Source: Taibaiella sp. (GTDB taxonomy: Bacteria > Bacteroidota > Bacteroidia > Chitinophagales > Chitinophagaceae). From it: a stretch of DNA of 64,000 nt. The DNA lies in the NCBI GenBank assembly GCA_016786705.1, contig JAEUVV010000011.1, positions 1-64,000 on the forward strand, in the 5' to 3' direction. Below, piece after piece: positions 1-64,000 of this stretch. The position numbers were made by a program, and so were the translations under genes. The notes beneath the pieces were generated by a model. That model was given only the letters and a program-made list of their open reading frames with translations, ran no database searches and was not told the origin of the DNA. Each line of letters begins with the position of its first letter. Position 1 is the stretch's first letter.

Positions 1-1
1 A

Positions 2-1621
2 CAAAAGACCAATAGCAAGAGCTCTGAGAAAGCCTGGTACCAATATGCCGGTGGCGAGCGTATCCGCAAATACGTAGATAAGGGCAACATCAAAGAGGAA
101 AGAATCTATTTGGGTGGCTTTGAAATCTACCGTAAATTTGAGGGAAGTTCTTTGACTATTGAGCGCACTACGGTGCATGTCTCTGATGATGCAGGCCGCA
201 TTGCTATGCTGGAAAAACGTACCGTGGGCACGGATGATGCAGCGGAAACTTTAACGCGCTATGTGTACAGCAATCACCTGCAATCCGCTTCTTTAGAGTT
301 AGACGGAATAGGTGATATCATAAGCTACGAGGAGTATCACCCTTATGGTACGACGGCTTTCCAGGCTAAGAACGCTTCCATTAATGCGGTGGCTAAGCGG
401 TACCGCTACACCGGTAAGGAACGAGATGAGGAATCAGGCTTGTATTATCACGGGGCAAGGTATTATATTCCCTGGTTGTGCAGGTGGACGGCCATTGATC
501 CGATGGAAAGTAAGTATGCAGGCATGAGTCCGTATAACTATTCCTTTAATAACCCAATCATGTGGAATGATCCAAGTGGGGCAGAGCCGGATGGAGTGGC
601 AATGGCTTCAGTAGTAGAACAACCAGATGGAACTATAACCGCAACGGCTAATAAGATGAAAGAAGGACAAAAAGAAGAAACAATTAGCACCTACTCTTAT
701 TCCGGATCTGCTGATATACCACCATCCGATATACAAACGGTAACAAGTACATCCTATTTCCATCTTGGTTCTGATAAATTTGCAAGAGGTTGGTATAAAG
801 AAAGCGAATATGTTAAAATGATGGGAGATGTTATGCTAGGTGCAATACACTCAGTTACCGGAGATACTCCGTTTGGACTAGCAACCTCTAGCCGTTATGG
901 TGGAGATGTAGCGATGGACAAAGCCGATAAAGCGTTTGAGAATTTTAAACAATCTGGTAGTCCTTCCAATGATTTTATTAGTCTAATTGATAAATATTCA
1001 TCAAAGCTAATCCATGATTTTAAAAATGACTATGATTTTCGTCAGAGAGGCGTTGCTTATCTTTCTGATAGTCCAATTGATTTTATAGGTCCAGGGGCAC
1101 TCAAATTAGCTTTTTCAGGCGCAAAAGCTAGTGTAAATTTTATGCGGAGTAGCATTACAACGTTTAATACTACTTCCAAAAATTTAATGATGAGGACTAC
1201 AGCGAACTTAGCTGATGATTTAGCTACTAAAGGTACAGGTGGAAAGCTGATTGGATTTGGTAGTGACGCTGCAATAACTGAAAACACTAACAATCTAATA
1301 CCTAAAAAAGGATGGTATGATGTAGTTATTCACGGAACCGAAGATGGACTAGCGTTCACTATGAATGGGAAAAAAATTACGCCAGAACAATTATACAAAA
1401 ATATGATTGACAATGGGTATGTACAAGGAACTAATATCAGATTAATGTCTTGCTTTTCCGGTTCTTTAGATAAAGGTGCAGCTTATCAACTTTCTAAACT
1501 TGCAAAGGCTAATGTTGTTGCTCCTACCAATTCAATGTGGATTGCTAACGGTCAAGGATTCTTGCCTGCAGGTCGATTGATGGTGGACTTTGGAGGATGG
1601 TTTAAATTTTTCAAACATTAA
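2..1621 (+). CDS. Rhs-family polymorphic toxin, 3' part (5' end outside window)
   Basis: The reading frame is open from base 2, so this is the 3' part of a longer Rhs/YD-repeat gene; the TTG at 110 is only an internal codon. The conserved Rhs core end includes RYRYTGKERDEESGLYYHGA, then WLCRWTAIDP and a DPSG motif near base 585. After it the sequence becomes AT-rich and unique, which is the usual core/toxin-tip junction. The last ~110 residues contain VVIHGTEDG and, about 45 residues later, RLMSCFSGS. A His-Gly followed by a Ser-Cys is the dyad layout of clan CD (caspase-like) cysteine peptidases, so a protease toxin is possible but unproven. It is probably the only expressed Rhs gene of the array, with four silent tips behind it. 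Confidence 0.85.
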   Translation, partial: QKTNSKSSEKAWYQYAGGERIRKYVDKGNIKEERIYLGGFEIYRKFEGSSLTIERTTVHVSDDAGRIAMLEKRTVGTDDAAETLTRYVYSNHLQSASLELDGIGDIISYEEYHPYGTTAFQAKNASINAVAKRYRYTGKERDEESGLYYHGARYYIPWLCRWTAIDPMESKYAGMSPYNYSFNNPIMWNDPSGAEPDGVAMASVVEQPDGTITATANKMKEGQKEETISTYSYSGSADIPPSDIQTVTSTSYFHLGSDKFARGWYKESEYVKMMGDVMLGAIHSVTGDTPFGLATSSRYGGDVAMDKADKAFENFKQSGSPSNDFISLIDKYSSKLIHDFKNDYDFRQRGVAYLSDSPIDFIGPGALKLAFSGAKASVNFMRSSITTFNTTSKNLMMRTTANLADDLATKGTGGKLIGFGSDAAITENTNNLIPKKGWYDVVIHGTEDGLAFTMNGKKITPEQLYKNMIDNGYVQGTNIRLMSCFSGSLDKGAAYQLSKLAKANVVAPTNSMWIANGQGFLPAGRLMVDFGGWFKFFKH

Positions 1622-1650
1622 TAAAATTAAAAACTAAACAATTAAATATT

Positions 1651-2037
1651 ATGAACTTTACAGGACTGAGATATGAATACGATAGACATTTAATTCATTC
1701 TAAATTCTTTTTGAAGGATGTCAGATTACGTACACTATCGTCATCGGAAGAAGGTGCTGTACAAGAGTATTTAAACAAGGCTAGCATTGTTTTTTCAAAA
1801 ACTCTTGCACTATATGATGGGGATACTTTTATAGCTCCGTATATGTTACTTTCTGACGGGGAATGGGTTTGGCCTAGTTATTTATCTTATTTTATTAGTA
1901 AGGAAAAACAAATTTCGGAAACTTTCTTTGATTACATAAAGAAGAATAATTTTGTAATATCGCCTATATCTCAAGATGTATATGCTGAAATTAGATATTT
2001 TATAGAAAAAGAAATGCTAGGGATAGATAATGGGTAG
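1651..2037 (+). CDS. Hypothetical protein, immunity candidate for Rhs tip 1
   Basis: A 128-residue protein with no signal peptide or membrane segment; family not recognised. It starts with ATG 29 nt after the Rhs toxin stop on the same strand, in the position where Rhs and CDI systems encode the cognate immunity protein. It is AT-rich like the toxin tip and unlike the Rhs core. Its stop codon lies inside the repeated cassette boundary (GGTAGTGTT). The immunity role is inferred from position only. Confidence 0.65.
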   Translation: MNFTGLRYEYDRHLIHSKFFLKDVRLRTLSSSEEGAVQEYLNKASIVFSKTLALYDGDTFIAPYMLLSDGEWVWPSYLSYFISKEKQISETFFDYIKKNNFVISPISQDVYAEIRYFIEKEMLGIDNG

Positions 2038-2101
2038 TGTTCACTATTCTGGCGTTATTATTTTAAATAATTGATAATAAATAATAATTATTGCTAATTT
2101 T
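2033..2101 (+). repeat. Cassette downstream boundary repeat (copy 1 of 4)
   Basis: Starts at GGTAGTGTT around the immunity stop and runs through TTTTAAATAATTGATAAT into TAATTTTAAGG at the terminator. Related copies lie at about 3887-3967, 5972-6058 and 10125-10200, each directly after the small gene of a cassette. A weaker trace (GTAATGTTACTT) is at 7881. The copies make the right-hand edges of the cassettes alike although the genes inside are unrelated. Confidence 0.7.
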
Positions 2102-2139
2102 AAGGTAGGTGATATAAAATATATCGCCTACCTTTTTTG
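2102..2139 (+). terminator. Intrinsic terminator after Rhs cassette 1
   Basis: AAGGTAGGTGATATA pairs with TATATCGCCTACCTT around a short A loop (one mismatched step), followed by a T run. Related hairpins with the same AAGGTAGG/CCTACCTT arms follow cassettes 2, 3 and 4, so it is part of the duplicated unit. Confidence 0.85.
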
Positions 2140-2217
2140 TTTATAAATCAGCAATAAGCTTTACCGTAAATTTGATACGTCTTCGGGCACTAGTTCTTTG
2201 ACACATTCGACAGACTC

Positions 2218-3630
2218 TTGCTTGTTTTAGAAAGGCAAACCGTACACATCTCTGATGATGCCGGCCGAATCGCTATGCTGGAAAAACGTACTATAGGTAC
2301 CGATGATGCGGAGGAAGTACTGACAAGATATGTCTATAGCAATCATCTTCAATCTGCGTCTTTAGAGTTAGATGAAGAAGCAGATATCATCAGTTACGAA
2401 GAGTATCATCCTTATGGCACTACCGCCTTCCAGGCTAAGAACGCTTCAATTAATGCCGTAGCTAAACGATACCGCTACACCGGTAAAGAAAGGGACGAAG
2501 AATCCGGGCTCTACTACCACGGTGCAAGGTATTATATCCCATGGCTATGTAGGTGGACGGCGATTGATCCATTGGAGAGTAAATACGCAGGCATGAGCCC
2601 GTATAATTACTGTGAAAATAATCCTATTAAGAACATTGATGATGATGGCAGGGATATTATTACGATAACGGAAAAATATACTACCACAACTACAACTTTT
2701 GGATCTAAATATGGCAATGATGCTTCAACTAGTAATAGAAGTAAATCACTATCTGTCAATGTTGAGAAAAGGAAAGGAGCGGACATTTTTATTTATAAAA
2801 AAGTAACTCAAAGTATACAGGTTCGTAATGAATATAATTTTAAGAAAAATAGTTGGGATCAGTCTGCTATACAATCAGGGGAACATACTTATTATCAAAA
2901 AACATTAAATCCATTTAACCCTAATAGCGCAACTGGAGCGACAACACATCTAGGGTATTGGATGCAGGATTTGTTAACATATAAAATAAATGATTTAGAC
3001 AGTACTACTATTGGCAAAGTAATGAGTTATGACAAAAACTTCAGTGCTTATATGACTAACAGACACAAAGCTTCTGTTCAGTGGCAGGAGAGAGGTAGTA
3101 CTTTGAATACATTAGACGCATTTGCACCACAATATGCTCATGTAATGTTTGGATTGGCTTTAGGGGAGGTTTTTGCACTAGCTAAAACAACTCAGCCACG
3201 ATTTTTATTTAGGGGAACCTCTAAAGGATATCCAGGAAGTCCCGCATTAATAGAATTGAATATAACTCCAACTTCTTTAGATCCAGCAAAAGCGACTGTA
3301 TTCGCAACTGCCAGTGAGAAATATGGCCAAGGTGTTTTACACATAGCGGATATTGCAAATGACCTTAAAGGAGTATCAAGAGTTGAAGGGAATGTGATTA
3401 GTAAATTAGAAGCGGAAGTTCCAGTAAACATATCGCCAACAGAATTTGCAAATAAAGCCAACACAACCATATCTTCTGCTCAAGCTAGAACAATTTTGAA
3501 AGATATGGGAATAAATATTCCATCAAATATTACTAATAGTACCATAAGTCCAGTGTTGGAATCTTTGCCAAATATGACACAACAACAAATACAAACATTT
3601 GTGAATAGAGCTAAAAATTTAACTAGATAA
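2218..3630 (+). CDS. Orphan Rhs tip 2 with ADP-ribosyltransferase-like C-terminus
   Basis: A 5'-truncated Rhs core copy (about 150 residues up to NNPIKNIDDDGRD) fused to a unique C-terminal region. There is no ATG or obvious promoter. Upstream core sequence is present (LYRKFDTSSGTSSL), but a 1-nt loss in a short insertion near 2212 shifts the frame, so the open frame begins after that point (TTG 2218). The tip contains RFLFRGTSKGYPGS, then TVFATASEKYGQGVLHI and an acidic EAEVPVNISPTEF block. An RGT start, a serine/threonine-rich strand and a late Glu resemble ADP-ribosyltransferase toxins, but the assignment is tentative. It is probably a silent spare tip. Confidence 0.7.
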   Translation: MLVLERQTVHISDDAGRIAMLEKRTIGTDDAEEVLTRYVYSNHLQSASLELDEEADIISYEEYHPYGTTAFQAKNASINAVAKRYRYTGKERDEESGLYYHGARYYIPWLCRWTAIDPLESKYAGMSPYNYCENNPIKNIDDDGRDIITITEKYTTTTTTFGSKYGNDASTSNRSKSLSVNVEKRKGADIFIYKKVTQSIQVRNEYNFKKNSWDQSAIQSGEHTYYQKTLNPFNPNSATGATTHLGYWMQDLLTYKINDLDSTTIGKVMSYDKNFSAYMTNRHKASVQWQERGSTLNTLDAFAPQYAHVMFGLALGEVFALAKTTQPRFLFRGTSKGYPGSPALIELNITPTSLDPAKATVFATASEKYGQGVLHIADIANDLKGVSRVEGNVISKLEAEVPVNISPTEFANKANTTISSAQARTILKDMGINIPSNITNSTISPVLESLPNMTQQQIQTFVNRAKNLTR

Positions 3631-3632
3631 AA

Positions 3633-3890
3633 ATGAATGAAGCGTTTGAAATACACATAGTAAATGAAAAAAAAGACAATGATACTTTTTTTTATGACAT
3701 TGGAGGTAGAGTCTTAACAAAGATTTCGGTAGGTATGGTTTTATATACATCATCTAATGATGCATATATTATTATTTCCATAAAATCTTATAATAGAAAT
3801 ATTGACAATGCGTATCCTCCAATGGGGTGTGAAATAGCTATAAAAGGAGAAGTAAAATTAAAAGTGAACAAAACACTATATATTCGGTAG
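3633..3890 (+). CDS. Small hypothetical protein, immunity candidate for Rhs tip 2
   Basis: An 85-residue protein starting 2 nt after the tip 2 stop, rich in Ile, Lys and Asn, with no signal peptide or recognised domain. The tight spacing suggests translation coupled to the toxin. Its stop codon falls in the repeated boundary GGTAGTGTTACTT. The immunity role is inferred from position. Confidence 0.65.
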   Translation: MNEAFEIHIVNEKKDNDTFFYDIGGRVLTKISVGMVLYTSSNDAYIIISIKSYNRNIDNAYPPMGCEIAIKGEVKLKVNKTLYIR

Positions 3891-3967
3891 TGTTACTTTG
3901 TGTTGCTATTGTTGAATTATTATTTTAAATAATTGATAATCAACAAATAGTAATTCTTATTAATTTT
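3887..3967 (+). repeat. Cassette downstream boundary repeat (copy 2 of 4)
   Basis: GGTAGTGTTACTTTGTGTTG, then TTTTAAATAATTGATAATCA and TATTAATTTTAAGG. It closely matches the sequences after cassettes 1, 3 and 5. Confidence 0.7.
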
Positions 3968-4003
3968 AAGGTGGGCGGTATAATTGTACCGCCTACCTTA
4001 TTT
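3968..4003 (+). terminator. Intrinsic terminator after Rhs cassette 2
   Basis: AAGGTGGGCGGTA and TACCGCCTACCTT form a stem around TAATTG, followed by ATTTT. It is a variant of the hairpin after cassettes 1, 3 and 4. Confidence 0.8.
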
Positions 4004-4106
4004 TATGCCTATGTAAGTAAGCAAACAGCTTTACCATCTACCGTAAATTCGAGGGAAATTCTTTGACACATTCGACAAGCTCAGTGCTTGTTTTAGAAAG
4101 GCAACG

Positions 4107-5483
4107 GTGCACGTCTCTGATCCACGAACTTCGTTGGGGACAAGTGCCGGGCGTATTGCCATGCTCGAAAAGCGGTCCATTGGTACGGATGATAGTCTAC
4201 CTACTTTAACCAGGTATGTTAACTCCAACCATCTTCAATCTGCAAGTTTAGAGCTGGACGGAGCTGCTAATATTATCTCTTACGAAGAGTATCATCCTTA
4301 TGGCACGACAGCCTTCCAGGCCAAGAATGCTTCCATTAATGCCGTAGCTAAACGGTACAGATATACTGGCAAGGAAAGGGACGAGGAATCGGGCTTGTAT
4401 TACCACGGAGCAAGGTATTATATACCATGGTTATGTAGGTGGACGGCGAGCGATCCATTGGAGAATGAATATGCGGGCTGGTCACCCTACCACTATGTTA
4501 AATGTAACCCTGTAATGGATACAGATAGTACCGGTATGGGAGGAGATAAGGATGACGCTACTCAATCTAAAGGTACAGTAACTGTTAGTTTCTATCCAGG
4601 GGGTGCTGTGAGAGGAAAAGATCCCGATGCTGTTGGAGCTGACCAAATGACACTTACCACGACCGGTTTTGTCCCCAACAAACCCAATGGTAAAGATGAC
4701 TGGATTGAAGCGATAACACAAGTAAATCAAAAAACATCTAACACAAATCCTAGTTTCAAGTCGATGGGTATTACGGACATTAAACAGATTGGGATTTATC
4801 TCAATAAACTAAAAGAAGAAGGATATACTATCGGTAATATAATTATATCAGCGCATAGTAGTACAGCGAGTCAATTCTGGTTGGGAGGTAGACATGATTT
4901 CTCTAAAAGTTTTATTGATAAAGTATATGCGAAACAACTTCAGCCTTATCTAAGCCCCAATTCAAAAGTTGTGCTTAATATGTGTAATTTCGGAGCAGGT
5001 GAAAATCCGCAAGATGCACAAAACATGATTGATTATTTTTCCAAAGCTATTAATGCGCCCGTTTTTGCATCTATGACATTTGGAAGTGGCAATCCAGATG
5101 CTTTCAACCTAAAAAATAGTGGTGTGATTATGAATACTACTTTAAATATGTCTGAATATTTACCCGGTGGAGGGCATAACGTTAATAGTTACAAACCAAA
5201 TTCTGTAAAGTATGAAAAGATGTATTATAGTACATCTCCCACATCAACACCACTTTCCAGAGAGGCGTATGAGCAGCAATTCAATACCATTGCCCGTAAA
5301 GATGCCAATATTCCAAATGGAAGGCCAGTACTCAATCTTTCTGTAAGTCATACTGGAAAAATAACTTTTGACTCAAGTGCCCAAGCTCTAAAAAAGCAAT
5401 TTCAATTAAATTCACAAAAAATGATTAAAATAAGATCCTTAGAATATACTCCTACTTGGATAAAACCATATATTATAAAATGA
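4107..5483 (+). CDS. Orphan Rhs tip 3, possible caspase-like toxin
   Basis: A truncated Rhs core copy followed by a unique C-terminal region of about 310 residues. The upstream core remnant (IYRKFEGNSLTHST) is out of frame with the main frame because 2 nt are missing near 4103; the open frame then starts at GTG 4107. The tip contains NIIISAHSSTASQFWLGG and, about 50 residues later, KVVLNMCNFGAGE. A His and a Cys at strand ends with this spacing recall clan CD cysteine peptidases, as in tip 1, but the two tips do not look alike otherwise. The stop overlaps the next start as ATGA. Confidence 0.7.
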   Translation: MHVSDPRTSLGTSAGRIAMLEKRSIGTDDSLPTLTRYVNSNHLQSASLELDGAANIISYEEYHPYGTTAFQAKNASINAVAKRYRYTGKERDEESGLYYHGARYYIPWLCRWTASDPLENEYAGWSPYHYVKCNPVMDTDSTGMGGDKDDATQSKGTVTVSFYPGGAVRGKDPDAVGADQMTLTTTGFVPNKPNGKDDWIEAITQVNQKTSNTNPSFKSMGITDIKQIGIYLNKLKEEGYTIGNIIISAHSSTASQFWLGGRHDFSKSFIDKVYAKQLQPYLSPNSKVVLNMCNFGAGENPQDAQNMIDYFSKAINAPVFASMTFGSGNPDAFNLKNSGVIMNTTLNMSEYLPGGGHNVNSYKPNSVKYEKMYYSTSPTSTPLSREAYEQQFNTIARKDANIPNGRPVLNLSVSHTGKITFDSSAQALKKQFQLNSQKMIKIRSLEYTPTWIKPYIIK

Positions 5484-5956
5484 TGATTAAAAAGTTAATT
5501 CCGATAGCCCTTGTTTTTTTATTCTCATGTAATAGTGAGCAAATAGAAAACTCAAAAGTTTCACAAAAAGATACCATTGTTCAAACAAACAGTAAATGGG
5601 AAAAGCAGATTATTTCAAACTATAACGAACAGTTTCCAGAAATATACGCTTATTCAATTAAATGGGATAATGGAGATTCATTAGTTACGTACAATGTTAT
5701 AAGCAAATATAAAGACTCATTAGCACCCATTGAACTAGATAATTTGATTATTAAGTCTAAAGATATATCTATTAATGTTGGGTTTATAAATATAGGTTAT
5801 AAGGAAAACTTACCCAGTTTTTCATATAACTTTTCTGATATTGATAAAAAGAGAATTGACTATATATCAATTCGCCCAGATTCATTAGATATGAAAAGAA
5901 ACCAGAAGGAGAGAGAAATATTTGAGGACAGTTTAGCTAACCAACTTTTTAAGTAG
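5480..5956 (+). CDS. Lipoprotein, immunity candidate for Rhs tip 3
   Basis: The best start is ATG 5480, which overlaps the toxin stop as ATGA and gives MMIKKLIPIALVFLFSC: a signal peptide with a lipobox Cys at residue 17. The mature protein is about 140 residues, polar, with no family recognised. A lipid-anchored immunity protein would neutralise a toxin arriving outside the cytoplasm, which is a clue to where tip 3 acts (inference). The start/stop overlap suggests coupled translation. Confidence 0.7.
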   Translation: MMIKKLIPIALVFLFSCNSEQIENSKVSQKDTIVQTNSKWEKQIISNYNEQFPEIYAYSIKWDNGDSLVTYNVISKYKDSLAPIELDNLIIKSKDISINVGFINIGYKENLPSFSYNFSDIDKKRIDYISIRPDSLDMKRNQKEREIFEDSLANQLFK

Positions 5957-5971
5957 ATAACTTACGAAGAA

Positions 5972-6058
5972 ATGGCGGTAGTTTTACTTAGTGTTGGCAT
6001 TAAAACACTATTGCATTAAAACACTGATAATCAATAAATAATAATTCTTATTAATTTT
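5972..6058 (+). repeat. Cassette downstream boundary repeat (copy 3 of 4)
   Basis: GGTAGTTTTACTTAGTGTTGG, then ACTGATAATCAATAAATAAT and TTATTAATTTTAAGG. Same boundary as after cassettes 1, 2 and 5, here 15 nt past the small gene's stop. Confidence 0.65.
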
Positions 6059-6094
6059 AAGGTAGGTGGTATAAATATACCGCCTACCTATTTT
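6059..6094 (+). terminator. Intrinsic terminator after Rhs cassette 3
   Basis: AGGTAGGTGGTATA pairs with TATACCGCCTACCT, followed by ATTTT. It belongs to the same repeated hairpin family. Confidence 0.8.
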
Positions 6095-6161
6095 ATGCTT
6101 ATATGTAAGTAACCATTTTGAAATCTACCGTAAATTTGATACGTCTTCGGGCACTAGTTCT

Positions 6162-7556
6162 TTGATTTTAGAGCGTACTACAGTACATATCTCGGATCCA
6201 CCAACTGCGTTGGGGACAGGTGCAGGCCGCATCGCCATGCTGGAAAAGCGTATCATTGGTACCGATGATGCGGAGGAAGTACTGACAAGATATGTCTATA
6301 GCAATCATCTTCAATCTGCGTCTTTAGAGCTGGATGAATATGCGAACATTATCTCTTACGAAGAGTATCATCCTTATGGTACAACCGCCTTCCAGGCTAA
6401 GAACGCTTCCATTAATGCCGTAGCTAAACGATACCGCTATACCGGTAAGAAAAGGGATGAAGAATCAGGTTTGTATTACCACGGAGCGAGGTATTATATT
6501 CCCTGGTTGTGCAAATGGGTGAGTGTTGATCCGATTAATAATGAAAATTATAACCTTGCTAAAGGCTATGGATTGGAGAAAAATCTGGAAAGAGACTTTA
6601 TTGAGTTATCTGCATCATCATATGAGTATTGTTTGAGTAATCCTATTAATTTTAATGATCCTTCAGGAGAGCGTTATCGACCAACAAGTAATTTTGGGCT
6701 TACCTATTCAAGGCCTGCAATTAGTAGTTGGAGTATTAATCCGCAAGGACGTTTTATTCCACAGCGTGGACAGCAAGTTCGCATCCAACCTAGAGGACCA
6801 GTAAATATAGGCCGCCCTGGATTCAGACCAAATCTTGCAATAAGACCTAGTTTGCAACCAGGTAGTATGTGGAGGCCAGCTCTGACAACTCCGGTTGTTG
6901 CACGCCCTCTAATGTATAATAGATCAAATTCAGATGCAAGTTATGTAGTTACTAGACCTATATTAGAAAGTCCGGAGCAGAAATTTAGAAAGTTTGCGCA
7001 AAGTTTGAACGGTGGAAATTCTGCACCCTTTGTATCTATGAGTGCAAAAAAAGAATATGAAAAAGCGCAAAGAATTACAACCGAAATAAGTAATTTAAGT
7101 GAACAAGAAAGAAACCAAATTGCTCATCGTATAGCAACTGGACAAGCTAGCAACCAAGATTTAATCTATGCCCCATTAATTATGCGAGGGACCGGGGGAG
7201 GAACGTTCAGAAATGCAACATTTGGAGATAACTGGCCAAGAGCTAGCCTTAGCGATGCAACTAGAAGATTTACGCCTAATTTTGTCCTTTCAATGACAGA
7301 ACAAAAGTTACAATATTCAGATGCAAATACTGGATTTACAATTTTCTATGATAAAGAAGGTGATTATTTTAGAATTGAAAACTCTACACTAACTGGAAAA
7401 AGAAGATTTGTCGATTTAACAGGGATAGTTCCTAATAATAAAATTGTTGATGGCAGGACCATAGGCCGTAGTCAAGCAGAATATAATCAAGTTACTCACT
7501 TTAAAAATACGGATAGACAAAATGAGAACATTTTACATCACAGTTCCAATAGATAG
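6162..7556 (+). CDS. Orphan Rhs tip 4, toxin of unknown type
   Basis: A truncated Rhs core copy (to FNDPSGERYRP) with its own tip. Here the core remnant upstream (FEIYRKFDTSSGTSSLILER) is in frame with the main frame, unlike in tips 2 and 3, but no ATG precedes it; TTG 6162 is the nominal start. After an Arg/Pro-rich linker the final ~130 residues include YDKEGDYFRIENSTL, FVDLTGIVPNN, RTIGRSQAEYNQ and THFKNTD. Compact basic domains ending in Tyr, Thr and His motifs are common among toxin nucleases, but I cannot name this family. Its 3' end overlaps the next gene by 35 nt. Confidence 0.7.
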   Translation: MILERTTVHISDPPTALGTGAGRIAMLEKRIIGTDDAEEVLTRYVYSNHLQSASLELDEYANIISYEEYHPYGTTAFQAKNASINAVAKRYRYTGKKRDEESGLYYHGARYYIPWLCKWVSVDPINNENYNLAKGYGLEKNLERDFIELSASSYEYCLSNPINFNDPSGERYRPTSNFGLTYSRPAISSWSINPQGRFIPQRGQQVRIQPRGPVNIGRPGFRPNLAIRPSLQPGSMWRPALTTPVVARPLMYNRSNSDASYVVTRPILESPEQKFRKFAQSLNGGNSAPFVSMSAKKEYEKAQRITTEISNLSEQERNQIAHRIATGQASNQDLIYAPLIMRGTGGGTFRNATFGDNWPRASLSDATRRFTPNFVLSMTEQKLQYSDANTGFTIFYDKEGDYFRIENSTLTGKRRFVDLTGIVPNNKIVDGRTIGRSQAEYNQVTHFKNTDRQNENILHHSSNR

Positions 7557-7869
7557 TACTGCTGTTATCGCACTTGACCTAAATCAAGCTACTAACGAGC
7601 AATTAATTGAACTTCATTTAAACGAGAAAGAATTTAAGAAAGTATGGGATAGTGGATTATTTAAATCTATTAATTCCTTGACAGGATCGTTTATAGAAAT
7701 TTCTGAAGATGACAAAGTCGATGACATGATAATTCTAGACAAAGTAATTAACAGCGGTATTTTTAATAATGCAAATTACAACGTGGAAATACAACCTATA
7801 ATTTCGAAAATTAAGGACTTATTTATTGAAGCTAGGAATAGGAGAACCGGCATATTTTTTTACTTTTAA
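7522..7869 (+). CDS. Small hypothetical protein, immunity candidate for Rhs tip 4
   Basis: A 115-residue acidic protein with no signal peptide. It starts at ATG 7522 inside the last 35 nt of the tip 4 coding sequence in another frame, so the two are translationally linked. An acidic partner fits a basic nuclease-like toxin. The immunity role is inferred from position and charge. Confidence 0.65.
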   Translation: MRTFYITVPIDSTAVIALDLNQATNEQLIELHLNEKEFKKVWDSGLFKSINSLTGSFIEISEDDKVDDMIILDKVINSGIFNNANYNVEIQPIISKIKDLFIEARNRRTGIFFYF

Positions 7870-7909
7870 GTATTAAGAAGTAATGTTACTTATGATTGTT
7901 ATTAATTTT

Positions 7910-7944
7910 AAGGTAGGTGGTATTAATACCGCCTACCTTACTTT
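7910..7944 (+). terminator. Intrinsic terminator after Rhs cassette 4
   Basis: AAGGTAGGTGGTATTA pairs with TAATACCGCCTACCTT. It is the fourth copy of the cassette-end hairpin. Confidence 0.8.
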
Positions 7945-8011
7945 ATGTCCTTATGTCAGTAAGCGGTTTGAAATCTAACGTAAATTTGATACGTCTTCGG
8001 GCACTAGTTCT

Positions 8012-9433
8012 TTGACACATTCGACAGGCTCAGTGCTTGTTTTAGAAAGGCAAACGATCCACGTAAGCGATCCACCAACTTCGTTGGGGACAAGTGCTGG
8101 TTGTATCGCCATGCTCGAAAAGCGGACCATCGGTACCGATGATGCTAAAGAAGTACTAACAAGATATGTGTATAGCAATCATCTTCAATCTGCGTCTTTA
8201 GAGTTAGATGAAGAAGCGGATATCATCTCTTACGAGGAGTATCATCCTTATGGCACTACAGCCTTCCAGGCTAAGAATGCAAGCATTAACGCCGTAGCTA
8301 AGCGATATAGATATACGGGTAAGGAGCGGGATGAGGAATCAGGACTCTACTACCATGGTGCCAGGTATTATATTCCCTGGCTATGCAGGTGGACGGCGAT
8401 CGATCCCATGGAAAGTAAGTATGCAGGCATGAGTCCGTATAACTACTCCTTCAACAATCCCATCATGTGGAATGATCCTAGTGGGGCGGATCCACATGAG
8501 CCTCCAACTTCTGAATATAATGGGAAACCAGTGATAAGAGTTAAAAGTGGCACAACAACCGATTTGTATGGTTATAATCCGGATACTAAAAAGAATGACA
8601 TACTTCTTAGTACAGAGTTGAGCGGGGTTGAGGTGCTAGCAAAGAAAGATAGCTTTTGGAGCGGTCTGTGGAACAATATCAAAGAAGCAGGGGTACAAAT
8701 TGTAACTTTTGGTGCCGGAATTGCTAATGCCTGGAGCTCAAACAATTTGTTAGGGGCAGGAAGAGTTGATCCAAGAACTGCTCCTAAAGATATGTATCAC
8801 GCAACTGTAGCAGGCCAATTAGTTGGTGATTTATTGAGTATGGTAACAGGCGGAATAGAACTTGTAGTTGGAGAGGCAATGGTGGGATTTGGAGTTGGAG
8901 CAAGTAGTACAGGTGCAGGTGCGCTTGTGGGTGTTCCTGTAGCGATTGGGGGTGGTATTGTTGTCGCACATGGAAGTTCTGTATCCGCAAATGGGGCAAT
9001 TAATTTTGGAAAGACATTACAATTAGCTTTTAGTGATACAAATACATCTAGTACTAATAGTGAACAGACAACAGACAACAATAATTCATCAGCCTCTTCT
9101 GGTAGTTCTAATCAGATTGAACAAGAAGTCGATCCTCTACAAAAAAAGACATTTAATAATGATATCAATAAATCTTTGCAAGAAACAATTAATGGAAGAG
9201 GAACACCACGTAAAAATGAGCAGGGAGAACAGAAAATATTTGAAGCAAGAGAGTATAAAAATACATCCCCTAAGGCTTACCAAAAATGGAGAGGAGCTAA
9301 GGAATGGGATGTTCCAAATACAAAACATAGAATATTAGAAAGAACTCGACCCGATGGTACAAAAGAATTTGGTGTAGTAAAAGACCATAATTATAAGACT
9401 CCTCCAATCCCCGTTAAAATATTGAAAAAATGA
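8012..9433 (+). CDS. Orphan Rhs tip 5 with hydrophobic region and basic C-terminus
   Basis: A truncated Rhs core copy (to MWNDPSGADPHEP) and a 310-residue tip. The core remnant upstream is in frame, but a TAC-to-TAA change at about 7976 stops it; TTG 8012 is the nominal start. The tip has a glycine/alanine-rich hydrophobic stretch (roughly residues 230-350), then a Ser/Asn-rich linker and a small basic end with KAYQKWRGAKEWDVP, HRILERTRPDG and VVKDHNYKTPP. The hydrophobic part may be a translocation or pore segment and the end a nuclease-like effector; both are inference. Its stop overlaps the next start as ATGA. Confidence 0.7.
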   Translation: MTHSTGSVLVLERQTIHVSDPPTSLGTSAGCIAMLEKRTIGTDDAKEVLTRYVYSNHLQSASLELDEEADIISYEEYHPYGTTAFQAKNASINAVAKRYRYTGKERDEESGLYYHGARYYIPWLCRWTAIDPMESKYAGMSPYNYSFNNPIMWNDPSGADPHEPPTSEYNGKPVIRVKSGTTTDLYGYNPDTKKNDILLSTELSGVEVLAKKDSFWSGLWNNIKEAGVQIVTFGAGIANAWSSNNLLGAGRVDPRTAPKDMYHATVAGQLVGDLLSMVTGGIELVVGEAMVGFGVGASSTGAGALVGVPVAIGGGIVVAHGSSVSANGAINFGKTLQLAFSDTNTSSTNSEQTTDNNNSSASSGSSNQIEQEVDPLQKKTFNNDINKSLQETINGRGTPRKNEQGEQKIFEAREYKNTSPKAYQKWRGAKEWDVPNTKHRILERTRPDGTKEFGVVKDHNYKTPPIPVKILKK

Positions 9434-10137
9434 ACAAACTAAGTGTATTACTAAATCAAGAAGAAAATTTAATATTAGAAGCAGGATATTGTCATATCAA
9501 ATGGAATGCTTCAATAAAAAAATCTGAAATTAAAATTACAGATATCATCTCAATTAAAAATATTTCACTTCTTACTTCAGGAAATCATATCACAATAGAA
9601 GTAAAATATAACGGTATTCAATTTGAGTATGTATATTTAAAAATAGACAAGTTTAATTACTCTATAGCCAATAAGGAAATTTTGATCACTTCAGATTTTA
9701 ATCCGCGTAGTATCAATTATTCTCAAAATGAAATTGACATTCTGTATAAAGAGGAAACAGATGATGATTGGTCTAATTTAGATTTAGAAAAAAAAGAAAC
9801 AATGATACGTTCCTTTATGATAAAGAATGGATTGCCCAAATATATTAATCCCAGTATTAACATCTCAATAGATTGCAATAAGATAATAGATTATATTGAT
9901 ATTTATTACTTTTTATCAAGAGCTTTATTAGGTGAGCAAAAGTATCTAGGTGTCGGTCTGGATAGTTTTGAAGATTGTTTAATAGAGATTCAATGGGAAC
10001 CTCAACACAAAATTGAAATCCATTTCTTAAATTCTAATAAAATAGAAAATAAGGAAATTAAATTGGAATTGCAGGACGCTATAGATATACTTAAGAAATA
10101 TGGTGTTAAGGTAGTTGAGGAGGGTAGTGTTACTTAG
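9430..10137 (+). CDS. Hypothetical protein, immunity candidate for Rhs tip 5
   Basis: A 235-residue acidic, Ile/Lys-rich cytoplasmic-looking protein overlapping tip 5 by ATGA (ATG 9430, TGA 9431-9433). Family not recognised. It is larger than the other immunity candidates and ends inside the shared boundary repeat (GGTAGTGTTACTTAG). The role is inferred from position and coupling. Confidence 0.65.
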   Translation: MNKLSVLLNQEENLILEAGYCHIKWNASIKKSEIKITDIISIKNISLLTSGNHITIEVKYNGIQFEYVYLKIDKFNYSIANKEILITSDFNPRSINYSQNEIDILYKEETDDDWSNLDLEKKETMIRSFMIKNGLPKYINPSINISIDCNKIIDYIDIYYFLSRALLGEQKYLGVGLDSFEDCLIEIQWEPQHKIEIHFLNSNKIENKEIKLELQDAIDILKKYGVKVVEEGSVT

Positions 10138-10200
10138 TGTTGATATTTAAGCGCTATTGCTTTAGCCTGCTTATAATCAATAAATAGTAATTCTGGTAGT
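10125..10200 (+). repeat. Cassette downstream boundary repeat (copy 4 of 4)
   Basis: GGTAGTGTTACTTAGTGTTG, later TAATCAATAAATAGTAATTC. Instead of continuing into the AAGGTAGG hairpin it meets a second GGTAGTGTT at 10196 and then different sequence, so the array's right edge is altered here. Confidence 0.65.
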
Positions 10201-10278
10201 GTTCCACAAATCACTTGATTTGGGTATAGATATATTTATTGTTTTTAATCAATAAATAGCCATTGTAATTAACAGAGA

Positions 10279-10312
10279 AACCGGAGGGTATAATTACCTT
10301 CCGGTTTTGTTT
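10279..10312 (+). terminator. Intrinsic terminator at the end of the Rhs array
   Basis: AACCGGAGGGTA and TACCTTCCGGTT pair around a 4-nt loop (one G-U type mismatch), followed by TTG and T-rich sequence. It replaces the AAGGTAGG hairpin seen after the other cassettes. Confidence 0.75.
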
Positions 10313-10378
10313 ATTGTCTTAATAAGCAGTAAATAAAAGGGTTTTAGTTTTCTTTGTGTTCCAAACGCCACTTTTTCT

Positions 10379-11038
10379 ATGGATTGTATTTATTGCTGTA
10401 AGCCTTGTATCAAAAAAGGCATCAAGAATAAAGTTCAAACCTATTATTGCAAAGGTTGGTTCAAATATCAGAGAACAAATTCCGTACCCGATAAAATCAA
10501 AAAAGAACAGAAGTTTTGGATAATAAAATATAATAATGAAGGTATGAGTATCAGAAGCATGGGCAGGATACTGAAATTGTCCCCCAGCAGTGTTGTTCGT
10601 ATGCTCAGGTTCATATCGGGTACAATCCAAAAGCCGGTTCTTGCCGAACAAAATAAGGAATATGAAATAGACGAATTGTGTACTTATATTGGTAAAAACG
10701 TTCCATCAAATTATTGCTGGATAACCTATGCTATTAACAGGAAAACGAAGCAGGTTGTAAATTGGTTTGTGGGCAAACGTACCAAAGAAAACTTGGCAAA
10801 AGTAGTGAACAGTGTTTTGGTATTGCATCCGATACGGATATACACGGATGGTTTGACTATTTATAAAAGTCTTATTCCAGATTCATTGCATCGGGTGCAA
10901 TCGTTTAAAATTAACCACATAGAGAGGCTGAATCTTACCTTGCGTACGCGTATAAAAAGATTGTCTCGTAAAACGATTTGTTTTTCGAAAAGTGTTACCA
11001 TGCTGGCTGCCTGTTTGCAAATCTATTTTTGGGGATAG
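10379..11038 (+). mobile_element. IS1-family transposase
   Basis: The 219-residue protein is a single-frame IS1-type transposase: an N-terminal Cys motif (CIYCCKPC, then YYCKGW), a helix-turn-helix (GMSIRSMGRILKLS), and a DDE core with DELCTYIGK, IRIYTDGLTIY and NHIERLNLTLRTRIKRL, ending in IYFWG as usual. The length is normal for unfused-frame IS1 relatives. The fourth Cys of the usual zinc finger is missing (CKGWFK), so activity is uncertain. I could not find convincing terminal inverted repeats, so the element may be truncated or the ends may have decayed. It lies at the right edge of the Rhs array. Confidence 0.85.
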
Positions 11039-11060
11039 CCCCATTGTGAAATAATAGTAC

Positions 11061-11095
11061 ATTCGATTAGTTCTTTGAAAGGCAGACAGTGCACG
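11061..11095 (+). pseudogene. Short Rhs core remnant
   Basis: ATTCGATTAGTTCTTTG followed by AAAGGCAGACAGTGCACG matches the Rhs core segment seen at 2190-2240 and 8010-8060 with an internal deletion. It shows that the Rhs locus once extended beyond the IS1 element. Confidence 0.5.
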
Positions 11096-11318
11096 CTGGT
11101 CCCAACCGCAGGTAAGGATGAGTGATGACCTCCCCAATCGGTGAGGATCGCCATAATTAAAATGCATTAATTGTAACCAATTAATGCCGCTCCTATTAAA
11201 ATATTCTATAAGCTTATCAGTATAAAATGAACCACGAATGCCCGCCAAAGATTAAATTTACAGGACGGTTGAACAATTGAATTTAAACTACAATTTAATT
11301 ATTTTAAACAACAACAAG

Positions 11319-11777
11319 ATGAGTTACCGGTTAAGCAGGACACAGCAGCTTCATTGCAATATAGATACGGCCTGGGAATTCTTTTCCTCCCCCTATAACC
11401 TTGCCCGCATCACCCCTAAAGAGATGAAATTCCTTGTCCTGAGCGACCTGCCCGATGAGCGTATTTATGAAGGTATGATCATTGATTATAAAGTCAGCCC
11501 ATTACTCGGCATCCCTATGCGCTGGCGCACCCGCATTACCCAGGTTGATGAAGGGCGCAGCTTTACAGACTTCCAGGAAAAAGGCCCCTACAAGCTCTGG
11601 AACCATTTCCACGAGTTCATCCCTAACGAACAGGGCGTATTGGTAAAAGATATTGTAGATTACGAACTACCTATGGGCTTCCTGGGGCAGATAGCCCACA
11701 CCGTGATGGTGCAAAAAAAATTGCAGCATATCTTTGACTACCGGTACCGGGTATTAGAGGGGCTTTTCAATAAATAG
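11319..11777 (+). CDS. SRPBCC (START-like) family protein
   Basis: ATG 11319 is preferred over upstream TTG codons and gives 152 residues. The START/Bet v1-like fold is suggested by HCNIDTAWEFFSSPYNL, ITPKEMKF, IDYKVSPLLGIPMRWRTRI and a C-terminal helix (LQHIFDYRYRVLEGLF). These small proteins bind hydrophobic ligands; the ligand is unknown here. Monocistronic, between the IS region and convergent genes. Confidence 0.75.
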   Translation: MSYRLSRTQQLHCNIDTAWEFFSSPYNLARITPKEMKFLVLSDLPDERIYEGMIIDYKVSPLLGIPMRWRTRITQVDEGRSFTDFQEKGPYKLWNHFHEFIPNEQGVLVKDIVDYELPMGFLGQIAHTVMVQKKLQHIFDYRYRVLEGLFNK

Positions 11778-11818
11778 CTATCAATAAAAAATAGCCGCTG
11801 CTGCTCTCACTGCCTGCT

Positions 11819-12349
11819 TTACTCTGCCAGCTGTAGCATTTTATTTACCGTGTTCACATTCCGCCCAGTCGCTTTTAACTTCAGCTTCGATTCAAAATAA
11901 TTATTACTCATTTTCGATTTGGCCATCCCTTCCGGCAAATAAAAATACAACACATCCTCCCACAGTGCAAAAACTTCCTCTTTATGGTCCACCGCCTGCA
12001 AAGCCCCAAGCAAAGCCGCTTCCGGCTTACGGTCCAGGAAGGTAATAAAAACCCGGTTCGGCGGACATTCTGTACCATAAGGGCAATGGTCCAGCGCTTG
12101 TTGCACATGCTCCCGGCTCTTTACAAAGACCTCTATATCCAATTTGAACTCCGCGGCGATCAGCGCTTTTATTTCTTGCATTAATGCCGGGGCTTTCAAC
12201 CTGCTTTTCAAAACGATATTCCCACTTTGGATATAAGTCTGCACCCCCTCAAAACCCGCCGACTGCAGCGCAGCTTTCAGCTCCTGCATCCTGATGATAT
12301 TCTTTCCTGAAACATTCACCGCGCGTAAAAAAACAATATACTGTTGCAT
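11819..12349 (-). CDS. DUF1697 family protein
   Basis: 176 residues with the DUF1697 signatures IVFLRAVNVSGKNII, MQELKAALQSAGFEG and TYIQSGNIVLKS near the N-terminus, and a C-terminal SNNYFESKLK with RNVNTV. Length fits the family, whose function is unknown. It lies 11 nt downstream of the Crp/Fnr-like regulator on the same strand, so the two are likely co-transcribed. Confidence 0.85.
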   Translation of the reverse strand: MQQYIVFLRAVNVSGKNIIRMQELKAALQSAGFEGVQTYIQSGNIVLKSRLKAPALMQEIKALIAAEFKLDIEVFVKSREHVQQALDHCPYGTECPPNRVFITFLDRKPEAALLGALQAVDHKEEVFALWEDVLYFYLPEGMAKSKMSNNYFESKLKLKATGRNVNTVNKMLQLAE

Positions 12350-12360
12350 CCCCTTAAAAC

Positions 12361-12936
12361 TTATTGATGAGCAAAATCTTTCCTTATTCTTGATAAAGAA
12401 GTATCGGTAACCCCGAGGAAAGAAGCGATGTATTTTAAGGGTGCAGACTGCAGCACCTGCGGATGTTTTTCCAATAATTGCTGGTAACGACGGAAAGCAG
12501 GCAATGTGATCATTTCTGTCGCCCTTATTTTGCTCCGGTACAGCTCATAAGCCATCCAGTTGCGCCCCCACTCCCGCAAAGCAGGGATCCGGTGAAACAG
12601 TTCCTGGAACTGCTCAAAACTGATCTTCCAAAGCACACAATCTGTAAGACATTGAATATAATCTTCCGTAGGTACCCGCTGGAAAAAAGAAGCGACCTCG
12701 ATCACTACATCTCCTATACCGGAAAAACCTGTGGTAATATCTCTTTCCTCGTAATCAAAAAGATAACTGCGCACTAAACCGGATTCCAGGATATAATAAT
12801 CGCCGGCTACCTGGCCACGCTCCAGCAACATTGCTCCCTTCTCCATAGTAACTTTACTATGCGCCTGCATAATCTCTTCCAGGTCAGCGGGGGTAAAATT
12901 GGGATGCTGGTAGGCAATAGTCAGAATATGGTCCAT
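12361..12936 (-). CDS. Crp/Fnr-family transcriptional regulator
   Basis: ATG 12936 (MDHILTIAYQ) is preferred; it gives 191 residues, normal for Bacteroidota Crp-like regulators. Residues ~25-115 form the cyclic-nucleotide-binding beta barrel (KGAMLLERGQVAGDYYILESG). The C-terminal part is a winged helix with YIASFLGVTDTSLSRIRKDF as the recognition region. No Fe-S cysteine set of true FNR is seen. It probably forms an operon with the DUF1697 gene. Its start region is shared with the divergent aldehyde dehydrogenase gene, a possible target. Confidence 0.85.
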   Translation of the reverse strand: MDHILTIAYQHPNFTPADLEEIMQAHSKVTMEKGAMLLERGQVAGDYYILESGLVRSYLFDYEERDITTGFSGIGDVVIEVASFFQRVPTEDYIQCLTDCVLWKISFEQFQELFHRIPALREWGRNWMAYELYRSKIRATEMITLPAFRRYQQLLEKHPQVLQSAPLKYIASFLGVTDTSLSRIRKDFAHQ

Positions 12937-13042
12937 TTGTCTTGTTTTTAGAAAGCGAAAATTACAACAATATGCCCGAATAAAATTCATGCGCAACATA
13001 TAAAGCCGGGCAGATTTAAACTACTGTTCACAAAATTGGGCT

Positions 13043-13050
13043 TAAATTTG
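13043..13050 (+). promoter_or_regulatory. Possible -7 element (TAAATTTG) of the aldehyde dehydrogenase gene
   Basis: Matches the Bacteroidota -7 consensus TAnnTTTG and lies 38 nt before ATG 13088. No good TTTG -33 box is seen 19-21 nt upstream, so the call rests on one element. Confidence 0.35.
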
Positions 13051-13087
13051 AAGCACATACTTCCACCTGCTTAAAATTGCTCCGTTC

Positions 13088-14449
13088 ATGGAATACAAAA
13101 GTCTCTTTACCGCTCAAAAATCCTTTTTTGCCAGCCGGCAAACAAAAGACCCGGAGTTCCGCAAAGCCCGGCTCCTGGAGCTTAAAAAGTTGCTGCTTGA
13201 CAATGAAGCGCTGCTCAATGAAGCCATACAAAAGGACTTTGGCAAATCGGACTTTGAAACCTATATCACTGAGCTCTCAGGCATCATCCACGATATCGAT
13301 TATTATGTCAAAAACATGCATGCGCTTTGTCGCCCTGAAAAGGTAAGTACCAACTGGCTCAACCTGCCGGGGAAAAGTCGCATCTATACCGAGCCTTTGG
13401 GCGTCACCCTGGTTATAGGCGCCTGGAATTATCCCTACCAGCTGTCGCTTTGCCCTATGGTAGCAGCTATAGCGGCCGGCAACTGCTGTATCGTGAAGCC
13501 CAGCGAGCTACCTGCACACACGATGCAGCTAATGGCAAAACTGATCAATACCCATTTCGACCCGGCCTATATTCATGTTGTAGAAGGGGGAGTCGAGGAA
13601 ACTACCGCCCTGCTGCAATGCCCCTTTGATAAAATATTTTTTACCGGCAGCACTAAGGTAGGCAAGATCGTCTACCAGGCCGCCGCGCAACACCTATGCC
13701 CCGTAACCCTGGAGCTGGGCGGCAAATCACCGGCCATAGTTACGGCCAATGCTAACCTGGATGTAGCCGCAAAAAGGATCACCTGGGGTAAATTTTTAAA
13801 TGCCGGGCAAACCTGTGTCGCCCCGGATTATATCCTGGTAGAGGAGCAGGTACGACAGGAACTGACCGATAAAATAAAAGCGCAGGTTCTCAAAAATGAT
13901 TACAAGCCCGGTGCAGCGCACTATACCCAAATCATCAATGAACGGAATTTTGACCGCCTGCTGGCCCTGATAGACCCGGCTAAGGTCATTTTGGGCGGTA
14001 ATTCCGACCGGGAAAAAAGATTTATTGCCCCTACCCTGCTTAGCGAGGTCACCGCACAGGACGCCATCATGCAGGAAGAAATTTTCGGCCCGCTACTACC
14101 TATCTTATCTTTTACCGACTACCAGCGGGCACTCGAAATGGTCGCGGAAGGAGCGAAACCGCTGTCCGCTTACCTCTTCTCGGATAGCAAGCAGGAACAG
14201 AACCTTTTCCTGGAGCGGGTTTCCTTTGGCGGCGGCTGCATTAACGATGTAATCATCCACCTGACCAATGAGCGCCTGCCTTTCGGTGGCGTAGGCCAAT
14301 CCGGTATGGGCAGTTATCATGGACCCTATGGCTTCGATACTTTTTCCCATAAAAAATCAGTTCTTTACAAAGCCACCTGGGGCGAACCGGACCTGAAGTT
14401 TCCACCCTATACTGCTGCTAAAAGAAAATGGATCCGTAAGCTCCGCTAG
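13088..14449 (+). CDS. Aldehyde dehydrogenase, ALDH3-like
   Basis: 453 residues, the compact ALDH3 length (shorter than ALDH1/2). Catalytic residues are visible: Asn113 in GAWNYP, Glu209 in LELGGKSP and Cys243 in NAGQTCVAP; the nucleotide-binding loop is FTGSTKVGK. ALDH3 enzymes oxidise medium/long-chain or aromatic aldehydes with NAD(P)+. The exact substrate cannot be told; an alkane monooxygenase lies 24 kb away and a link is speculative. Divergent from the Crp/Fnr regulator. Confidence 0.9.
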   Translation: MEYKSLFTAQKSFFASRQTKDPEFRKARLLELKKLLLDNEALLNEAIQKDFGKSDFETYITELSGIIHDIDYYVKNMHALCRPEKVSTNWLNLPGKSRIYTEPLGVTLVIGAWNYPYQLSLCPMVAAIAAGNCCIVKPSELPAHTMQLMAKLINTHFDPAYIHVVEGGVEETTALLQCPFDKIFFTGSTKVGKIVYQAAAQHLCPVTLELGGKSPAIVTANANLDVAAKRITWGKFLNAGQTCVAPDYILVEEQVRQELTDKIKAQVLKNDYKPGAAHYTQIINERNFDRLLALIDPAKVILGGNSDREKRFIAPTLLSEVTAQDAIMQEEIFGPLLPILSFTDYQRALEMVAEGAKPLSAYLFSDSKQEQNLFLERVSFGGGCINDVIIHLTNERLPFGGVGQSGMGSYHGPYGFDTFSHKKSVLYKATWGEPDLKFPPYTAAKRKWIRKLR

Positions 14450-14505
14450 GGGCCCGGCCTTTGCATTTCAGGCATAATATCCGGAACAGCTGAAAAAGCA
14501 GTAAA

Positions 14506-15564
14506 TTGCGCCCAAAATCCCTTTATATTTTGAAAAGCAGATTTATATATTTATTGCTTGCAGTAGCCCTCCTTAGCGGTTTGAGCGCCTGCAATGATAC
14601 TACCGGAGAACAGAAAGTGGATGTTTCCGGTACTAAAATAAGCCTTAACGTAAAGCCTTTTTATAAAGACTTTGCTGGACTTGACACGGGTAACTTTGGC
14701 ACAGCGCTCGGTGGTTTAAAAAATAAATACCCGGCATTCACCGACTTTTTCCTGGATACATTATTGCCGTTCAACAAAGTAGGTGGTGCTTACAACAACC
14801 CCGAAGCCACTGCCGCTATTAAAAACATCTTTGTATACAAAGATTATACCCATCTTACCGATACCGTATTAAAAGTATTCCCCGATACAAAGCAATACGA
14901 CGATGCCGTAGCCGATATGCTGCGCCATACCCGCTATTATTTCCCTAAATGGCAACTGCCTACAGAGCTGACCTATTTCGTATCCTGCCTGAACAGGTGG
15001 ACCGCGTTTACTAATGAGCAGGTTTTAGGCATAGGCCTGGACATGTTCCTGGGCCCTGACTTCAAGCCTTACGAAGCGCTGGGTATGCCACAATATGCCC
15101 TGATCAACCATACCCCTGAAAATATTCCTTTATGGGCTGCCCGTGCCGTATACCAGGACAATTCAGGCAACAGCCCCTACCGGAAAGACCTGCTGGAGCT
15201 CATGATCGCAAACGGTAAGGAAATCCTGTTTTTAAGAAAAGTACTGCCTGAGTTTAAGTTTAACCTCATCATGGGCTATACCCCGGAGCAATTGAAATGG
15301 TGCGAAGCGAATGAAGCCCTGGTCTTTAATTTATTCCTGCAGCAAAATTTACTGTTCAATAAAGACTACCAGGCCATTATCCGTTATGTAACGCCGGGAC
15401 CAAACTCTGCGGGCTTTCCGCCTGAAGCGCCTGGTAACCTGGGCACTTTCATAGGTTATAAAATTTTAAAAGCTTATGAAAATAAAACAGGAAAAACATT
15501 AGCGGAGATCCTGTCTGATGAAGATGCCAACAGCATTTTTCAACAGTCGAAATACAAGCCATAA
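14506..15564 (+). CDS. gldB: Gliding motility lipoprotein GldB
   Basis: About 345-352 residues. The start is uncertain: TTG 14506 or TTG 14530 (MKSRFIYLLLAVALLSGLSAC). Either gives a lipoprotein signal with lipobox LSAC. The body matches GldB: DTLLPFN, a conserved region with LNRWTAFTNEQVLGIGLDMF, LGPDFKPYEALGMPQY and IPLWAARAVY, and a C-terminal GFPPEAPGNLGTFIGYKI. GldB is an essential Bacteroidota lipoprotein tied to gliding and type IX secretion. It is followed 21 nt later by a DUF3078 gene, likely in one operon. Confidence 0.85.
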   Translation: MRPKSLYILKSRFIYLLLAVALLSGLSACNDTTGEQKVDVSGTKISLNVKPFYKDFAGLDTGNFGTALGGLKNKYPAFTDFFLDTLLPFNKVGGAYNNPEATAAIKNIFVYKDYTHLTDTVLKVFPDTKQYDDAVADMLRHTRYYFPKWQLPTELTYFVSCLNRWTAFTNEQVLGIGLDMFLGPDFKPYEALGMPQYALINHTPENIPLWAARAVYQDNSGNSPYRKDLLELMIANGKEILFLRKVLPEFKFNLIMGYTPEQLKWCEANEALVFNLFLQQNLLFNKDYQAIIRYVTPGPNSAGFPPEAPGNLGTFIGYKILKAYENKTGKTLAEILSDEDANSIFQQSKYKP

Positions 15565-15585
15565 ATCAAACCAATAATTAAAACA

Positions 15586-16605
15586 ATGAAAAAAATTTTA
15601 TTCCCTGCTTTAGTACTTATAAGTAGCCTCTCCGGCTATGCACAATTGGAAAATACAGACAAGGTCTATACTGATCAGAAATACGACAGCCAGAATAAAG
15701 ATACCATCGCCTGGGTAAAGAACGCGACCTTCAACCTTGGGGGTAATCAAACCTTATTGCACAACTGGGCAGCGGGGGGCGAGCTGGCTTCCCTGGTAGC
15801 CAACAGCAGGCTGGACGCCAACCTGATCCGCTACTACGGCCGCCAGGTATGGTCTAACAATTTATTGCTGGCTTATGGTGTCCAGGCTAACTACTCTACC
15901 GGTTTTGAACCCCGGAAGATAGATGATCGCATTGATTTCACTTCTAAATACGGTTATCGCCTGAAACCGGAAGGTAATTGGTACCTCACTGGTTTAGTCA
16001 ACGCAAGAACACAGTTTACTAAAGGCTACAGCAACTATGACATACCTAACTGGAAAGATTCCAGTTCCTCTAACTTCTTATCCCCGCTATACTTAATGGT
16101 ATCTCCGGGCATTGAGTACCGCAAAGGAGAAATGTTCAGCGTATTCTTTTCCCCGGCTGCCGGCAGGATGACCTTTGTAGACCGTTATTATACTTCCCAA
16201 AGCCCTGAAGGAGCTTTCGGTGTGGAAAAAGATAAAACAACGCGTTTTGAACTGGGCGCTTACCTCTCGGCACGGTTCAGCAAAGAACTGGTTAAAAACC
16301 TGGAACTGAAAAGCCGCCTGGACCTTTATTCCAACTATTTAGCCAAAGATGTAAAAGATAGCGTGGGTAATATTGTCAAAAAAGACAATCCCGGCAATAT
16401 AGACATCATGTTCGACAACTTACTGACCTACCGGTTCATGAAATATTTCAACGTCGGCTTCGCGCTCACCGCGATCTACGATAATGATATTCCCTACGTT
16501 CCGGCCTTTGATGCACAGGGCAATAAAATAAAAGAACCAATCGGCGGTTTGGGCTGGTGGCAGATCCGCCAGGGCTTTACCCTTGGCTTTACCTACAATT
16601 TTTAA
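15586..16605 (+). CDS. DUF3078 family outer-membrane protein
   Basis: 339 residues with a signal peptide (MKKILFPALVLISSLSGYAQ). The mature part has the DUF3078 opening (FNLGGNQTLLHNWAAGGE) and alternating aromatic beta strands ending in FTYNF, as in outer-membrane barrels. Function unknown; in other Bacteroidota it is often next to membrane biogenesis genes. It is 21 nt downstream of gldB and has a good ATG. Confidence 0.85.
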   Translation: MKKILFPALVLISSLSGYAQLENTDKVYTDQKYDSQNKDTIAWVKNATFNLGGNQTLLHNWAAGGELASLVANSRLDANLIRYYGRQVWSNNLLLAYGVQANYSTGFEPRKIDDRIDFTSKYGYRLKPEGNWYLTGLVNARTQFTKGYSNYDIPNWKDSSSSNFLSPLYLMVSPGIEYRKGEMFSVFFSPAAGRMTFVDRYYTSQSPEGAFGVEKDKTTRFELGAYLSARFSKELVKNLELKSRLDLYSNYLAKDVKDSVGNIVKKDNPGNIDIMFDNLLTYRFMKYFNVGFALTAIYDNDIPYVPAFDAQGNKIKEPIGGLGWWQIRQGFTLGFTYNF

Positions 16606-16650
16606 CCTTTCCCATCATTGATTTCACCGGAAACATTAAAGCTTTTTGCT

Positions 16651-16658
16651 TACTTTTG
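16651..16658 (+). promoter_or_regulatory. Possible -7 element (TACTTTTG) of the Bax inhibitor-1 gene
   Basis: Matches TAnnTTTG 18 nt before ATG 16677, which would leave a very short leader. No clear -33 TTTG is visible. Confidence 0.35.
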
Positions 16659-16676
16659 TTACAAACGATAAATACT

Positions 16677-17417
16677 ATGAGTTATAACCTGAATTACAAC
16701 AACAAGGAGAACGAAACCAACCTGGATTCCGTTTTTAATGATAGAGTGGCCGACCAGAATGTAATCGCTAAATATATTACCAAAGTATATGGCTGGATGT
16801 TCCTGGCACTTTGCCTGACCGGCATCACCGCATTTTTAGTGGCTTCGAGCGACTTCGCCCTGCAAATAATGGGCAGCTCCAGGTTTATATTTTTCGGCCT
16901 GTTCCTGTTACAACTGTTCTTAGTGGGCTTTTTAAGCTTAAGAATTCATAAAATGAGCAGTGGCACCGCTACCGCTATCTTCCTGGGTTACTCCGTACTG
17001 ACGGGTATTACCTTTTCGGTTTTATTGTTAGCTTATCCTGCTACATTGCTGGCGCAAACCTTCGGTATTACTGCCGGTACCTTTGCTGCCATGTCGGCGG
17101 TAGGTTATTTTACCAAAAAAGACCTTACCTCTTTCGGCAGGTTAATGATGATGGGCCTGGTAGGCATCATTATCGCTTCTGTCGTTAACTTTTTCACACA
17201 AAGTGCTACTTTATACTGGATCATTTCCTACGTAGGGGTGGCGGTATTCGTAGGCCTTATTGCTTATGATACGCAGAAGATCAAGCAATATGCCTTACTG
17301 GAAGCAGAAGAGGACCGCAAAAAAGGTGCGATAATGGGAGCCCTGGCGCTGTACTTAGATTTCATTAACCTGTTTTTAATGTTAATAAGAATCTTGGGCG
17401 GCGGTCGTAAAGACTAA
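16677..17417 (+). CDS. Bax inhibitor-1/YccA family membrane protein
   Basis: ATG 16677 (MSYNLNYNNKENE) is preferred over an upstream start that would overlap the DUF3078 gene; it gives 246 residues. A polar N-terminus is followed by seven hydrophobic segments and the family pattern VYGWMFLALCLTGITAF, AMSAVGYFTKKDL, FVGLIAYDTQKIK and LYLDFINLFLMLIRILGG. The conserved Asp residues in the last segments (AYDTQ, LDFIN) form the pH-sensing/ion-leak site in relatives. Inner membrane; physiological role in bacteria unclear. Confidence 0.9.
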   Translation: MSYNLNYNNKENETNLDSVFNDRVADQNVIAKYITKVYGWMFLALCLTGITAFLVASSDFALQIMGSSRFIFFGLFLLQLFLVGFLSLRIHKMSSGTATAIFLGYSVLTGITFSVLLLAYPATLLAQTFGITAGTFAAMSAVGYFTKKDLTSFGRLMMMGLVGIIIASVVNFFTQSATLYWIISYVGVAVFVGLIAYDTQKIKQYALLEAEEDRKKGAIMGALALYLDFINLFLMLIRILGGGRKD

Positions 17418-17442
17418 AAAAATGCTTATATTTGTTGACATA

Positions 17443-17470
17443 ACAGCCTTTTTTAGGCTGTTTTTTTATG
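17443..17470 (+). terminator. Intrinsic terminator after the Bax inhibitor-1 gene
   Basis: AACAGCC and GGCTGTT form a stem around TTTTTTA, followed by seven or more T. It isolates the following L,D-transpeptidase gene. Confidence 0.8.
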
Positions 17471-17505
17471 AGTATAAAATAAAAATTCAACAGGAAGTGA
17501 TAAAA

Positions 17506-18195
17506 ATGAAGCGACAATTGTTAGCCCTGCCCTTTTTTATTTTTTGTTTGTTTACCGTAAGCGCCTCTGCCCAGGAGGAAAGCAAAACGCCCAAAGATGT
17601 TAAAGTAATCTCTGAAAAAAGAGATGCTGAAGGTTATGTTACCAGAGTAATCCAGTACACACAGGATGGCATGCGGATCACGAAGACGACCATTAGCCCG
17701 CCTATGCCCGGCTTCAAAGACCGCAAACCTTATAATGTCGACACGATGAATGCCGACTCCATGCTGGTCTATGTCGATAAAACCAATTACCTGGTTGCCC
17801 TGATCTATAAACGGAAGCGGATCCGGCAATACCGGGCTGTCTTCGGCCCGGACCGCTTAAAGGATAAATTCCGGGAAGGCGACCGGAATACGCCGGAAGG
17901 CTGGTTCAAAGTACTCGCAGTAAGAGATAATGCCAATTGGGGTAAATTTATCCATATCAATTACCCGAATGAAGAGTCCTTTAAAAAGCACAACGAAGCC
18001 AAGAGTAAAGGCCTGATTCCCTATAATGCAAACATAGGCAGCGCCATAGGCATCCACGGCACCTACCCTACCGGCGCCGGTATGGTAGAAATGGGCCTGG
18101 GCTGGACGGATGGCTGTATTTCCATGACGACTACAGACATCATGGACTTTTATAAATTCATCAAGCCGGGCATGCGGGTTTATATAAAACGTTAA
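17506..18195 (+). CDS. L,D-transpeptidase (YkuD domain), secreted
   Basis: ATG 17506, preceded by AGGAAGTG at a suitable distance, gives 229 residues with a signal peptide ending near SASAQ. The YkuD domain fills the C-terminal half: NTPEGWFKV, GIHGT with His184, and WTDGCISM with catalytic Cys204. These enzymes cross-link peptidoglycan or attach proteins to it, or their relatives hydrolyse it. The usual Arg after GC(V/I) is Ser here, as in some family branches. Confidence 0.88.
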   Translation: MKRQLLALPFFIFCLFTVSASAQEESKTPKDVKVISEKRDAEGYVTRVIQYTQDGMRITKTTISPPMPGFKDRKPYNVDTMNADSMLVYVDKTNYLVALIYKRKRIRQYRAVFGPDRLKDKFREGDRNTPEGWFKVLAVRDNANWGKFIHINYPNEESFKKHNEAKSKGLIPYNANIGSAIGIHGTYPTGAGMVEMGLGWTDGCISMTTTDIMDFYKFIKPGMRVYIKR

Positions 18196-18217
18196 CCGCT
18201 GCACAGGTTGTACCTTA

Positions 18218-18267
18218 TAATATAGTAAAGGCTGCTACAAAAAAATGTAGCAGCCTTTACTATATTA
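18218..18267. terminator. Bidirectional terminator between convergent genes
   Basis: A perfect 22-bp inverted repeat (TAATATAGTAAAGGCTGCTACA and its complement) around a 6-A loop, with A/T-rich flanks on both sides. It ends the L,D-transpeptidase transcript and the opposing T9SS cargo transcript. Confidence 0.92.
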
Positions 18268-18276
18268 CTTTACCGT

Positions 18277-20055
18277 CTATTTCATAATACTGATCTTCCT
18301 GACCACCTCTCCTTTACCGGTCTTTACACGAACGAAGTAATGACCGGCAGCCAGCATACTGATATCCTGGGCCAGGGATGGCTTATTTATATTGAGTGTA
18401 CGTACCAGCTCCTGGCCGGACAGGCTCACAATGCTTAACGACTGTATCAGTACTCCGGCATCAGGACTCTCAATATTAAGGCTGTTTTCCGCAGGTACCG
18501 GGTACAGGTTGAGCGCCACCGCATCAGCAGCGGAAGCTATACCGGTAAAGCGATCCACATGAATCTTTAAAGTAGTATCCATACTACCGCAATCGTTAGC
18601 AACAGTGAGCCTAACTTCATAAACGCCAGTGTTGGCATAAGTATGAGTGGCATACATCTCATCAGAAGTGTGCCCATTGCCAAAATCCCAATGATAACTA
18701 ACAATAGCAACCGGGTTCAACGGTGCGAAATCGACCCTTCCGGCTTCCAGGTCAAACCTGGGCACGAAGGTAAAACCAGTCACCGTCGCTGGTTCAAAGG
18801 CATCAATCATAATCTCGTCTACCGCGGCACAGTTGTATTCATTAGTTACTGCTACCGAAAAAGTAGCTGCTGGGCTTACCGTTATACTCTGGCTAGTGGC
18901 CCCGGTACTCCACAGGTAAGTGCTTCCTGCATTTCGCGCATCCAGGGTCAGTACCGTACTGTCACAAACGAGGGTATCATTGCCCAGGTCTACCTCTGGT
19001 ACCGGGTTCAATGTAAGTACTGCAGAGTCTCTCTTCACACAGCCATTAGGGCTGGTGACCTCTACCCAGTAAGTTTCAGGAACTCCATAACTTAAACCGG
19101 CCTGTACTGAAGAGGAAGTTCCTCCTGTATTCCACAGGTAAGTATAAGTACCGGGATAAACCGGGACTGTATTTAACTCCAGGCTAGATTCATTAATACA
19201 ATGACTGCCATCGGCAATATCAATAGTGATCGGTACTTCTTCAATGATCAGCTCTACAGGAGTGCGGGACGATATACAGGCCCCGTTCTGTGCCTCTACA
19301 TAAACTGTCGTATTAGTCGTAGAGTAAGGCGAGGTAATGGTTGCACCGGTACCAATACTTGTTCCTCCGGTGGCCGCGGTCCACCAGGTAACGGTGCTGG
19401 CAGAAGGCGTAGCGCTGGCGGTTAAAGATAAGGTACCGGGACCGCATCGCCTGAAGCTGGGCGCAACGGTAACAGAGGGAGTTGCACAAGAAAAATTGGT
19501 AACTAACTGCCCCTGTACCCCTGTTAAGCTGATAGAGCGGTTCTCAAATAAATAAGTGGTATTATTTTGGATGGCAGTGGTAGGCTTAATGACCCATTCC
19601 ATTTCCGTACGCGCACCTGCGGCAAGCGTCATAGACATGCTGGGCAAGTTTTGCGCTACTATTTTCCCGCTGGTAAAAGTGCCGCCGGTACTGGTTCCCA
19701 ACTGGTTAGTCGTAGTAGCGCCATGTGCCACTTCTGTGGTACTTACCAGCATAAAATCATTGACTGTAGACTCGTTAATCTCGGTCCAGGTCACGCCCCC
19801 GTTTTTAGAATAAGATAGATAATGCCCGAGACTGGAACTGGCGCCGGTACAATAATACTCCCCACGGAACCTTATGGTTTCCGTCATTGAAGTTAACGTG
19901 ATCGCGGTATTTTCAGCAGCTTTCCAGGTGGCTGTAGTTTCATTCCCATTATTATTACGCCACCGGTACTTTGACTGTTCTAATAAAGGAATTGGTGTCG
20001 CCAACACGACACAGCTGGTGCATAAAAGCACCAATAGGATTAATAGTTTTTTCAT
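18277..20055 (-). CDS. T9SS cargo protein with PKD domain, paralog A
   Basis: 592 residues: signal peptide (MKKLLILLVLLCTSCVVLA), an N-terminal domain starting PLLEQSKYRWRNNNGNE (about 180 residues), an Ig-like region with Cys pairs, two cell-surface repeats of the type LWNTGGTSSSV / YLWSTGATSQSI, a PKD domain with YHWDFGNGHTSDE, and a type A T9SS sorting domain from LNLYPVPAENSLNIES to VRKISIMK. Predicted to be exported by T9SS to the cell surface. The protein at 21878-23659 has the same order of domains; the two genes flank an Lnt-like gene. Confidence 0.88.
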   Translation of the reverse strand: MKKLLILLVLLCTSCVVLATPIPLLEQSKYRWRNNNGNETTATWKAAENTAITLTSMTETIRFRGEYYCTGASSSLGHYLSYSKNGGVTWTEINESTVNDFMLVSTTEVAHGATTTNQLGTSTGGTFTSGKIVAQNLPSMSMTLAAGARTEMEWVIKPTTAIQNNTTYLFENRSISLTGVQGQLVTNFSCATPSVTVAPSFRRCGPGTLSLTASATPSASTVTWWTAATGGTSIGTGATITSPYSTTNTTVYVEAQNGACISSRTPVELIIEEVPITIDIADGSHCINESSLELNTVPVYPGTYTYLWNTGGTSSSVQAGLSYGVPETYWVEVTSPNGCVKRDSAVLTLNPVPEVDLGNDTLVCDSTVLTLDARNAGSTYLWSTGATSQSITVSPAATFSVAVTNEYNCAAVDEIMIDAFEPATVTGFTFVPRFDLEAGRVDFAPLNPVAIVSYHWDFGNGHTSDEMYATHTYANTGVYEVRLTVANDCGSMDTTLKIHVDRFTGIASAADAVALNLYPVPAENSLNIESPDAGVLIQSLSIVSLSGQELVRTLNINKPSLAQDISMLAAGHYFVRVKTGKGEVVRKISIMK

Positions 20056-20378
20056 GTTACTTTAATTTGTAAAACGTTTAATTTCAATCAGACATAAATA
20101 AATTAAGATATATAACAATGAACCAAAGATAATTATTAAGTCAACATATAAAAATAGGAATAAGTAAAATATTTCATTTTTTTAAAAAATTTCAGAATTT
20201 TAATTTAAAAACAGGCAAATAAAAGGTTGTATGTACAAATATTATCTGGAATTATTGAAAAAAAGTTCAAAAAATTTTACTTTATCAGCATTCCTCTATA
20301 CATTTAAATTTTAATTAAATTAAATCATTTACACCTGCAATACCCGATTAAATCACTTAACATTTTTTGACTGTCAAC
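20056..20378. other. AT-rich divergent intergenic region
   Basis: 323 nt with no gene. It must hold promoters for the T9SS gene on the minus strand and the Lnt-like gene on the plus strand. CAAAGATA at 20124-20131 is a minus-strand -7 match (TATCTTTG) 69 nt before the T9SS start. A run of A/T tracts fills the rest; I see no stable hairpin. Confidence 0.5.
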
Positions 20379-21881
20379 ATGCCCTATCGGTACCGACTTC
20401 TATTAGCCATTCTATCCGGCTTACTTTTTGCACTCATTTTCATCTATATTGCCCTGCCCTGTTCTTTTATCGCACTGGCCCCACTGATTATTGCATTAAA
20501 CAAGCTTCCGTTCAAGAAGTCGCTCTTACCTGGTTTACTCTGCGGTGTAACCATAGGTATTTTCAGCAGTTCCTGGATGCTGGAGTCTCTTTCAGCATTT
20601 GCAAGTAGCGCTACGGCAATTTTTATTTACACCTTATCAGTTGTACTCATAGGCTTTATGATGCTCCTGGGTACGATAATCCTGTATCCTTTTATCAACA
20701 ACCGCTTACCTTTTATCTTAAAGAGCATCGGCATAGCCAGCACCTGGACCTTATTTGAATGGCTTATTTGCAACAGCATTCCCGGGGCATTCTGGTTTCA
20801 TCCCAATTTATTTAAGGGTGTACTCAAAAGCGAATTGCTGGTACAGGTAGCCGCGTTCGGCGGCGGCTGGCTGGTTTCTTTCTTTTGCGCCTGGATCAAT
20901 GCCGCACTGGCTATCTTCATCTTACACAAAAGCAAACAGACCTTTACCTGGTTACTCGGCCTTTGCTGTAGCTATTGGGGCCTTTCCTTTATCATATCGG
21001 GATTGCTTACTTTATCAAAAAACAGTGCACCGCTCCCAGTAGCCCTGATCAATGCCAACCATCCACTGCACATGCAATGGAATGAGCAAACCGGCGACCA
21101 GGTCGTACAGGAAATGTTGCGGCTGAATGCAGCAGCTTACACTACAGGCAGTAAATTGCATGTCTGGACGGAGTCCATCGTGCCCTGGAGCTTCAGGAGA
21201 GATGATGACTTCCTGCAGGCATTACTTAAAAATCCCGGGAAGGAAAAGACAGGCCGTATCATCGGTATGCTCACCGATTATGCCCAGGATGTCTATCACA
21301 ATTCCGCTTACTATATCGAAGACCTGAATGACACTATCCAAAGGTATGATAAGCAATTCCCCTTGATGTATTCCGAAGCGCCGCTCACCTTGTTTTCAAT
21401 TCCCCTCGCTGGCAGCCCGGGCTTCAATATTAAAGCCGGGCAAAAAGACGGCCTTTTCCAGACCCTGGCCGGCAAAGCCGGCATCACTATATGTAACGAG
21501 TCTTTAATCCCTAAAGCATCGCGTAAGCTCGCCCGGGATGGGGCCGAATTTTTAGTGATCATCTCCAACGACGGCTGGATCGCGAATAGCTACCTGGCGC
21601 AGCAGCACTTTTACAGTGCCCGCCTACAGGCCGTTGAAAGCCGGCGCGATGTGCTCATCAACAGCAACTCCGGTTATTCCGGGGCCTTTAACAGCATGGG
21701 GAAGGAGTTAGCCCGGCAAAAAGAAACGGTTGGCTTCGTATTACCCGTAACCATCTATAAAAACACCGCCATCAGCTTTTATTCAAAAAATAATCATCTT
21801 TTCATTTACGTTTACCTGTTTCTTTCTGTCTTATTATTTGTAATCCCGATAACACAAACTTTTAAAAGAAAAACTACATGA
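20379..21881 (+). CDS. Apolipoprotein N-acyltransferase (Lnt)-like protein
   Basis: 500 residues from ATG 20379. Residues 1-210 hold about seven membrane segments; the rest is a nitrilase-type domain. The catalytic triad of Lnt is intact by position: Glu265 (WTES), Lys325 (RYDKQFPL) and Cys372 (TICNES), with SNDGWI, QQHFYSARLQAVESRRD and NSGYSG following. Lnt adds the third acyl chain to lipoproteins from the periplasmic face. It overlaps the next T9SS cargo gene as ATGA, an unusual partner, and has a CNE in place of the common CYE. It may be the housekeeping Lnt or a dedicated paralog; the window cannot decide. Confidence 0.82.
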   Translation: MPYRYRLLLAILSGLLFALIFIYIALPCSFIALAPLIIALNKLPFKKSLLPGLLCGVTIGIFSSSWMLESLSAFASSATAIFIYTLSVVLIGFMMLLGTIILYPFINNRLPFILKSIGIASTWTLFEWLICNSIPGAFWFHPNLFKGVLKSELLVQVAAFGGGWLVSFFCAWINAALAIFILHKSKQTFTWLLGLCCSYWGLSFIISGLLTLSKNSAPLPVALINANHPLHMQWNEQTGDQVVQEMLRLNAAAYTTGSKLHVWTESIVPWSFRRDDDFLQALLKNPGKEKTGRIIGMLTDYAQDVYHNSAYYIEDLNDTIQRYDKQFPLMYSEAPLTLFSIPLAGSPGFNIKAGQKDGLFQTLAGKAGITICNESLIPKASRKLARDGAEFLVIISNDGWIANSYLAQQHFYSARLQAVESRRDVLINSNSGYSGAFNSMGKELARQKETVGFVLPVTIYKNTAISFYSKNNHLFIYVYLFLSVLLFVIPITQTFKRKTT

Positions 21882-23659
21882 AAAACAGCTTTATTTTACT
21901 ACTCTTTATGATGATCAGTAGTATGGCTATGGCTACCATATCGCCGATACTGGAGCAATCTAAATACCGCTGGCGGAACAACAACGGCAATGAGGCTACT
22001 GCTACCTGGAAGGCCGCTGAAAATACGCCGGTCACCCTAACTGACGCGAATGAGACCCTAAGACTCCGTGCAGAATACTATAGTAGCTTCGGTACCTCTA
22101 CCCTGGGGCATTTTATCGCCTATTCAAAAGATGGCGGCGCGACCTGGCGAACGGTCACCGAATCGGACACCAATGATTTTATGCTTGTAGTAAGCCCGCA
22201 AGTAAACCATGGTGACAATACCACGAACCAGCTGGGCGCAAGTAGCGGCGGTACCTACATTCCCGGCAAGGTCATATCCCAGGCCAATCCGAGTATGATC
22301 ATGACCATCGGGATTGACGAAAGAATGGAAGTGGAATGGGTGATTAAACCTACGCTATTTGTACAAAACAGTACCACTTACCTCTTTGAAAACCGCTCGG
22401 TCAATGTCACTAACATGCAAGCCGTGTTGAATACCAACTTCAACTGTACGATGCCGGCACTTACGGTACCGCCTTCTATTGAGCGTTGCGGGAACGGTGC
22501 TGTAACGCTTACCGGGAACCTGAACACAAGCGGCGGGTCCATCATCTGGCGCAGCGCCGCTACCGGCGGCTCCCTGTTAGGCATAGGCACTTCCGTCACG
22601 TCACCATTTTACACCGGCAACACGACCGTTTATGCTAAAGGCACTAAAGATGGCTGTACCACAGCCGCGCAGGCTGTAAATATTGTTATTAAAAGCAACC
22701 CGGTAGTGGACCTGGGCAATGACCTGGACACCTGCACCTTTGCCGCTCGCCCTATGACCCTGGATGCCGGGCCACAGCCGGCAGGCACCAGCTTCGCCTG
22801 GGATGACAACAGTACCGCAGCCCAAAGGCAAGTGAACCAATCAGGCACCTATTCGGTGCGGGTAACCAGCCCCAATGGCTGCAAAGCAGAGGATACTATA
22901 AACATCACTATGCGGGAAAAGCCCGCAGTGGAGCTGGATACAGACGGGAATTCCCTTTGCATCGGCCATAGCAAAATACTGGATGCCGGGCCCGGAGGCC
23001 AAAACGGTGGCAGCTACTACTGGAACACCGGTGAACTGAGCCAGCATATAACGATACACAACCCCGGTACTTACATTGCACAAGTAACCGCAAGTAATAA
23101 TTGCATTAATGCTGATACCATAGAAATTGTCGCTAATGGCTATGCCCCGGCTGTAGGCGGGCTTCTGGCCCAGGCCGAGGGCGGCAGAACGTTTAAGTTT
23201 ACGGCAGTCGATCCACAACATGTACTGAGCTACACCTGGGATTTCGGAGATGGCAGTGGTGTTTCCAACGATCCGTCCCCTGCTTATACCTACAATAGCA
23301 ATGGCGTTTTTAATGCCCGCCTGAAGATCAGCAGCAGCTGTGCCGATGCCTGGGACAGTGTCCAGGTGAACATCATCGGTGTAGGGATTAATGATCCGGA
23401 TGCAGACAGCCGTTTATTTAACATATACCCTAACCCGACCCGGGATGGCAACCTGAATATTGAAGTATTGGGAGCAGCCCGCATTGAAAATATTGTGGTG
23501 AGCAACCTGAGCGGGCAGGAAGTAGGCCGTTTTGAGCTCGAAAAAGGCCGGGCTAAATACCAGCTTAGCCTTCCGGCATCCTTAAGCGGCGGCCTTTATC
23601 ACCTCCTTATCCAGACCGATAAAGGTTTAGTAGTTAAAAAGATCAATTTATTGCGATAA
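21878..23659 (+). CDS. T9SS cargo protein with PKD domain, paralog B
   Basis: 593 residues with the same plan as the gene at 18277-20055: signal peptide, PILEQSKYRWRNNNGNE domain, Ig-like Cys-containing region, two repeats (SFAWDDNSTAAQ, YYWNTGELSQHI), a PKD domain with YTWDFGDGSG and a type A sorting domain (LFNIYPNPTRDGNLNIEV to VVKKINLLR). The start codon overlaps the Lnt-like stop (ATGA), so the two are translationally coupled. Its sequence has diverged well from paralog A, so the duplication is not recent. Confidence 0.88.
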   Translation: MKNSFILLLFMMISSMAMATISPILEQSKYRWRNNNGNEATATWKAAENTPVTLTDANETLRLRAEYYSSFGTSTLGHFIAYSKDGGATWRTVTESDTNDFMLVVSPQVNHGDNTTNQLGASSGGTYIPGKVISQANPSMIMTIGIDERMEVEWVIKPTLFVQNSTTYLFENRSVNVTNMQAVLNTNFNCTMPALTVPPSIERCGNGAVTLTGNLNTSGGSIIWRSAATGGSLLGIGTSVTSPFYTGNTTVYAKGTKDGCTTAAQAVNIVIKSNPVVDLGNDLDTCTFAARPMTLDAGPQPAGTSFAWDDNSTAAQRQVNQSGTYSVRVTSPNGCKAEDTINITMREKPAVELDTDGNSLCIGHSKILDAGPGGQNGGSYYWNTGELSQHITIHNPGTYIAQVTASNNCINADTIEIVANGYAPAVGGLLAQAEGGRTFKFTAVDPQHVLSYTWDFGDGSGVSNDPSPAYTYNSNGVFNARLKISSSCADAWDSVQVNIIGVGINDPDADSRLFNIYPNPTRDGNLNIEVLGAARIENIVVSNLSGQEVGRFELEKGRAKYQLSLPASLSGGLYHLLIQTDKGLVVKKINLLR

Positions 23660-23680
23660 ACCATCCATAGAAACTAAAGC

Positions 23681-23720
23681 AAAAGGAGCTAACCTCTTAC
23701 AAGGTCAGCTCCTTTTATTA
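23681..23720 (+). terminator. Intrinsic terminator after T9SS paralog B
   Basis: AAAAGGAGCT and AGCTCCTTTT pair, with a further weak AACCTC/AAGGTC extension, followed by ATTA. It can act for both strands since a convergent gene begins its end at 23745. Confidence 0.8.
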
Positions 23721-23744
23721 GTTTATAGTATGACTAACTTTTTA

Positions 23745-24077
23745 TTAAACCGTTTGGTCATCAACAGAAGCTCCAGGCGCATTCTTCTTTACCGATTCAA
23801 TCCCATTATCTCTTCCTGTTTCACTTTCATACAGCTCGCTTGTACCTATAATCTGACCATTACCAGCTTTCAGGTTGAAATAAGCTTTGCCATTCTTTGC
23901 TGTAAGCCGGTCAAACCTGCCATCATCAATTGAATTTTTTCTTATTGATTCAATTCCATTATCACAGGATGCTCTTGTAGCATAACCTTCACTTGATAAA
24001 ATGGCCTGCCCGTTATCCGCTTTCAAACTAAATTGAAACGCTCCGTTGCTTCTTTTAGTAATTACAAATTTTCCCAT
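23745..24077 (-). CDS. YegP/DUF1508 family protein
   Basis: 110 residues from ATG 24077 (MGKFVITKRSNG). Two tandem DUF1508 units: FQFSLKADNGQAILSSEGY with CDNGIESIRKN, and AYFNLKAGNGQIIGTSELY with RDNGIESVKKN. This small stress-linked family is widespread and of unknown biochemical role. The start upstream at 24128 would add an unlikely Phe/Lys-rich tail. Confidence 0.88.
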   Translation of the reverse strand: MGKFVITKRSNGAFQFSLKADNGQAILSSEGYATRASCDNGIESIRKNSIDDGRFDRLTAKNGKAYFNLKAGNGQIIGTSELYESETGRDNGIESVKKNAPGASVDDQTV

Positions 24078-24255
24078 AATTGCATTTTTAAATTTAAAGA
24101 ATAGTTTATGCAATTTATAAAAAAACAAACTTTATAAAAGAAAACATTTTTAACATTTCAACAATTCTTCATTTGCAAGTGATCGCCAAACCAACGTTTG
24201 CATTAATGCAGCTATCCCCTCACATTAACTTGCCAGCCCTCAAAAATCCGGGCAT

Positions 24256-24287
24256 AAAAAAAAGAGAGCACATTGCTGTGCGCTCTT
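24256..24287 (-). terminator. Displaced tRNA-Asn terminator
   Basis: Read on the minus strand, AAGAGCGCACA and TGTGCTCTCTT form a hairpin followed by eight T. It is nearly the same as the terminator next to tRNA-Asn 2 at 31323-31355 and lies right beside the left copy of the tRNA end. It was presumably the original terminator of tRNA-Asn 1 before the island was inserted. Confidence 0.8.
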
Positions 24288-24303
24288 TGGCTCTCCCTGC
24301 TGG
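24286..24303. repeat. Left attachment site (tRNA-Asn 3' end duplicate)
   Basis: TTTGGCTCTCCCTGCTGG, identical to 31111-31128, where it is the end of tRNA-Asn 1 including the encoded CCA. Here it is not followed by the rest of a tRNA. Confidence 0.85.
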
Positions 24304-24373
24304 TGAAAGATTACACCAATTGGAGCAAAATCTGGCTGAAATATATGCTCTTAGAGAACTATTACCTATTTAA

Positions 24374-24711
24374 TTCACTAATCAAAGCCTTTTACAATAC
24401 CCTTTCTGCCATTAAATACTATATATAATACACAAGCAGCCTTAAACCATGAAGCTCTTTAGAACAGCCTCTAATACGGAAGTAGTCTTGTACCTTAATT
24501 GGCTAAAATTTATGCCATAGTTTAAAACCGCGTATCGGTAAAACTCATCAACCCTTAAATTTCGTTCTGGAAGCTATTATTAAATAGGTTTATATACAAA
24601 CACAAAAATTACTTTTTACAGGGGGTGTGTCAACGGGGATACTTTTTCGACCTGGGAGTGGTTAAAACCAAGTTTTGTCGAACACATAAAGGGTAAATTT
24701 TAATAGCCGTT
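24374..24711. other. Intergenic region inside the island, no gene seen
   Basis: 338 nt of AT-rich sequence at the left end of the island. No reading frame, hairpin or promoter match that I can support. Confidence 0.5.
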
Positions 24712-25092
24712 TTACTTTTTATCTTCCCAATAGGCAAATGACTGTGGCGGCAACAAATTAAAATCCTCTTTCAAGCATTTGGGCTTTTTATACTTTCTCG
24801 TTTTCTTAATCTTTATAGCGAACCCATGTTCTTTATTAGCGAAATAGTCATAATAAAACTCTTCACTTATGCCCGAAAACTCTTGTGTTAAGTTCCAAAG
24901 TGTTGGCAAATCATAATTTAGTATTTCGTCTATTTCAAACTCTCCAATAACTTGTTGTACTGGCGACGAAGCATAAACAAGTATAGATTTAATATTTTCG
25001 TTTTTAAATATTGCTTTGCGAAATTCAAATTTTTTAGTCCCATCAAAAATCTTGAATGCAAACTCGGGTTTTATTGATAGTACTACTTTCAT
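24712..25092 (-). CDS. ASCH-domain protein
   Basis: 126 residues. The N-terminus VVLSIKPEFAFKIFDGTKKFEFRK is the ASCH (PUA-like) signature, followed by SILVYASSPVQQVIGEFEI and a C-terminal PPQSFAYWEDK. ASCH domains bind RNA or modified nucleosides, and some are amidohydrolases on modified cytidine. The start overlaps the stop of the PIN-GNAT-PUA-like gene by 4 nt (ATGA), so the two form one translation unit and probably act together. Confidence 0.82.
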   Translation of the reverse strand: MKVVLSIKPEFAFKIFDGTKKFEFRKAIFKNENIKSILVYASSPVQQVIGEFEIDEILNYDLPTLWNLTQEFSGISEEFYYDYFANKEHGFAIKIKKTRKYKKPKCLKEDFNLLPPQSFAYWEDKK

Positions 25093-26621
25093 TTTGTTGT
25101 CTTCTTATTGTAAGCAAAGTTAATCAAATCAGTAAACTGCTCATTTGACAATTTGGCAAATCCTTTTGGTAAACTCATTGGGTCTGCGAATATTTTCAAA
25201 CTAATTAAATCATTCAATGTTGGCTTGGGCGTTGGTAGCGAGTGGGCGTACAAAAAGTTTATAATAAATGGCTTGTATTTAGGAAACCTATCCCACCACT
25301 TGTTTTTTAAATCTTCTTTAGAAATCATTGTTCTCCTATTGCAACTATTAAAAAAGTCATCAAAATCCTTGAAGTTATTTTTAATACTTTCTACTATACA
25401 AATTGTGGTCACAGTACTGGAATACTTTTTCGGTGTTGTTTCTCCTATACGATAAATCAACACTATATCTCCGGACTTTAAATCCCTGTCTGGCGCATGG
25501 GATATATATACTTTACTAATCCTATTGCGATGTGGCTCATTTTCTACATACTTAGCTTTATCCTCTTTAGTGTTAATGCTGTCAGGGAATAATTCAGTAT
25601 GGTATTCAGGCTCTATTTTTATTAAATACTTATCTGTTTGCCGTGAGAAAAAAGGGAACGTAAGTTTGGGATTTTCAATGTTTACTGGTAGTGTTTTATT
25701 AAACTCCCTAACAAAAACAAGTTCATCACCGTTTTGAGTAGTTTTAATGCCATGTTTGTAAAAGCCCCATTCCTCAAGCATTTCAATTAGCTGTTCTTGC
25801 TCTGGGCGTTTATCAAAAATAGTTACATAAATTTCATCTACTTTAAAAAGTAAAGCATTATCAAAAATGGTCTTAAGGAATCTTTCCCCTATTTTATAAC
25901 CGTTACCTGTAACTTTTAATGTGCCAATCTTTAATCTTTTCTTTGGTTTAAAAGCAGGGGTAATATCAGCATAGCTTTCCTCTCCTGCTTTTTCAATTTT
26001 AATAAATAGAAATGCCGTTAGTTGATTATCGCTATAACACACATAGCAAGGCTGTTCTGCTTTGCCATTAAACCATTTATCAAACTCTTTATAATCGGTT
26101 CTAAAGCTATCAAAAAAACTGTCCTGCAAATTAACTTCGGCAAAGTCAACTTTTTTTACTGCTAATACCTTATGCTCAACTAAGCCTGGATTTTCTGCTG
26201 TCGCTTTTTCTAAGAATGTTTGGATACGAAAAACTCTACCGCCAATGCCCAGTAGTCTTGCTTTGGTATGAATTTTCTTATCCTCCGAAATCAATAAATC
26301 AACCCTGTTTTCAAATACTTCGTTTAAAATTTGGGTATCATTTATATCATTTTCCAAAGTGTCAACCTGATTGCTAACTTGCTTTATTGTATCGCTTAAA
26401 GGTGCTTGATACTTTAACTGATTATAGCTTTCAATTTTAATATTCATCGTCTTCAAAGAGTTTTGGTCTTTATACCTGTTTAACTCTTCGACTGTCAAAG
26501 GATGAATATACTTGTCATATTTTAGCTTATCAAGCCAATAAAAAAGTTGCCCAATGTCAAGGTTGTAAATTTTATTGGCTTCACGGTGTATAATGATATT
26601 TGTATCCAGCAAAACTTTCAT
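25089..26621 (-). CDS. PIN-GNAT-PUA-like fusion protein
   Basis: 510 residues with three parts. Residues 1-145 are a PIN ribonuclease domain with the acidic set visible: Asp6 (LLDTN), Glu45/46 (TVEEL), Asp95 (NDTQIL) and Asp114 (SEDKK). Residues 150-310 look like a GNAT acyltransferase (LKVTGNGYKIGERFLK as the CoA loop, then a C-terminal EEWGFYKHG). Residues ~365-415 (VYISHAPDRDLKSGDIVLIY) resemble a PUA/EVE-like base-binding fold. It is coupled to an ASCH protein by ATGA. An RNA-targeting system is a reasonable inference; whether it is a toxin, a defence factor or a tRNA modifier is not known. Confidence 0.78.
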   Translation of the reverse strand: MKVLLDTNIIIHREANKIYNLDIGQLFYWLDKLKYDKYIHPLTVEELNRYKDQNSLKTMNIKIESYNQLKYQAPLSDTIKQVSNQVDTLENDINDTQILNEVFENRVDLLISEDKKIHTKARLLGIGGRVFRIQTFLEKATAENPGLVEHKVLAVKKVDFAEVNLQDSFFDSFRTDYKEFDKWFNGKAEQPCYVCYSDNQLTAFLFIKIEKAGEESYADITPAFKPKKRLKIGTLKVTGNGYKIGERFLKTIFDNALLFKVDEIYVTIFDKRPEQEQLIEMLEEWGFYKHGIKTTQNGDELVFVREFNKTLPVNIENPKLTFPFFSRQTDKYLIKIEPEYHTELFPDSINTKEDKAKYVENEPHRNRISKVYISHAPDRDLKSGDIVLIYRIGETTPKKYSSTVTTICIVESIKNNFKDFDDFFNSCNRRTMISKEDLKNKWWDRFPKYKPFIINFLYAHSLPTPKPTLNDLISLKIFADPMSLPKGFAKLSNEQFTDLINFAYNKKTTK

Positions 26622-26720
26622 TGGTAATTTGGCATATTGCCATTCGGGTATAAATAAAACAACCTGTTTGGCTTTGTTTATTAAAATTATTTTCGAATAT
26701 TAATTAAGGATTTGTTTAAA

Positions 26721-27539
26721 TTATAAATTACTCTGAGATTTGCTTATCATTACTTCTGTATAACGTCTAATAGGCGAGACATTATTGTTCTCTTTCAGCC
26801 ACTCAATATAACCTTCTGTTTCTGAACCTGCTAAATTGATAGCAAATTCAATTCCCATTATAACTATCACGAAGTACATCTCGTATTTCTTAGTGTATAG
26901 CAAATCGAACTCATGGAGAATTTCGTAGGGTTCAGGGTGATTAACAGGATCCACAAATCTATCGCTTTCACTATAAATTCGCCTTTGATGATACTTCCAA
27001 AATTTCCCCTTCCCAAATCTTGCATAATTCCTTATTGGATCAAGTTCCTTTTTATTTATAATTTCATTAACCCATTCATCGTCATTGACAATTTTAGAAG
27101 TCAAGAATTCCAACCCAATTTTTGCAAGGAATCTTGAAATATCATAATCATTTTCCTCGGGCTTATCTATAATTGGAATTATTACTTTAGTAAATGCACC
27201 ATTTTTCATTTGGTCGATAATGTGGGTATCCTTCGAATCAAAGATAAATCCCTTCTCGTCAAGCCACATGTCAACCCAACCCCCAGTTTTATATGGGAAA
27301 AGAGCCTTGTCAGGTACAAGGTTTCCTTTTTTAGTTTCAATAAAGTTTCGGTATCTGACGTTTTTAAAATATGGTTTATCTAAAACGATTTTTTCAATTT
27401 TTGTCGCAAAATAATTATTGCATGTATCGCATACTATCCCCTTCCTTAAAACGTGTTCCGTATTCCCCAAAGACTCTGGGAGAATATGCTCGATACTTTT
27501 AGAATTATCCGATAGCTTTTTACAAAAAATACAATTCAT
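26721..27539 (-). CDS. HNH endonuclease domain protein
   Basis: 272 residues. The N-terminus is an HNH/zinc-finger nuclease: MNCIFCKK, then SIEHILPESLGN and GIVCDTCNNYFATK, giving CxxC, the catalytic His of EHILP and a second CxxC. The remaining ~190 residues are unassigned and may give substrate specificity. Same strand as the neighbours but separated by ~100 nt from the PIN gene, so it may have its own promoter. Confidence 0.8.
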   Translation of the reverse strand: MNCIFCKKLSDNSKSIEHILPESLGNTEHVLRKGIVCDTCNNYFATKIEKIVLDKPYFKNVRYRNFIETKKGNLVPDKALFPYKTGGWVDMWLDEKGFIFDSKDTHIIDQMKNGAFTKVIIPIIDKPEENDYDISRFLAKIGLEFLTSKIVNDDEWVNEIINKKELDPIRNYARFGKGKFWKYHQRRIYSESDRFVDPVNHPEPYEILHEFDLLYTKKYEMYFVIVIMGIEFAINLAGSETEGYIEWLKENNNVSPIRRYTEVMISKSQSNL

Positions 27540-27568
27540 TTTTTACACAAACTTATTAATGTTGGTAT

Positions 27569-28294
27569 TTAGTGTTTAGTAATAAACTTCATAAAAGTAG
27601 ATGTCAGGTCGACTATAAACTCAATTTCCTTTTCTTTAATATTGTCATCGTGCTTAACATACTTATTCTGATATTTTGAATAGTAGTCCAGCAAAGAATT
27701 AAACATATTCGTTGTTTCAGCACTTATTCCTTTAGCTTGTTGATATCCACCAACGTCAGCTATTTGTTTTTCAAGAGGCTTGTTGTTACCAAGCAATTCT
27801 TTTAATAGTAGTTCCAATGAAAGGCGTAAATCGTCTATTAAGTTACGTTGGAAAACTCCACCCTTGAGTTTTTCAAGCGCAGAATTATACAATTCAAAAG
27901 GTTTCTGAAATGCGTGCAGCCAATGTTGTGTTTATTTGACCAATTCTGATTTTAATCTTTGCTTAACTTCAGGTATATAGTCAGGGTATTGTGTGTAGAG
28001 TTTGCTTTTTAAATCTTTAATATTGTCTAAGTCAGCCAAACGTTGATGTTCTATTAATTCAGCAATAATTTCAAACTGTTGGTCTGAATTGAATTTTTGT
28101 AAATTCTCAAGAAATGCAGTTCGTTTATTTGGAACATTAGTAAATGGGGCTTTACTATGAGGAACGTCAACATTATAGTCCAAACTTTTTGCTGAAAAAT
28201 ACTTGCCAATTTCCGTAGTCGTAAGCCCATCCTCTGTATTAGCAAGAGCATCAGAAGCATAAGTTAGAAAGATATTACTTATAGGTTTCTTCAT
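27569..28294 (-). pseudogene. Unknown protein split by an in-frame stop codon
   Basis: ATG 28294 opens a frame that stops at TAA 27932-27934 after LKSELVK. The same frame then continues without another stop for 121 codons: TQHWLHAFQKPFELYNSALEK, then DLRLSLELLLKELLGNN and a tail ending FMKFITKH. No frameshift is needed; a single C-to-T change (CAA to TAA) would explain it. The intact protein would have about 241 residues. It is helical and has no signal peptide; the family is not one I can name with certainty, though the second half recalls HEPN-like helical domains. The first part alone (120 residues) may still be made. Confidence 0.7.
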
Positions 28295-28360
28295 TTTATT
28301 AAGATAAGGTTTTTATTGGTTTTTTTCATGTTGAAAGTGTTATTGGCGCTTGGTAGTGGC

Positions 28361-28852
28361 TTACTCATTTGAATTATCCCACCAATTAATTGTATCATAT
28401 CTAAACTCTATTTGAATTATAGATTTATCCTTTTTATAGCTTTCTAAATAGCTATCACCCATTTTCCATATTGACACCGCTTTCCCTAATGGAAATAGCT
28501 CTAAGAGCTTCCATTTGCTTAAAATGAAAATATCAATAATATTGCTCCTGTCAACCAATATAGCAAAGTATGGTACACAGCCAAATGCCTCACAGGCTTT
28601 GTCAACTTTTTCAAAATTATCGTTTGGAATATTTAAATGAGTTTTTTCTGTTCCTGTGCCTCTTGATCTACTCTTTACAGAAATTCCCATTAATTCTTTA
28701 GTAACAGGGTTTCTCGCAATTAAATCAATACCCGTATGGTCAACTTTTGCAGATTCAAATCCGTGCTTTGAAAGCCAATAAAGAATTAGGCTCTCAGCAA
28801 AGTCTCCTGTTATTTTAGAGTGCCTTGAGCTTTTATTTATTTCAGGTATCAT
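28361..28852 (-). CDS. Predicted PD-(D/E)XK nuclease-fold protein
   Basis: 163 residues. A helix with GDFAESLILYWLSKHGFE (Glu early), then DHTGIDLIARN and LMGISVKSRSRG give the E...D...(S)VK arrangement of restriction-endonuclease-like folds. Hydrophobic strands FAILVDRSNIIDIFIL follow. DNA cleavage is likely but not shown; no methyltransferase partner is nearby, so a classical restriction-modification pair is not supported. Confidence 0.7.
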   Translation of the reverse strand: MIPEINKSSRHSKITGDFAESLILYWLSKHGFESAKVDHTGIDLIARNPVTKELMGISVKSRSRGTGTEKTHLNIPNDNFEKVDKACEAFGCVPYFAILVDRSNIIDIFILSKWKLLELFPLGKAVSIWKMGDSYLESYKKDKSIIQIEFRYDTINWWDNSNE

Positions 28853-29198
28853 CTTATAATAATGTCACTTTTATATTTGTCGTATTTAATAGGAAAATTG
28901 CTTTTTGTAATCAAAAATACTATTTTTTATAGATTATTAATCTCCTATAAATTAGTGATTTATCTAAAGATATTTTACTCAACACTTATAATGTTTATTC
29001 TTGCTTGAATACATAGCTAGCATAAAGCATATTTAGGATAACAATATCGTCAAAACATTATTTCACTACTGGAATTGCCATAATCAGTATATGGCGATAA
29101 CATTTATTTGCAATTTAGAAGTGGGGGCAGTTTTCAAATACATGAAATACAATAACAGAAAGGGTTTCAAGGTGTTTTTGCATCATAAAGGGAATATA
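28853..29198. other. Intergenic region inside the island, no gene seen
   Basis: 346 nt of very AT-rich sequence between two minus-strand genes. No RNA gene, hairpin or good promoter match found. Confidence 0.5.
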
Positions 29199-29672
29199 TC
29201 ATTTCATCCTTGTAAATGTAACAAATATACCTTCTACCAAACTGGGTAAAATATGCTCATGGTAGTCTTTGTATAAAAATAAAATCCCTTTTATTTGGCA
29301 ATTTACCTCAATTGGCACTCTATTGTCAACCCTTGCTATAATAGTATTATCGGAGGCAATAAATAGTATTTCTGTAGGCTTAGAAAACTTATTACCCAGC
29401 AATTCAAAGTAGCTAATGCTGGGGCAAAATTCAATGTAAAATGCGTGGTAACTATCTTGCCCCAAAGCGTTGTTCCAGTTAGTCCTATCGTATTTTGTAT
29501 TATCAGTCGGGGCAACAGCGGTTGCGATGTAGTTGTCCGAATCCAAAATATTTTTTGCACCTGTATCAATCCATACGGATAAGCAGGGTGGCATAAGTTC
29601 ATATTCCTCTTGCTCACTTAGGTCAAGGCTATTTTTAATAGCTAAATTCAAAGTTTGTTTATTCTTTCCCAT
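29199..29672 (-). CDS. Hypothetical protein of the island
   Basis: 157 residues from ATG 29672 (MGKNKQTLNL); ATG 29681 is possible too. No signal peptide; motifs visible are SVWIDTGAKNILDSDNYIAT, FYIEFCPSISYFELLG and ATP-unrelated beta strands. Family not recognised. It lies 12-21 nt downstream of the HEPN-like gene on the same strand and is probably co-transcribed with it. Confidence 0.6.
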   Translation of the reverse strand: MGKNKQTLNLAIKNSLDLSEQEEYELMPPCLSVWIDTGAKNILDSDNYIATAVAPTDNTKYDRTNWNNALGQDSYHAFYIEFCPSISYFELLGNKFSKPTEILFIASDNTIIARVDNRVPIEVNCQIKGILFLYKDYHEHILPSLVEGIFVTFTRMK

Positions 29673-29693
29673 GCTATACATTCCAACAAGACC

Positions 29694-30239
29694 TTACCAT
29701 TCTCTTACAAAATAGGGATACTTTAGCCTTAATAAAGAAGGGTTGGGCTCTAAGGCATGTGTAGCCCAAGTTGGGTGTTTACCTTTAAACTCACTTTCCC
29801 AAACAAGGTAGAAGTTGGCAATGTGTACTGCTGCTAATGCGTTAAGAACATTTTCTAAATTAGCTTGCTTAAAATGTACACCCCTATTATGTTTAACGCT
29901 ATTGTACGCTTCCCACCAAGTTAGCCTTTGTCCTATCTTCCAATTTTCAAGTGGTGTTAATGAAATTCCATAAACGTTTAGGGTTATTTCTTCTTCCATC
30001 ATGGTAGGTAGTTGATTTGCTAAAGACTGCGATATGTTAAGCATATTTGCAACATTAGTATTGGGTATAATTTGCCTACATAAATCCTTGCAAACAACCT
30101 CAAATTCAGAACAGGATGCCATTAGGAGGTGTGCCAATTCAACTGAAAAAACGCTAAAGTTATCTTTGTCGATTTGCACATATTTTGAAAGCTCCTTTAG
30201 CTTATCTTCAAGTGAGATAAAGTAATTGTGGTAATTCAT
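29694..30239 (-). CDS. HEPN-like helical protein
   Basis: 181 residues, almost entirely helical. The segment WWEAYNSVKHNRGVHFKQAN followed by LENVLNALAAVHIANFYLVW resembles HEPN-type domains in which a polar Arg/His motif sits before a long helix (here NSVKHNRG). HEPN proteins are RNases or nucleotidyltransferase partners in defence and toxin systems. Co-transcribed with the unknown gene downstream. Assignment by pattern only. Confidence 0.55.
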   Translation of the reverse strand: MNYHNYFISLEDKLKELSKYVQIDKDNFSVFSVELAHLLMASCSEFEVVCKDLCRQIIPNTNVANMLNISQSLANQLPTMMEEEITLNVYGISLTPLENWKIGQRLTWWEAYNSVKHNRGVHFKQANLENVLNALAAVHIANFYLVWESEFKGKHPTWATHALEPNPSLLRLKYPYFVREW

Positions 30240-30273
30240 TCAATTTTAATTCAAGAGATTTATTAACTAAGTA

Positions 30274-30582
30274 TCAACCAAACAAAGTAACAAAGAATAT
30301 AAACAGCATTACAATCAACGCCATTACAATAATTGCCCTCCAAGATATTGCCGTACCATCATTATTACTAATTACTTTCAATGCTGGTGTATTTGCTTCA
30401 GGTACTGGTTGAGCTTTATTAGGCATAGTGTCTGCCCGAAGCCAATATCCTAAAAGCAGAAAGCAGGTATATAGAATTACCAAATCCAAAATCGAAAAAG
30501 TAAGCAGTTTTAGAAACAATAGCTCATCATTAACCACATAAAACTCGTCCGAGAAAGTCATTCTAAATGGGCGAGTTGCCAT
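30274..30582 (-). CDS. Small membrane protein with two transmembrane segments
   Basis: 102 residues. Hydrophobic segments at about 25-48 (LLFLKLLTFSILDLVILYTC) and 80-101 (AIIVMALIVMLFIFFVTLF) with a polar loop between. No known family. First gene of the minus-strand run at the right side of the island, 34 nt upstream of the HEPN-like gene, possibly its membrane partner. Confidence 0.6.
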   Translation of the reverse strand: MATRPFRMTFSDEFYVVNDELLFLKLLTFSILDLVILYTCFLLLGYWLRADTMPNKAQPVPEANTPALKVISNNDGTAISWRAIIVMALIVMLFIFFVTLFG

Positions 30583-30682
30583 TTGTATTAACCCACTTTC
30601 GTACTCTTGCCAATAATGCCTCTCATTGTAATAAGAGTATGTTGACTCTTGTAGTCTATTACCACCCTTTATGTCTAATACA

Positions 30683-31150
30683 AACGATGCTGACAGGCTT
30701 GGCCATAAAAAGCAACTGGAGGCACAAATTGAAAAGAAAAAAGATAGTATAAATACTACTAGATTATAAACTTGCCAATGGTAGTATTAATGATGAGAAT
30801 TACGCTCGCATAATACGCAAGCTTAATAATGACTTGAACGAACTGGTAATGCTACATTCGCCAAAACCTCACCCGATTTTGATAAATACATTTCTTACAG
30901 TGTTGGGTTAATTAAAAACCTTAGTGAGTATTATAAAAATGCGCTTTCAGAAACCAAAGGCAAACTGATTTGTTTAATATTCCCTGAAATTTTGACAATC
31001 TTTGAAAATCAGTATAAAACCACAAAAACCAACGAAGTTTTTAGCCTAACAAGCAGTATGGGTAAGGCTTTAAAAGAAAACAACCCTGCAAAAATTGCAA
31101 GGCTGTATAGTTTGGCTCTCCCTGCTGGACTTGAACCAGCGACCCCCTGA
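30683..31150 (+). pseudogene. Serine recombinase (integrase) C-terminal remnant
   Basis: Three frames joined by two frameshifts read as one protein end: NDADRLGHKKQLEAQIEKKK (30683 on), KLANGSINDENYARIIRKLN (30768 on), and DFDKYISYSVGLIKNLSEYY then ETKGKLICLIFPEI and YKTTKTNEVFSL (30875 on). This is the coiled coil and tail of large serine recombinases of Bacteroidota. The frame runs into the tRNA and ends LPAGLEPATP, the familiar tail of recombinases that integrate at tRNA 3' ends. The catalytic N-terminal domain is gone. It is on the opposite strand to the other island genes. Confidence 0.8.
31111..31128. repeat. Right attachment site (tRNA-Asn 3' end)
   Basis: TTTGGCTCTCCCTGCTGG, identical to 24286-24303. 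It forms the 3' end of the intact tRNA-Asn 1. Confidence 0.85.
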
Positions 31151-31189
31151 TTAACAGTCAGGTGCTCTAACCAACTGAGCTAAGGAAGA
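31113..31189 (-). tRNA. tRNA-Asn (GTT) 1
   Basis: Read on the minus strand: acceptor TCTTCCT pairs with AGGGAGA; D arm GCTCAGTTGGTTAGAGC; anticodon stem CCTGA/TCAGG with loop CTGTTAA (anticodon GTT); T arm GCTGG/CCAGC with TTCAAGT; discriminator G and an encoded CCA. It is the integration target of the island. The second tRNA-Asn at 31357 is the same in the body but lacks an encoded CCA. Confidence 0.95.
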
Positions 31190-31221
31190 ATTTCCCAATC
31201 CTCCTTTCGCTGATTGGATTG

Positions 31222-31252
31222 CAAATATAAGGTGCATTTTGGATTCTCCAAA
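31222..31252 (-). promoter_or_regulatory. Promoter of tRNA-Asn 1
   Basis: On the minus strand TTTG, 19 nt, TATATTTG matches the Bacteroidota -33/-7 consensus exactly. It ends 33 nt before the tRNA. Confidence 0.85.
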
Positions 31253-31322
31253 TATATTTTTCACCCCGCAACCTTTTTTAATTTTCCACCTAAACTCGCG
31301 CCCATACTATTTTTCCGGGTAC

Positions 31323-31355
31323 AAAAAAAGAGACCACATTGCTGTGATCTCTTCT
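31323..31355 (-). terminator. Terminator of tRNA-Asn 2
   Basis: On the minus strand AAGAGATCACA and TGTGGTCTCTT form a stem around GCAA, followed by a T run. The related copy at 24256-24287 once served tRNA-Asn 1. Confidence 0.8.
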
Positions 31356-31356
31356 G

Positions 31357-31430
31357 CTCTCCCTGCTGGACTTGAACCAGCGACCCCCTGATTAACAGTC
31401 AGGTGCTCTAACCAACTGAGCTAAGGAAGA
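31357..31430 (-). tRNA. tRNA-Asn (GTT) 2
   Basis: Same body as tRNA-Asn 1 (TCTTCCT acceptor, GTT anticodon, AGGGAGA and discriminator G). CCA is not encoded (GCAG follows), so it must be added after transcription. It has its own promoter and terminator. Confidence 0.95.
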
Positions 31431-31461
31431 ATTTTCAATCCGTTTTTCGTTGATTGGATTG

Positions 31462-31492
31462 CAAAGATAAGACGCCTTTTGGATTTGTCAAA
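31462..31492 (-). promoter_or_regulatory. Promoter of tRNA-Asn 2
   Basis: On the minus strand TTTG, 19 nt, TATCTTTG: the consensus Bacteroidota promoter. The sequence around it (GGATTGCAAAGATAAG) is closely repeated at tRNA-Asn 1, so the tRNA pair arose by tandem duplication with its promoter. Confidence 0.87.
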
Positions 31493-31524
31493 ATATTTTT
31501 TTAGAATTTTAAAATATTTTTCCC

Positions 31525-34500
31525 CTAATATTTCGACTTGTAATAATCCAGGTATGCCTGCCAGTTTTTATCCGTATACAATTTCAAAATATTATCGTTT
31601 GAAATGATCAGTATTTCATATTCATTCGCATTAGAAAACTCTCTGAACAGCTCTTTTACCTTACTGATCTCCGCCATATATTTTTTAGCTTCAGCGGCAT
31701 TTTTAAACTCCTGCACCACGATAACGCTTCTTTGTGCGTCCAGCGGTGTTATAGACACTTCCAGCTTTTTGCGGGCAGGTTTGCTGCTGTTATAATCCCT
31801 GAGGCCGGCCCTTAAGCCGTTAATCTTATGATCGGTCACCGGTGTGCTTACCATTACATAATGCAGGTTGCCCGGCTTATAGCTATACTGCAGGCTGCTG
31901 TCTGCCGGCAATACCATAGGACCACTCACCTGGCTGCTCAGGCGTGCCGAATCTTTACGCCAGGCTTCCAATTGTACCTTCACATATTGCTGCAGGTTTT
32001 TGGCCCATAAAATAGTCTCATCATTCTGGTTCTGCGCTACGAAAATGGTCAGCAAACTATCCGCTTCTTTATAATCTTTATTCCCTGCGATAGCCGCGTA
32101 TTTCACCAGGGTATATTTCTTCTGGTAAGGACTGATCTCTTTTGGATATAAAGCCGGTGCCGCTTCAGCATCCCTGTAAGCTTTTGAAAAGTCCTGGGCC
32201 ATCAGGGCATTATATGCCTCCTCGTAATGCTCGGCAATAGCTATCCCTCCGGTCTCCGCTCCCCTGCCTGGTTCCTGGCTGGCCGCGGTCACCATTTTCG
32301 CCCATTCCGAATTGCCGAACTGCGATTGTAATTTGGCCAGGTATTCCGAGACCTTAGCTTTATCATTATTATTTAAAGCGGTCAGGTAGCGGTAATAAGT
32401 GAGCTCCGCGCCATAAGCATGTTGCGGGTATTTACGGTCCAGCTCATCAAATGTATTTAAGGCCATAGGAATATCTTCCATATGCTTATAGTAACCGATA
32501 CCCAGCTGGTAAAGCGCCGTTTCCAGGGCTTTGTTCACGCTATCAATGGCCGGCTTCCCTTTAGGGATCAATGCCATCAGGTCGCTTTCTGAAGGTAAAG
32601 TTGCTCTAAGCTGGTCTTCTTCTGACATAGCCAGGGCCTCTTCCCCGGAGCTGCCGGATGAGCCAAATGGGTTACTCCGGTTCCAGTCATCTTTCAGTTT
32701 ACGGTCCCCCCACTTTTGCTTAAAGCTCGCTATCCCTTTTTGCATATTGGATGGATTGGAGAAATACCAGGATTGCTTGCCTGAGCTTAATGAAGTGGGC
32801 GCAGGCAAAGCCTGTGGTGCATTAGCAGCATTCCGGGCCGCATAAAGGCTGTCCAGCAAATACTTTTCCATATCCCGGATCTGCCTGCGCACGATAGACA
32901 GCTGCTCTTTTTCGCTCATCTGCGCCAGGCGCAGCAAGCTATCATTATATTTCGCATCATTGCCCGGCCCGGAAATATAATCCAGGGCACCGGCCCTTTG
33001 CACCGCGATGCCATAAGTAGGATTCTGAGCTTCAGTCAGGAAGGCAAGCGCGCTGTCATAGGCCGACTTAGCGGTATTATAATTATTCTGCAGGTAATAG
33101 ATATTACCCATTCCGGCAAAAGCCAGGCCCTTCTGGCTTATATTTTTTGTGCTGGTACTGATCGCCTTTCTATATTCCGCGATCGCCATAGCCGTATCTT
33201 TATTAGCCTCATAAACCCTTGCCTGTGCAAAGTGGATCTTATCGTAATAATCTTTATACTTCGTTTCCCGGCTCATTTTCTGCAGGCTGGCCAGTAAAGC
33301 ACGGGTATCCGAAAAGCCCCCGTTAATGCTGTTATTCACCTTGTTCATTTTGGCATAGAAGTCCATCTCCATTTCCGGTCTTAAGGCGATCACTTTATCA
33401 AAGGCGGAGTCAGAGGCCTGGAATTTGCCTTCTTTCTGTAGCAATTGCCCGCGGATAAATGCGGCCCTTTGCCTGAGCCAGTCAGGGCTGCTCTTATCTT
33501 CGGTCAGCGCGACCAGGTCATTGACCGCGGCCGGGTGGTTCTTTTGCTTCAGGTCCACAAAAGACTGCACTGTAGCAAAGCGCCCGTCCAGCAGGTTATT
33601 GTACTGCTTGCTGCTGCGCATCATATTCAGCAAGGTCTGCGCCAGGCTCAGCTGGCTGTCCTGTGCCAGGGTCCGGGCCAGCCACATAATAGCATCATTT
33701 TTAGAAGTATGGTGTAGCAGGAAATTTTTCGACTCCACATCCGGCAGCTCACCTAATGCCTGCTCGGCTTTTTTATCCTTTTTCTTTGCTTTTTCTTTCT
33801 TCTCATTTTCCGCGGTAGCCACAATATATTTAAAGGCCGCAGCCGCGTTTTTATAATCACCTTTATAGTAATAAGCTTTACCTACTATAAGGTACATATT
33901 ATCCTGCCATCTGCTTCTCGGGTCGTGGATTTGTATGCCTACCCCGGCCTTACGGATCAGGGAGTCCAGGTCTACGGCATACTTGGCCGAGTCTACATCC
34001 GGGTCGAAGGGAAATAAAGGTAAAATCGAGTCATATTGTGTAATGCTGTTGCGCAGCATATTCTCTTCTACTTTCCTGAGGCGCTCCTCTGCATTAAAGT
34101 GATAGTTATACTTGGTTGTAGTATTATGCCAGGCCCGGCGCAGGAAAGACCATTTCTTTTTGCGCATGTCCTCGTTGGAGTAAGCATCTCTTTTCTTTTG
34201 CTCCTTGGCCCGCATTTTAGCATTTGAGGCCTTTTGCCGGTCCTTGATCCTTTGTTTGGCCAGGGCTTCACGTTCGGCTTTAGCTTTGGCCAGGCTGTCG
34301 GTCCGTATGGCCCGGACCGCGGCAATACTATCTTTCAAAGCCTGGTTACGCGCTCTCTGCGCCGTCAGGACGGTCTGTATACTATCGTTATACTGCTTCC
34401 TGACCGCTGCCAGGGAATCCTGCATATTTTTACGCACGGTGGCCAGGCTATCCTGCATTTGCTTGCGGACAACGGCCAGGCTGTCTTTTATCCTGATCCT

Positions 34501-35064
34501 GACCTGAGCCAGGGAGTCGGCCCTTGCCTGCCGGGCCTGGGCGATACTATCGGCCCGGGCTTGCCTGGCAGTGGCTACACTATCTTTATAAGCTTTGCTT
34601 TCCTTATAAGCTTTAATACGATCCAGGCTGTCTTTCCGGGCCACCTGTATCGCTTTTAAGCTATCAGCGATCCTTTGTCTTTCCTGTTTCTGCACCTCCA
34701 GTACGGTACGCACACTATCATTATAGCGTTTATTGGCCGCTGCAGTACTGTCCGCGATCCGCTGGCGTTCTTTTTTTAAACTGTCCTGTAGCGCTGCCTG
34801 GGCCGACTTCATACTATCTACATAGCGCTGCCGGGCCTGCTTCATACTATCGATGTATTCCGGGGAGCCCGGTTTTAAGCTGGCCTGCCGGATCACCTCT
34901 TTTCGCTTTACGGTATCTTCGGTATTCTTTAAAGTATCCTGCTGCTGGTTATAATAAAAGACATTATCGTCCCAGTATCTGGGCTTATTTAAGGCAGACA
35001 ACCGGGACAAAACAATCAGACCGATAATGGTCAATATGATATATACTACTCTTCCGTTCTTCAA
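31525..35064 (-). CDS. PorW/SprE-like type IX secretion TPR protein
   Basis: 1,179 residues starting at TTG 35064; a stop codon two codons upstream rules out an earlier start. The N-terminus is a single membrane anchor (YIILTIIGLIVLSRLSA) with no lipobox Cys, although relatives are lipoproteins. Residues ~60-300 are a long charged coiled coil of DSLAxVRKxMQDSL-type repeats. The rest is TPR, with features I associate with SprE/PorW: NTTTKYNYHFNAEERL, HDPRSRWQDNMYLIVGKAYY and FSNPSNMQKGIASFKQKWGD. PorW/SprE links the T9SS motor complex to the outer-membrane translocon. It fits the three T9SS cargo proteins in this window. Confidence 0.82.
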   Translation of the reverse strand: MKNGRVVYIILTIIGLIVLSRLSALNKPRYWDDNVFYYNQQQDTLKNTEDTVKRKEVIRQASLKPGSPEYIDSMKQARQRYVDSMKSAQAALQDSLKKERQRIADSTAAANKRYNDSVRTVLEVQKQERQRIADSLKAIQVARKDSLDRIKAYKESKAYKDSVATARQARADSIAQARQARADSLAQVRIRIKDSLAVVRKQMQDSLATVRKNMQDSLAAVRKQYNDSIQTVLTAQRARNQALKDSIAAVRAIRTDSLAKAKAEREALAKQRIKDRQKASNAKMRAKEQKKRDAYSNEDMRKKKWSFLRRAWHNTTTKYNYHFNAEERLRKVEENMLRNSITQYDSILPLFPFDPDVDSAKYAVDLDSLIRKAGVGIQIHDPRSRWQDNMYLIVGKAYYYKGDYKNAAAAFKYIVATAENEKKEKAKKKDKKAEQALGELPDVESKNFLLHHTSKNDAIMWLARTLAQDSQLSLAQTLLNMMRSSKQYNNLLDGRFATVQSFVDLKQKNHPAAVNDLVALTEDKSSPDWLRQRAAFIRGQLLQKEGKFQASDSAFDKVIALRPEMEMDFYAKMNKVNNSINGGFSDTRALLASLQKMSRETKYKDYYDKIHFAQARVYEANKDTAMAIAEYRKAISTSTKNISQKGLAFAGMGNIYYLQNNYNTAKSAYDSALAFLTEAQNPTYGIAVQRAGALDYISGPGNDAKYNDSLLRLAQMSEKEQLSIVRRQIRDMEKYLLDSLYAARNAANAPQALPAPTSLSSGKQSWYFSNPSNMQKGIASFKQKWGDRKLKDDWNRSNPFGSSGSSGEEALAMSEEDQLRATLPSESDLMALIPKGKPAIDSVNKALETALYQLGIGYYKHMEDIPMALNTFDELDRKYPQHAYGAELTYYRYLTALNNNDKAKVSEYLAKLQSQFGNSEWAKMVTAASQEPGRGAETGGIAIAEHYEEAYNALMAQDFSKAYRDAEAAPALYPKEISPYQKKYTLVKYAAIAGNKDYKEADSLLTIFVAQNQNDETILWAKNLQQYVKVQLEAWRKDSARLSSQVSGPMVLPADSSLQYSYKPGNLHYVMVSTPVTDHKINGLRAGLRDYNSSKPARKKLEVSITPLDAQRSVIVVQEFKNAAEAKKYMAEISKVKELFREFSNANEYEILIISNDNILKLYTDKNWQAYLDYYKSKY

Positions 35065-35090
35065 ACTTTATATGGAAAATAAAGATGTTA

Positions 35091-35098
35091 CAAAGTTA
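35091..35098 (-). promoter_or_regulatory. Possible -7 element of the PorW/SprE-like gene
   Basis: Minus-strand TAACTTTG fits TAnnTTTG and lies 26 nt before the TTG start. A weak TTTAG at the -33 position is 19-20 nt upstream. It supports the TTG as the true start. Confidence 0.45.
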
Positions 35099-35192
35099 AT
35101 AACTACTTTAACACTAAAATATTGCGCATATTAAGACTTTTTTTACGCTTATCTTATACTATTTTGCAGTTTTATAGGTTAAAACGCATAAC

Positions 35193-35693
35193 ATGAGCAA
35201 TTTCAGCATAATTAAAGCCGATCCGGACCAAATAGAGGACATTATACAAATAGCTTATGCTACCTGGCCGGCTACTTATTCCGCTATTCTTTCCCCGGAA
35301 CAACTGTCTTACATGCTGGAGCAGTTTTATAGTAAAACCCACCTCTCAGAGCGGATGCAAAAAGGTAATTTATTTTATCTTGTGCAGCAAGCAGGAGCAT
35401 CTTTGGGGTTTATGGAATTGGAGCCTGATGAAAAACCAGGTTATACTAAACTACATAAACTCTATGTACTCCCCGAAGTCCAGGGCTTAAAGCTTGGCCG
35501 GTTACTGCTGAACGAAGCTATTATGATCGCACAGCAGGCACAGCAGAAGGGCCTGTTCCTCAATGTAAACCGGTACAATAAAGCCTTACATTTTTATGAA
35601 AAGCTGGGTTTTGAGTGTACAGAAACGGTGGATATCCACATCGGCAATGGCTTTTATATGAATGATTTTATAATGCAGCTCAATTTTAAGTAA
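35193..35693 (+). CDS. GNAT-family N-acetyltransferase
   Basis: 166 residues. The acetyl-CoA-binding motif is LHKLYVLPEVQGLKLGRLLL (QGLKLG in place of Q/RxxGxG/A), followed by LNVNRYNKALHFYEKLGFEC, a typical motif B end. Substrate unknown. Divergent from the PorW/SprE-like gene; the next gene (YciO-like) starts 48 nt after its stop. Confidence 0.88.
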   Translation: MSNFSIIKADPDQIEDIIQIAYATWPATYSAILSPEQLSYMLEQFYSKTHLSERMQKGNLFYLVQQAGASLGFMELEPDEKPGYTKLHKLYVLPEVQGLKLGRLLLNEAIMIAQQAQQKGLFLNVNRYNKALHFYEKLGFECTETVDIHIGNGFYMNDFIMQLNFK

Positions 35694-35698
35694 CTTTG
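35691..35698 (+). promoter_or_regulatory. Possible -7 element of the YciO/Sua5-like gene
   Basis: TAACTTTG fits the TAnnTTTG consensus; its TAA is the stop codon of the GNAT gene. It lies 43 nt before ATG 35742. The -33 box is weak. Confidence 0.45.
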
Positions 35699-35741
35699 TA
35701 GCGACTTTCATACAAGTTTTTATTCCTAAAAGTGAAATAAT

Positions 35742-36353
35742 ATGCTGGTACATCTTCATCCCGACAATCCACAGGAAAGAGTTTTGAATCAAATTGCGGA
35801 CTTGCTGCGTAAAGGCGGGGTAATCATCTTCCCGACCGATACGATCTATGGTATCGGCTGCGATTTTAACAACACCCAGGCTATTGAAAGGATCTGTAAG
35901 ATCAAAAATATCCAACCGGCCAAAGCACAATTTTCTTTTATTTGTAAAGACCTGAGCGAACTGAATGTATATGCGGCCAATATCAGTAACCCTACCTTCC
36001 GGTTCCTGAAACGCAGCATTCCGGGGCCCTATACTTTTATTTTAAACGCTACAAAACTGGTACCCAAGCTATTAAAAACCAAAAAAGATACGGTGGGTAT
36101 CCGTGTACCGGACCATAAGATCACTTTAGCGATCGCTGGCGCGCTCGGCAACCCGATCATGAGCACTTCCTTGCCTCAAAACGAATTTGTCGAATATTAT
36201 ACCGACCCCGAAATTATCCACGACCAGTTCGGGCACCTCGTAGATATGGTTATTGATGGGGGGATCGGTAATACGGAAGTGTCTACGGTCATCAGCCTGA
36301 TCAATGACGAGCCGGAGCTGATCCGGCAGGGTGCGGGGATCTTCGAGCCTTAA
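35742..36353 (+). CDS. YciO/Sua5/YrdC-family protein
   Basis: 203 residues. The YrdC fold is clear from GGVIIFPTDTIYGIGCDF, ERICKIKNIQPAK, IPGPYTFIL, TVGIRVPDH and PIMSTSLPQNE. The family makes threonylcarbamoyl-AMP for tRNA t6A37. The variant KNIQPAKAQFSFICKDLSEL in place of KRP...PL is closer to YciO than to Sua5/TsaC, so the t6A role is not certain. Confidence 0.85.
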   Translation: MLVHLHPDNPQERVLNQIADLLRKGGVIIFPTDTIYGIGCDFNNTQAIERICKIKNIQPAKAQFSFICKDLSELNVYAANISNPTFRFLKRSIPGPYTFILNATKLVPKLLKTKKDTVGIRVPDHKITLAIAGALGNPIMSTSLPQNEFVEYYTDPEIIHDQFGHLVDMVIDGGIGNTEVSTVISLINDEPELIRQGAGIFEP

Positions 36354-36417
36354 AAATAGAGCACCAAAACCGACACTAAACCACTATACCTTGAATTTTT
36401 CTTATTGAATTTGTAAG

Positions 36418-37455
36418 ATGTCCACGAAAATACAATCCCCAACACAGCATACACCAATGGAGGCGTACCAGCACCAGGTACATCATCATTGCGAAAGCGG
36501 CGCGGTTGCCAACCTCTTTACCAGCTATGGCCTTCCGCTTTCTGAAGAAATGGTTTTTGGTATAGGCGCCGGCCTGTACTTTGCCCATGTTACATTTCTC
36601 AAAACTATGGGCGCCCCTACCACAACCTTCCGTTTTTTCCCGGGACAGGTGTTCAAAACGGCGGCCAAAACCCTGGGGGTCCAATGCACCGTGCGCACTT
36701 ATAAAGACGCGCAAAAAGGCATGAACGACCTGGACGCGCTGCTGGCGGAGCAAAAACCGGCGGGGCTCTTTACCAATATGCTCCACCTGGCTTACCTGCC
36801 CGATATTTTTAAGTTTGAGTTCAGCGCGCATAATGTTGTTGTTTATGGCAAAGATGGGGAAGATTACCTGGTCAGTGACTCTATCATAGAATTCCCGGTA
36901 AAGATAAGCCGCGACGCTTTGGCCAAAGCCCGTTTCGGGAAAGGCTTCCTCGGGTCGAAAGGAAGAATGTATCATGTTACTGACTTCAACCCGAAAGTAT
37001 CTTTAGCAGCGGCCATCCGTACCGGTATCCGGAAGATGTGCAAAAGAATGCTAAGTAAAGTTTATCCCTGGGGAGGTTTAAGAGGGATGCGTAGGCTGGC
37101 TAAAGGGATTGGTAAATACCCGCAGAAATTCAGCGAAGCACAGGTGGCTTTTTACCTGACCAATATTGTAAGGATGCAGGAGATCGTAGGTACCGGCGGT
37201 TCGGGCTTCCGGCTTATCTATGCCCGCTTCCTGGAAGAGGCCGCTGCAAAGCTGGACAACCCCGAATTGAAGCAACTGGCGGAAGAGCTAAGAGCAATTG
37301 CTGCGGATTGGCGCAATTTTGCCCTGAAAGCAGGCAAGACCGCCAAAACAAAAGATGAAGCGATGCGCTCAGGCTGCGCGCAATTGAGCGATATGCTGGC
37401 CGCGATAGCGGACAAAGAAGAGCAATTGTACCTGAAACTTCTAAAAACAGTTTAA
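36418..37455 (+). CDS. BtrH-like N-terminal / DUF4872 protein
   Basis: 345 residues. HHHCESGAVANLF and GIGAGLYFAHV at the N-terminus resemble the BtrH fold (an acyl-transfer family related to cysteine peptidases), with Cys28 or so as possible nucleophile; ahead lies FNTMLHLAYLPDIF-like sequence with SAHNVVVYGKDGEDYLVSDS, where His and Asp complete a peptidase-like set. The C-terminal half is helical (DUF4872-like). It begins a three-gene run with an unknown gene (21 nt) and AlkB (11 nt), so a role in lipid or acyl metabolism is inferred. Function not established. Confidence 0.72.
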   Translation: MSTKIQSPTQHTPMEAYQHQVHHHCESGAVANLFTSYGLPLSEEMVFGIGAGLYFAHVTFLKTMGAPTTTFRFFPGQVFKTAAKTLGVQCTVRTYKDAQKGMNDLDALLAEQKPAGLFTNMLHLAYLPDIFKFEFSAHNVVVYGKDGEDYLVSDSIIEFPVKISRDALAKARFGKGFLGSKGRMYHVTDFNPKVSLAAAIRTGIRKMCKRMLSKVYPWGGLRGMRRLAKGIGKYPQKFSEAQVAFYLTNIVRMQEIVGTGGSGFRLIYARFLEEAAAKLDNPELKQLAEELRAIAADWRNFALKAGKTAKTKDEAMRSGCAQLSDMLAAIADKEEQLYLKLLKTV

Positions 37456-37476
37456 GTCCCGAAAAATCAAGAAAAC

Positions 37477-37830
37477 ATGACAACACCGATACCGGCCGAT
37501 ATGCTGCTCTTTTTCATCATCAGGATGGACCTCCCGATGATCGCTACCCTGCTCGATGAATCGGAAACTTACGCTGGCATGGACCACGATAGCTTTCTCC
37601 GGTTCCTGGAAGAGGGTTTTGAACGCCATCGCGCTATCGGGGATAATACCATACTGGCTTTACAAGGTAAATTTGGCCCGGAGAACCAGGCCGGTTATTC
37701 CTTCATGGGCAACAAAAGCCTGCGCCCTTTTGAATTGGTACTGGTAGCCGATGAGCAAAAAATGATCGTCGATATGAATACAGACCCTTCCTTCGTTTTT
37801 GATGAAAACAGTTTTGTTATCCGCAAATAA
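37477..37830 (+). CDS. Hypothetical protein in the AlkB operon
   Basis: 117 residues, acidic, no signal peptide. Motifs: LLDESETYAGMDHDSFLRFL and YSFMGNKSLRPFELVLVADEQ. Not recognised. It sits 21 nt after the BtrH-like gene and 11 nt before AlkB, so it is likely translated from the same mRNA. Confidence 0.7.
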   Translation: MTTPIPADMLLFFIIRMDLPMIATLLDESETYAGMDHDSFLRFLEEGFERHRAIGDNTILALQGKFGPENQAGYSFMGNKSLRPFELVLVADEQKMIVDMNTDPSFVFDENSFVIRK

Positions 37831-37841
37831 TTAAACTTTTA

Positions 37842-38957
37842 ATGATGACGAAAGGACTGCAGTGGAGCGATATGAAGTATCTGATGGTATTGTCCATACC
37901 GTTTGCCGTATTTAGCGCTTTATACATTGATGGCATAGGTGCTTACCTGGTACCCATTATGAATTTTGTGGGCATCCCTTTACTGGACTACCTTTTCCCG
38001 GAGATCGGCAAGAATGAAACAGAGCAGGTCTATAATGAAAAAAAGGTCCATCCTTTCTTTGACTGGCTTCTGTACATTAATGTGCCGCTTCAGTATGCCT
38101 TATTATTTTACACTTTTTATATCCTCACCTATTCCGGCCTCCCTTTATGGATCCTGATCGGGAAAGTCATGAGTATGGGTATCTGCTGCGCGGTGCTGGG
38201 CATTAATACGGCCCATGAGCTGGGACACCGTAAAAATAAAACGGAGCGCTTCCTGGCCAAGACCTTGCTGCTGAGTTCCCTGTACATGCACTTTATTATT
38301 ACCCATAACCGTTGGCACCATCACTATGTAGCTACACCGCTGGATCCCGCTACAGCTAAAAGAAGGGAAACCGTCTTCCACTTTTTATTCCGCTCCATAT
38401 TCGGCAATTACCTGCTGGCCTGGCGACTGGAAAAAGAGCGATTACAAAAACAGGGTTTGCCGGCATTTTCGTTCCGGAATGAAATGCTGCGCTTTACCCT
38501 AATACAATCGGCTTTTTTACTCCTTATTTATTTCATTTTTGACTGGCAATGCGTCCTCTGGTTTATACTGATGGCCGGTATCGGCATTACCGTATTGGAA
38601 ACGATTAATTACGTAGAGCATTACGGGCTTTCCAGGCAACAGAATGAAGCCGGCAAATTTGAAAAAGTAAGGCCCTGGCATAGCTGGAATTCCGACCATA
38701 TCCTGGGCCGGATCATGTTGCTGGAACTTACCCGCCATTCTGATCATCATTATAAAGCCTCCAGAAAATACCAGACCCTACGCTCGGTGACCAACAGCCC
38801 GCAGCTGATCCTGGGCTATCCCGGATCCCTGGTGGTTTCCTGGATCCCCCCGCTTTGGTTCCGGATCATGGATAAGCAGCTGAAGGATTGGGAGGAGCAA
38901 TCGGAAGGCATTAGCGAAGATTACCAGTTTGAGTACATAGAGGAGGAAGATAACTGA
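37842..38957 (+). CDS. Alkane 1-monooxygenase (AlkB-like)
   Basis: 371 residues, six hydrophobic segments. The diiron His motifs of AlkB are complete: HELGH (His125, His129), HNRWHHH (His155-161), NYVEHYG, and RHSDHHYKASRKYQTL (His299-303). AlkB hydroxylates terminal carbons of alkanes or fatty acids with a rubredoxin partner; none is next to it here. Third gene of the operon with the BtrH-like and unknown genes. Confidence 0.88.
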   Translation: MMTKGLQWSDMKYLMVLSIPFAVFSALYIDGIGAYLVPIMNFVGIPLLDYLFPEIGKNETEQVYNEKKVHPFFDWLLYINVPLQYALLFYTFYILTYSGLPLWILIGKVMSMGICCAVLGINTAHELGHRKNKTERFLAKTLLLSSLYMHFIITHNRWHHHYVATPLDPATAKRRETVFHFLFRSIFGNYLLAWRLEKERLQKQGLPAFSFRNEMLRFTLIQSAFLLLIYFIFDWQCVLWFILMAGIGITVLETINYVEHYGLSRQQNEAGKFEKVRPWHSWNSDHILGRIMLLELTRHSDHHYKASRKYQTLRSVTNSPQLILGYPGSLVVSWIPPLWFRIMDKQLKDWEEQSEGISEDYQFEYIEEEDN

Positions 38958-39029
38958 CCGATCAACTCCTGTTTCTCCTTATTAGTCAAAACTATTAATT
39001 ACTAAGCGACTTATACCTGCTTAAAAGCA

Positions 39030-40460
39030 ATGAACCCATTAACCCATACCAACAAATATTTAATCTATACACTATTTTTAATCATCATTGCCTACCCGCT
39101 TTTCGGGGTACTGGACCAAATGCCGGTCCGCTTGTGGGATGAATCCCGCCTGGCCATGAATGCTTATGAAATGTCCCGTTCCGGCAACTGGCTGGTAACT
39201 ACCTTTGAAGGTGCCCCTGATATGTGGAATACCAAGCCTCCTTTACTGATCTGGATCCAGGCCCTGTTTATAAAAATATTCGGCTTTGGACCTTTAGCCC
39301 TCAGGATACCTGTTGCCCTGGCCTGTGCGCTTACGGTTTACTACCTGTTCCGGTTCTTAAGTAAAGGAGTACAAAATTATATGCTGGGTTTCATCGCTAC
39401 AATTGTATTGGTCAGCAGTGCCGGGTATGTGTGCGAGCATGTCGCCCGGACAGGTGATTTCGACGGTTTACTGATATTATTTACGACACTCTCCTGCTTA
39501 TCCTTTTTTAACTTTATAGAAAAGGATAGCTATAGATACTTATACTATTTTTTTATTTTTTTAACCCTCGCTGTACTGGCAAAAAGCATAGCCGGTTTAC
39601 TATTTCTGCCGGCAATATTTATTTATATTATTTGCAGGAAGAAACTTGTTTCGGTTTTAAAATCCAAACATTTTTACCTGGGCCTGCTCCTGTTTATTAC
39701 CCCTGTAATTTTATATTATGTGTTGCGGGAACATTATAATCCCGGGTATTTCAAAACCGTTATGGAAAATGAATTTGGGGGCAGGTATTTCAAGACCCTT
39801 GAAAATCACAATAACCCTTTTGACTTTTATTATGTATTAATTTATGAGCAGCATTTTAGGTATTGGTTACCTATTACATTAATTGGCATTCCAATTGCCT
39901 TATTTCATAAACAAATCTTTATCCGCAGGTTAGGCAGCTTCTCTTTACTATGTATCATTTGCTTTAGTTTGGTTATTTCATACAGTAAAACAAAATTACT
40001 ATGGTATGATGCACCAATATACCCTTTCCTGGCGATCATCACAGCTATTCCTATCTACACACTTTATGCGTTCATCGCAAAACCTTTTTCGGATGCGGAC
40101 AAGTGGAAAAGGCTGTTACCTGTGTTAGGTATCATTATCGTATTTATTATCCCCTATTTTTCTACAACCAAAAGAATCACTGAGCTGCAGGAATTGCCGG
40201 AGAAAGAGCGGGTATTCGCCATATCCCGCTATATCATCAAAGGGATAAAAGGGGAAGTACCTGTGAACGGTTATAAAGTCGTTGCGGAGGGTTACGTTCC
40301 GCACATTATGGCCTATATCTATATGGCAAATGAAAAAGGAATAAACCTGGCAAGAATTCCCCGAGAGGAGCTACAGCCGGGCGATAAGCTGATCGTAGAG
40401 GAAGACCCGATAAAGGAATTAATTAAACAAAAGTTCGATTACCAGTTGCTGCATAATTAG
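39030..40460 (+). CDS. Glycosyltransferase family 39-like membrane protein
   Basis: 476 residues with about ten membrane segments. LWDESRLAMNAYEMSRSGNW and DMWNTKPPLLIWIQAL are the acidic first loop of ArnT/PMT-type enzymes (Asp/Glu and the KPPL motif). These move a sugar from a polyprenyl carrier to lipid A or protein. The GT2 gene 75 nt downstream could make the polyprenyl-phosphate-sugar donor, the usual pairing. Confidence 0.85.
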   Translation: MNPLTHTNKYLIYTLFLIIIAYPLFGVLDQMPVRLWDESRLAMNAYEMSRSGNWLVTTFEGAPDMWNTKPPLLIWIQALFIKIFGFGPLALRIPVALACALTVYYLFRFLSKGVQNYMLGFIATIVLVSSAGYVCEHVARTGDFDGLLILFTTLSCLSFFNFIEKDSYRYLYYFFIFLTLAVLAKSIAGLLFLPAIFIYIICRKKLVSVLKSKHFYLGLLLFITPVILYYVLREHYNPGYFKTVMENEFGGRYFKTLENHNNPFDFYYVLIYEQHFRYWLPITLIGIPIALFHKQIFIRRLGSFSLLCIICFSLVISYSKTKLLWYDAPIYPFLAIITAIPIYTLYAFIAKPFSDADKWKRLLPVLGIIIVFIIPYFSTTKRITELQELPEKERVFAISRYIIKGIKGEVPVNGYKVVAEGYVPHIMAYIYMANEKGINLARIPREELQPGDKLIVEEDPIKELIKQKFDYQLLHN

Positions 40461-40535
40461 GACTATGTTGAAATTTATCATTTGCTACGCGCAAAATGAG
40501 GCTAAATAGTTAATTTTGACAGCACTGTAAACAAC

Positions 40536-41486
40536 ATGAGAGATACTATACCCAGTTTAGCCATTGTAATTCCCTGCTATAATGAACAGGAAGTGTTGCC
40601 GGAAACCAGTTCCCGGCTCCTCTCCCTGATGCGATCTTACCGGGAAGAAAACCTGGTCACAGGAGACTCTTACATTCTTTTAATAGATGATGGCAGTAAA
40701 GATAATACCTGGGAGCAGATCGAGGCACTTAGCCGTACCCATCCAGAATTCCGGGGTTTAAAATTATCCCGCAATTTCGGCCATCAACATGCCCTATTGG
40801 CCGGCCTACACCAGGCTAATGATGTAACTATTACCGTTTCCGTTGATGCCGACTTACAGGACGACCTGAACGCGATCCGGGAGATGATCCTGAAGTATCA
40901 GCAGGGCGCGGAAATAGTATATGGCGTAAGGGACGACAGGGGAAGCGATTCGGTCTTTAAACGCAGCTCTGCTTTACTCTTCTACAAGATACTGTCCTGG
41001 ATGGGTGTTGAATCTGTTTACAACCATGCCGACTTCAGGCTCATGAGCCAGATTACGCTGGATGCCTTCCGCCAATTTGGCGAGCGCAATATTTATTTAA
41101 GAGGTATGGTACCTATGCTGGGCTATAACTCCGATACGGTTTATTATAAAAGAACCGAAAGATTTGCCGGTACCAGTAAATACAATTTAAAGAAGATGCT
41201 TTCCCTGGCCTGGAACGGTATCAGCAGCCTTAGCATACAGCCACTTCGGTTTGTAACCTTCTGCGGGTTCAGTATTTTCAGCATCAGTATTTTACTCAGC
41301 TTATATGCGCTTTACTCCTACCTCTTCCAGGAAACAACGATGGGCTGGACCTCAACGGTATTACCTATCTATTTTTTAGGTGGCATTCAATTATTATGTA
41401 TCGGTCTCCTTGGTGAATATGTGGCCAAGATCTATAAAGAAGTCAAGCAAAGGCCCAAGTATATCATTGAAAAGATAGTCCGGTAG
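40536..41486 (+). CDS. GT2 polyprenyl-phosphate glycosyltransferase (GtrB/DPM-like)
   Basis: 316 residues. LAIVIPCYNEQEVLPET, LIDDGSKDNTW and VSVDADLQDD (DXD-like) define the GT-A fold; two C-terminal membrane segments (FCGFSIFSISILLSLYAL, STVLPIYFLGGIQLLCIGLL) end in EYVAKIYKEVKQRPKY. Enzymes of this type load a sugar onto undecaprenyl phosphate, which suits the GT39-like gene upstream. TAATTTTG at 40511-40518 could be its own -7 element. Confidence 0.88.
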   Translation: MRDTIPSLAIVIPCYNEQEVLPETSSRLLSLMRSYREENLVTGDSYILLIDDGSKDNTWEQIEALSRTHPEFRGLKLSRNFGHQHALLAGLHQANDVTITVSVDADLQDDLNAIREMILKYQQGAEIVYGVRDDRGSDSVFKRSSALLFYKILSWMGVESVYNHADFRLMSQITLDAFRQFGERNIYLRGMVPMLGYNSDTVYYKRTERFAGTSKYNLKKMLSLAWNGISSLSIQPLRFVTFCGFSIFSISILLSLYALYSYLFQETTMGWTSTVLPIYFLGGIQLLCIGLLGEYVAKIYKEVKQRPKYIIEKIVR

Positions 41487-41505
41487 TTCCCGCGCATCTT
41501 TTACC

Positions 41506-41536
41506 AATAAGGCCTGCTTTAAAAGCAGGCCTTATT
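41506..41536. terminator. Bidirectional terminator
   Basis: AATAAGGCCTGCTTTT and AAAAGCAGGCCTTATT make a perfect palindrome between convergent genes. Confidence 0.92.
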
Positions 41537-41538
41537 TA

Positions 41539-42492
41539 TTATTTGATCAAACCTATCTCTCTCAACCGCTGGGTTAAGAACTCCCCGGCTGTAATATCTT
41601 CATATAATTTAGGATGCTCCGCGTCAATGCAATTGTCCAGGCAGCTCAGGTCCATTTCACTGATGGGATGCATAAAGAACGGGATAGAAAACCTGGGGCT
41701 ACCCCACAGCTCCCTTGGCGGGTTAACGACCTGGTGAATAGTGGATTTCAATTTATTATTGGTATGCCGGCTCAGCATATCTCCTACATTAATCACCAGC
41801 TCATCTTCTTCGGCAATGGCATCGATCCACTCGCCTTCATGATTTTGTACCTGCAGGCCTTTGCCCTGGGCACCCATCAGGAGCGTGATCAGGTTAATAT
41901 CGCCATGCGCGCCGGCCCGCACCGCACCTTTAGGCTCTTCCAAAATCGGTGGATAATGAATCGCCCGCAGGATGGAATTACCTTTCAATACTTTATTATC
42001 AAAATATTGCTCCTCAAGGCCCAGGAATAGTGCTAATGCCCTGAGTACGTAAATACCCGTTTTCTCCAATTGCTGGTAAGTTTCTTTACCGGCAGCATCA
42101 AATCCCGGGATTTCTTTTACAGGTACATTATCCGGGTAGCCAAATTTTTCCTTATCTGCATCTTCCAGGTATTGGCCGAAATGCCAGAATTCTTTCAGGT
42201 CCCCTTCTTTTTTACCTTTGGCATGTTCTTTCCCAAAGGAGGTAAACCCTCTCTGCCCCCCTATGCCTGCTACTTCATACTGCTCTTTGATTTCCGTTGG
42301 CAAAGCAAAGAACGCTTTTACGGAAGTGTACAACTGCTCCACCAGCTCCGGAGAAAGGAAATGTCCTTTTAAAGCGACAAAACCTATCTCCTCATAAGCT
42401 TTCCCGATTTCATTAACGAATTGCTGTTTCCGGGCAGGATCTTCCGACAGGAAATCACGCAGGTCTACGGACGGAATTTTCTTTACAGACAT
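41539..42492 (-). CDS. 2-oxoglutarate/Fe(II) oxygenase, isopenicillin N synthase-like
   Basis: 317 residues. The Fe(II) triad is visible: His196 and Asp198 in GAHGDINLITLL and His253 in STIHQVVNP; Arg267 and Ser269 (SPRFSIPFF) bind 2-oxoglutarate. Non-haem dioxygenase fold DIOX_N at the N-terminus. Substrate unknown. Last of three minus-strand genes spaced 7 and 17 nt apart (HD domain, YitT, this). Confidence 0.88.
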   Translation of the reverse strand: MSVKKIPSVDLRDFLSEDPARKQQFVNEIGKAYEEIGFVALKGHFLSPELVEQLYTSVKAFFALPTEIKEQYEVAGIGGQRGFTSFGKEHAKGKKEGDLKEFWHFGQYLEDADKEKFGYPDNVPVKEIPGFDAAGKETYQQLEKTGIYVLRALALFLGLEEQYFDNKVLKGNSILRAIHYPPILEEPKGAVRAGAHGDINLITLLMGAQGKGLQVQNHEGEWIDAIAEEDELVINVGDMLSRHTNNKLKSTIHQVVNPPRELWGSPRFSIPFFMHPISEMDLSCLDNCIDAEHPKLYEDITAGEFLTQRLREIGLIK

Positions 42493-42509
42493 AAATATAA
42501 TTTTTACGT

Positions 42510-43388
42510 TTAGTGTTTAACGATCTCTTTAACGATCCCCCCTTGTGGCTCCCGGACGGTCTGGGTAAAGATAAATGCCTTGGGATCTATTTCGTGCACG
42601 ATGTTTTTGAGCTTTCTCACTTCCAGGCGGGTCACTATAGTAAAGATGATATCCACCTCATTACTTACTTCAAAACTTGCTTTCATAAATCCGCGCTCCC
42701 CTTTATAAACCGTGATACCACGGTTCAACACCATTACCAATGCTTTTTTTATCTCCTCACTGTTGGCGGAAACTATGGTAACGCCTGTGTAGGCCTCTAT
42801 CCCTTCAATCACGTAGCGGGTGGTCTGGCTGGCAATAATATAAGTCAGGATCGCGTAAAGCGCCGTTTCTACTTTTATAAATGCCGCGGCAATCATAAAG
42901 ATGACCAGGTTCATCCCCAGGATGATCTCGGTGATACTGAAGCTGCTTTTCTTAAAGGTAAGCAGGGCCAATACCTCCATGCCATCAAAAGTGCCGCCAC
43001 CCCGCATGGAAAGGCCGATACCGATACCTAAAAAGAACCCGCCGAACATGGCCACCAGCAATTTATCATGGGTAAGTTCCGGGAAAGGGATAAAGTACAT
43101 CGTGAGGGCAATCAATACAATGGTAAGGCTGCTGCGGATCGCGAAGTGCCGGCCTACTTTAAAGTAGGATAGTATAATAAACGGGATATTGAGCAGCAGC
43201 AGCAACAGGCCCAGGTTCCAGCCCTTAACCTCAAACAATAAAAGGGAGAGCCCCGTAACACCACCATCCAGGAAGTGATTAGGCACCAGGAAGCTTTTGA
43301 GGGCAAAGCTGGCAGACAACACGCCTAAAATAAGGTAAATGATATCGGAAACTGTAAATAGAGGGCCGTGATGTTTGGCTGAGGACAT
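42510..43388 (-). CDS. YitT family membrane protein
   Basis: 292 residues: about five to six membrane segments (FLVPNHFLDGGVTGLSLLL is the family signature) and a C-terminal DUF2179 domain (VEVRK, IVHEIDPKAFIFTQTVREPQGG). Transport role proposed but not established. Middle gene of the operon with the HD and 2OG oxygenase genes. Confidence 0.88.
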   Translation of the reverse strand: MSSAKHHGPLFTVSDIIYLILGVLSASFALKSFLVPNHFLDGGVTGLSLLLFEVKGWNLGLLLLLLNIPFIILSYFKVGRHFAIRSSLTIVLIALTMYFIPFPELTHDKLLVAMFGGFFLGIGIGLSMRGGGTFDGMEVLALLTFKKSSFSITEIILGMNLVIFMIAAAFIKVETALYAILTYIIASQTTRYVIEGIEAYTGVTIVSANSEEIKKALVMVLNRGITVYKGERGFMKASFEVSNEVDIIFTIVTRLEVRKLKNIVHEIDPKAFIFTQTVREPQGGIVKEIVKH

Positions 43389-43395
43389 AATAGGT

Positions 43396-43977
43396 TTATT
43401 GTGCTAATTTAGATTTAATGATATCCAGGTTTTCCTGCTTCTTGGCATTGCGGTTGCGGATCGCGGTTGCCGTATGATAATTATGGCTTTCCAGGAAGCG
43501 CTCCTGCAGCAAATTCCAGTCCCGCTCATTGGTGATGATGCCGAACATGGCCAATTCATCGTAAAGCTTATTACCGATAGTAAAGAAATCATCCCGCCCC
43601 AGGTAATCCAGGTCTGCATCCGCCAGTATCTGCTCCAAGTGATTATTGGGCGTCTGGGGAATCTTTGTAGCCATGATCATTCCTTTGATCTTGTCGATCT
43701 GCGCCTGGTCATAGCCGAAACCGGGCAGATAGGTTTCCGCGATCTCACAAGACTTTTGCTCATGGTCCTTTGCACCGAACAGGAAACCGGTATCATGAAA
43801 AAGCGCAGCAGTTTTCAGTAAGACCAATGCTTCCCCTGAAATGCCTTCTCCCGCAGCGATCTGGATGGTCGCTTCAATCACGTCCAACACATGTGCCACG
43901 CTATGGTAGGAGAGGTGCTCTGGCAACTCCTCCTGTAATTTTTGTATAATAACTTTATTGACGGCCGGGTAATCCAT
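43396..43977 (-). CDS. HD-domain phosphohydrolase-like protein
   Basis: 193 residues. HSVAHVLDVIEA, AALFHDTGFLFG and DADLDYLGRDD give the H...HD...D metal set. Such proteins hydrolyse nucleotides or their derivatives; the substrate is unknown. First gene of the minus-strand operon; its start is 47 nt from the end of the cyclase gene upstream. Confidence 0.85.
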   Translation of the reverse strand: MDYPAVNKVIIQKLQEELPEHLSYHSVAHVLDVIEATIQIAAGEGISGEALVLLKTAALFHDTGFLFGAKDHEQKSCEIAETYLPGFGYDQAQIDKIKGMIMATKIPQTPNNHLEQILADADLDYLGRDDFFTIGNKLYDELAMFGIITNERDWNLLQERFLESHNYHTATAIRNRNAKKQENLDIIKSKLAQ

Positions 43978-44024
43978 GGTTCAAAATAAATTAAAATTTA
44001 GGAATCTTACAGCGTATTTTCCGC

Positions 44025-46007
44025 TTACTTTTCATTTTCTACAAAATACATGTCCATTTCGCCTTTTCCTTTTACCTGCAGCTTACCCCGGTAGGTACAG
44101 GCAAAGGTATTTTTGACCAGCAATTGTGTGCCTTCTGAAATATTGATTTTGCCGGGAGCCGAGTTTTGCTCCATACGGGCGGCAGTATTTACCGTATCCC
44201 CCCAGATGTCAAAGGCAAACTTCTTCACACCAACGATACCGGCTATTAGTGAACCGGAATGGATGCCGATCCGGATGTCCAGGCCATAAGGCACCTCTTT
44301 TTTCCGGGCTTCCACGAAAGCAAGGATATCCAGGGCCGCGGCTACCGCGTTCAGGGCATGAGCCGCATTTTTAACCGGCAAGCCGCTTACTGCCAGGTAA
44401 GCATCTCCGATCGTCTTAATTTTTTCCAGGCCGTGCTTTTCCATGATCTGGTCAAATGCCGTGAAGTTGACATTCAGCTCTGCCAGTAATTCGTCTACAC
44501 CTAATTGCCCGGCGGTAGCCGTGAAGTTGACAAAGTCGGTAAATAATACGGAAACCTCATCGTAATATTGCGCTTTTGACTCCCCTTTCTCTTTCAACTC
44601 TTCCGCAACCTCCTGGGGCAAGATGTTTAACAATAGATTGTCTGATTTTTGTTTTTCTTGCTGTAACTCTTTTGTACGCTCCGATACCTGCAGTTCCAGC
44701 TGCTCGTTCTGGCTTTCAAGAATCTGCTGTTTTTCTTCCGACAATCGTTCTACTTCATCCAATTGCTTTTTCAAACGGTTGCTGGTATTCGAAAACTGCC
44801 AGGCCAGGTAAGCGGATATGGAAATAGGAAAACTGACCATTAAAGCGATAAACATAGTCCCCAGAGAGGCACCCACCCATCCGCTTGTTTTGGTAGTGTC
44901 TATTTCTCCTCCGCTAATGGCCAGGCCAACTATTAGTATGGCAACCATACAAAAGAAAAGCAAGACGCCGCCACCCACAATAAAGGCCGCACGTTCTCTC
45001 CTTAACATAGCCCGGATAATCACGAAAAAGCCTTCCACAACTACAAATAGTATATAAAACACTAACACAAATACCCCTGCGCGGGTATGTAACAGATACA
45101 CGATTGGCAATAGCAGGGCAATGGCCAGGAGTATATAAAAACGGGTTTTTCTTTTCCCGAAAAGATTATTTACAAAACCCGTAATCGATAATCCAAAGAG
45201 CAAAAACCCATAGAACAACCAGTTCAATGCCTGGTTGGACGCTGCAAAATCATTGGTGCTGCTTAATATGAAAGTAATGTACGCCAGAAAGGCTATAGAT
45301 AAATTATACAAACCGAAGAACAGGTTGTACACTGCTTTCCAATAGAAAACAAAAAGCAACAGATGTATAAAACTCAAAGCTACAAAAACACCTGTGATAA
45401 GCATTAATATGCTTACGGTTTCTTCATGATCCGGTACATAATAGCTGTAATAGCCATTGGCTTCATCTATGCTTAAGTAAATACCCGCCTTGCTCATCTT
45501 TCCTGCCGGGACCAGGGTATTATCGTAACGCACGGCAAGGGTATGCCAGCCTGTATCCCGCAGGGAAAATATATATGGATAACCCAAACCTGTCTGGTAA
45601 CCAGACTTGTCTTTAGCGCCAATTGTTCCTACAGTATATAAAAGCATACCATCAAGATAGATCTCTGAGGCCCCGTTTTGTTTAATCGTCATGCTTAGGG
45701 GAATGTATAGCGCGGACGTATCTGTTCTGAAATGGTACCGTAACCAGGCAATACCCCTGTAGCCGGCAGCCGTATCAGAGGGCTTCAGGTAGCGACTGTC
45801 CACTGTGACCCAGTCCGCATCCGGCCAGTCGGCCTGCTTGTAATTAGTATCGTCGCCCGCCCTGAATTTCCAGCTCTCTATAAAATTATAGCCCTGGCGG
45901 AAACTGTCTATTGTTAGCGTTGCAGCCGGAACGGTTTGCGCATAACTCCATTGGCCCGCCAGCAAAAGCAGCAATAAACATTTAAGCGTAATAAAATATC
46001 TAATCAT
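44025..46007 (-). CDS. Membrane-bound adenylate cyclase (7TM-type sensor), copy 1
   Basis: 660 residues: signal peptide, a periplasmic beta domain (~residues 25-190), about seven membrane segments (190-410), a coiled coil with QEKQKSDNLLLNILPQEVAEEL, and a class III cyclase domain (~470-655). VLFTDFVNFTA holds a metal-binding Asp, EKIKTIGDAYLAV the adenine-selecting Lys and FDIWGDTVNTAARMEQ the Asp plus transition-state Asn and Arg, so ATP is the predicted substrate. Tandem with a paralog upstream that is almost identical in the coiled coil and cyclase part. Confidence 0.88.
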   Translation of the reverse strand: MIRYFITLKCLLLLLLAGQWSYAQTVPAATLTIDSFRQGYNFIESWKFRAGDDTNYKQADWPDADWVTVDSRYLKPSDTAAGYRGIAWLRYHFRTDTSALYIPLSMTIKQNGASEIYLDGMLLYTVGTIGAKDKSGYQTGLGYPYIFSLRDTGWHTLAVRYDNTLVPAGKMSKAGIYLSIDEANGYYSYYVPDHEETVSILMLITGVFVALSFIHLLLFVFYWKAVYNLFFGLYNLSIAFLAYITFILSSTNDFAASNQALNWLFYGFLLFGLSITGFVNNLFGKRKTRFYILLAIALLLPIVYLLHTRAGVFVLVFYILFVVVEGFFVIIRAMLRRERAAFIVGGGVLLFFCMVAILIVGLAISGGEIDTTKTSGWVGASLGTMFIALMVSFPISISAYLAWQFSNTSNRLKKQLDEVERLSEEKQQILESQNEQLELQVSERTKELQQEKQKSDNLLLNILPQEVAEELKEKGESKAQYYDEVSVLFTDFVNFTATAGQLGVDELLAELNVNFTAFDQIMEKHGLEKIKTIGDAYLAVSGLPVKNAAHALNAVAAALDILAFVEARKKEVPYGLDIRIGIHSGSLIAGIVGVKKFAFDIWGDTVNTAARMEQNSAPGKINISEGTQLLVKNTFACTYRGKLQVKGKGEMDMYFVENEK

Positions 46008-46079
46008 AATCCGGAACCGGTTTCAATACTACTTAATAAGATAATAGCCCAATAAAAGTACAAAAAATGAAATAAGATC

Positions 46080-48107
46080 CTATATGCTCTGACCGGTAAC
46101 AACCGGGCTACTCCCTGCTACGAAATACATGTCCATTTCGCCTTTTCCTTTCACCTGCAGCTTACCTCGGTAGGTACAGGCAAAGGTATCTTTGACCAGC
46201 AATTGCGCGCCTTCTGAAATATTGATCTTGCCGGGAGCCGAGTTTTGTTCCATACGGGCGGCAGTATTTACCGTATCCCCCCAGATGTCAAAGGCAAACT
46301 TCTTCACGCCAACGATACCGGCTATCAATGAACCGGAATGGATACCGATCCGGATATCCAGGCCATAAGGCACCTCTCTTTTCCGGGCTTCTACGAAAGC
46401 AAGGATGTCCAGGGCCGCGGCTACCGCGTTCAGGGCATGGGCCGCGTTTTTAACCGGCAAGCCGCTTACTGCCAGGTAAGCATCTCCGATCGTCTTAATT
46501 TTTTCCAGGCCGTGCTTTTCCATGATCTGGTCAAATGCCGTGAAGTTGACATTTAGCTCTGCCAGTAATTCGTCTACGCCTAATTGCCCGGCGGTCGCCG
46601 TGAAGTTCACAAAGTCGGTAAATAATACAGAAACCTCATCGTAATACTGCGCTTTTGACGCTCCTTTCTCTTTCAACTCTTCCGCAACCTCCTGGGGCAA
46701 GATGTTTAACAATAGGTTATCTGATTTTTGTTTTTCCTGCTGTAACTCTTTTGTACGCTCCGCCACCTGCAGCTCCAGCTTTTCGTTTTGAGATTCCAGC
46801 AATTGTTGCTTTTCATAAGATAAAGCGGCAACATTGTCCAGCTCTTTACTCAATGCCTTACTCGTAGTAGAAAACCGCCAGGCCAGGTAAGCGGATATGG
46901 ATAAAGGGATACCTAATATGGCAGATAAAGTAAAATAGGATAAAGTTGTATTAAAGTTTACGGAGCCTTTTATAATAGATACTGTAAGCAATGCAAAAGT
47001 GAACAATAAGAAATACAACACGCCGCTTCCCAGGATCAGCGAGCCCGGTACCCGTTTCACCAGCGCAACAATAATCATTACGATCGTATACATAAAAGAG
47101 CCTCCCAGCAGCAGCCAGATGGACAATGCCGTTAAATCAAACAGCCCGTAGGTATCCAATATAGCAAGAATTAAAGCTGTGATACAAAGGATAAGGATAA
47201 CCAGCAAGGTCTTATTATGCTTACTGAATACATAAGAGATAAAAGCGCAAAGGGAAAAGCAACTGATGATAGGACCAAAATTTATGACCGCGGTATAAAA
47301 ATGGTCGAACTGCATGCTTACTGCATTAAAGTAAACATAAGTCGACATCAGGTTTAAAGCAATACTAAAAGTGAATATGGCGAAAATGAGATTGGCTTTT
47401 TCTTTCTTATAAAAAAGAAAAAACAAAAAATGCACCAGGAATAAAGCGAAAAACAAGGCACCCAGCCCTACCAGCACTGCCCCTGAAAAGATGCCGCCAT
47501 ACCGGGATTGGTGAAAGTGCCTGAGCGTATCTTCCACCCGGAAGGCAAACCACCCTGTAGTACCATCGGCCACATCCACGCTGCTCTTAAATCTTATCGC
47601 TACCTGGTAATAGCCGGTATCGGTGAAATTGAGCAGGACGGGACTTTCTTTTAAGTATTCGTACGCGCCCTTTTTGCCTTTCCCGGGAATTTGCCCCAGA
47701 GCTGTGTTAAGCTTACCATCTATATAGAGTTCCAGGGCTCCTTCGGCCTCGAAGATGATCATAAAAGGCTGCCCCGCCTGTGCGCTGTCTATATGCAGCT
47801 TAAAGCGGTACCAGTTTACTTTCAGGGCATTTTTATTTTCAATGAAACGACTGCTGTCGGACGGCCAGGTTCGGTCATCAAAATCCTTTGCCGCGAAAGC
47901 CGGGTTATCTTCATAACTAACCTTTAAGTTATGCTTCAACAAGACCTGGTTAAATGAATAACCTATACTATCTGAAGCATCCGCCCCCAATTGCCGGATA
48001 TTTATATTTAATGTATCCCCTTTAAAATAAGATTGTGCACCGGCCATAGTGCTGGCCAGCAAAAGGAGTAGAGGCAACAGGATAAGGGAACAGGATAATT
48101 TTTTCAT
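46080..48107 (-). CDS. Membrane-bound adenylate cyclase (7TM-type sensor), copy 2
   Basis: 675 residues with the same plan as the copy at 44025-46007. The sensor half (residues ~25-440) has diverged strongly, while the last ~230 residues are nearly the same in protein and DNA. This suggests that the catalytic half is held alike by gene conversion, or that a domain was copied recently. All catalytic residues are present. The extra tail ends SSPVVTGQSI. The two differ in ligand sensing but make the same signal. Confidence 0.88.
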   Translation of the reverse strand: MKKLSCSLILLPLLLLLASTMAGAQSYFKGDTLNINIRQLGADASDSIGYSFNQVLLKHNLKVSYEDNPAFAAKDFDDRTWPSDSSRFIENKNALKVNWYRFKLHIDSAQAGQPFMIIFEAEGALELYIDGKLNTALGQIPGKGKKGAYEYLKESPVLLNFTDTGYYQVAIRFKSSVDVADGTTGWFAFRVEDTLRHFHQSRYGGIFSGAVLVGLGALFFALFLVHFLFFLFYKKEKANLIFAIFTFSIALNLMSTYVYFNAVSMQFDHFYTAVINFGPIISCFSLCAFISYVFSKHNKTLLVILILCITALILAILDTYGLFDLTALSIWLLLGGSFMYTIVMIIVALVKRVPGSLILGSGVLYFLLFTFALLTVSIIKGSVNFNTTLSYFTLSAILGIPLSISAYLAWRFSTTSKALSKELDNVAALSYEKQQLLESQNEKLELQVAERTKELQQEKQKSDNLLLNILPQEVAEELKEKGASKAQYYDEVSVLFTDFVNFTATAGQLGVDELLAELNVNFTAFDQIMEKHGLEKIKTIGDAYLAVSGLPVKNAAHALNAVAAALDILAFVEARKREVPYGLDIRIGIHSGSLIAGIVGVKKFAFDIWGDTVNTAARMEQNSAPGKINISEGAQLLVKDTFACTYRGKLQVKGKGEMDMYFVAGSSPVVTGQSI

Positions 48108-48238
48108 ACTGCTTACTTGGTAAATCGCGAATACGCCCCCGAAAGTTACTATTTAATTAAACGATTCACCAGTGCCCGCAGATTTATATTTATCTACACC
48201 CTTTTGTACCCGGCAAACATAACCCTGAGCGGCAGCAC

Positions 48239-48985
48239 TTACTGTTCCAGCATAAATGCTGTTTTCATCTGTAGCCGGCCTTCTTCCCTGGTTAATATTA
48301 CCTCCCATGCTCCCTGTTGTTGAAAACGGGAATTTAATGCTTTAGGTTCCATATAGGCATCCCGCCAAATAGTGACGGGCACCTCGTTCCCTTTTTGTAA
48401 CTGTAGCGCAGGGACATCGGCTTCCAGCCGTATAGTAGCGGTTACAGGGCCATTCTCTTTTTCCGAGCTGTCGATACCGATCAAGCTGACTTTTGCCCAA
48501 CTGCCTGCCATATCCGGAAGAATATATTGCGTAACCATTTTTTTAAAATAGGCCGTATCTGAAAGTTTAGCCAGCCAGAAAGTATCTTTTGCGGTGAAAC
48601 CGGCATTTTCCAGCCAATAAAACATTTCGCCTTCCTGCCCAGGCATGTATGCCGGATCTGCCGTTCCTTTTAACAAGTAATATCCATGTATAGTCCCTGG
48701 CTTCCATGCCACATCATGACTTTCCAGCCAGGCCCTGAACTTTCTTTGGCCAGTTGAGCCCTTATAAAATTTAAGCGGCTCAAATGATACCTCCTGCATG
48801 GTATAGCCCCCTGTAGTATCCAATATCTTTGTGTTTCCCACCCGTACCAGGCATACCAGATCGGCAGTAGCATAATCGCTAAGATTATTCGCATAATACC
48901 AGGTACTGTCCTTATCCTGCGCGCCGGCACGGAAGCCAGATAAAATAAAGACCGTAGCCGCAAAAGCTACTCTTTTAAACATCAT
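48239..48985 (-). CDS. Secreted hypothetical protein downstream of the sigma-54 regulator
   Basis: About 248 residues; ATG 48985 (MMFKRVAFAATVFILSGFRA) is preferred, with 48994 or 48982 possible. Signal peptide ends near GAQ. The body has beta-rich stretches (WYYANNLSDYATADLVCLVR, FKPL-like FEPLKFYKG, WKPGTIHGYYLLKG) and no known family. It overlaps the sigma-54 response regulator gene by about 11 nt, so both are co-translated; it may be part of that signalling unit. Confidence 0.7.
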   Translation of the reverse strand: MMFKRVAFAATVFILSGFRAGAQDKDSTWYYANNLSDYATADLVCLVRVGNTKILDTTGGYTMQEVSFEPLKFYKGSTGQRKFRAWLESHDVAWKPGTIHGYYLLKGTADPAYMPGQEGEMFYWLENAGFTAKDTFWLAKLSDTAYFKKMVTQYILPDMAGSWAKVSLIGIDSSEKENGPVTATIRLEADVPALQLQKGNEVPVTIWRDAYMEPKALNSRFQQQGAWEVILTREEGRLQMKTAFMLEQ

Positions 48986-50342
48986 CAATTCCATATTTCG
49001 CCAGCTTATTATATAAGGTAGTGCGATCGATATTTAGTAATTTAGCCGCTTTTGACTTATTGTATTTTGTTTCTGCCAGGGTTTTAATGATCAGCTCTTT
49101 TTCTGTTTGCTGTTGTAAAGCCTTAAGGTCTGCGGTGGCCTCCAGCTCCTGGTGGTCCATGAGGGAAAGCTCCATATCTTCGGGCAATTCCATACGGGTG
49201 ATGAGGTCGCCCTGCGTCAGCAGTACGGCACGCTTGATAATATTTTTCAGTTCCCGGATATTACCCGGCCATTGATACTGCATAAAGATCTTACGCACTT
49301 CAGGATCAACCCCTCTCACCTGCTTTTGCAATTCCTGGTTTGATTTTTGAATAAAGTACCGGATAAATTCATCAATATCCTCTCTGCGTTCTCTTAATGC
49401 CGGTATCTTAATTTTAAATTCATTGATCCTGTGGTACAGGTCTTCCCGGAAGCTGGCGTTCTGGATCGCAGATTTAAAATCTTCATTGGTAGCCGTTACC
49501 AGCCTTACATTCACTTTAATCACCTTATGGCTACCCACAGGCACTACTTCTCTTTGCTCTATGGCGCGCAGTAGTTTTACCTGTACATCATAGCTCAGGT
49601 TACCTACTTCATCCAGGAAAATAGTTCCGCCGTTAGCCAGCTCAAAGATGCCTGTTTTATCAATAATAGCGCCGGTAAAGGCCCCTTTGACATGACCGAA
49701 AAGCTCCGAGGCCGCAAGTTCAGAAGACAGGGCGCCACAATCTACCGCGATAAAGGGTTTCGAGGCCCGTTTGCTGCTGTCGTGGAGGGCACGGGCAATG
49801 TGCTCTTTCCCGGTACCGCTTTCGCCGTTAATCAACACCGACATTTCCGTTTGCGCGACCAGCGCTACGTGTTGATGGAGTACCTGGGCGGCGTCTGAAG
49901 TTCCTTTTACAAAAGCGCTTTTAGTTACGGGCTTTTCTTCGGTTGCCACTTTAGGCGTTTCCGGAGCACTGCCAAGCGGTTCGGCAGGCCTGGCATTTTT
50001 GAGCAGCATTAAGAGCTCTTCCTGGTTGATCGGTTTGGTAATGTATTCATAGGCCCCCTTCTTGATACACTGAACAGCTACTTTAACATCATTAAAGCTG
50101 GTCATCATAATCACCGGGATCTTTATATTGTGCTGGATTTTAAAATCCAGTAAATCCAGCCCGTTGCCATCAGGCAGCCTGTAGTCTAACAGCATTGCCT
50201 GGAATTCCTTATCCTTGTTCAGTACAGCCTTGGCCTGTTCTATATTATGCGTTAATACCACCTCGTAACCATGCCGGCTAAGATATCGCTCCAATATCTG
50301 TGCAAAGGTGATATCATCTTCGGTAATAAGCACTCTATCCAT
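48975..50342 (-). CDS. Sigma-54-dependent response regulator (NtrC type)
   Basis: 455 residues: receiver domain (1-120; acceptor Asp53 in MLLDYRLPDGNG), AAA+ domain (~140-380) with Walker A GESGTGKE, the sigma-54 contact loop GAFTGA, and Walker B GGTIFLDEVGNL, and a Fis-type helix-turn-helix (NKSKAAKLLNIDRTTLYNKL) at the end. It should activate promoters of RpoN holoenzyme. A hybrid histidine kinase, a PepSY-like gene with a sigma-54 promoter and two copies of a palindrome lie directly upstream. Confidence 0.93.
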   Translation of the reverse strand: MDRVLITEDDITFAQILERYLSRHGYEVVLTHNIEQAKAVLNKDKEFQAMLLDYRLPDGNGLDLLDFKIQHNIKIPVIMMTSFNDVKVAVQCIKKGAYEYITKPINQEELLMLLKNARPAEPLGSAPETPKVATEEKPVTKSAFVKGTSDAAQVLHQHVALVAQTEMSVLINGESGTGKEHIARALHDSSKRASKPFIAVDCGALSSELAASELFGHVKGAFTGAIIDKTGIFELANGGTIFLDEVGNLSYDVQVKLLRAIEQREVVPVGSHKVIKVNVRLVTATNEDFKSAIQNASFREDLYHRINEFKIKIPALRERREDIDEFIRYFIQKSNQELQKQVRGVDPEVRKIFMQYQWPGNIRELKNIIKRAVLLTQGDLITRMELPEDMELSLMDHQELEATADLKALQQQTEKELIIKTLAETKYNKSKAAKLLNIDRTTLYNKLAKYGIDDV

Positions 50343-50379
50343 ATAATTAAAGGTACGTATTTAAAAACTACTAAAAAAA

Positions 50380-50407
50380 CGAAAGCCACCCTTGAGAGGT
50401 GGCTTCG
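50380..50407. terminator. Strong hairpin with T runs on both strands
   Basis: CGAAAGCCACC and GGTGGCTTCG pair (one bulged A). On the minus strand the stem is followed by CGTTTTTTTAG, so it can end a transcript coming from the sigma-54-like promoter at 50556-50570 before the regulator gene at 50342. On the plus strand T runs follow as well. Confidence 0.75.
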
Positions 50408-50481
50408 TTTTCCCTTTTTTTGTTTGTTTTAGTCGCGATGTATGAAGATGAAAAAACTTGATTCAAATTAATACGCCGGGT

Positions 50482-50544
50482 AAAAAATCAGACTATAACC
50501 GTTTAAGATTATAGCCTGACTTTAAAATTTATAACCTTAACGTG
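50482..50544 (-). ncRNA. Candidate sigma-54-driven small RNA (~63 nt)
   Basis: A start is predicted 12 nt past the -12 element of the promoter at 50556-50570. On the minus strand TCAGGCTATAA and TTATAGTCTGA form a stem, followed by TTTTTT at 50482-50487: an intrinsic terminator only ~60 nt from the start. No reading frame fits. Read-through would reach the next terminator at 50380-50407 (~170 nt). It could instead be an attenuated leader of the regulator gene. Confidence 0.4.
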
Positions 50545-50555
50545 AATAGTATAGT

Positions 50556-50570
50556 ACCATAACTGTGCCA
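50556..50570 (-). promoter_or_regulatory. Putative sigma-54 promoter B
   Basis: Minus-strand TGGCACAGTTATGGT: the -24 box TGGCAC is perfect; the -12 box is TGGT in place of TTGC (G kept, C changed to T). A palindrome lies 76 nt upstream, as at promoter A. Confidence 0.5.
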
Positions 50571-50646
50571 AAAATAAAAAATAAACACAAATAATTAATT
50601 ATCAATTACTTATCTTTTTTAAAGAAATTTATGGCAGGCATAAAAA

Positions 50647-50663
50647 TGTTGAAAACATCAACA
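50647..50663. promoter_or_regulatory. Palindromic operator B (TGTTGA-N5-TCAACA)
   Basis: TGTTGAAAACATCAACA, inverted 6-bp arms around a 5-nt spacer. The 18-mer ATGTTGAAAACATCAACA is identical at 51257-51274. It is 76 nt upstream of the sigma-54-like promoter B. It is the likely binding site of the neighbouring NtrC-type regulator. Confidence 0.6.
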
Positions 50664-50725
50664 ATCTGTAGAAAGTGTAGAGAAAACCACACACATTACA
50701 CGGCATAACATCTGCTAAAAAAGTA

Positions 50726-50755
50726 AAGACCAGCCTTTAAAAAAAGGCCGGTCTT
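50726..50755 (-). terminator. Terminator after the PepSY-like gene
   Basis: AAGACCGGCCTTT and AAAGGCTGGTCTT (minus strand) pair with one mismatch, followed by TACTTTTTTAG. It lies 57 nt past the stop of the gene at 50812. Confidence 0.75.
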
Positions 50756-50811
50756 CCGATTTTGAGTTTAATCTACTATGTTGAAAAACTTAATTATTAA
50801 TTGATTTCCGT

Positions 50812-51117
50812 TTATTGAGCGATTTGCTTACCATCTGCACTAAAATGTAATACCTCGGTTTTGTCTGCTCTTTTACCGGAAACTTCATAGATTACCTGTG
50901 TACCACTTTGAATAATTGTTGCAGACTCAGCTTTAAAATCCTTAAACGCGTCTGAAGTTAAAGTCGTTTTAACGGCATCAGGCAGTTCATCTAAAGTGAT
51001 TGCTTTTTTAGCATCTTTAACTTGTTCCTGCGCGATAATGGTTTCGTTTGCATTAACTACTGTAGACATTCCCAAAACTAATGCTGAGCTCAGCATCACT
51101 ACAAATAATTTTTTCAT
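50812..51117 (-). CDS. Small secreted PepSY-like protein
   Basis: 101 residues from ATG 51117: signal peptide (MKKLFVVMLSSALVLGMSTVVNA), then one PepSY-like repeat (ITLDELPDAVKTTLTSDAFK, VIYEVSGKRADKTEVLHFSA, DGKQI). Such small periplasmic domains are found as inhibitors or sensor partners. A sigma-54-like promoter (51168-51182) and a palindrome upstream, and a hybrid kinase and a sigma-54 regulator on either side, suggest that it is the output or feedback component of that system. Confidence 0.8.
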   Translation of the reverse strand: MKKLFVVMLSSALVLGMSTVVNANETIIAQEQVKDAKKAITLDELPDAVKTTLTSDAFKDFKAESATIIQSGTQVIYEVSGKRADKTEVLHFSADGKQIAQ

Positions 51118-51167
51118 AATTATTTTCTTTTTTTGATTTAATACATTGTTTAACAATGATATACATT

Positions 51168-51182
51168 GCCAAGACTATGCCA
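51168..51182 (-). promoter_or_regulatory. Putative sigma-54 promoter A
   Basis: Minus-strand TGGCATAGTCTTGGC: GG and GC at the exact -24/-12 spacing (consensus TGGCAC-N5-TTGC, two mismatches). The predicted start is about 39 nt before ATG 51117. A palindrome is 75 nt upstream. Confidence 0.65.
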
Positions 51183-51257
51183 ATTGGCCTAAAATGTATT
51201 AAACGTTGAGCAACAGCGCATAAAGAATAAGATTTGCGCACCATTCACATAAATTTA

Positions 51258-51274
51258 TGTTGAAAACATCAACA
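51258..51274. promoter_or_regulatory. Palindromic operator A (TGTTGA-N5-TCAACA)
   Basis: Identical to 50647-50663 and placed at almost the same distance from a sigma-54-like promoter (75 nt against 76). This is the usual position of an upstream activator site for NtrC-type proteins. Confidence 0.65.
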
Positions 51275-51299
51275 TATAGTTGCAAATCGGGTACAGGCA

Positions 51300-53738
51300 T
51301 CAGGACTGCAACAAGCGCGCAATATCCTGCACCAGGTCATTGATGGCCTGCTCGTCATACTGGCCTTTTCTTAGCTGTAGCTCCTGGATGCGCGCCTGCC
51401 TCCCCTCGGTAGTATACCCTAACTGTGACAACCTGGAAGCCAGCTTATGGAATATCTCGGATAGCTGCTGGGCTTCTGCCGCCCGGTTATGGGATTGAAT
51501 CAGGTCAATGTCTGCCCGGGTTTCCTTTTTGAACAGGTCCATAATATGGTCACCTTCTACGACCGGGGGCCTTTCCGGCTTCAGTACGGGGTCCGGTAAA
51601 GCAATACCTATGGTAAGCAGCAATTCTTCTACTACGAAGGGTTTGCGGACCAAAGCATCAAAACCCGCCGCAAAGATATCCCCGACCTCCTCTGGTAACA
51701 CCTGCGCGGTGAGTGCGACAAACTGTACCTCCTGGGCGTTCCTCACTTTGACTTTCATCATTTTCACGAGCTCCATGCCCGAGTATTCAGGCATCCGGAT
51801 GTCCATCAATACATGGCTGAGCAGCTCAGGCACCGGCTCTTCCAGCAGGTCTTTCGCACTATAGAAGAGCTTATATTCAATATTATGTTTCTTCAGTACC
51901 TCGGCGCAGAGCTCCAGGATGAAACTGTCGTCATCTATTACCCAGACCAGTCCTGGCGGCGCTTTAGCCAGCGCGTTCTGACTATACGCTGCTGTAGCCT
52001 GGCCGGCATCATTTAAAGCATAAGGTATCAACACAGAGAAAGTAGCACCTGCATTGGGCGCGGAATCTACTTTTATATTTCCCCCCTGTAGTTCCACTAA
52101 CGCTTTTACAATAGTTAAGCCCAGGCCGCTTCCCTGGCTGAGCTGCTCGGTAGGCGCCTGCTCAAACTCATTAAAGATCCGGTCCTGGTCCGGTTGGGAA
52201 ATCCCGATCCCCGTATCTCTTACTTCAAAAGTAAAATGCGCCTTATCGCCCGCATTGGCTTCCGTAATTTTTAAGCCTATACTCCCTGTATTAGTAAACT
52301 TTACCGCATTATTCAGGAGGTTGAGCAATATCTGTTTTAAGCGGAAGGGATCACCATAGACCGTCCTGTTTTGCTCAGACAGTTCGATATTTTTTTCAAA
52401 CACCAGTTTTTTACGCTGCGCCTGTATCGCGATAATATCTACTACCTGCTCTACTACCGATAAAAGATTGAACGGCTTGCAGGTGATCACAAACTTATCT
52501 GAATTAATACGGTTAAAATCCAGGATCTCGTTTACAATATGCAAAAGGTGCAAAGAAGACTGGTGTACCACCCCTAAAAATTTCCGCTGGTTTTGAGTGT
52601 CTTCTTCTCTTTGTACCAGCTCAGTGTAGCCGATGATCGATTGCAGGGGCGTTCTTATCTCGTGGCTCATATTCGACAAAAACCGCTGCTTAATACGCCC
52701 GGCTTCATCAGCGTCTTCTTTAGCAAGGATCAATGCTTTACGATAACGATTGCTGCGGGCAATATCATTAAAGATAAGCCCGGCGAGCACAATGCTTAAT
52801 ATGACAAAAGAAATAAGCAATACCCTGTTGGTCTGCAAACCGGACTCAATAATGTCTGCGGCTTCTTTGTTATTATTGTAATTATCAATTTTAGCCGCGC
52901 TTTCTATTTCGTTTAAGGTAAGCAGAAACTGGTTGATCAATAAGGTACCGGCTGTATCCAGCTGCAGCCGCTTGGCATTCAACTGCCTGAGCTGGGCGCT
53001 GCGCTTGGACTCAATCTGGCTTATAGAAGCCCCGAAACGGGAAATAGCCTTGTTATCTTCTTTCAACAATTGGGTATCTACCGCAATTAGCTTTTCTTCC
53101 TGGGTGTGCTGGGTAACGGTTGGCTCAACCGTGGGCTGCTCTTTTTTTCGGCCCCAAAGTTTATCCCAGAAATTCCTTTTCTCGGGCGGTAACGTATCTT
53201 CCCGGGTAACCGTAGTAGTGGTGACCGATTTTACTTCTTTCAGCAACTTAGAAGATTCCGGCTGGCTGATCGCGCTTTCTTTATTGATAAAAGTGGTCAG
53301 GCGTCTTACCTGGTTACCCAGGGTATCATTCCCTTTAAAATCCCGGTTCAATTTTACATACTGCTCAAAAAGCATGATCTTTTTGGTCAGCAGCTCTTTC
53401 ATCAGGATAATACGTGCTGCCTGGTCGGGGCTGGCATTGACCAGGGTGCCAAGGCGGTCCAGGTCAGCGCCTATCTTTTCGGCATGGTCAAAAAAAGAGT
53501 CCAGCACCTGGCTGTTAACCTGGCCGCTTAAGGTGCGCTGCATAATGTCCAGCTTGGTCACATCTTTAAAGATCGTGTTCACCAGTGCCAGCGGCGGATA
53601 AGGATCTGATAGTTTGCGTACCGGTTCCGAAATTTTCTTAAAATTATATTCTGTCAGGCGCCAAAACAACAGCACGACAATGAGCGCAACGCCCAGGGTC
53701 AGGGTAATTTTCAGCAGCAGGGAATTTTTATATTTCAT
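51300..53738 (-). CDS. Hybrid sensor histidine kinase with receiver and Hpt domains
   Basis: 812 residues: membrane segment near residues 8-28, a long periplasmic helical region (30-305), a second membrane segment (~308-328), HisKA with His359 in FLSNMSHEIRTPL, HATPase (GSGLGLTIVKAL), receiver with Asp646 in LMDIRMPEYSG, and a C-terminal Hpt-like helix with His764 in IFHKLASRLSQLG. The whole relay is in one protein, and its likely final target is the sigma-54 regulator at 48975-50342. The gene for the PepSY-like protein lies between them. No promoter of the sigma-54 type seen for the kinase itself. Confidence 0.9.
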   Translation of the reverse strand: MKYKNSLLLKITLTLGVALIVVLLFWRLTEYNFKKISEPVRKLSDPYPPLALVNTIFKDVTKLDIMQRTLSGQVNSQVLDSFFDHAEKIGADLDRLGTLVNASPDQAARIILMKELLTKKIMLFEQYVKLNRDFKGNDTLGNQVRRLTTFINKESAISQPESSKLLKEVKSVTTTTVTREDTLPPEKRNFWDKLWGRKKEQPTVEPTVTQHTQEEKLIAVDTQLLKEDNKAISRFGASISQIESKRSAQLRQLNAKRLQLDTAGTLLINQFLLTLNEIESAAKIDNYNNNKEAADIIESGLQTNRVLLISFVILSIVLAGLIFNDIARSNRYRKALILAKEDADEAGRIKQRFLSNMSHEIRTPLQSIIGYTELVQREEDTQNQRKFLGVVHQSSLHLLHIVNEILDFNRINSDKFVITCKPFNLLSVVEQVVDIIAIQAQRKKLVFEKNIELSEQNRTVYGDPFRLKQILLNLLNNAVKFTNTGSIGLKITEANAGDKAHFTFEVRDTGIGISQPDQDRIFNEFEQAPTEQLSQGSGLGLTIVKALVELQGGNIKVDSAPNAGATFSVLIPYALNDAGQATAAYSQNALAKAPPGLVWVIDDDSFILELCAEVLKKHNIEYKLFYSAKDLLEEPVPELLSHVLMDIRMPEYSGMELVKMMKVKVRNAQEVQFVALTAQVLPEEVGDIFAAGFDALVRKPFVVEELLLTIGIALPDPVLKPERPPVVEGDHIMDLFKKETRADIDLIQSHNRAAEAQQLSEIFHKLASRLSQLGYTTEGRQARIQELQLRKGQYDEQAINDLVQDIARLLQS

Positions 53739-53804
53739 GAAATATAAAGGTAGGCATTTTAATTTTTTTGTGCCTCTGTCCCTAAAATGCCGGTTGAATT
53801 CACC

Positions 53805-54320
53805 CTATATGTTGGTAACCAGGGCGGCATACATTGTCCCGCCGTACATGGAAGGCCTTGTATTTATTTTTTCAACACGACGATAGCCCAACGCGGTAAA
53901 CATAGTGCGCAGATTTTCGAAGCTAAGCGGAAAAGGTACCCATTGGTTGGCACTTTCGGTATCATATTCTACGATCAGCCATTGCTTTTGGGCAGCGAAT
54001 GCCGGCTCCAACTTCCGGATGAAAGGATTTTTATCCCGGACATAATGCAGGGAATTAGCCATCAGGATACCGTTTAGGTTATGCACAGGAAGCTTGTCCT
54101 GTACCATATCGGCCTGCTGGAAACTTACCGCCACCCTGTTCTCCATAAGCGGCGCGATGGCCTGCATGGCTTTATCGATCGCTATGATTTGGCTTTGTGG
54201 CGGCAATATTGCTGCCAGCGCCCGGGTAAAGGTACCGGAACCACAACCCAGGTCGGCCCAGCACTGCTGCGCGGGAAACGCAAACCGATCTTTTAAAGCC
54301 GTAAAAAATGTAGTGTACAT
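53805..54320 (-). CDS. Class I SAM-dependent methyltransferase
   Basis: 171 residues. Motif I is WADLGCGSGTFTRALAA, followed by QSQIIAIDKAMQAI and the post-motif NGILMANSLHYVRDKNPF. Only the core Rossmann domain is present, so the substrate cannot be told. Six nt downstream of the NTF2-like lipoprotein gene, same strand; likely one transcript. Confidence 0.85.
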   Translation of the reverse strand: MYTTFFTALKDRFAFPAQQCWADLGCGSGTFTRALAAILPPQSQIIAIDKAMQAIAPLMENRVAVSFQQADMVQDKLPVHNLNGILMANSLHYVRDKNPFIRKLEPAFAAQKQWLIVEYDTESANQWVPFPLSFENLRTMFTALGYRRVEKINTRPSMYGGTMYAALVTNI

Positions 54321-54326
54321 CCCTGG

Positions 54327-54767
54327 TTAATAGTTGGCCTGGCCTATATCCAGCCGGTCAAATTTACCGCTTTCATTTTTATGAAATTTGAAAAAGACTT
54401 TAAAGGTCCCCCACTGCCCGGCTTTAAAGCTTCCATAGATATCCATTCCTTCATTTTCGACTTTATCGATAGTCAGGAAATGTTCTGTCCCCAGCGCTTT
54501 ACTGAAAAAGCCTTTAAAATCTATCGTATTACCATCATCGGTCATTACGGGGTTTTCGGTAAAGTAAGTATACCAGGCCTTATCCCCGTTTTGCAGGGCA
54601 GATATGGCTTGTCTTACGGTTTCATCGCTTATTTTTGAAAGGTCCATAGTGTTTTGTTTTTGAGTGGATGCCAAATTCCCAGGTTGCTGTTTAGCGGCAT
54701 TTTGCCTTGCATTACAGGCGCTGAAGCATAAATTGCCTACAAGTAAGGGAATAAAGTAAAATTTCAT
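54327..54767 (-). CDS. NTF2/SnoaL-like lipoprotein
   Basis: 146 residues. The signal MKFYFIPLLVGNLCFSAC has a lipobox Cys at residue 18. The mature part has the NTF2-like pattern ISDETVRQAISALQNGD, KAWYTYFTENPVMTDDGNTI, FKGFFSKALG and a final beta strand pair. NTF2-like folds hold small ligands or are small enzymes. Co-transcribed with the methyltransferase gene. Confidence 0.8.
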   Translation of the reverse strand: MKFYFIPLLVGNLCFSACNARQNAAKQQPGNLASTQKQNTMDLSKISDETVRQAISALQNGDKAWYTYFTENPVMTDDGNTIDFKGFFSKALGTEHFLTIDKVENEGMDIYGSFKAGQWGTFKVFFKFHKNESGKFDRLDIGQANY

Positions 54768-54900
54768 AGGTAGTAAATTTTAAAAGGTACGTTACTATAA
54801 AATAAACTTATTCTGTTCAATTCGACATTAATTATAGTACATCTTGTGTACCGGTAATGAACAAATGCTATTACACTGCCAGGTTTTAGCCTGTTTGTAC

Positions 54901-56757
54901 CTACCTCAACGGTACCTCAATCCGGATATCATAACCTTTCGGAAGGTGCTTTTCAATTTTCAGGTCTCCGTTAACCAGCTCCACCCTTTCCTTCATATTA
55001 TTTAAACCTATGCCATTTGCCGGCAGTGTCGCTTCCCAGCCGTTTCCGTTATCCCGGTACACAATCGTGAGCTTTTTAGCGGTTTCGACAAAGGAAATAT
55101 CTATCCGGTCAAACTCGGCGTGTTTAATGGAATTAGTAATACACTCCTGCAATACGGCTTTGAGCTGTGAGAACTGGTAATGGCTGATAAAACGGTTGGC
55201 CTGTAATTGCTGCCGGATTTCGAAGTTGAATAAATCAAGCCCTTTCAGCTTCTTCAAAGTGCTTTCTGTTGCCTTAATCAGGCTGCCTATAGATTGCAGC
55301 TCACTCGATTTAAGATCATGGGAGAGACTCCTGATTACGGCCATGGTATTTTCTATATGACTTTCCAGCTCGGCGCGCATATGCTCATCATCACCGATCA
55401 CTTTACAGGATTTCGCTAATGATTTGGCATAAAGCAGGGCCGGGCCGGTTTCATCATGAATGTTGCGTGCCATATTCAGCTTAAACTCCAGGAATTTCCG
55501 TTTTTGTCTTTGCCGGGTATATAACAGGATACTGGTACCCAGGATAACCAATAAGATGGCTGAGAAGGATACACCCCATATCCACTGCTCTTTGCGCTTA
55601 TTCTCTGCCGCCGCTTCATCCAGCATTAGCTGCTGCTCCTCGGATTTGGCCTGGGCATACACCATCTCGTTAAGATCTTTTACGAGCTGGGCATGTGTAG
55701 AATCCAGGTATTGGACCGCATTATCAAGCGTATCGGCACTTTCCTTATACCTTCCGAGATTAAGCAGGTATTTAGCCCTGAACTGCCCTATCGCGAATTT
55801 GTTATAAGCAGAGCCATCATCGGCTCTTATGCGCTGCAGCTCTGCCAGGTATATAGCCGCACTGTCATTCTGCTTATATTTAAGGAAGTAAGCCACTTTC
55901 CGGTCCACCATATTGAAATAAACATAGTCTTTCAGGTAATCCGGTACTTTTTTATCCAGTAGCATAGCCTCATACATCCTGAAAACGGATTCCTGTAGTT
56001 GGTTATCCGCTAATTCTTTTGCCTGGTAATTGAGCGCAGTCACCTTGTTGAGCCTGATATAAGCGATTACTTCCTGATCTCCGGGATAGACGCGTTGTGC
56101 TATTTCTGCAGCTTTGTCCAGGTATTGATCTGCATCACGCCCCAGCAGGGTGTCTTTAAGGGTATATGCCGCCTTAACTGCATGGCTGAGCAAGGTAGAC
56201 AGCTGTGCCAGGTCTTGTGCTTTTACACTATCCCGCACTGCATTTTTCAACAGGTCTGCTATCTGCGGTTTTGCCTCCAGGAATAATTGCTTGCTTTTTT
56301 GAAAAGAGGCCTGGTCATTGTAATAGCTTAATTCTATGGTCAAAGCGGTCAAGGAAAATTTACGCGTCAACTCTTTCTCTGTCTGCGCGATCTTTTCAGC
56401 ATAGTACAACATCTCACCACTACGGCCTGCCATCTGGGCCTGGTTACTGAAAATAGCATAATAATTCCGCTTGTGGTCCGCGAATTCAGGTTTGCTCCAG
56501 ATCACTTTTTTATAAAGTGCTAAAAGCTGTAATAATTCTTTTTGTTTAAAATTAATACCCTGCGCATTTAAGTTACGCATACCTGCATGTAATGAGTCCA
56601 GGTATTTAAGTTCCGTCAGTTTCCCGGACGCTAATGCTTTATCAATATTTTTTATGGCTACCAGGGCAGAATCTTTCCGGTCAATAGCGTAGCTGCTACC
56701 GGAAACAATCATGGATAAGAACAAAAACAGGGTATAAATGCGGTTCATACTATTCAT
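54901..56757 (-). CDS. Sensor histidine kinase with helical repeat sensor (NarL/DesK type)
   Basis: 618 residues: signal peptide (MNSMNRIYTLFLFLSMIVSG; ATG 56748 is an alternative), a TPR-like helical region (25-385), one membrane segment (~392-412), a HisKA_3-like helix with His434 in RNIHDETGPALLYAK, and HATPase (DNGNGWEAT, GIGLNNMKERVELVNG). Kinases of this class pair with NarL-type regulators; none is in the window, so it is an orphan here. Confidence 0.85.
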   Translation of the reverse strand: MNSMNRIYTLFLFLSMIVSGSSYAIDRKDSALVAIKNIDKALASGKLTELKYLDSLHAGMRNLNAQGINFKQKELLQLLALYKKVIWSKPEFADHKRNYYAIFSNQAQMAGRSGEMLYYAEKIAQTEKELTRKFSLTALTIELSYYNDQASFQKSKQLFLEAKPQIADLLKNAVRDSVKAQDLAQLSTLLSHAVKAAYTLKDTLLGRDADQYLDKAAEIAQRVYPGDQEVIAYIRLNKVTALNYQAKELADNQLQESVFRMYEAMLLDKKVPDYLKDYVYFNMVDRKVAYFLKYKQNDSAAIYLAELQRIRADDGSAYNKFAIGQFRAKYLLNLGRYKESADTLDNAVQYLDSTHAQLVKDLNEMVYAQAKSEEQQLMLDEAAAENKRKEQWIWGVSFSAILLVILGTSILLYTRQRQKRKFLEFKLNMARNIHDETGPALLYAKSLAKSCKVIGDDEHMRAELESHIENTMAVIRSLSHDLKSSELQSIGSLIKATESTLKKLKGLDLFNFEIRQQLQANRFISHYQFSQLKAVLQECITNSIKHAEFDRIDISFVETAKKLTIVYRDNGNGWEATLPANGIGLNNMKERVELVNGDLKIEKHLPKGYDIRIEVPLR

Positions 56758-57064
56758 TTTAGAGGTTATACTTTATACCTTGCAATCTCAGTAACACGAA
56801 TATGCTGCTATATAACTTGTTCAGGTAAAAGCTACCTTTATCGAAAGTATAAATTTGTCCTGATATGAATAAAAAAAATTTGCCGGCGTTGCAGGTTATC
56901 ACAGTACGGTAGCGGCCAGCTACCAGCTAATTGCAACAAAAAGGGCGTATAAACCCGGGGGAAGCAAAATTGTCATCCTTATAAAATAGTGATGCTATTG
57001 CCGGAATTTCCTTACGGCGATTGACACTCCACCGATGTTAGCGCCTATCATGGCTTTCATAAAA
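56758..57064. other. Intergenic region, no gene seen
   Basis: About 310 nt between the orphan kinase start and the terminator of the T9SS adhesin. No reading frame of note and no consensus promoter; it should hold the kinase promoter. Confidence 0.4.
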
Positions 57065-57089
57065 AAAACCGGGCATAAAGCCCGGTTTT
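57065..57089 (-). terminator. Terminator of the T9SS adhesin gene
   Basis: AAAACCGGGC and GCCCGGTTTT form a 10-bp stem; on the minus strand it continues in T. It lies 22 nt past the stop at 57111. Confidence 0.9.
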
Positions 57090-57110
57090 CTATAACGCAA
57101 CAAAACAAAA

Positions 57111-60100
57111 TTAATCTTTCATTACTTTAAAGGTCTTAATGATACCTTGCCCGTTCACCAAGTGGATAAAGTACATACCGGAAGCAAGATCACTCATATT
57201 GATCTCCTGCTTTTGTGCTCCGGCAGGAACTTTAACCGTTCTCAGTACCTGGCCGGTGCTGTTCACCACCCTGATGTTGCAGGAGCTCATTAAGCCGTCT
57301 ACAGTCAGGCGGTTGCTTACCGGGTTCGGGTAGACCCTGATATCTTTTGTACCATCGAATACTACCGTGCTCACCTGGCTGTAGTTATCTTTACCATCTA
57401 AGCCGATCTGCTTCAGACGGTAGAAGTTTTTACCTTCAAGTGGCGCTTTGTCAGTAAACGTATAATCCAAGCGGGTCGTGCTGTTACCGTTAGCTGCACG
57501 GCTGGCCACGAAGCCGATACGGCTCCAGTGCTCGCCATCAGCGCTGCGCTCGATCTCGAATCCTTTATTCATCGACTCTTTAGCAGTACCCCAGCTCAGT
57601 AAAGCCTCGCTACCTTTAGCTTCAGCGGCAAAGTATAAAAGCGTCACCGGCAGTACTACGTTAGTAATTTCGGTTGAAGAAATATATACAAAGCTGCTGA
57701 ATGAATTGATGTTATGGAATTCAACATAATGTACACCATTCTCAATACCTGATGCGGCCGGTGTTAAGGCTACGGCTTTACCAGGGTTGAAGATCCCGTC
57801 ACTATAAACATCAGTTAGTACGCTGTCCGCATCGCCTTCATACTTGAACCAGCCGTTAGTCTGGCTACCTGGTACAATAGTAGCATTCATCTCGTCTACA
57901 CTATAGTAAACTCTTACTTTACCGGTAGAGATCGCACCTACATTGTTATTGGTCACAGTAGAAACACGCGGCATTACTTTAGTGATTCTTGTACCGTCGT
58001 TGTACTCGATACCTTCCGGTGTAATGTTCACAACGAAATTGTTCATCTCAACCGTTGAGAAGCCGGACATACCCAGCAATTTCTGGGTCACATCACCGGT
58101 TTGATGGAAATGTGCCCATTCTCCAACGCCACAGTTATTGCTATATTGATTGGTATTTTCAATTACGCTCGGCAGGTAAACGTTACCATTAACTAAAGGC
58201 GTCATTTTTGCGAAAGTGAAATAGCTCATACCATTTGCAAACGTATGCAAAGCTTCATAACTGGTTCCATTTACTGTAAGCGGTACGACTGAAAGATTAG
58301 TCGTGAAAGCTGTATCATCTGCAAATATGATCGCATAGTCGGCACAGGCATCGCCTACCGGTAAGGTGGTAGTACCTACTGATGCTACAGGGAAGCGGAT
58401 CATCATTTGATTGCTCACCCCTGTATTCTGAACCTTCCAGGTACGTTTCATACGACGCGCGTTATTGGTACCGCCTTCATAGTTAAACGAGGTAAAAGTA
58501 GTAGCGGTATTAGTCATGGCTACGGTACTGCCATTATCTCCCCATAACAGGAACTGGCCATCGCTTAAAGTATTCGGGTTAGCGATATTAGTTGCCGAGA
58601 TCTCTCCAAGTCCCATTGTTACCTGGTTATTGGTATTGGTATGCTGGCTACGGCTTTGTTTCTGATGTAAAGCTGATAAATAATCGTTACCGATACCGGC
58701 CACGTTATTATAGAAGCCTGCATTAGCGGCAGCATCCCAAACGACAACGTTTTGAGCCGTCGTATAGTTATTGGTATTATTCAGGGTAATACCATATTTA
58801 ATGGCCAGGTAAGCATCCACTTTATTGCGCTCTGCCGCGGTAATCGTTCCATTACCATATATAATCACTTCACCGATGTTACCGGTAAATCCAACATCAT
58901 CCCCGCTACTTCCGGCACCGTTATTCGCACCAAAGATATGGCCTCCGGTAATAGTACCTCTGGCAGTATGTGTGCTGACAGCACCTACGGCAGTACCGTT
59001 TACTCCCTTACTCATATTAAGATTGGTAAACTTATGGTACATGATACTTGGCGCCGTAGTAAGGAAATTTACATTTCCAGGATTAGCAATTATTAACCCG
59101 CCACCAGTATTATCTCTGCGTGCAATATCGCCATTTGCATAAAGTCCCGGCTGATCCCAGTTATTGCCATTCAGAGCTGTATTATTCATCCCTATATTAA
59201 AATAACGGGTTCCTGCCATCCCTTCTTTGGTCATCGTGAACAGATCAAAGTTCAGCGAAGAAACTGTTGGCAGTTCGATATTACCAATTTTCTGGCTGGT
59301 AGCCGTAAAGTTAACACCCGGATTAAAGTTGAAGTAAGCAGAATCACCCGGCTTGAATTTTGGTAAGTCTGCATCTTCAATCTGCGCGGAAACAGTCCCT
59401 GAATTGAAGTCTGACCAGCTGGTCACGTCTGTACCATCACCACTCGCTTCAAGATCAAAATCTGCCCGGTACCAGTGGCTCAGGTTATTAGTTACCCCAC
59501 CAGGTCCTTGTACAAAGGCGGCAAAAGTGAAATAGCTACCGTTGGCTAAGGTAACGTCCGCATAAACATACTCTTTACCGGCAACGGTTATGGTCCCGTT
59601 CATATCGGTGGTCGCATCACCAGTAGTGATCGAAGTATCTGTACTTTGCACCAGCTTAAGGTTACTATAGCCTTTTGGCCAGGCCACGCGTACGGTACCT
59701 ACTGTAGCAGTATTCTGTACTTTCCAGATCGCAGCGAAACGGTTATAAGGCAAGCCGCTAATGGTACCAAAAGCTATGGAAGGCGCTTTCGCCAGGCCAT
59801 TATCCCCCCATACCAGGAACTGCTGATCCGCCAGCATATTAGGATTTGTAGCATTTTCACTACTCAAGCCTAAAGTGCTGATCACTACATCTTTCGGCAT
59901 ATTAATGCTGGAAGACTGTTTCTGGTTCAGAGAACCATTATCATCCCTGGCGATACCGGCAATATTATTGTTATAACCAGTATTTATAGTAGTGTCCCAG
60001 AAAGTTGTGGTACCGTTGGAAGCGATATAGTTATGTTTTAATGTAATACCATATTTGATCGCGATGTAAGTACGCACTCTTTGCTTTTCCGGTTCAGTCA

Positions 60101-63100
60101 GGTCGCGCTCGTAAGCAATTGCTTCACCGATATAACCATTTCTTACTTCAGGCTGTGCACCTAAAATGCTGCCATCTGCGAAGTCGGCATATGTGGCCGC
60201 GAAAGTCTGCGCTGTAGTAGCCACCTGGCCATTTTGTCCGTATTTGATGCCGGCTGTTCCTACTGTAAACGATACATCATCTAAATACAATCGGTTCACC
60301 GCTACAGGAAGTGCCGGAGCAGTTATATAAGGATAGATAACCAAACTATTGCCCAGCTTAGTAAAGGTAGGTTCATTGGCATTTGTCAGCGAAGCAGTAG
60401 TCGTAGTACCTCCGAATCCCCAGATATCGGTATAGCCTGAAGCACCTTTACTCAGTGTTGCGGTAAATAAAGTAGCATTGCTACCGTTTGCTGTAAACGG
60501 TTTACCAGCCGGCACTACCATGAAGCGGGCATCAGCACCGGTAGTACCAAAGTCAACAATTGGATTAAAGTTATATTGTTTTGCCGCTATGAAAGGCTGG
60601 CGACTGGCATTGGTCTGCGTAAAATTGTTCGCATTACCAGACAGGTCCGCCCATTCTTCCGGAGCGAAGCCGGCATCAGACCTTAACCATACTCTTAAGT
60701 TAAGCGCGACACCACCCGGTCCGTTTAACTGGGTAGCAAAGGTAAAGAAGCTGCCATTAGCTAAAGTAACATCAGCATAATTGTAAGTTATACCATTTAC
60801 GGTCGTGGTATTGCCCGTCATTACAGTGGAAGCTGTAACGCTGGCAAATGAAGGATCTGTACCCTGGATAAGGGTCAGGTTGGTCAGCCCTGCGGGCCAG
60901 GTCACCCTTACCGTACCGGTTGATCCTGTATTTTGCACTTTCCATACCGCGGCAAAGCGGAAGTTTACACCACTTACGCCGGTCAGCGCTACTGCCGGCA
61001 CTTTGCCTAAACCATTATCACCCCACATCAGGTATTGTCCATTGCTTAATGAAGTACCGTTAGCGGCATTCGTATTGGCCAGACCGGTAGTGGCAATCAA
61101 AAGTTGTTGTCCTGCATTTACACTTTTAGATTGCTTTTGATTAAGCGTAGACTCCTGGTCGTTGGCAATACCGGCAATATTTTTGCTGAAGCCGGAGTTA
61201 GCTGTGCTATCCCATACAACTGCTCCTGCGCTATTCAGATAGCTTGAAGTAGTTGTCCCAGACGCATTGGTAAGGGTAAGCCCATATTTTATGGCCATGT
61301 AAGAGTTGATCTGCAGTTTTTCTGTAGCAGTCAGATTCCGGTCATAAGTAATCACTTCAGATGTTCTACCTCCGGAAGGGTTATTAGCTCCACCATCACC
61401 AAAAATAAATAACTGATTACCTATTGGATAACTGGTCGGATTAATACTATATAAAGGGGTAGTCGCTGTAGCACCATTCATACCTACAGTAGTCTGGTGT
61501 TGCGTTCCGGACACCCATTGTGGGATGTAGAAGTTAAATATATTTGGAATGTTATTATAACGTCTTACACCAGCCGGTAAAGTAGGTGCATTTTCATAGG
61601 CACCGTCCCACCACATCCACGGTCTGTTGTTGGAATAGATTGCCATCCAGGGGGATTCCCTGTTAAAATCTGTTTGCTGGGAGGTAGAATAGGCGATGAT
61701 ATTATTCTGACCAGCAGCGTTATCATGACTCTGGAGAATAAAAGAAGAGAGTGCTCTTTGTGCTGGTGCTGGAAATACATTAGCGAGCAACATACTACCG
61801 TCATTACTATTCGCTACATCATCAATGATAGCCGGGTTGAAGTTGTGCACGTTAGCCCCATATTTTGGAAGCGCCCAGTTAAGCGTAGCGCTGCGCTTTA
61901 ACTGTCCCGCAACGCCACCGGAAACCCCGTAATTCACCCATCCGCTTACGCTGGAACCGCTCAATGTAGTACCCGCATCGGCCTTTAACCATACCGCCGG
62001 ACCGCTTACTCCGCCCGGAGCAGCCAGTTTAGCCGCAAAGGTAAAGTACTGCCCGTCGGCCAGGGTTACATCAGCATAGTTATATACCACGCTATTAACG
62101 GTTACCTCGCCGGTCATGGTGGTCACCACATCGCCGACAGCAAATATACTGTCCGAACTTTGGATCAGGCTTAGGTTGTTCAGATTTTTAGGCCAGGCCA
62201 CTCTAACCGTACCTACGGTCCCGGTATTCTGTACTTTCCAGATGGCGGCAAAGCGATGGCTAAGCCCGGTCATCCCGGCAACAGCAACAGAAGGCGTTTT
62301 AGGCAGGCCATTATCTCCCCAGATGAGGTATTGGTTGTTCGTCAAAGTACCGCTGTTGTCAGCATTGGTATTGGCAAGACCGCCCACGCCTATCAGCACC
62401 TGCTGCCCGGCATTGGTGCTCCAGGATTGCTTTTGCAATAAAGCGCCCTGGTCATCCCGCGCGATACCGGCAATGTTGTTTTTATTCCCAGCATTCGTCG
62501 CGGTGGCCCATACGGTAGCACCGGAAGCATTTACATAATTTTTGGTGCCGTTAGCATAGCTGGTACCATACTTAATAGCCAGGTAGCTTTCTACCTGTGC
62601 CATCTGCGCCGGGGTCAGGCGGTCTTCAAACACCAGTATTTCATTCAGCTGGCCGCTGAATGAACCATAGTTGTTATCCGCACCGATACGGAGATCCCTC
62701 GCTGTGGTGCTCAGGTTGGCATTGTTCAACTGGGTACCCGTATATTCTATATGCTGGCCATTGAGTGAAACTGTGGCGGCCGCATAAGAGGTAGTACTAC
62801 CGGCAGCGTTTTGCCAGGCAGAGCCGGCCGTAAAGAAGGACTGTGCCGTAAAAGGTACAGTACTCTGCCCCTGGTAGCCAGGTCCCCCGGTAAAGAACAA
62901 TAAATTATAGTTACTGGAATAGACATGCATACCCGGGTAATCCATGCTGGCATTAAATCCCATGAAACCGCTTCGCTTCTGGGTATTCATAAAACCGGCA
63001 GCATAAATTGTTCCGTTAGTACGGTCAATGACATTAACACCCGTACCGGCAGTAAACTGCATCCAGTCATTACTCCCGTCAAAGGTCAGGGTAGGATTGA

Positions 63101-63365
63101 AGTTGGCCAGAGTTGTTGTATTAGAATATATCGGCCTGCTACCTAAGGTAGCCTGCAACAAGGGGAAAAGGCCGCCCTGGCCATTCCATTGTTGCACCGC
63201 AGTGTTGGTAGCTGCGGGCGTAGTACCGGCATCTGAAAAAAGGGTACCCGTTGCATCCGCCCGGTACCATGCAGCCGGAATAATACCACCCGGGTTTTGA
63301 GCGCTGACTTGCGCACCCGTGGCGAGCATTATGAGCAGCATCCCTAAAGGTAATTTTTGCTTCAT
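57111..63365 (-). CDS. Giant T9SS adhesin-like protein with four LamG/DUF8202-type modules
   Basis: 2,084 residues with a signal peptide (MKQKLPLGMLLIMLATGAQVSA). Four modules of about 400 residues follow, each opening with WYRAD/WLKAD/WLRSD-type sequence and a LamG-like beta fold, then AIKYGTSYANGT-type text, NIAGIARDDQGALLQKQS and YLIWGDNGLPKTPS-type text. The C-terminal ~500 residues hold a linker, a domain with FEIERSADGEHWSRIGFV (fibronectin-like), and a type A T9SS sorting domain (IRVYPNPVSNRLTVDGL to IIKTFKVMKD). A cell-surface or secreted adhesin or carbohydrate-binding protein is likely. The repeats have diverged, so this is an old internal duplication. Confidence 0.9.
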   Translation of the reverse strand: MKQKLPLGMLLIMLATGAQVSAQNPGGIIPAAWYRADATGTLFSDAGTTPAATNTAVQQWNGQGGLFPLLQATLGSRPIYSNTTTLANFNPTLTFDGSNDWMQFTAGTGVNVIDRTNGTIYAAGFMNTQKRSGFMGFNASMDYPGMHVYSSNYNLLFFTGGPGYQGQSTVPFTAQSFFTAGSAWQNAAGSTTSYAAATVSLNGQHIEYTGTQLNNANLSTTARDLRIGADNNYGSFSGQLNEILVFEDRLTPAQMAQVESYLAIKYGTSYANGTKNYVNASGATVWATATNAGNKNNIAGIARDDQGALLQKQSWSTNAGQQVLIGVGGLANTNADNSGTLTNNQYLIWGDNGLPKTPSVAVAGMTGLSHRFAAIWKVQNTGTVGTVRVAWPKNLNNLSLIQSSDSIFAVGDVVTTMTGEVTVNSVVYNYADVTLADGQYFTFAAKLAAPGGVSGPAVWLKADAGTTLSGSSVSGWVNYGVSGGVAGQLKRSATLNWALPKYGANVHNFNPAIIDDVANSNDGSMLLANVFPAPAQRALSSFILQSHDNAAGQNNIIAYSTSQQTDFNRESPWMAIYSNNRPWMWWDGAYENAPTLPAGVRRYNNIPNIFNFYIPQWVSGTQHQTTVGMNGATATTPLYSINPTSYPIGNQLFIFGDGGANNPSGGRTSEVITYDRNLTATEKLQINSYMAIKYGLTLTNASGTTTSSYLNSAGAVVWDSTANSGFSKNIAGIANDQESTLNQKQSKSVNAGQQLLIATTGLANTNAANGTSLSNGQYLMWGDNGLGKVPAVALTGVSGVNFRFAAVWKVQNTGSTGTVRVTWPAGLTNLTLIQGTDPSFASVTASTVMTGNTTTVNGITYNYADVTLANGSFFTFATQLNGPGGVALNLRVWLRSDAGFAPEEWADLSGNANNFTQTNASRQPFIAAKQYNFNPIVDFGTTGADARFMVVPAGKPFTANGSNATLFTATLSKGASGYTDIWGFGGTTTTASLTNANEPTFTKLGNSLVIYPYITAPALPVAVNRLYLDDVSFTVGTAGIKYGQNGQVATTAQTFAATYADFADGSILGAQPEVRNGYIGEAIAYERDLTEPEKQRVRTYIAIKYGITLKHNYIASNGTTTFWDTTINTGYNNNIAGIARDDNGSLNQKQSSSINMPKDVVISTLGLSSENATNPNMLADQQFLVWGDNGLAKAPSIAFGTISGLPYNRFAAIWKVQNTATVGTVRVAWPKGYSNLKLVQSTDTSITTGDATTDMNGTITVAGKEYVYADVTLANGSYFTFAAFVQGPGGVTNNLSHWYRADFDLEASGDGTDVTSWSDFNSGTVSAQIEDADLPKFKPGDSAYFNFNPGVNFTATSQKIGNIELPTVSSLNFDLFTMTKEGMAGTRYFNIGMNNTALNGNNWDQPGLYANGDIARRDNTGGGLIIANPGNVNFLTTAPSIMYHKFTNLNMSKGVNGTAVGAVSTHTARGTITGGHIFGANNGAGSSGDDVGFTGNIGEVIIYGNGTITAAERNKVDAYLAIKYGITLNNTNNYTTAQNVVVWDAAANAGFYNNVAGIGNDYLSALHQKQSRSQHTNTNNQVTMGLGEISATNIANPNTLSDGQFLLWGDNGSTVAMTNTATTFTSFNYEGGTNNARRMKRTWKVQNTGVSNQMMIRFPVASVGTTTLPVGDACADYAIIFADDTAFTTNLSVVPLTVNGTSYEALHTFANGMSYFTFAKMTPLVNGNVYLPSVIENTNQYSNNCGVGEWAHFHQTGDVTQKLLGMSGFSTVEMNNFVVNITPEGIEYNDGTRITKVMPRVSTVTNNNVGAISTGKVRVYYSVDEMNATIVPGSQTNGWFKYEGDADSVLTDVYSDGIFNPGKAVALTPAASGIENGVHYVEFHNINSFSSFVYISSTEITNVVLPVTLLYFAAEAKGSEALLSWGTAKESMNKGFEIERSADGEHWSRIGFVASRAANGNSTTRLDYTFTDKAPLEGKNFYRLKQIGLDGKDNYSQVSTVVFDGTKDIRVYPNPVSNRLTVDGLMSSCNIRVVNSTGQVLRTVKVPAGAQKQEINMSDLASGMYFIHLVNGQGIIKTFKVMKD

Positions 63366-64000
63366 AATTTTTAAAATTTAAGTGTAAATGAAAAGCTATA
63401 TAAGCGTAGGCTTTCCAGTGGCTTTACCTAAAGTTTTAAAATCCTGAAGTGGTATTAAGAAGCGCCGTTAAATAACAAGCGCCGAATGCTTCTGAAGATT
63501 TAAAATACTGGTAAGCTGCCTGTCAAGATTAACAGATAATCATATATATATACAAATTACGCTATGGGGAGCAGGTTAAACAAAAGTTATAGTACTTCTT
63601 GAACTTTATGATTGAACATTCTCCAATTCTTAATATCAGGCGCAAACAATATCCACGAATCTGGTCAGGGACAGCAAGCTTAAAGCCTGCCCGGCAGAAA
63701 GGCAGCACTATTACCTGAAAGTAACCGCTTAATAAAATGCGGTACTGAAGTTCAGGTAACCAGGTCAGGTATAATCTTAAAAGAAATAAAAAAAACCCGG
63801 CTTTGACCTGGGAACAGGTTAAGCGGGGCCTTAACAAGTATGAAACAAATTTTTAGTTCAACAGCATCTTTTTGATACATAGGTGGTGAACTTTAGTTAA
63901 ATTTGATCATAGAGGTGTAGGTCTTAGTATTAACTGATACAAATACCGCACTTTTTACAGTAAGAAAAAAAAAATATAGTAGCTTCCGAGCAAAAATATC
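63366..64000. other. Long non-coding region upstream of the T9SS adhesin
   Basis: 635 nt to the window edge without a convincing gene. It includes a direct repeat of AAGCGCCG (about 63461-63485) and a hairpin with CCCGGCTTTGACCTG / CAGGTTAAGCGGGG arms near 63798-63829 that could end a transcript. No known riboswitch could be matched with confidence. The length suggests that the adhesin has a long structured leader or a complex promoter. Confidence 0.45.

Follow-up and report, generated by a model that had tools for sequence, protein, structure and literature searches.

The window, a stretch of 64,000 nucleotides from contig JAEUVV010000011.1 of a Taibaiella sp. assembly (GCA_016786705.1), includes a locus on the minus strand in which a kinase gene is followed by promoter A with its palindrome, the gene for a PepSY-like protein, a terminator, a second copy of the palindrome, promoter B, two hairpins (T1 and T2), and a regulator gene. 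Listed in this order, the features are as follows.

51300-53738, minus strand: hybrid histidine kinase with HisKA, HATPase_c, receiver, and weak Hpt domains
51258-51274, minus strand: enhancer palindrome of promoter A, from exact matches in the genome
51167-51182, minus strand: promoter A, sigma-54 type, TGGCATAGTCTTGGCA, from the ranking of sigma-54-like sites in the window
50812-51117, minus strand: small exported PepSY-like protein of 101 aa
50725-50756, minus strand: terminator of the PepSY-like gene, between that gene and promoter B
50664-50690, minus strand: possible additional activator site for promoter B (23/27 positions identical in the relative G004)
50647-50663, minus strand: enhancer palindrome of promoter B, TGTTGATGTTTTCAACA, from exact matches in the genome
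50555-50570, minus strand: promoter B, sigma-54 type, TGGCACAGTTATGGTA, with GT at -12, from the ranking of sigma-54-like sites
50482-50544, minus strand: predicted small RNA of about 63 nt, from its fold, near-identity in G004, and absence of start codons
50373-50455, minus strand: block 2, 83 bp, ending in T2 and seven U (83/83 identical in G004)
50348-50355, minus strand: housekeeping-type -7 element of the regulator gene, TACCTTTA
48975-50342, minus strand: NtrC-type response regulator that presumably activates promoters A and B; it has receiver, sigma-54 activator, and HTH_8 domains

The sigma factor RpoN (sigma-54) is encoded both in this genome (G000) and in G004, a metagenome-assembled genome named 'Bacteroidetes bacterium 43-16'. 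No Pfam family matched the small exported protein at E values of up to 1, and 'PepSY-like' is a name given by resemblance only. Modules in which an exported PepSY-like protein, often with a sigma-54-like promoter and a palindrome, precedes an NtrC-type regulator occur in several genera (loci L052, L053, L054, L061, L062, L063, L064, and L066). Part of the 3' UTR of the PepSY-like gene (50753-50792, minus strand) is a 40-bp exact match to the relative, more than one would expect from the coding part of this gene; it is conceivable that a 3'-end-derived RNA arises from it.

Of all sigma-54-like sites in the window, promoters A and B score highest, in that order. Promoter B reads TTTGGCACAGTTATGGTACT on the minus strand, with TGGCAC beginning at 50570 and a predicted transcription start at about 50544; the elements are spaced GG-N10-GT and lie at the right distance ahead of the predicted RNA. 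Taken alone, promoter B is a moderate match by its letters (about 20th of 1697 intergenic candidates under a simple score, with 1.66 Mb of the genome scanned), and it carries GT at -12, where sigma-54 promoters usually have GC. The same GT is present in the relative's promoter A (CTGGCATGGTCTTGGTAA) and in the orthologous promoter of another genus (TTGGCACAGTAATGGTTC), so this deviation appears to be tolerated. What singles promoter B out and makes it credible is the enhancer palindrome, not the promoter score. Across the 4.08 Mb of this genome, the exact 17-bp palindrome TGTTGATGTTTTCAACA is found in only two places, 76 bp upstream of promoter A and 77 bp upstream of promoter B. Given the shared palindrome and the equal spacing, both promoters very probably answer to one activator, the regulator encoded at the locus, which is predicted to bind there.

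Some other genera also have palindromes resembling TGTTGATGTTTTCAACA ahead of their PepSY-like gene, among them a perfect TGTTG-N7-CAACA in G036. Three near-copies with one or two mismatches (G000:C1:8815, 15600, and 22049) fall within 14 kb of a single 39-kb contig. None of the near-copies checked, these three included, is accompanied by a sigma-54 site that matches promoters A and B in strength and spacing.

A transcript from promoter B would reach the terminator T1, a 17-bp hairpin (50519-50488) followed by six U (50487-50482), after about 63 nt. The predicted RNA is unpaired at its 5' end and closes with a stable hairpin at its 3' end; its folding energy of -20.0 kcal/mol (z = -6.2) was reached by 0 of 200 shuffles. 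It contains no ATG, GTG, or TTG on the minus strand. A first-pass annotation of this DNA, made from the letters and a list of reading frames, had placed promoter B, the T1 stem, the six T, and the distance of about 63 nt to the terminator correctly, and its remark that no reading frame fits here is borne out by the missing start codons. Screening the window with all 4227 Rfam families, which cover the GlmZ, CrcZ, and Qrr types, brought only two tRNAs to the gathering score, and no score came near the thresholds at the 63-nt RNA. Hfq (PF17209) is absent from both G000 and G004, so the RNA is not expected to be an Hfq-dependent small RNA.

The same annotation had proposed conservation in relatives as a check, and the RNA proved to be near-identical in G004, the sole other carrier found. 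BLAST over 196 genomes gave no homologues beyond G004, and covariance models built for the RNA and for block 2, whose E-values are rough, recovered only the two known loci among 394 genomes of the family; the weaker matches that were inspected looked like ordinary terminators or chance. Between the two genomes, the 63-nt RNA is identical save for one loop base and one tail U. Extending the comparison upstream through promoter B (91 bp in all) adds a single difference, a base upstream of -24, for a total of three. The unpaired 5' part of the RNA is identical at 22/22 positions, and the stems of T1 and T2 are the same in both genomes. By comparison, the regulator and kinase genes are identical at only 44% and 37% of their four-fold degenerate sites, respectively.

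When 130 kb of the relative's contig were searched for exact matches to the window, block 2 headed the list with 83 bp; the two regions with tRNA genes came next (81 and 79 bp), and the promoter B to T1 stretch was fourth (69 bp). The 63-nt RNA thus is, as judged from these alignments, as unchanged between the two species as their tRNA genes. Those tandem tRNA genes (31116-31189 and 31357-31430, minus strand) have equal Rfam scores, are conserved in the relative like the RNA, and serve as a yardstick of conservation. The spacers have drifted, with 70% identity between the enhancer and promoter B and 58% in the 26 nt that join the RNA and block 2. Because the spacers drifted while the RNA stayed fixed, the conserved stretch coincides with the predicted RNA as a whole, the unpaired 5' part as well as the terminator.

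Block 2 is the longest exact match between the window and the relative, exceeding even the tRNA genes. Its hairpin T2 (50406-50382) is followed by CG and seven U, and a 69-nt piece has a z of -5.2. The first-pass annotation had seen this hairpin as a second terminator after about 170 nt, ahead of the regulator gene at 50342; the terminator is there, and what had escaped notice is that it belongs to a separate, perfectly conserved block of 83 bp. Judged by its sequence, block 2 may be a second small RNA gene, or promoter B may produce a longer transcript that has block 2 at its 3' end. A conserved TTGA stands in an otherwise drifted stretch 24 nt ahead of TACATCG, and the two motifs form a possible separate weak housekeeping promoter for block 2.

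If T1 were partially read through, the functional product could be one RNA of about 170 nt (50544 to 50373), with block 2 as its 3' half. The perfect conservation of block 2 on the same strand, with a terminator at its end, is what such a transcript would look like. We consider it unlikely, since the terminator T1 is strong and carries six U, the joint between the two blocks is among the drifted spacers, and the TTGA hints that block 2 may have a weak promoter to itself.

Stacked terminators often insulate genes, and T1 and T2 could on that account merely shield the regulator gene from upstream transcription, with promoter B as an idle copy. Insulation needs a stem and a U-tract, not an unpaired 5' part kept at every position, and it would leave the identity of the A-rich part of block 2 unexplained. 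The terminator of the PepSY-like gene, by contrast, has changed in the relative, unlike T1 and block 2. We therefore regard pure insulation as highly improbable.

Promoter B faces the regulator gene, with both hairpins in between. The arrangement would also suit a leader of that gene in which T1 and T2 act as attenuators and the regulator sets its own level, and the first-pass annotation had left the choice between a small RNA and such an attenuated leader undecided. Several observations make the leader quite improbable. A transcript would have to pass two terminators, and the predicted folds contain no antiterminator partner for the T2 arm. The last 30 nt ahead of the regulator ATG are identical at only 8/30 positions. 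The regulator gene also has a promoter element of its own: of 11 loci, 7 have TAnnTTT(G/A) within 31 nt of the regulator ATG, where shuffled sequence would give 1.2. Finally, at eight orthologous loci in seven other genera (G030, G036, G045, G141, G252, G253, G255, and G303), the regulator gene comes directly behind the PepSY-like gene with its terminator, and neither promoter B nor the RNA is present; the order of kinase, PepSY-like, and regulator genes is kept in these loci where it is visible. The promoter element and the loci of other genera together suggest that the regulator is expressed independently of promoter B. A discrete small RNA, favoured by the shared enhancer, the tRNA-like conservation that ends at a terminator, and the lack of a reading frame, is much likelier than a regulator leader. 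From these comparisons, the RNA unit appears to have been added in this lineage, downstream of the terminator of the PepSY-like gene and upstream of the regulator's own promoter.

The first-pass annotation had further suggested that the element adds a feedback layer to the circuit. This part found no backing: predicted pairing of the RNA's unpaired 5' end with the kinase, PepSY-like, and regulator mRNAs, and likewise with downstream genes and block 2, was not clearly better than with shuffles. BLAST located several stretches complementary to the RNA directly ahead of start codons elsewhere. We rejected them as a target signal, as a genome-wide scan (1430 genes, about 40% of the genome) gave no enrichment over shuffles; start regions are simply A/T-rich here. 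The best single site (G000:C7:273254-273270, L128) is perfectly complementary to the RNA's 5' part over 17 nt (-19.6 kcal/mol) and lies just ahead of the start codon in a metallopeptidase-like gene (G000:C7:273283). This gene was set aside, as 10% of shuffles reach its score and G004 has no orthologue. A complementary site common to both species, ahead of a gene called DUF4041-like by resemblance only, was likewise set aside because it lies within a generally conserved upstream stretch.

Taken together, we think it probable, with good confidence, that the segment 50544-50482 (minus strand) is a discrete small non-coding RNA gene under the control of sigma-54 and the regulator, and that the regulator gene runs on its own promoter. 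The sequence itself establishes the anatomy of the locus, the enhancer common to both promoters, the conservation, the presence of sigma-54, and the absence of Hfq, while we infer transcription of the RNA, its control by the regulator of the locus, and its mode of action. The neighbouring kinase would phosphorylate the NtrC-type regulator, which would then bind the palindrome at 50647-50663 and probably also the neighbouring site. Once bound, it would activate sigma-54 polymerase at promoter B, as it would at promoter A to express the PepSY-like protein. The transcript would end at T1 as the RNA of about 63 nt, with its unpaired 5' end and stable 3' hairpin, and the regulator gene itself would be transcribed from its housekeeping promoter. 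By analogy, the likeliest action of the RNA is base-pairing with distant mRNAs, which would proceed without Hfq. The GT at -12, a palindrome at promoter B that is kept at 13/17 positions in G004, the restriction to two carrier genomes, and the lack of a target in the searches above weigh against this explanation.

A more tentative extension, which we hold possible though with less than even confidence, is that two neighbouring small RNA genes, both as conserved as tRNAs, were acquired by the two-component system in one small lineage. The regulator would switch on one of them through the second enhancer copy, and block 2, the other, would probably be driven by a housekeeping promoter. If so, the module, which otherwise acts on only one evident target, would possess an output arm made of these two RNAs and working without Hfq.

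Small RNAs controlled by sigma-54 are classic in gamma-proteobacteria, and the crcZ gene of Pseudomonas adjoins cbrB. CrcZ is under the control of CbrA/CbrB and RpoN and titrates Hfq (PMC4063720). The likeness lies in a two-component system whose sigma-54 activator turns on a small RNA; the difference is that Hfq is absent here, and the two RNAs share neither an Rfam match nor a sequence relation. GlmY of Enterobacteria is controlled by QseE/QseF (GlrK/GlrR) and sigma-54 and sequesters RapZ (PMC7073468). There, too, an NtrC-type response regulator acts on a sigma-54 promoter, and the system includes an envelope protein (QseG), but GlmY is unrelated to the present RNA in sequence and in Rfam.

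In design, the PepSY-like module is akin to two-component systems with a small periplasmic partner. According to excerpts of the respective papers, ZraR uses sigma-54 for zraP and zraSR in ZraPSR (PMC4987338), and DbfQ binds the sensor domain of its kinase in DbfQRS (PMC12714742); these excerpts differ from the present case in that they describe no small RNA for either module.

In the literature searched for Bacteroidota, the only example of a small RNA controlled by sigma-54 is a single putative one without an activator. This RNA, Rfp36 of Flavobacterium psychrophilum, is tabled as a putative regulatory RNA under a mapped sigma-54-type promoter, with no activator or function given (PMC9723704). 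It resembles the RNA described here in phylum and promoter type, compared by description and not by sequence. The class is thus not new to Bacteroidota, as the sigma-54-type start site of Rfp36 has already been mapped. At the Taibaiella locus, the likely activator, the enhancer, the promoter, and the RNA adjoin one another, and the related loci that lack the RNA provide a natural control; together, these allow direct tests of both the proposed circuit and Hfq-independent RNA regulation.
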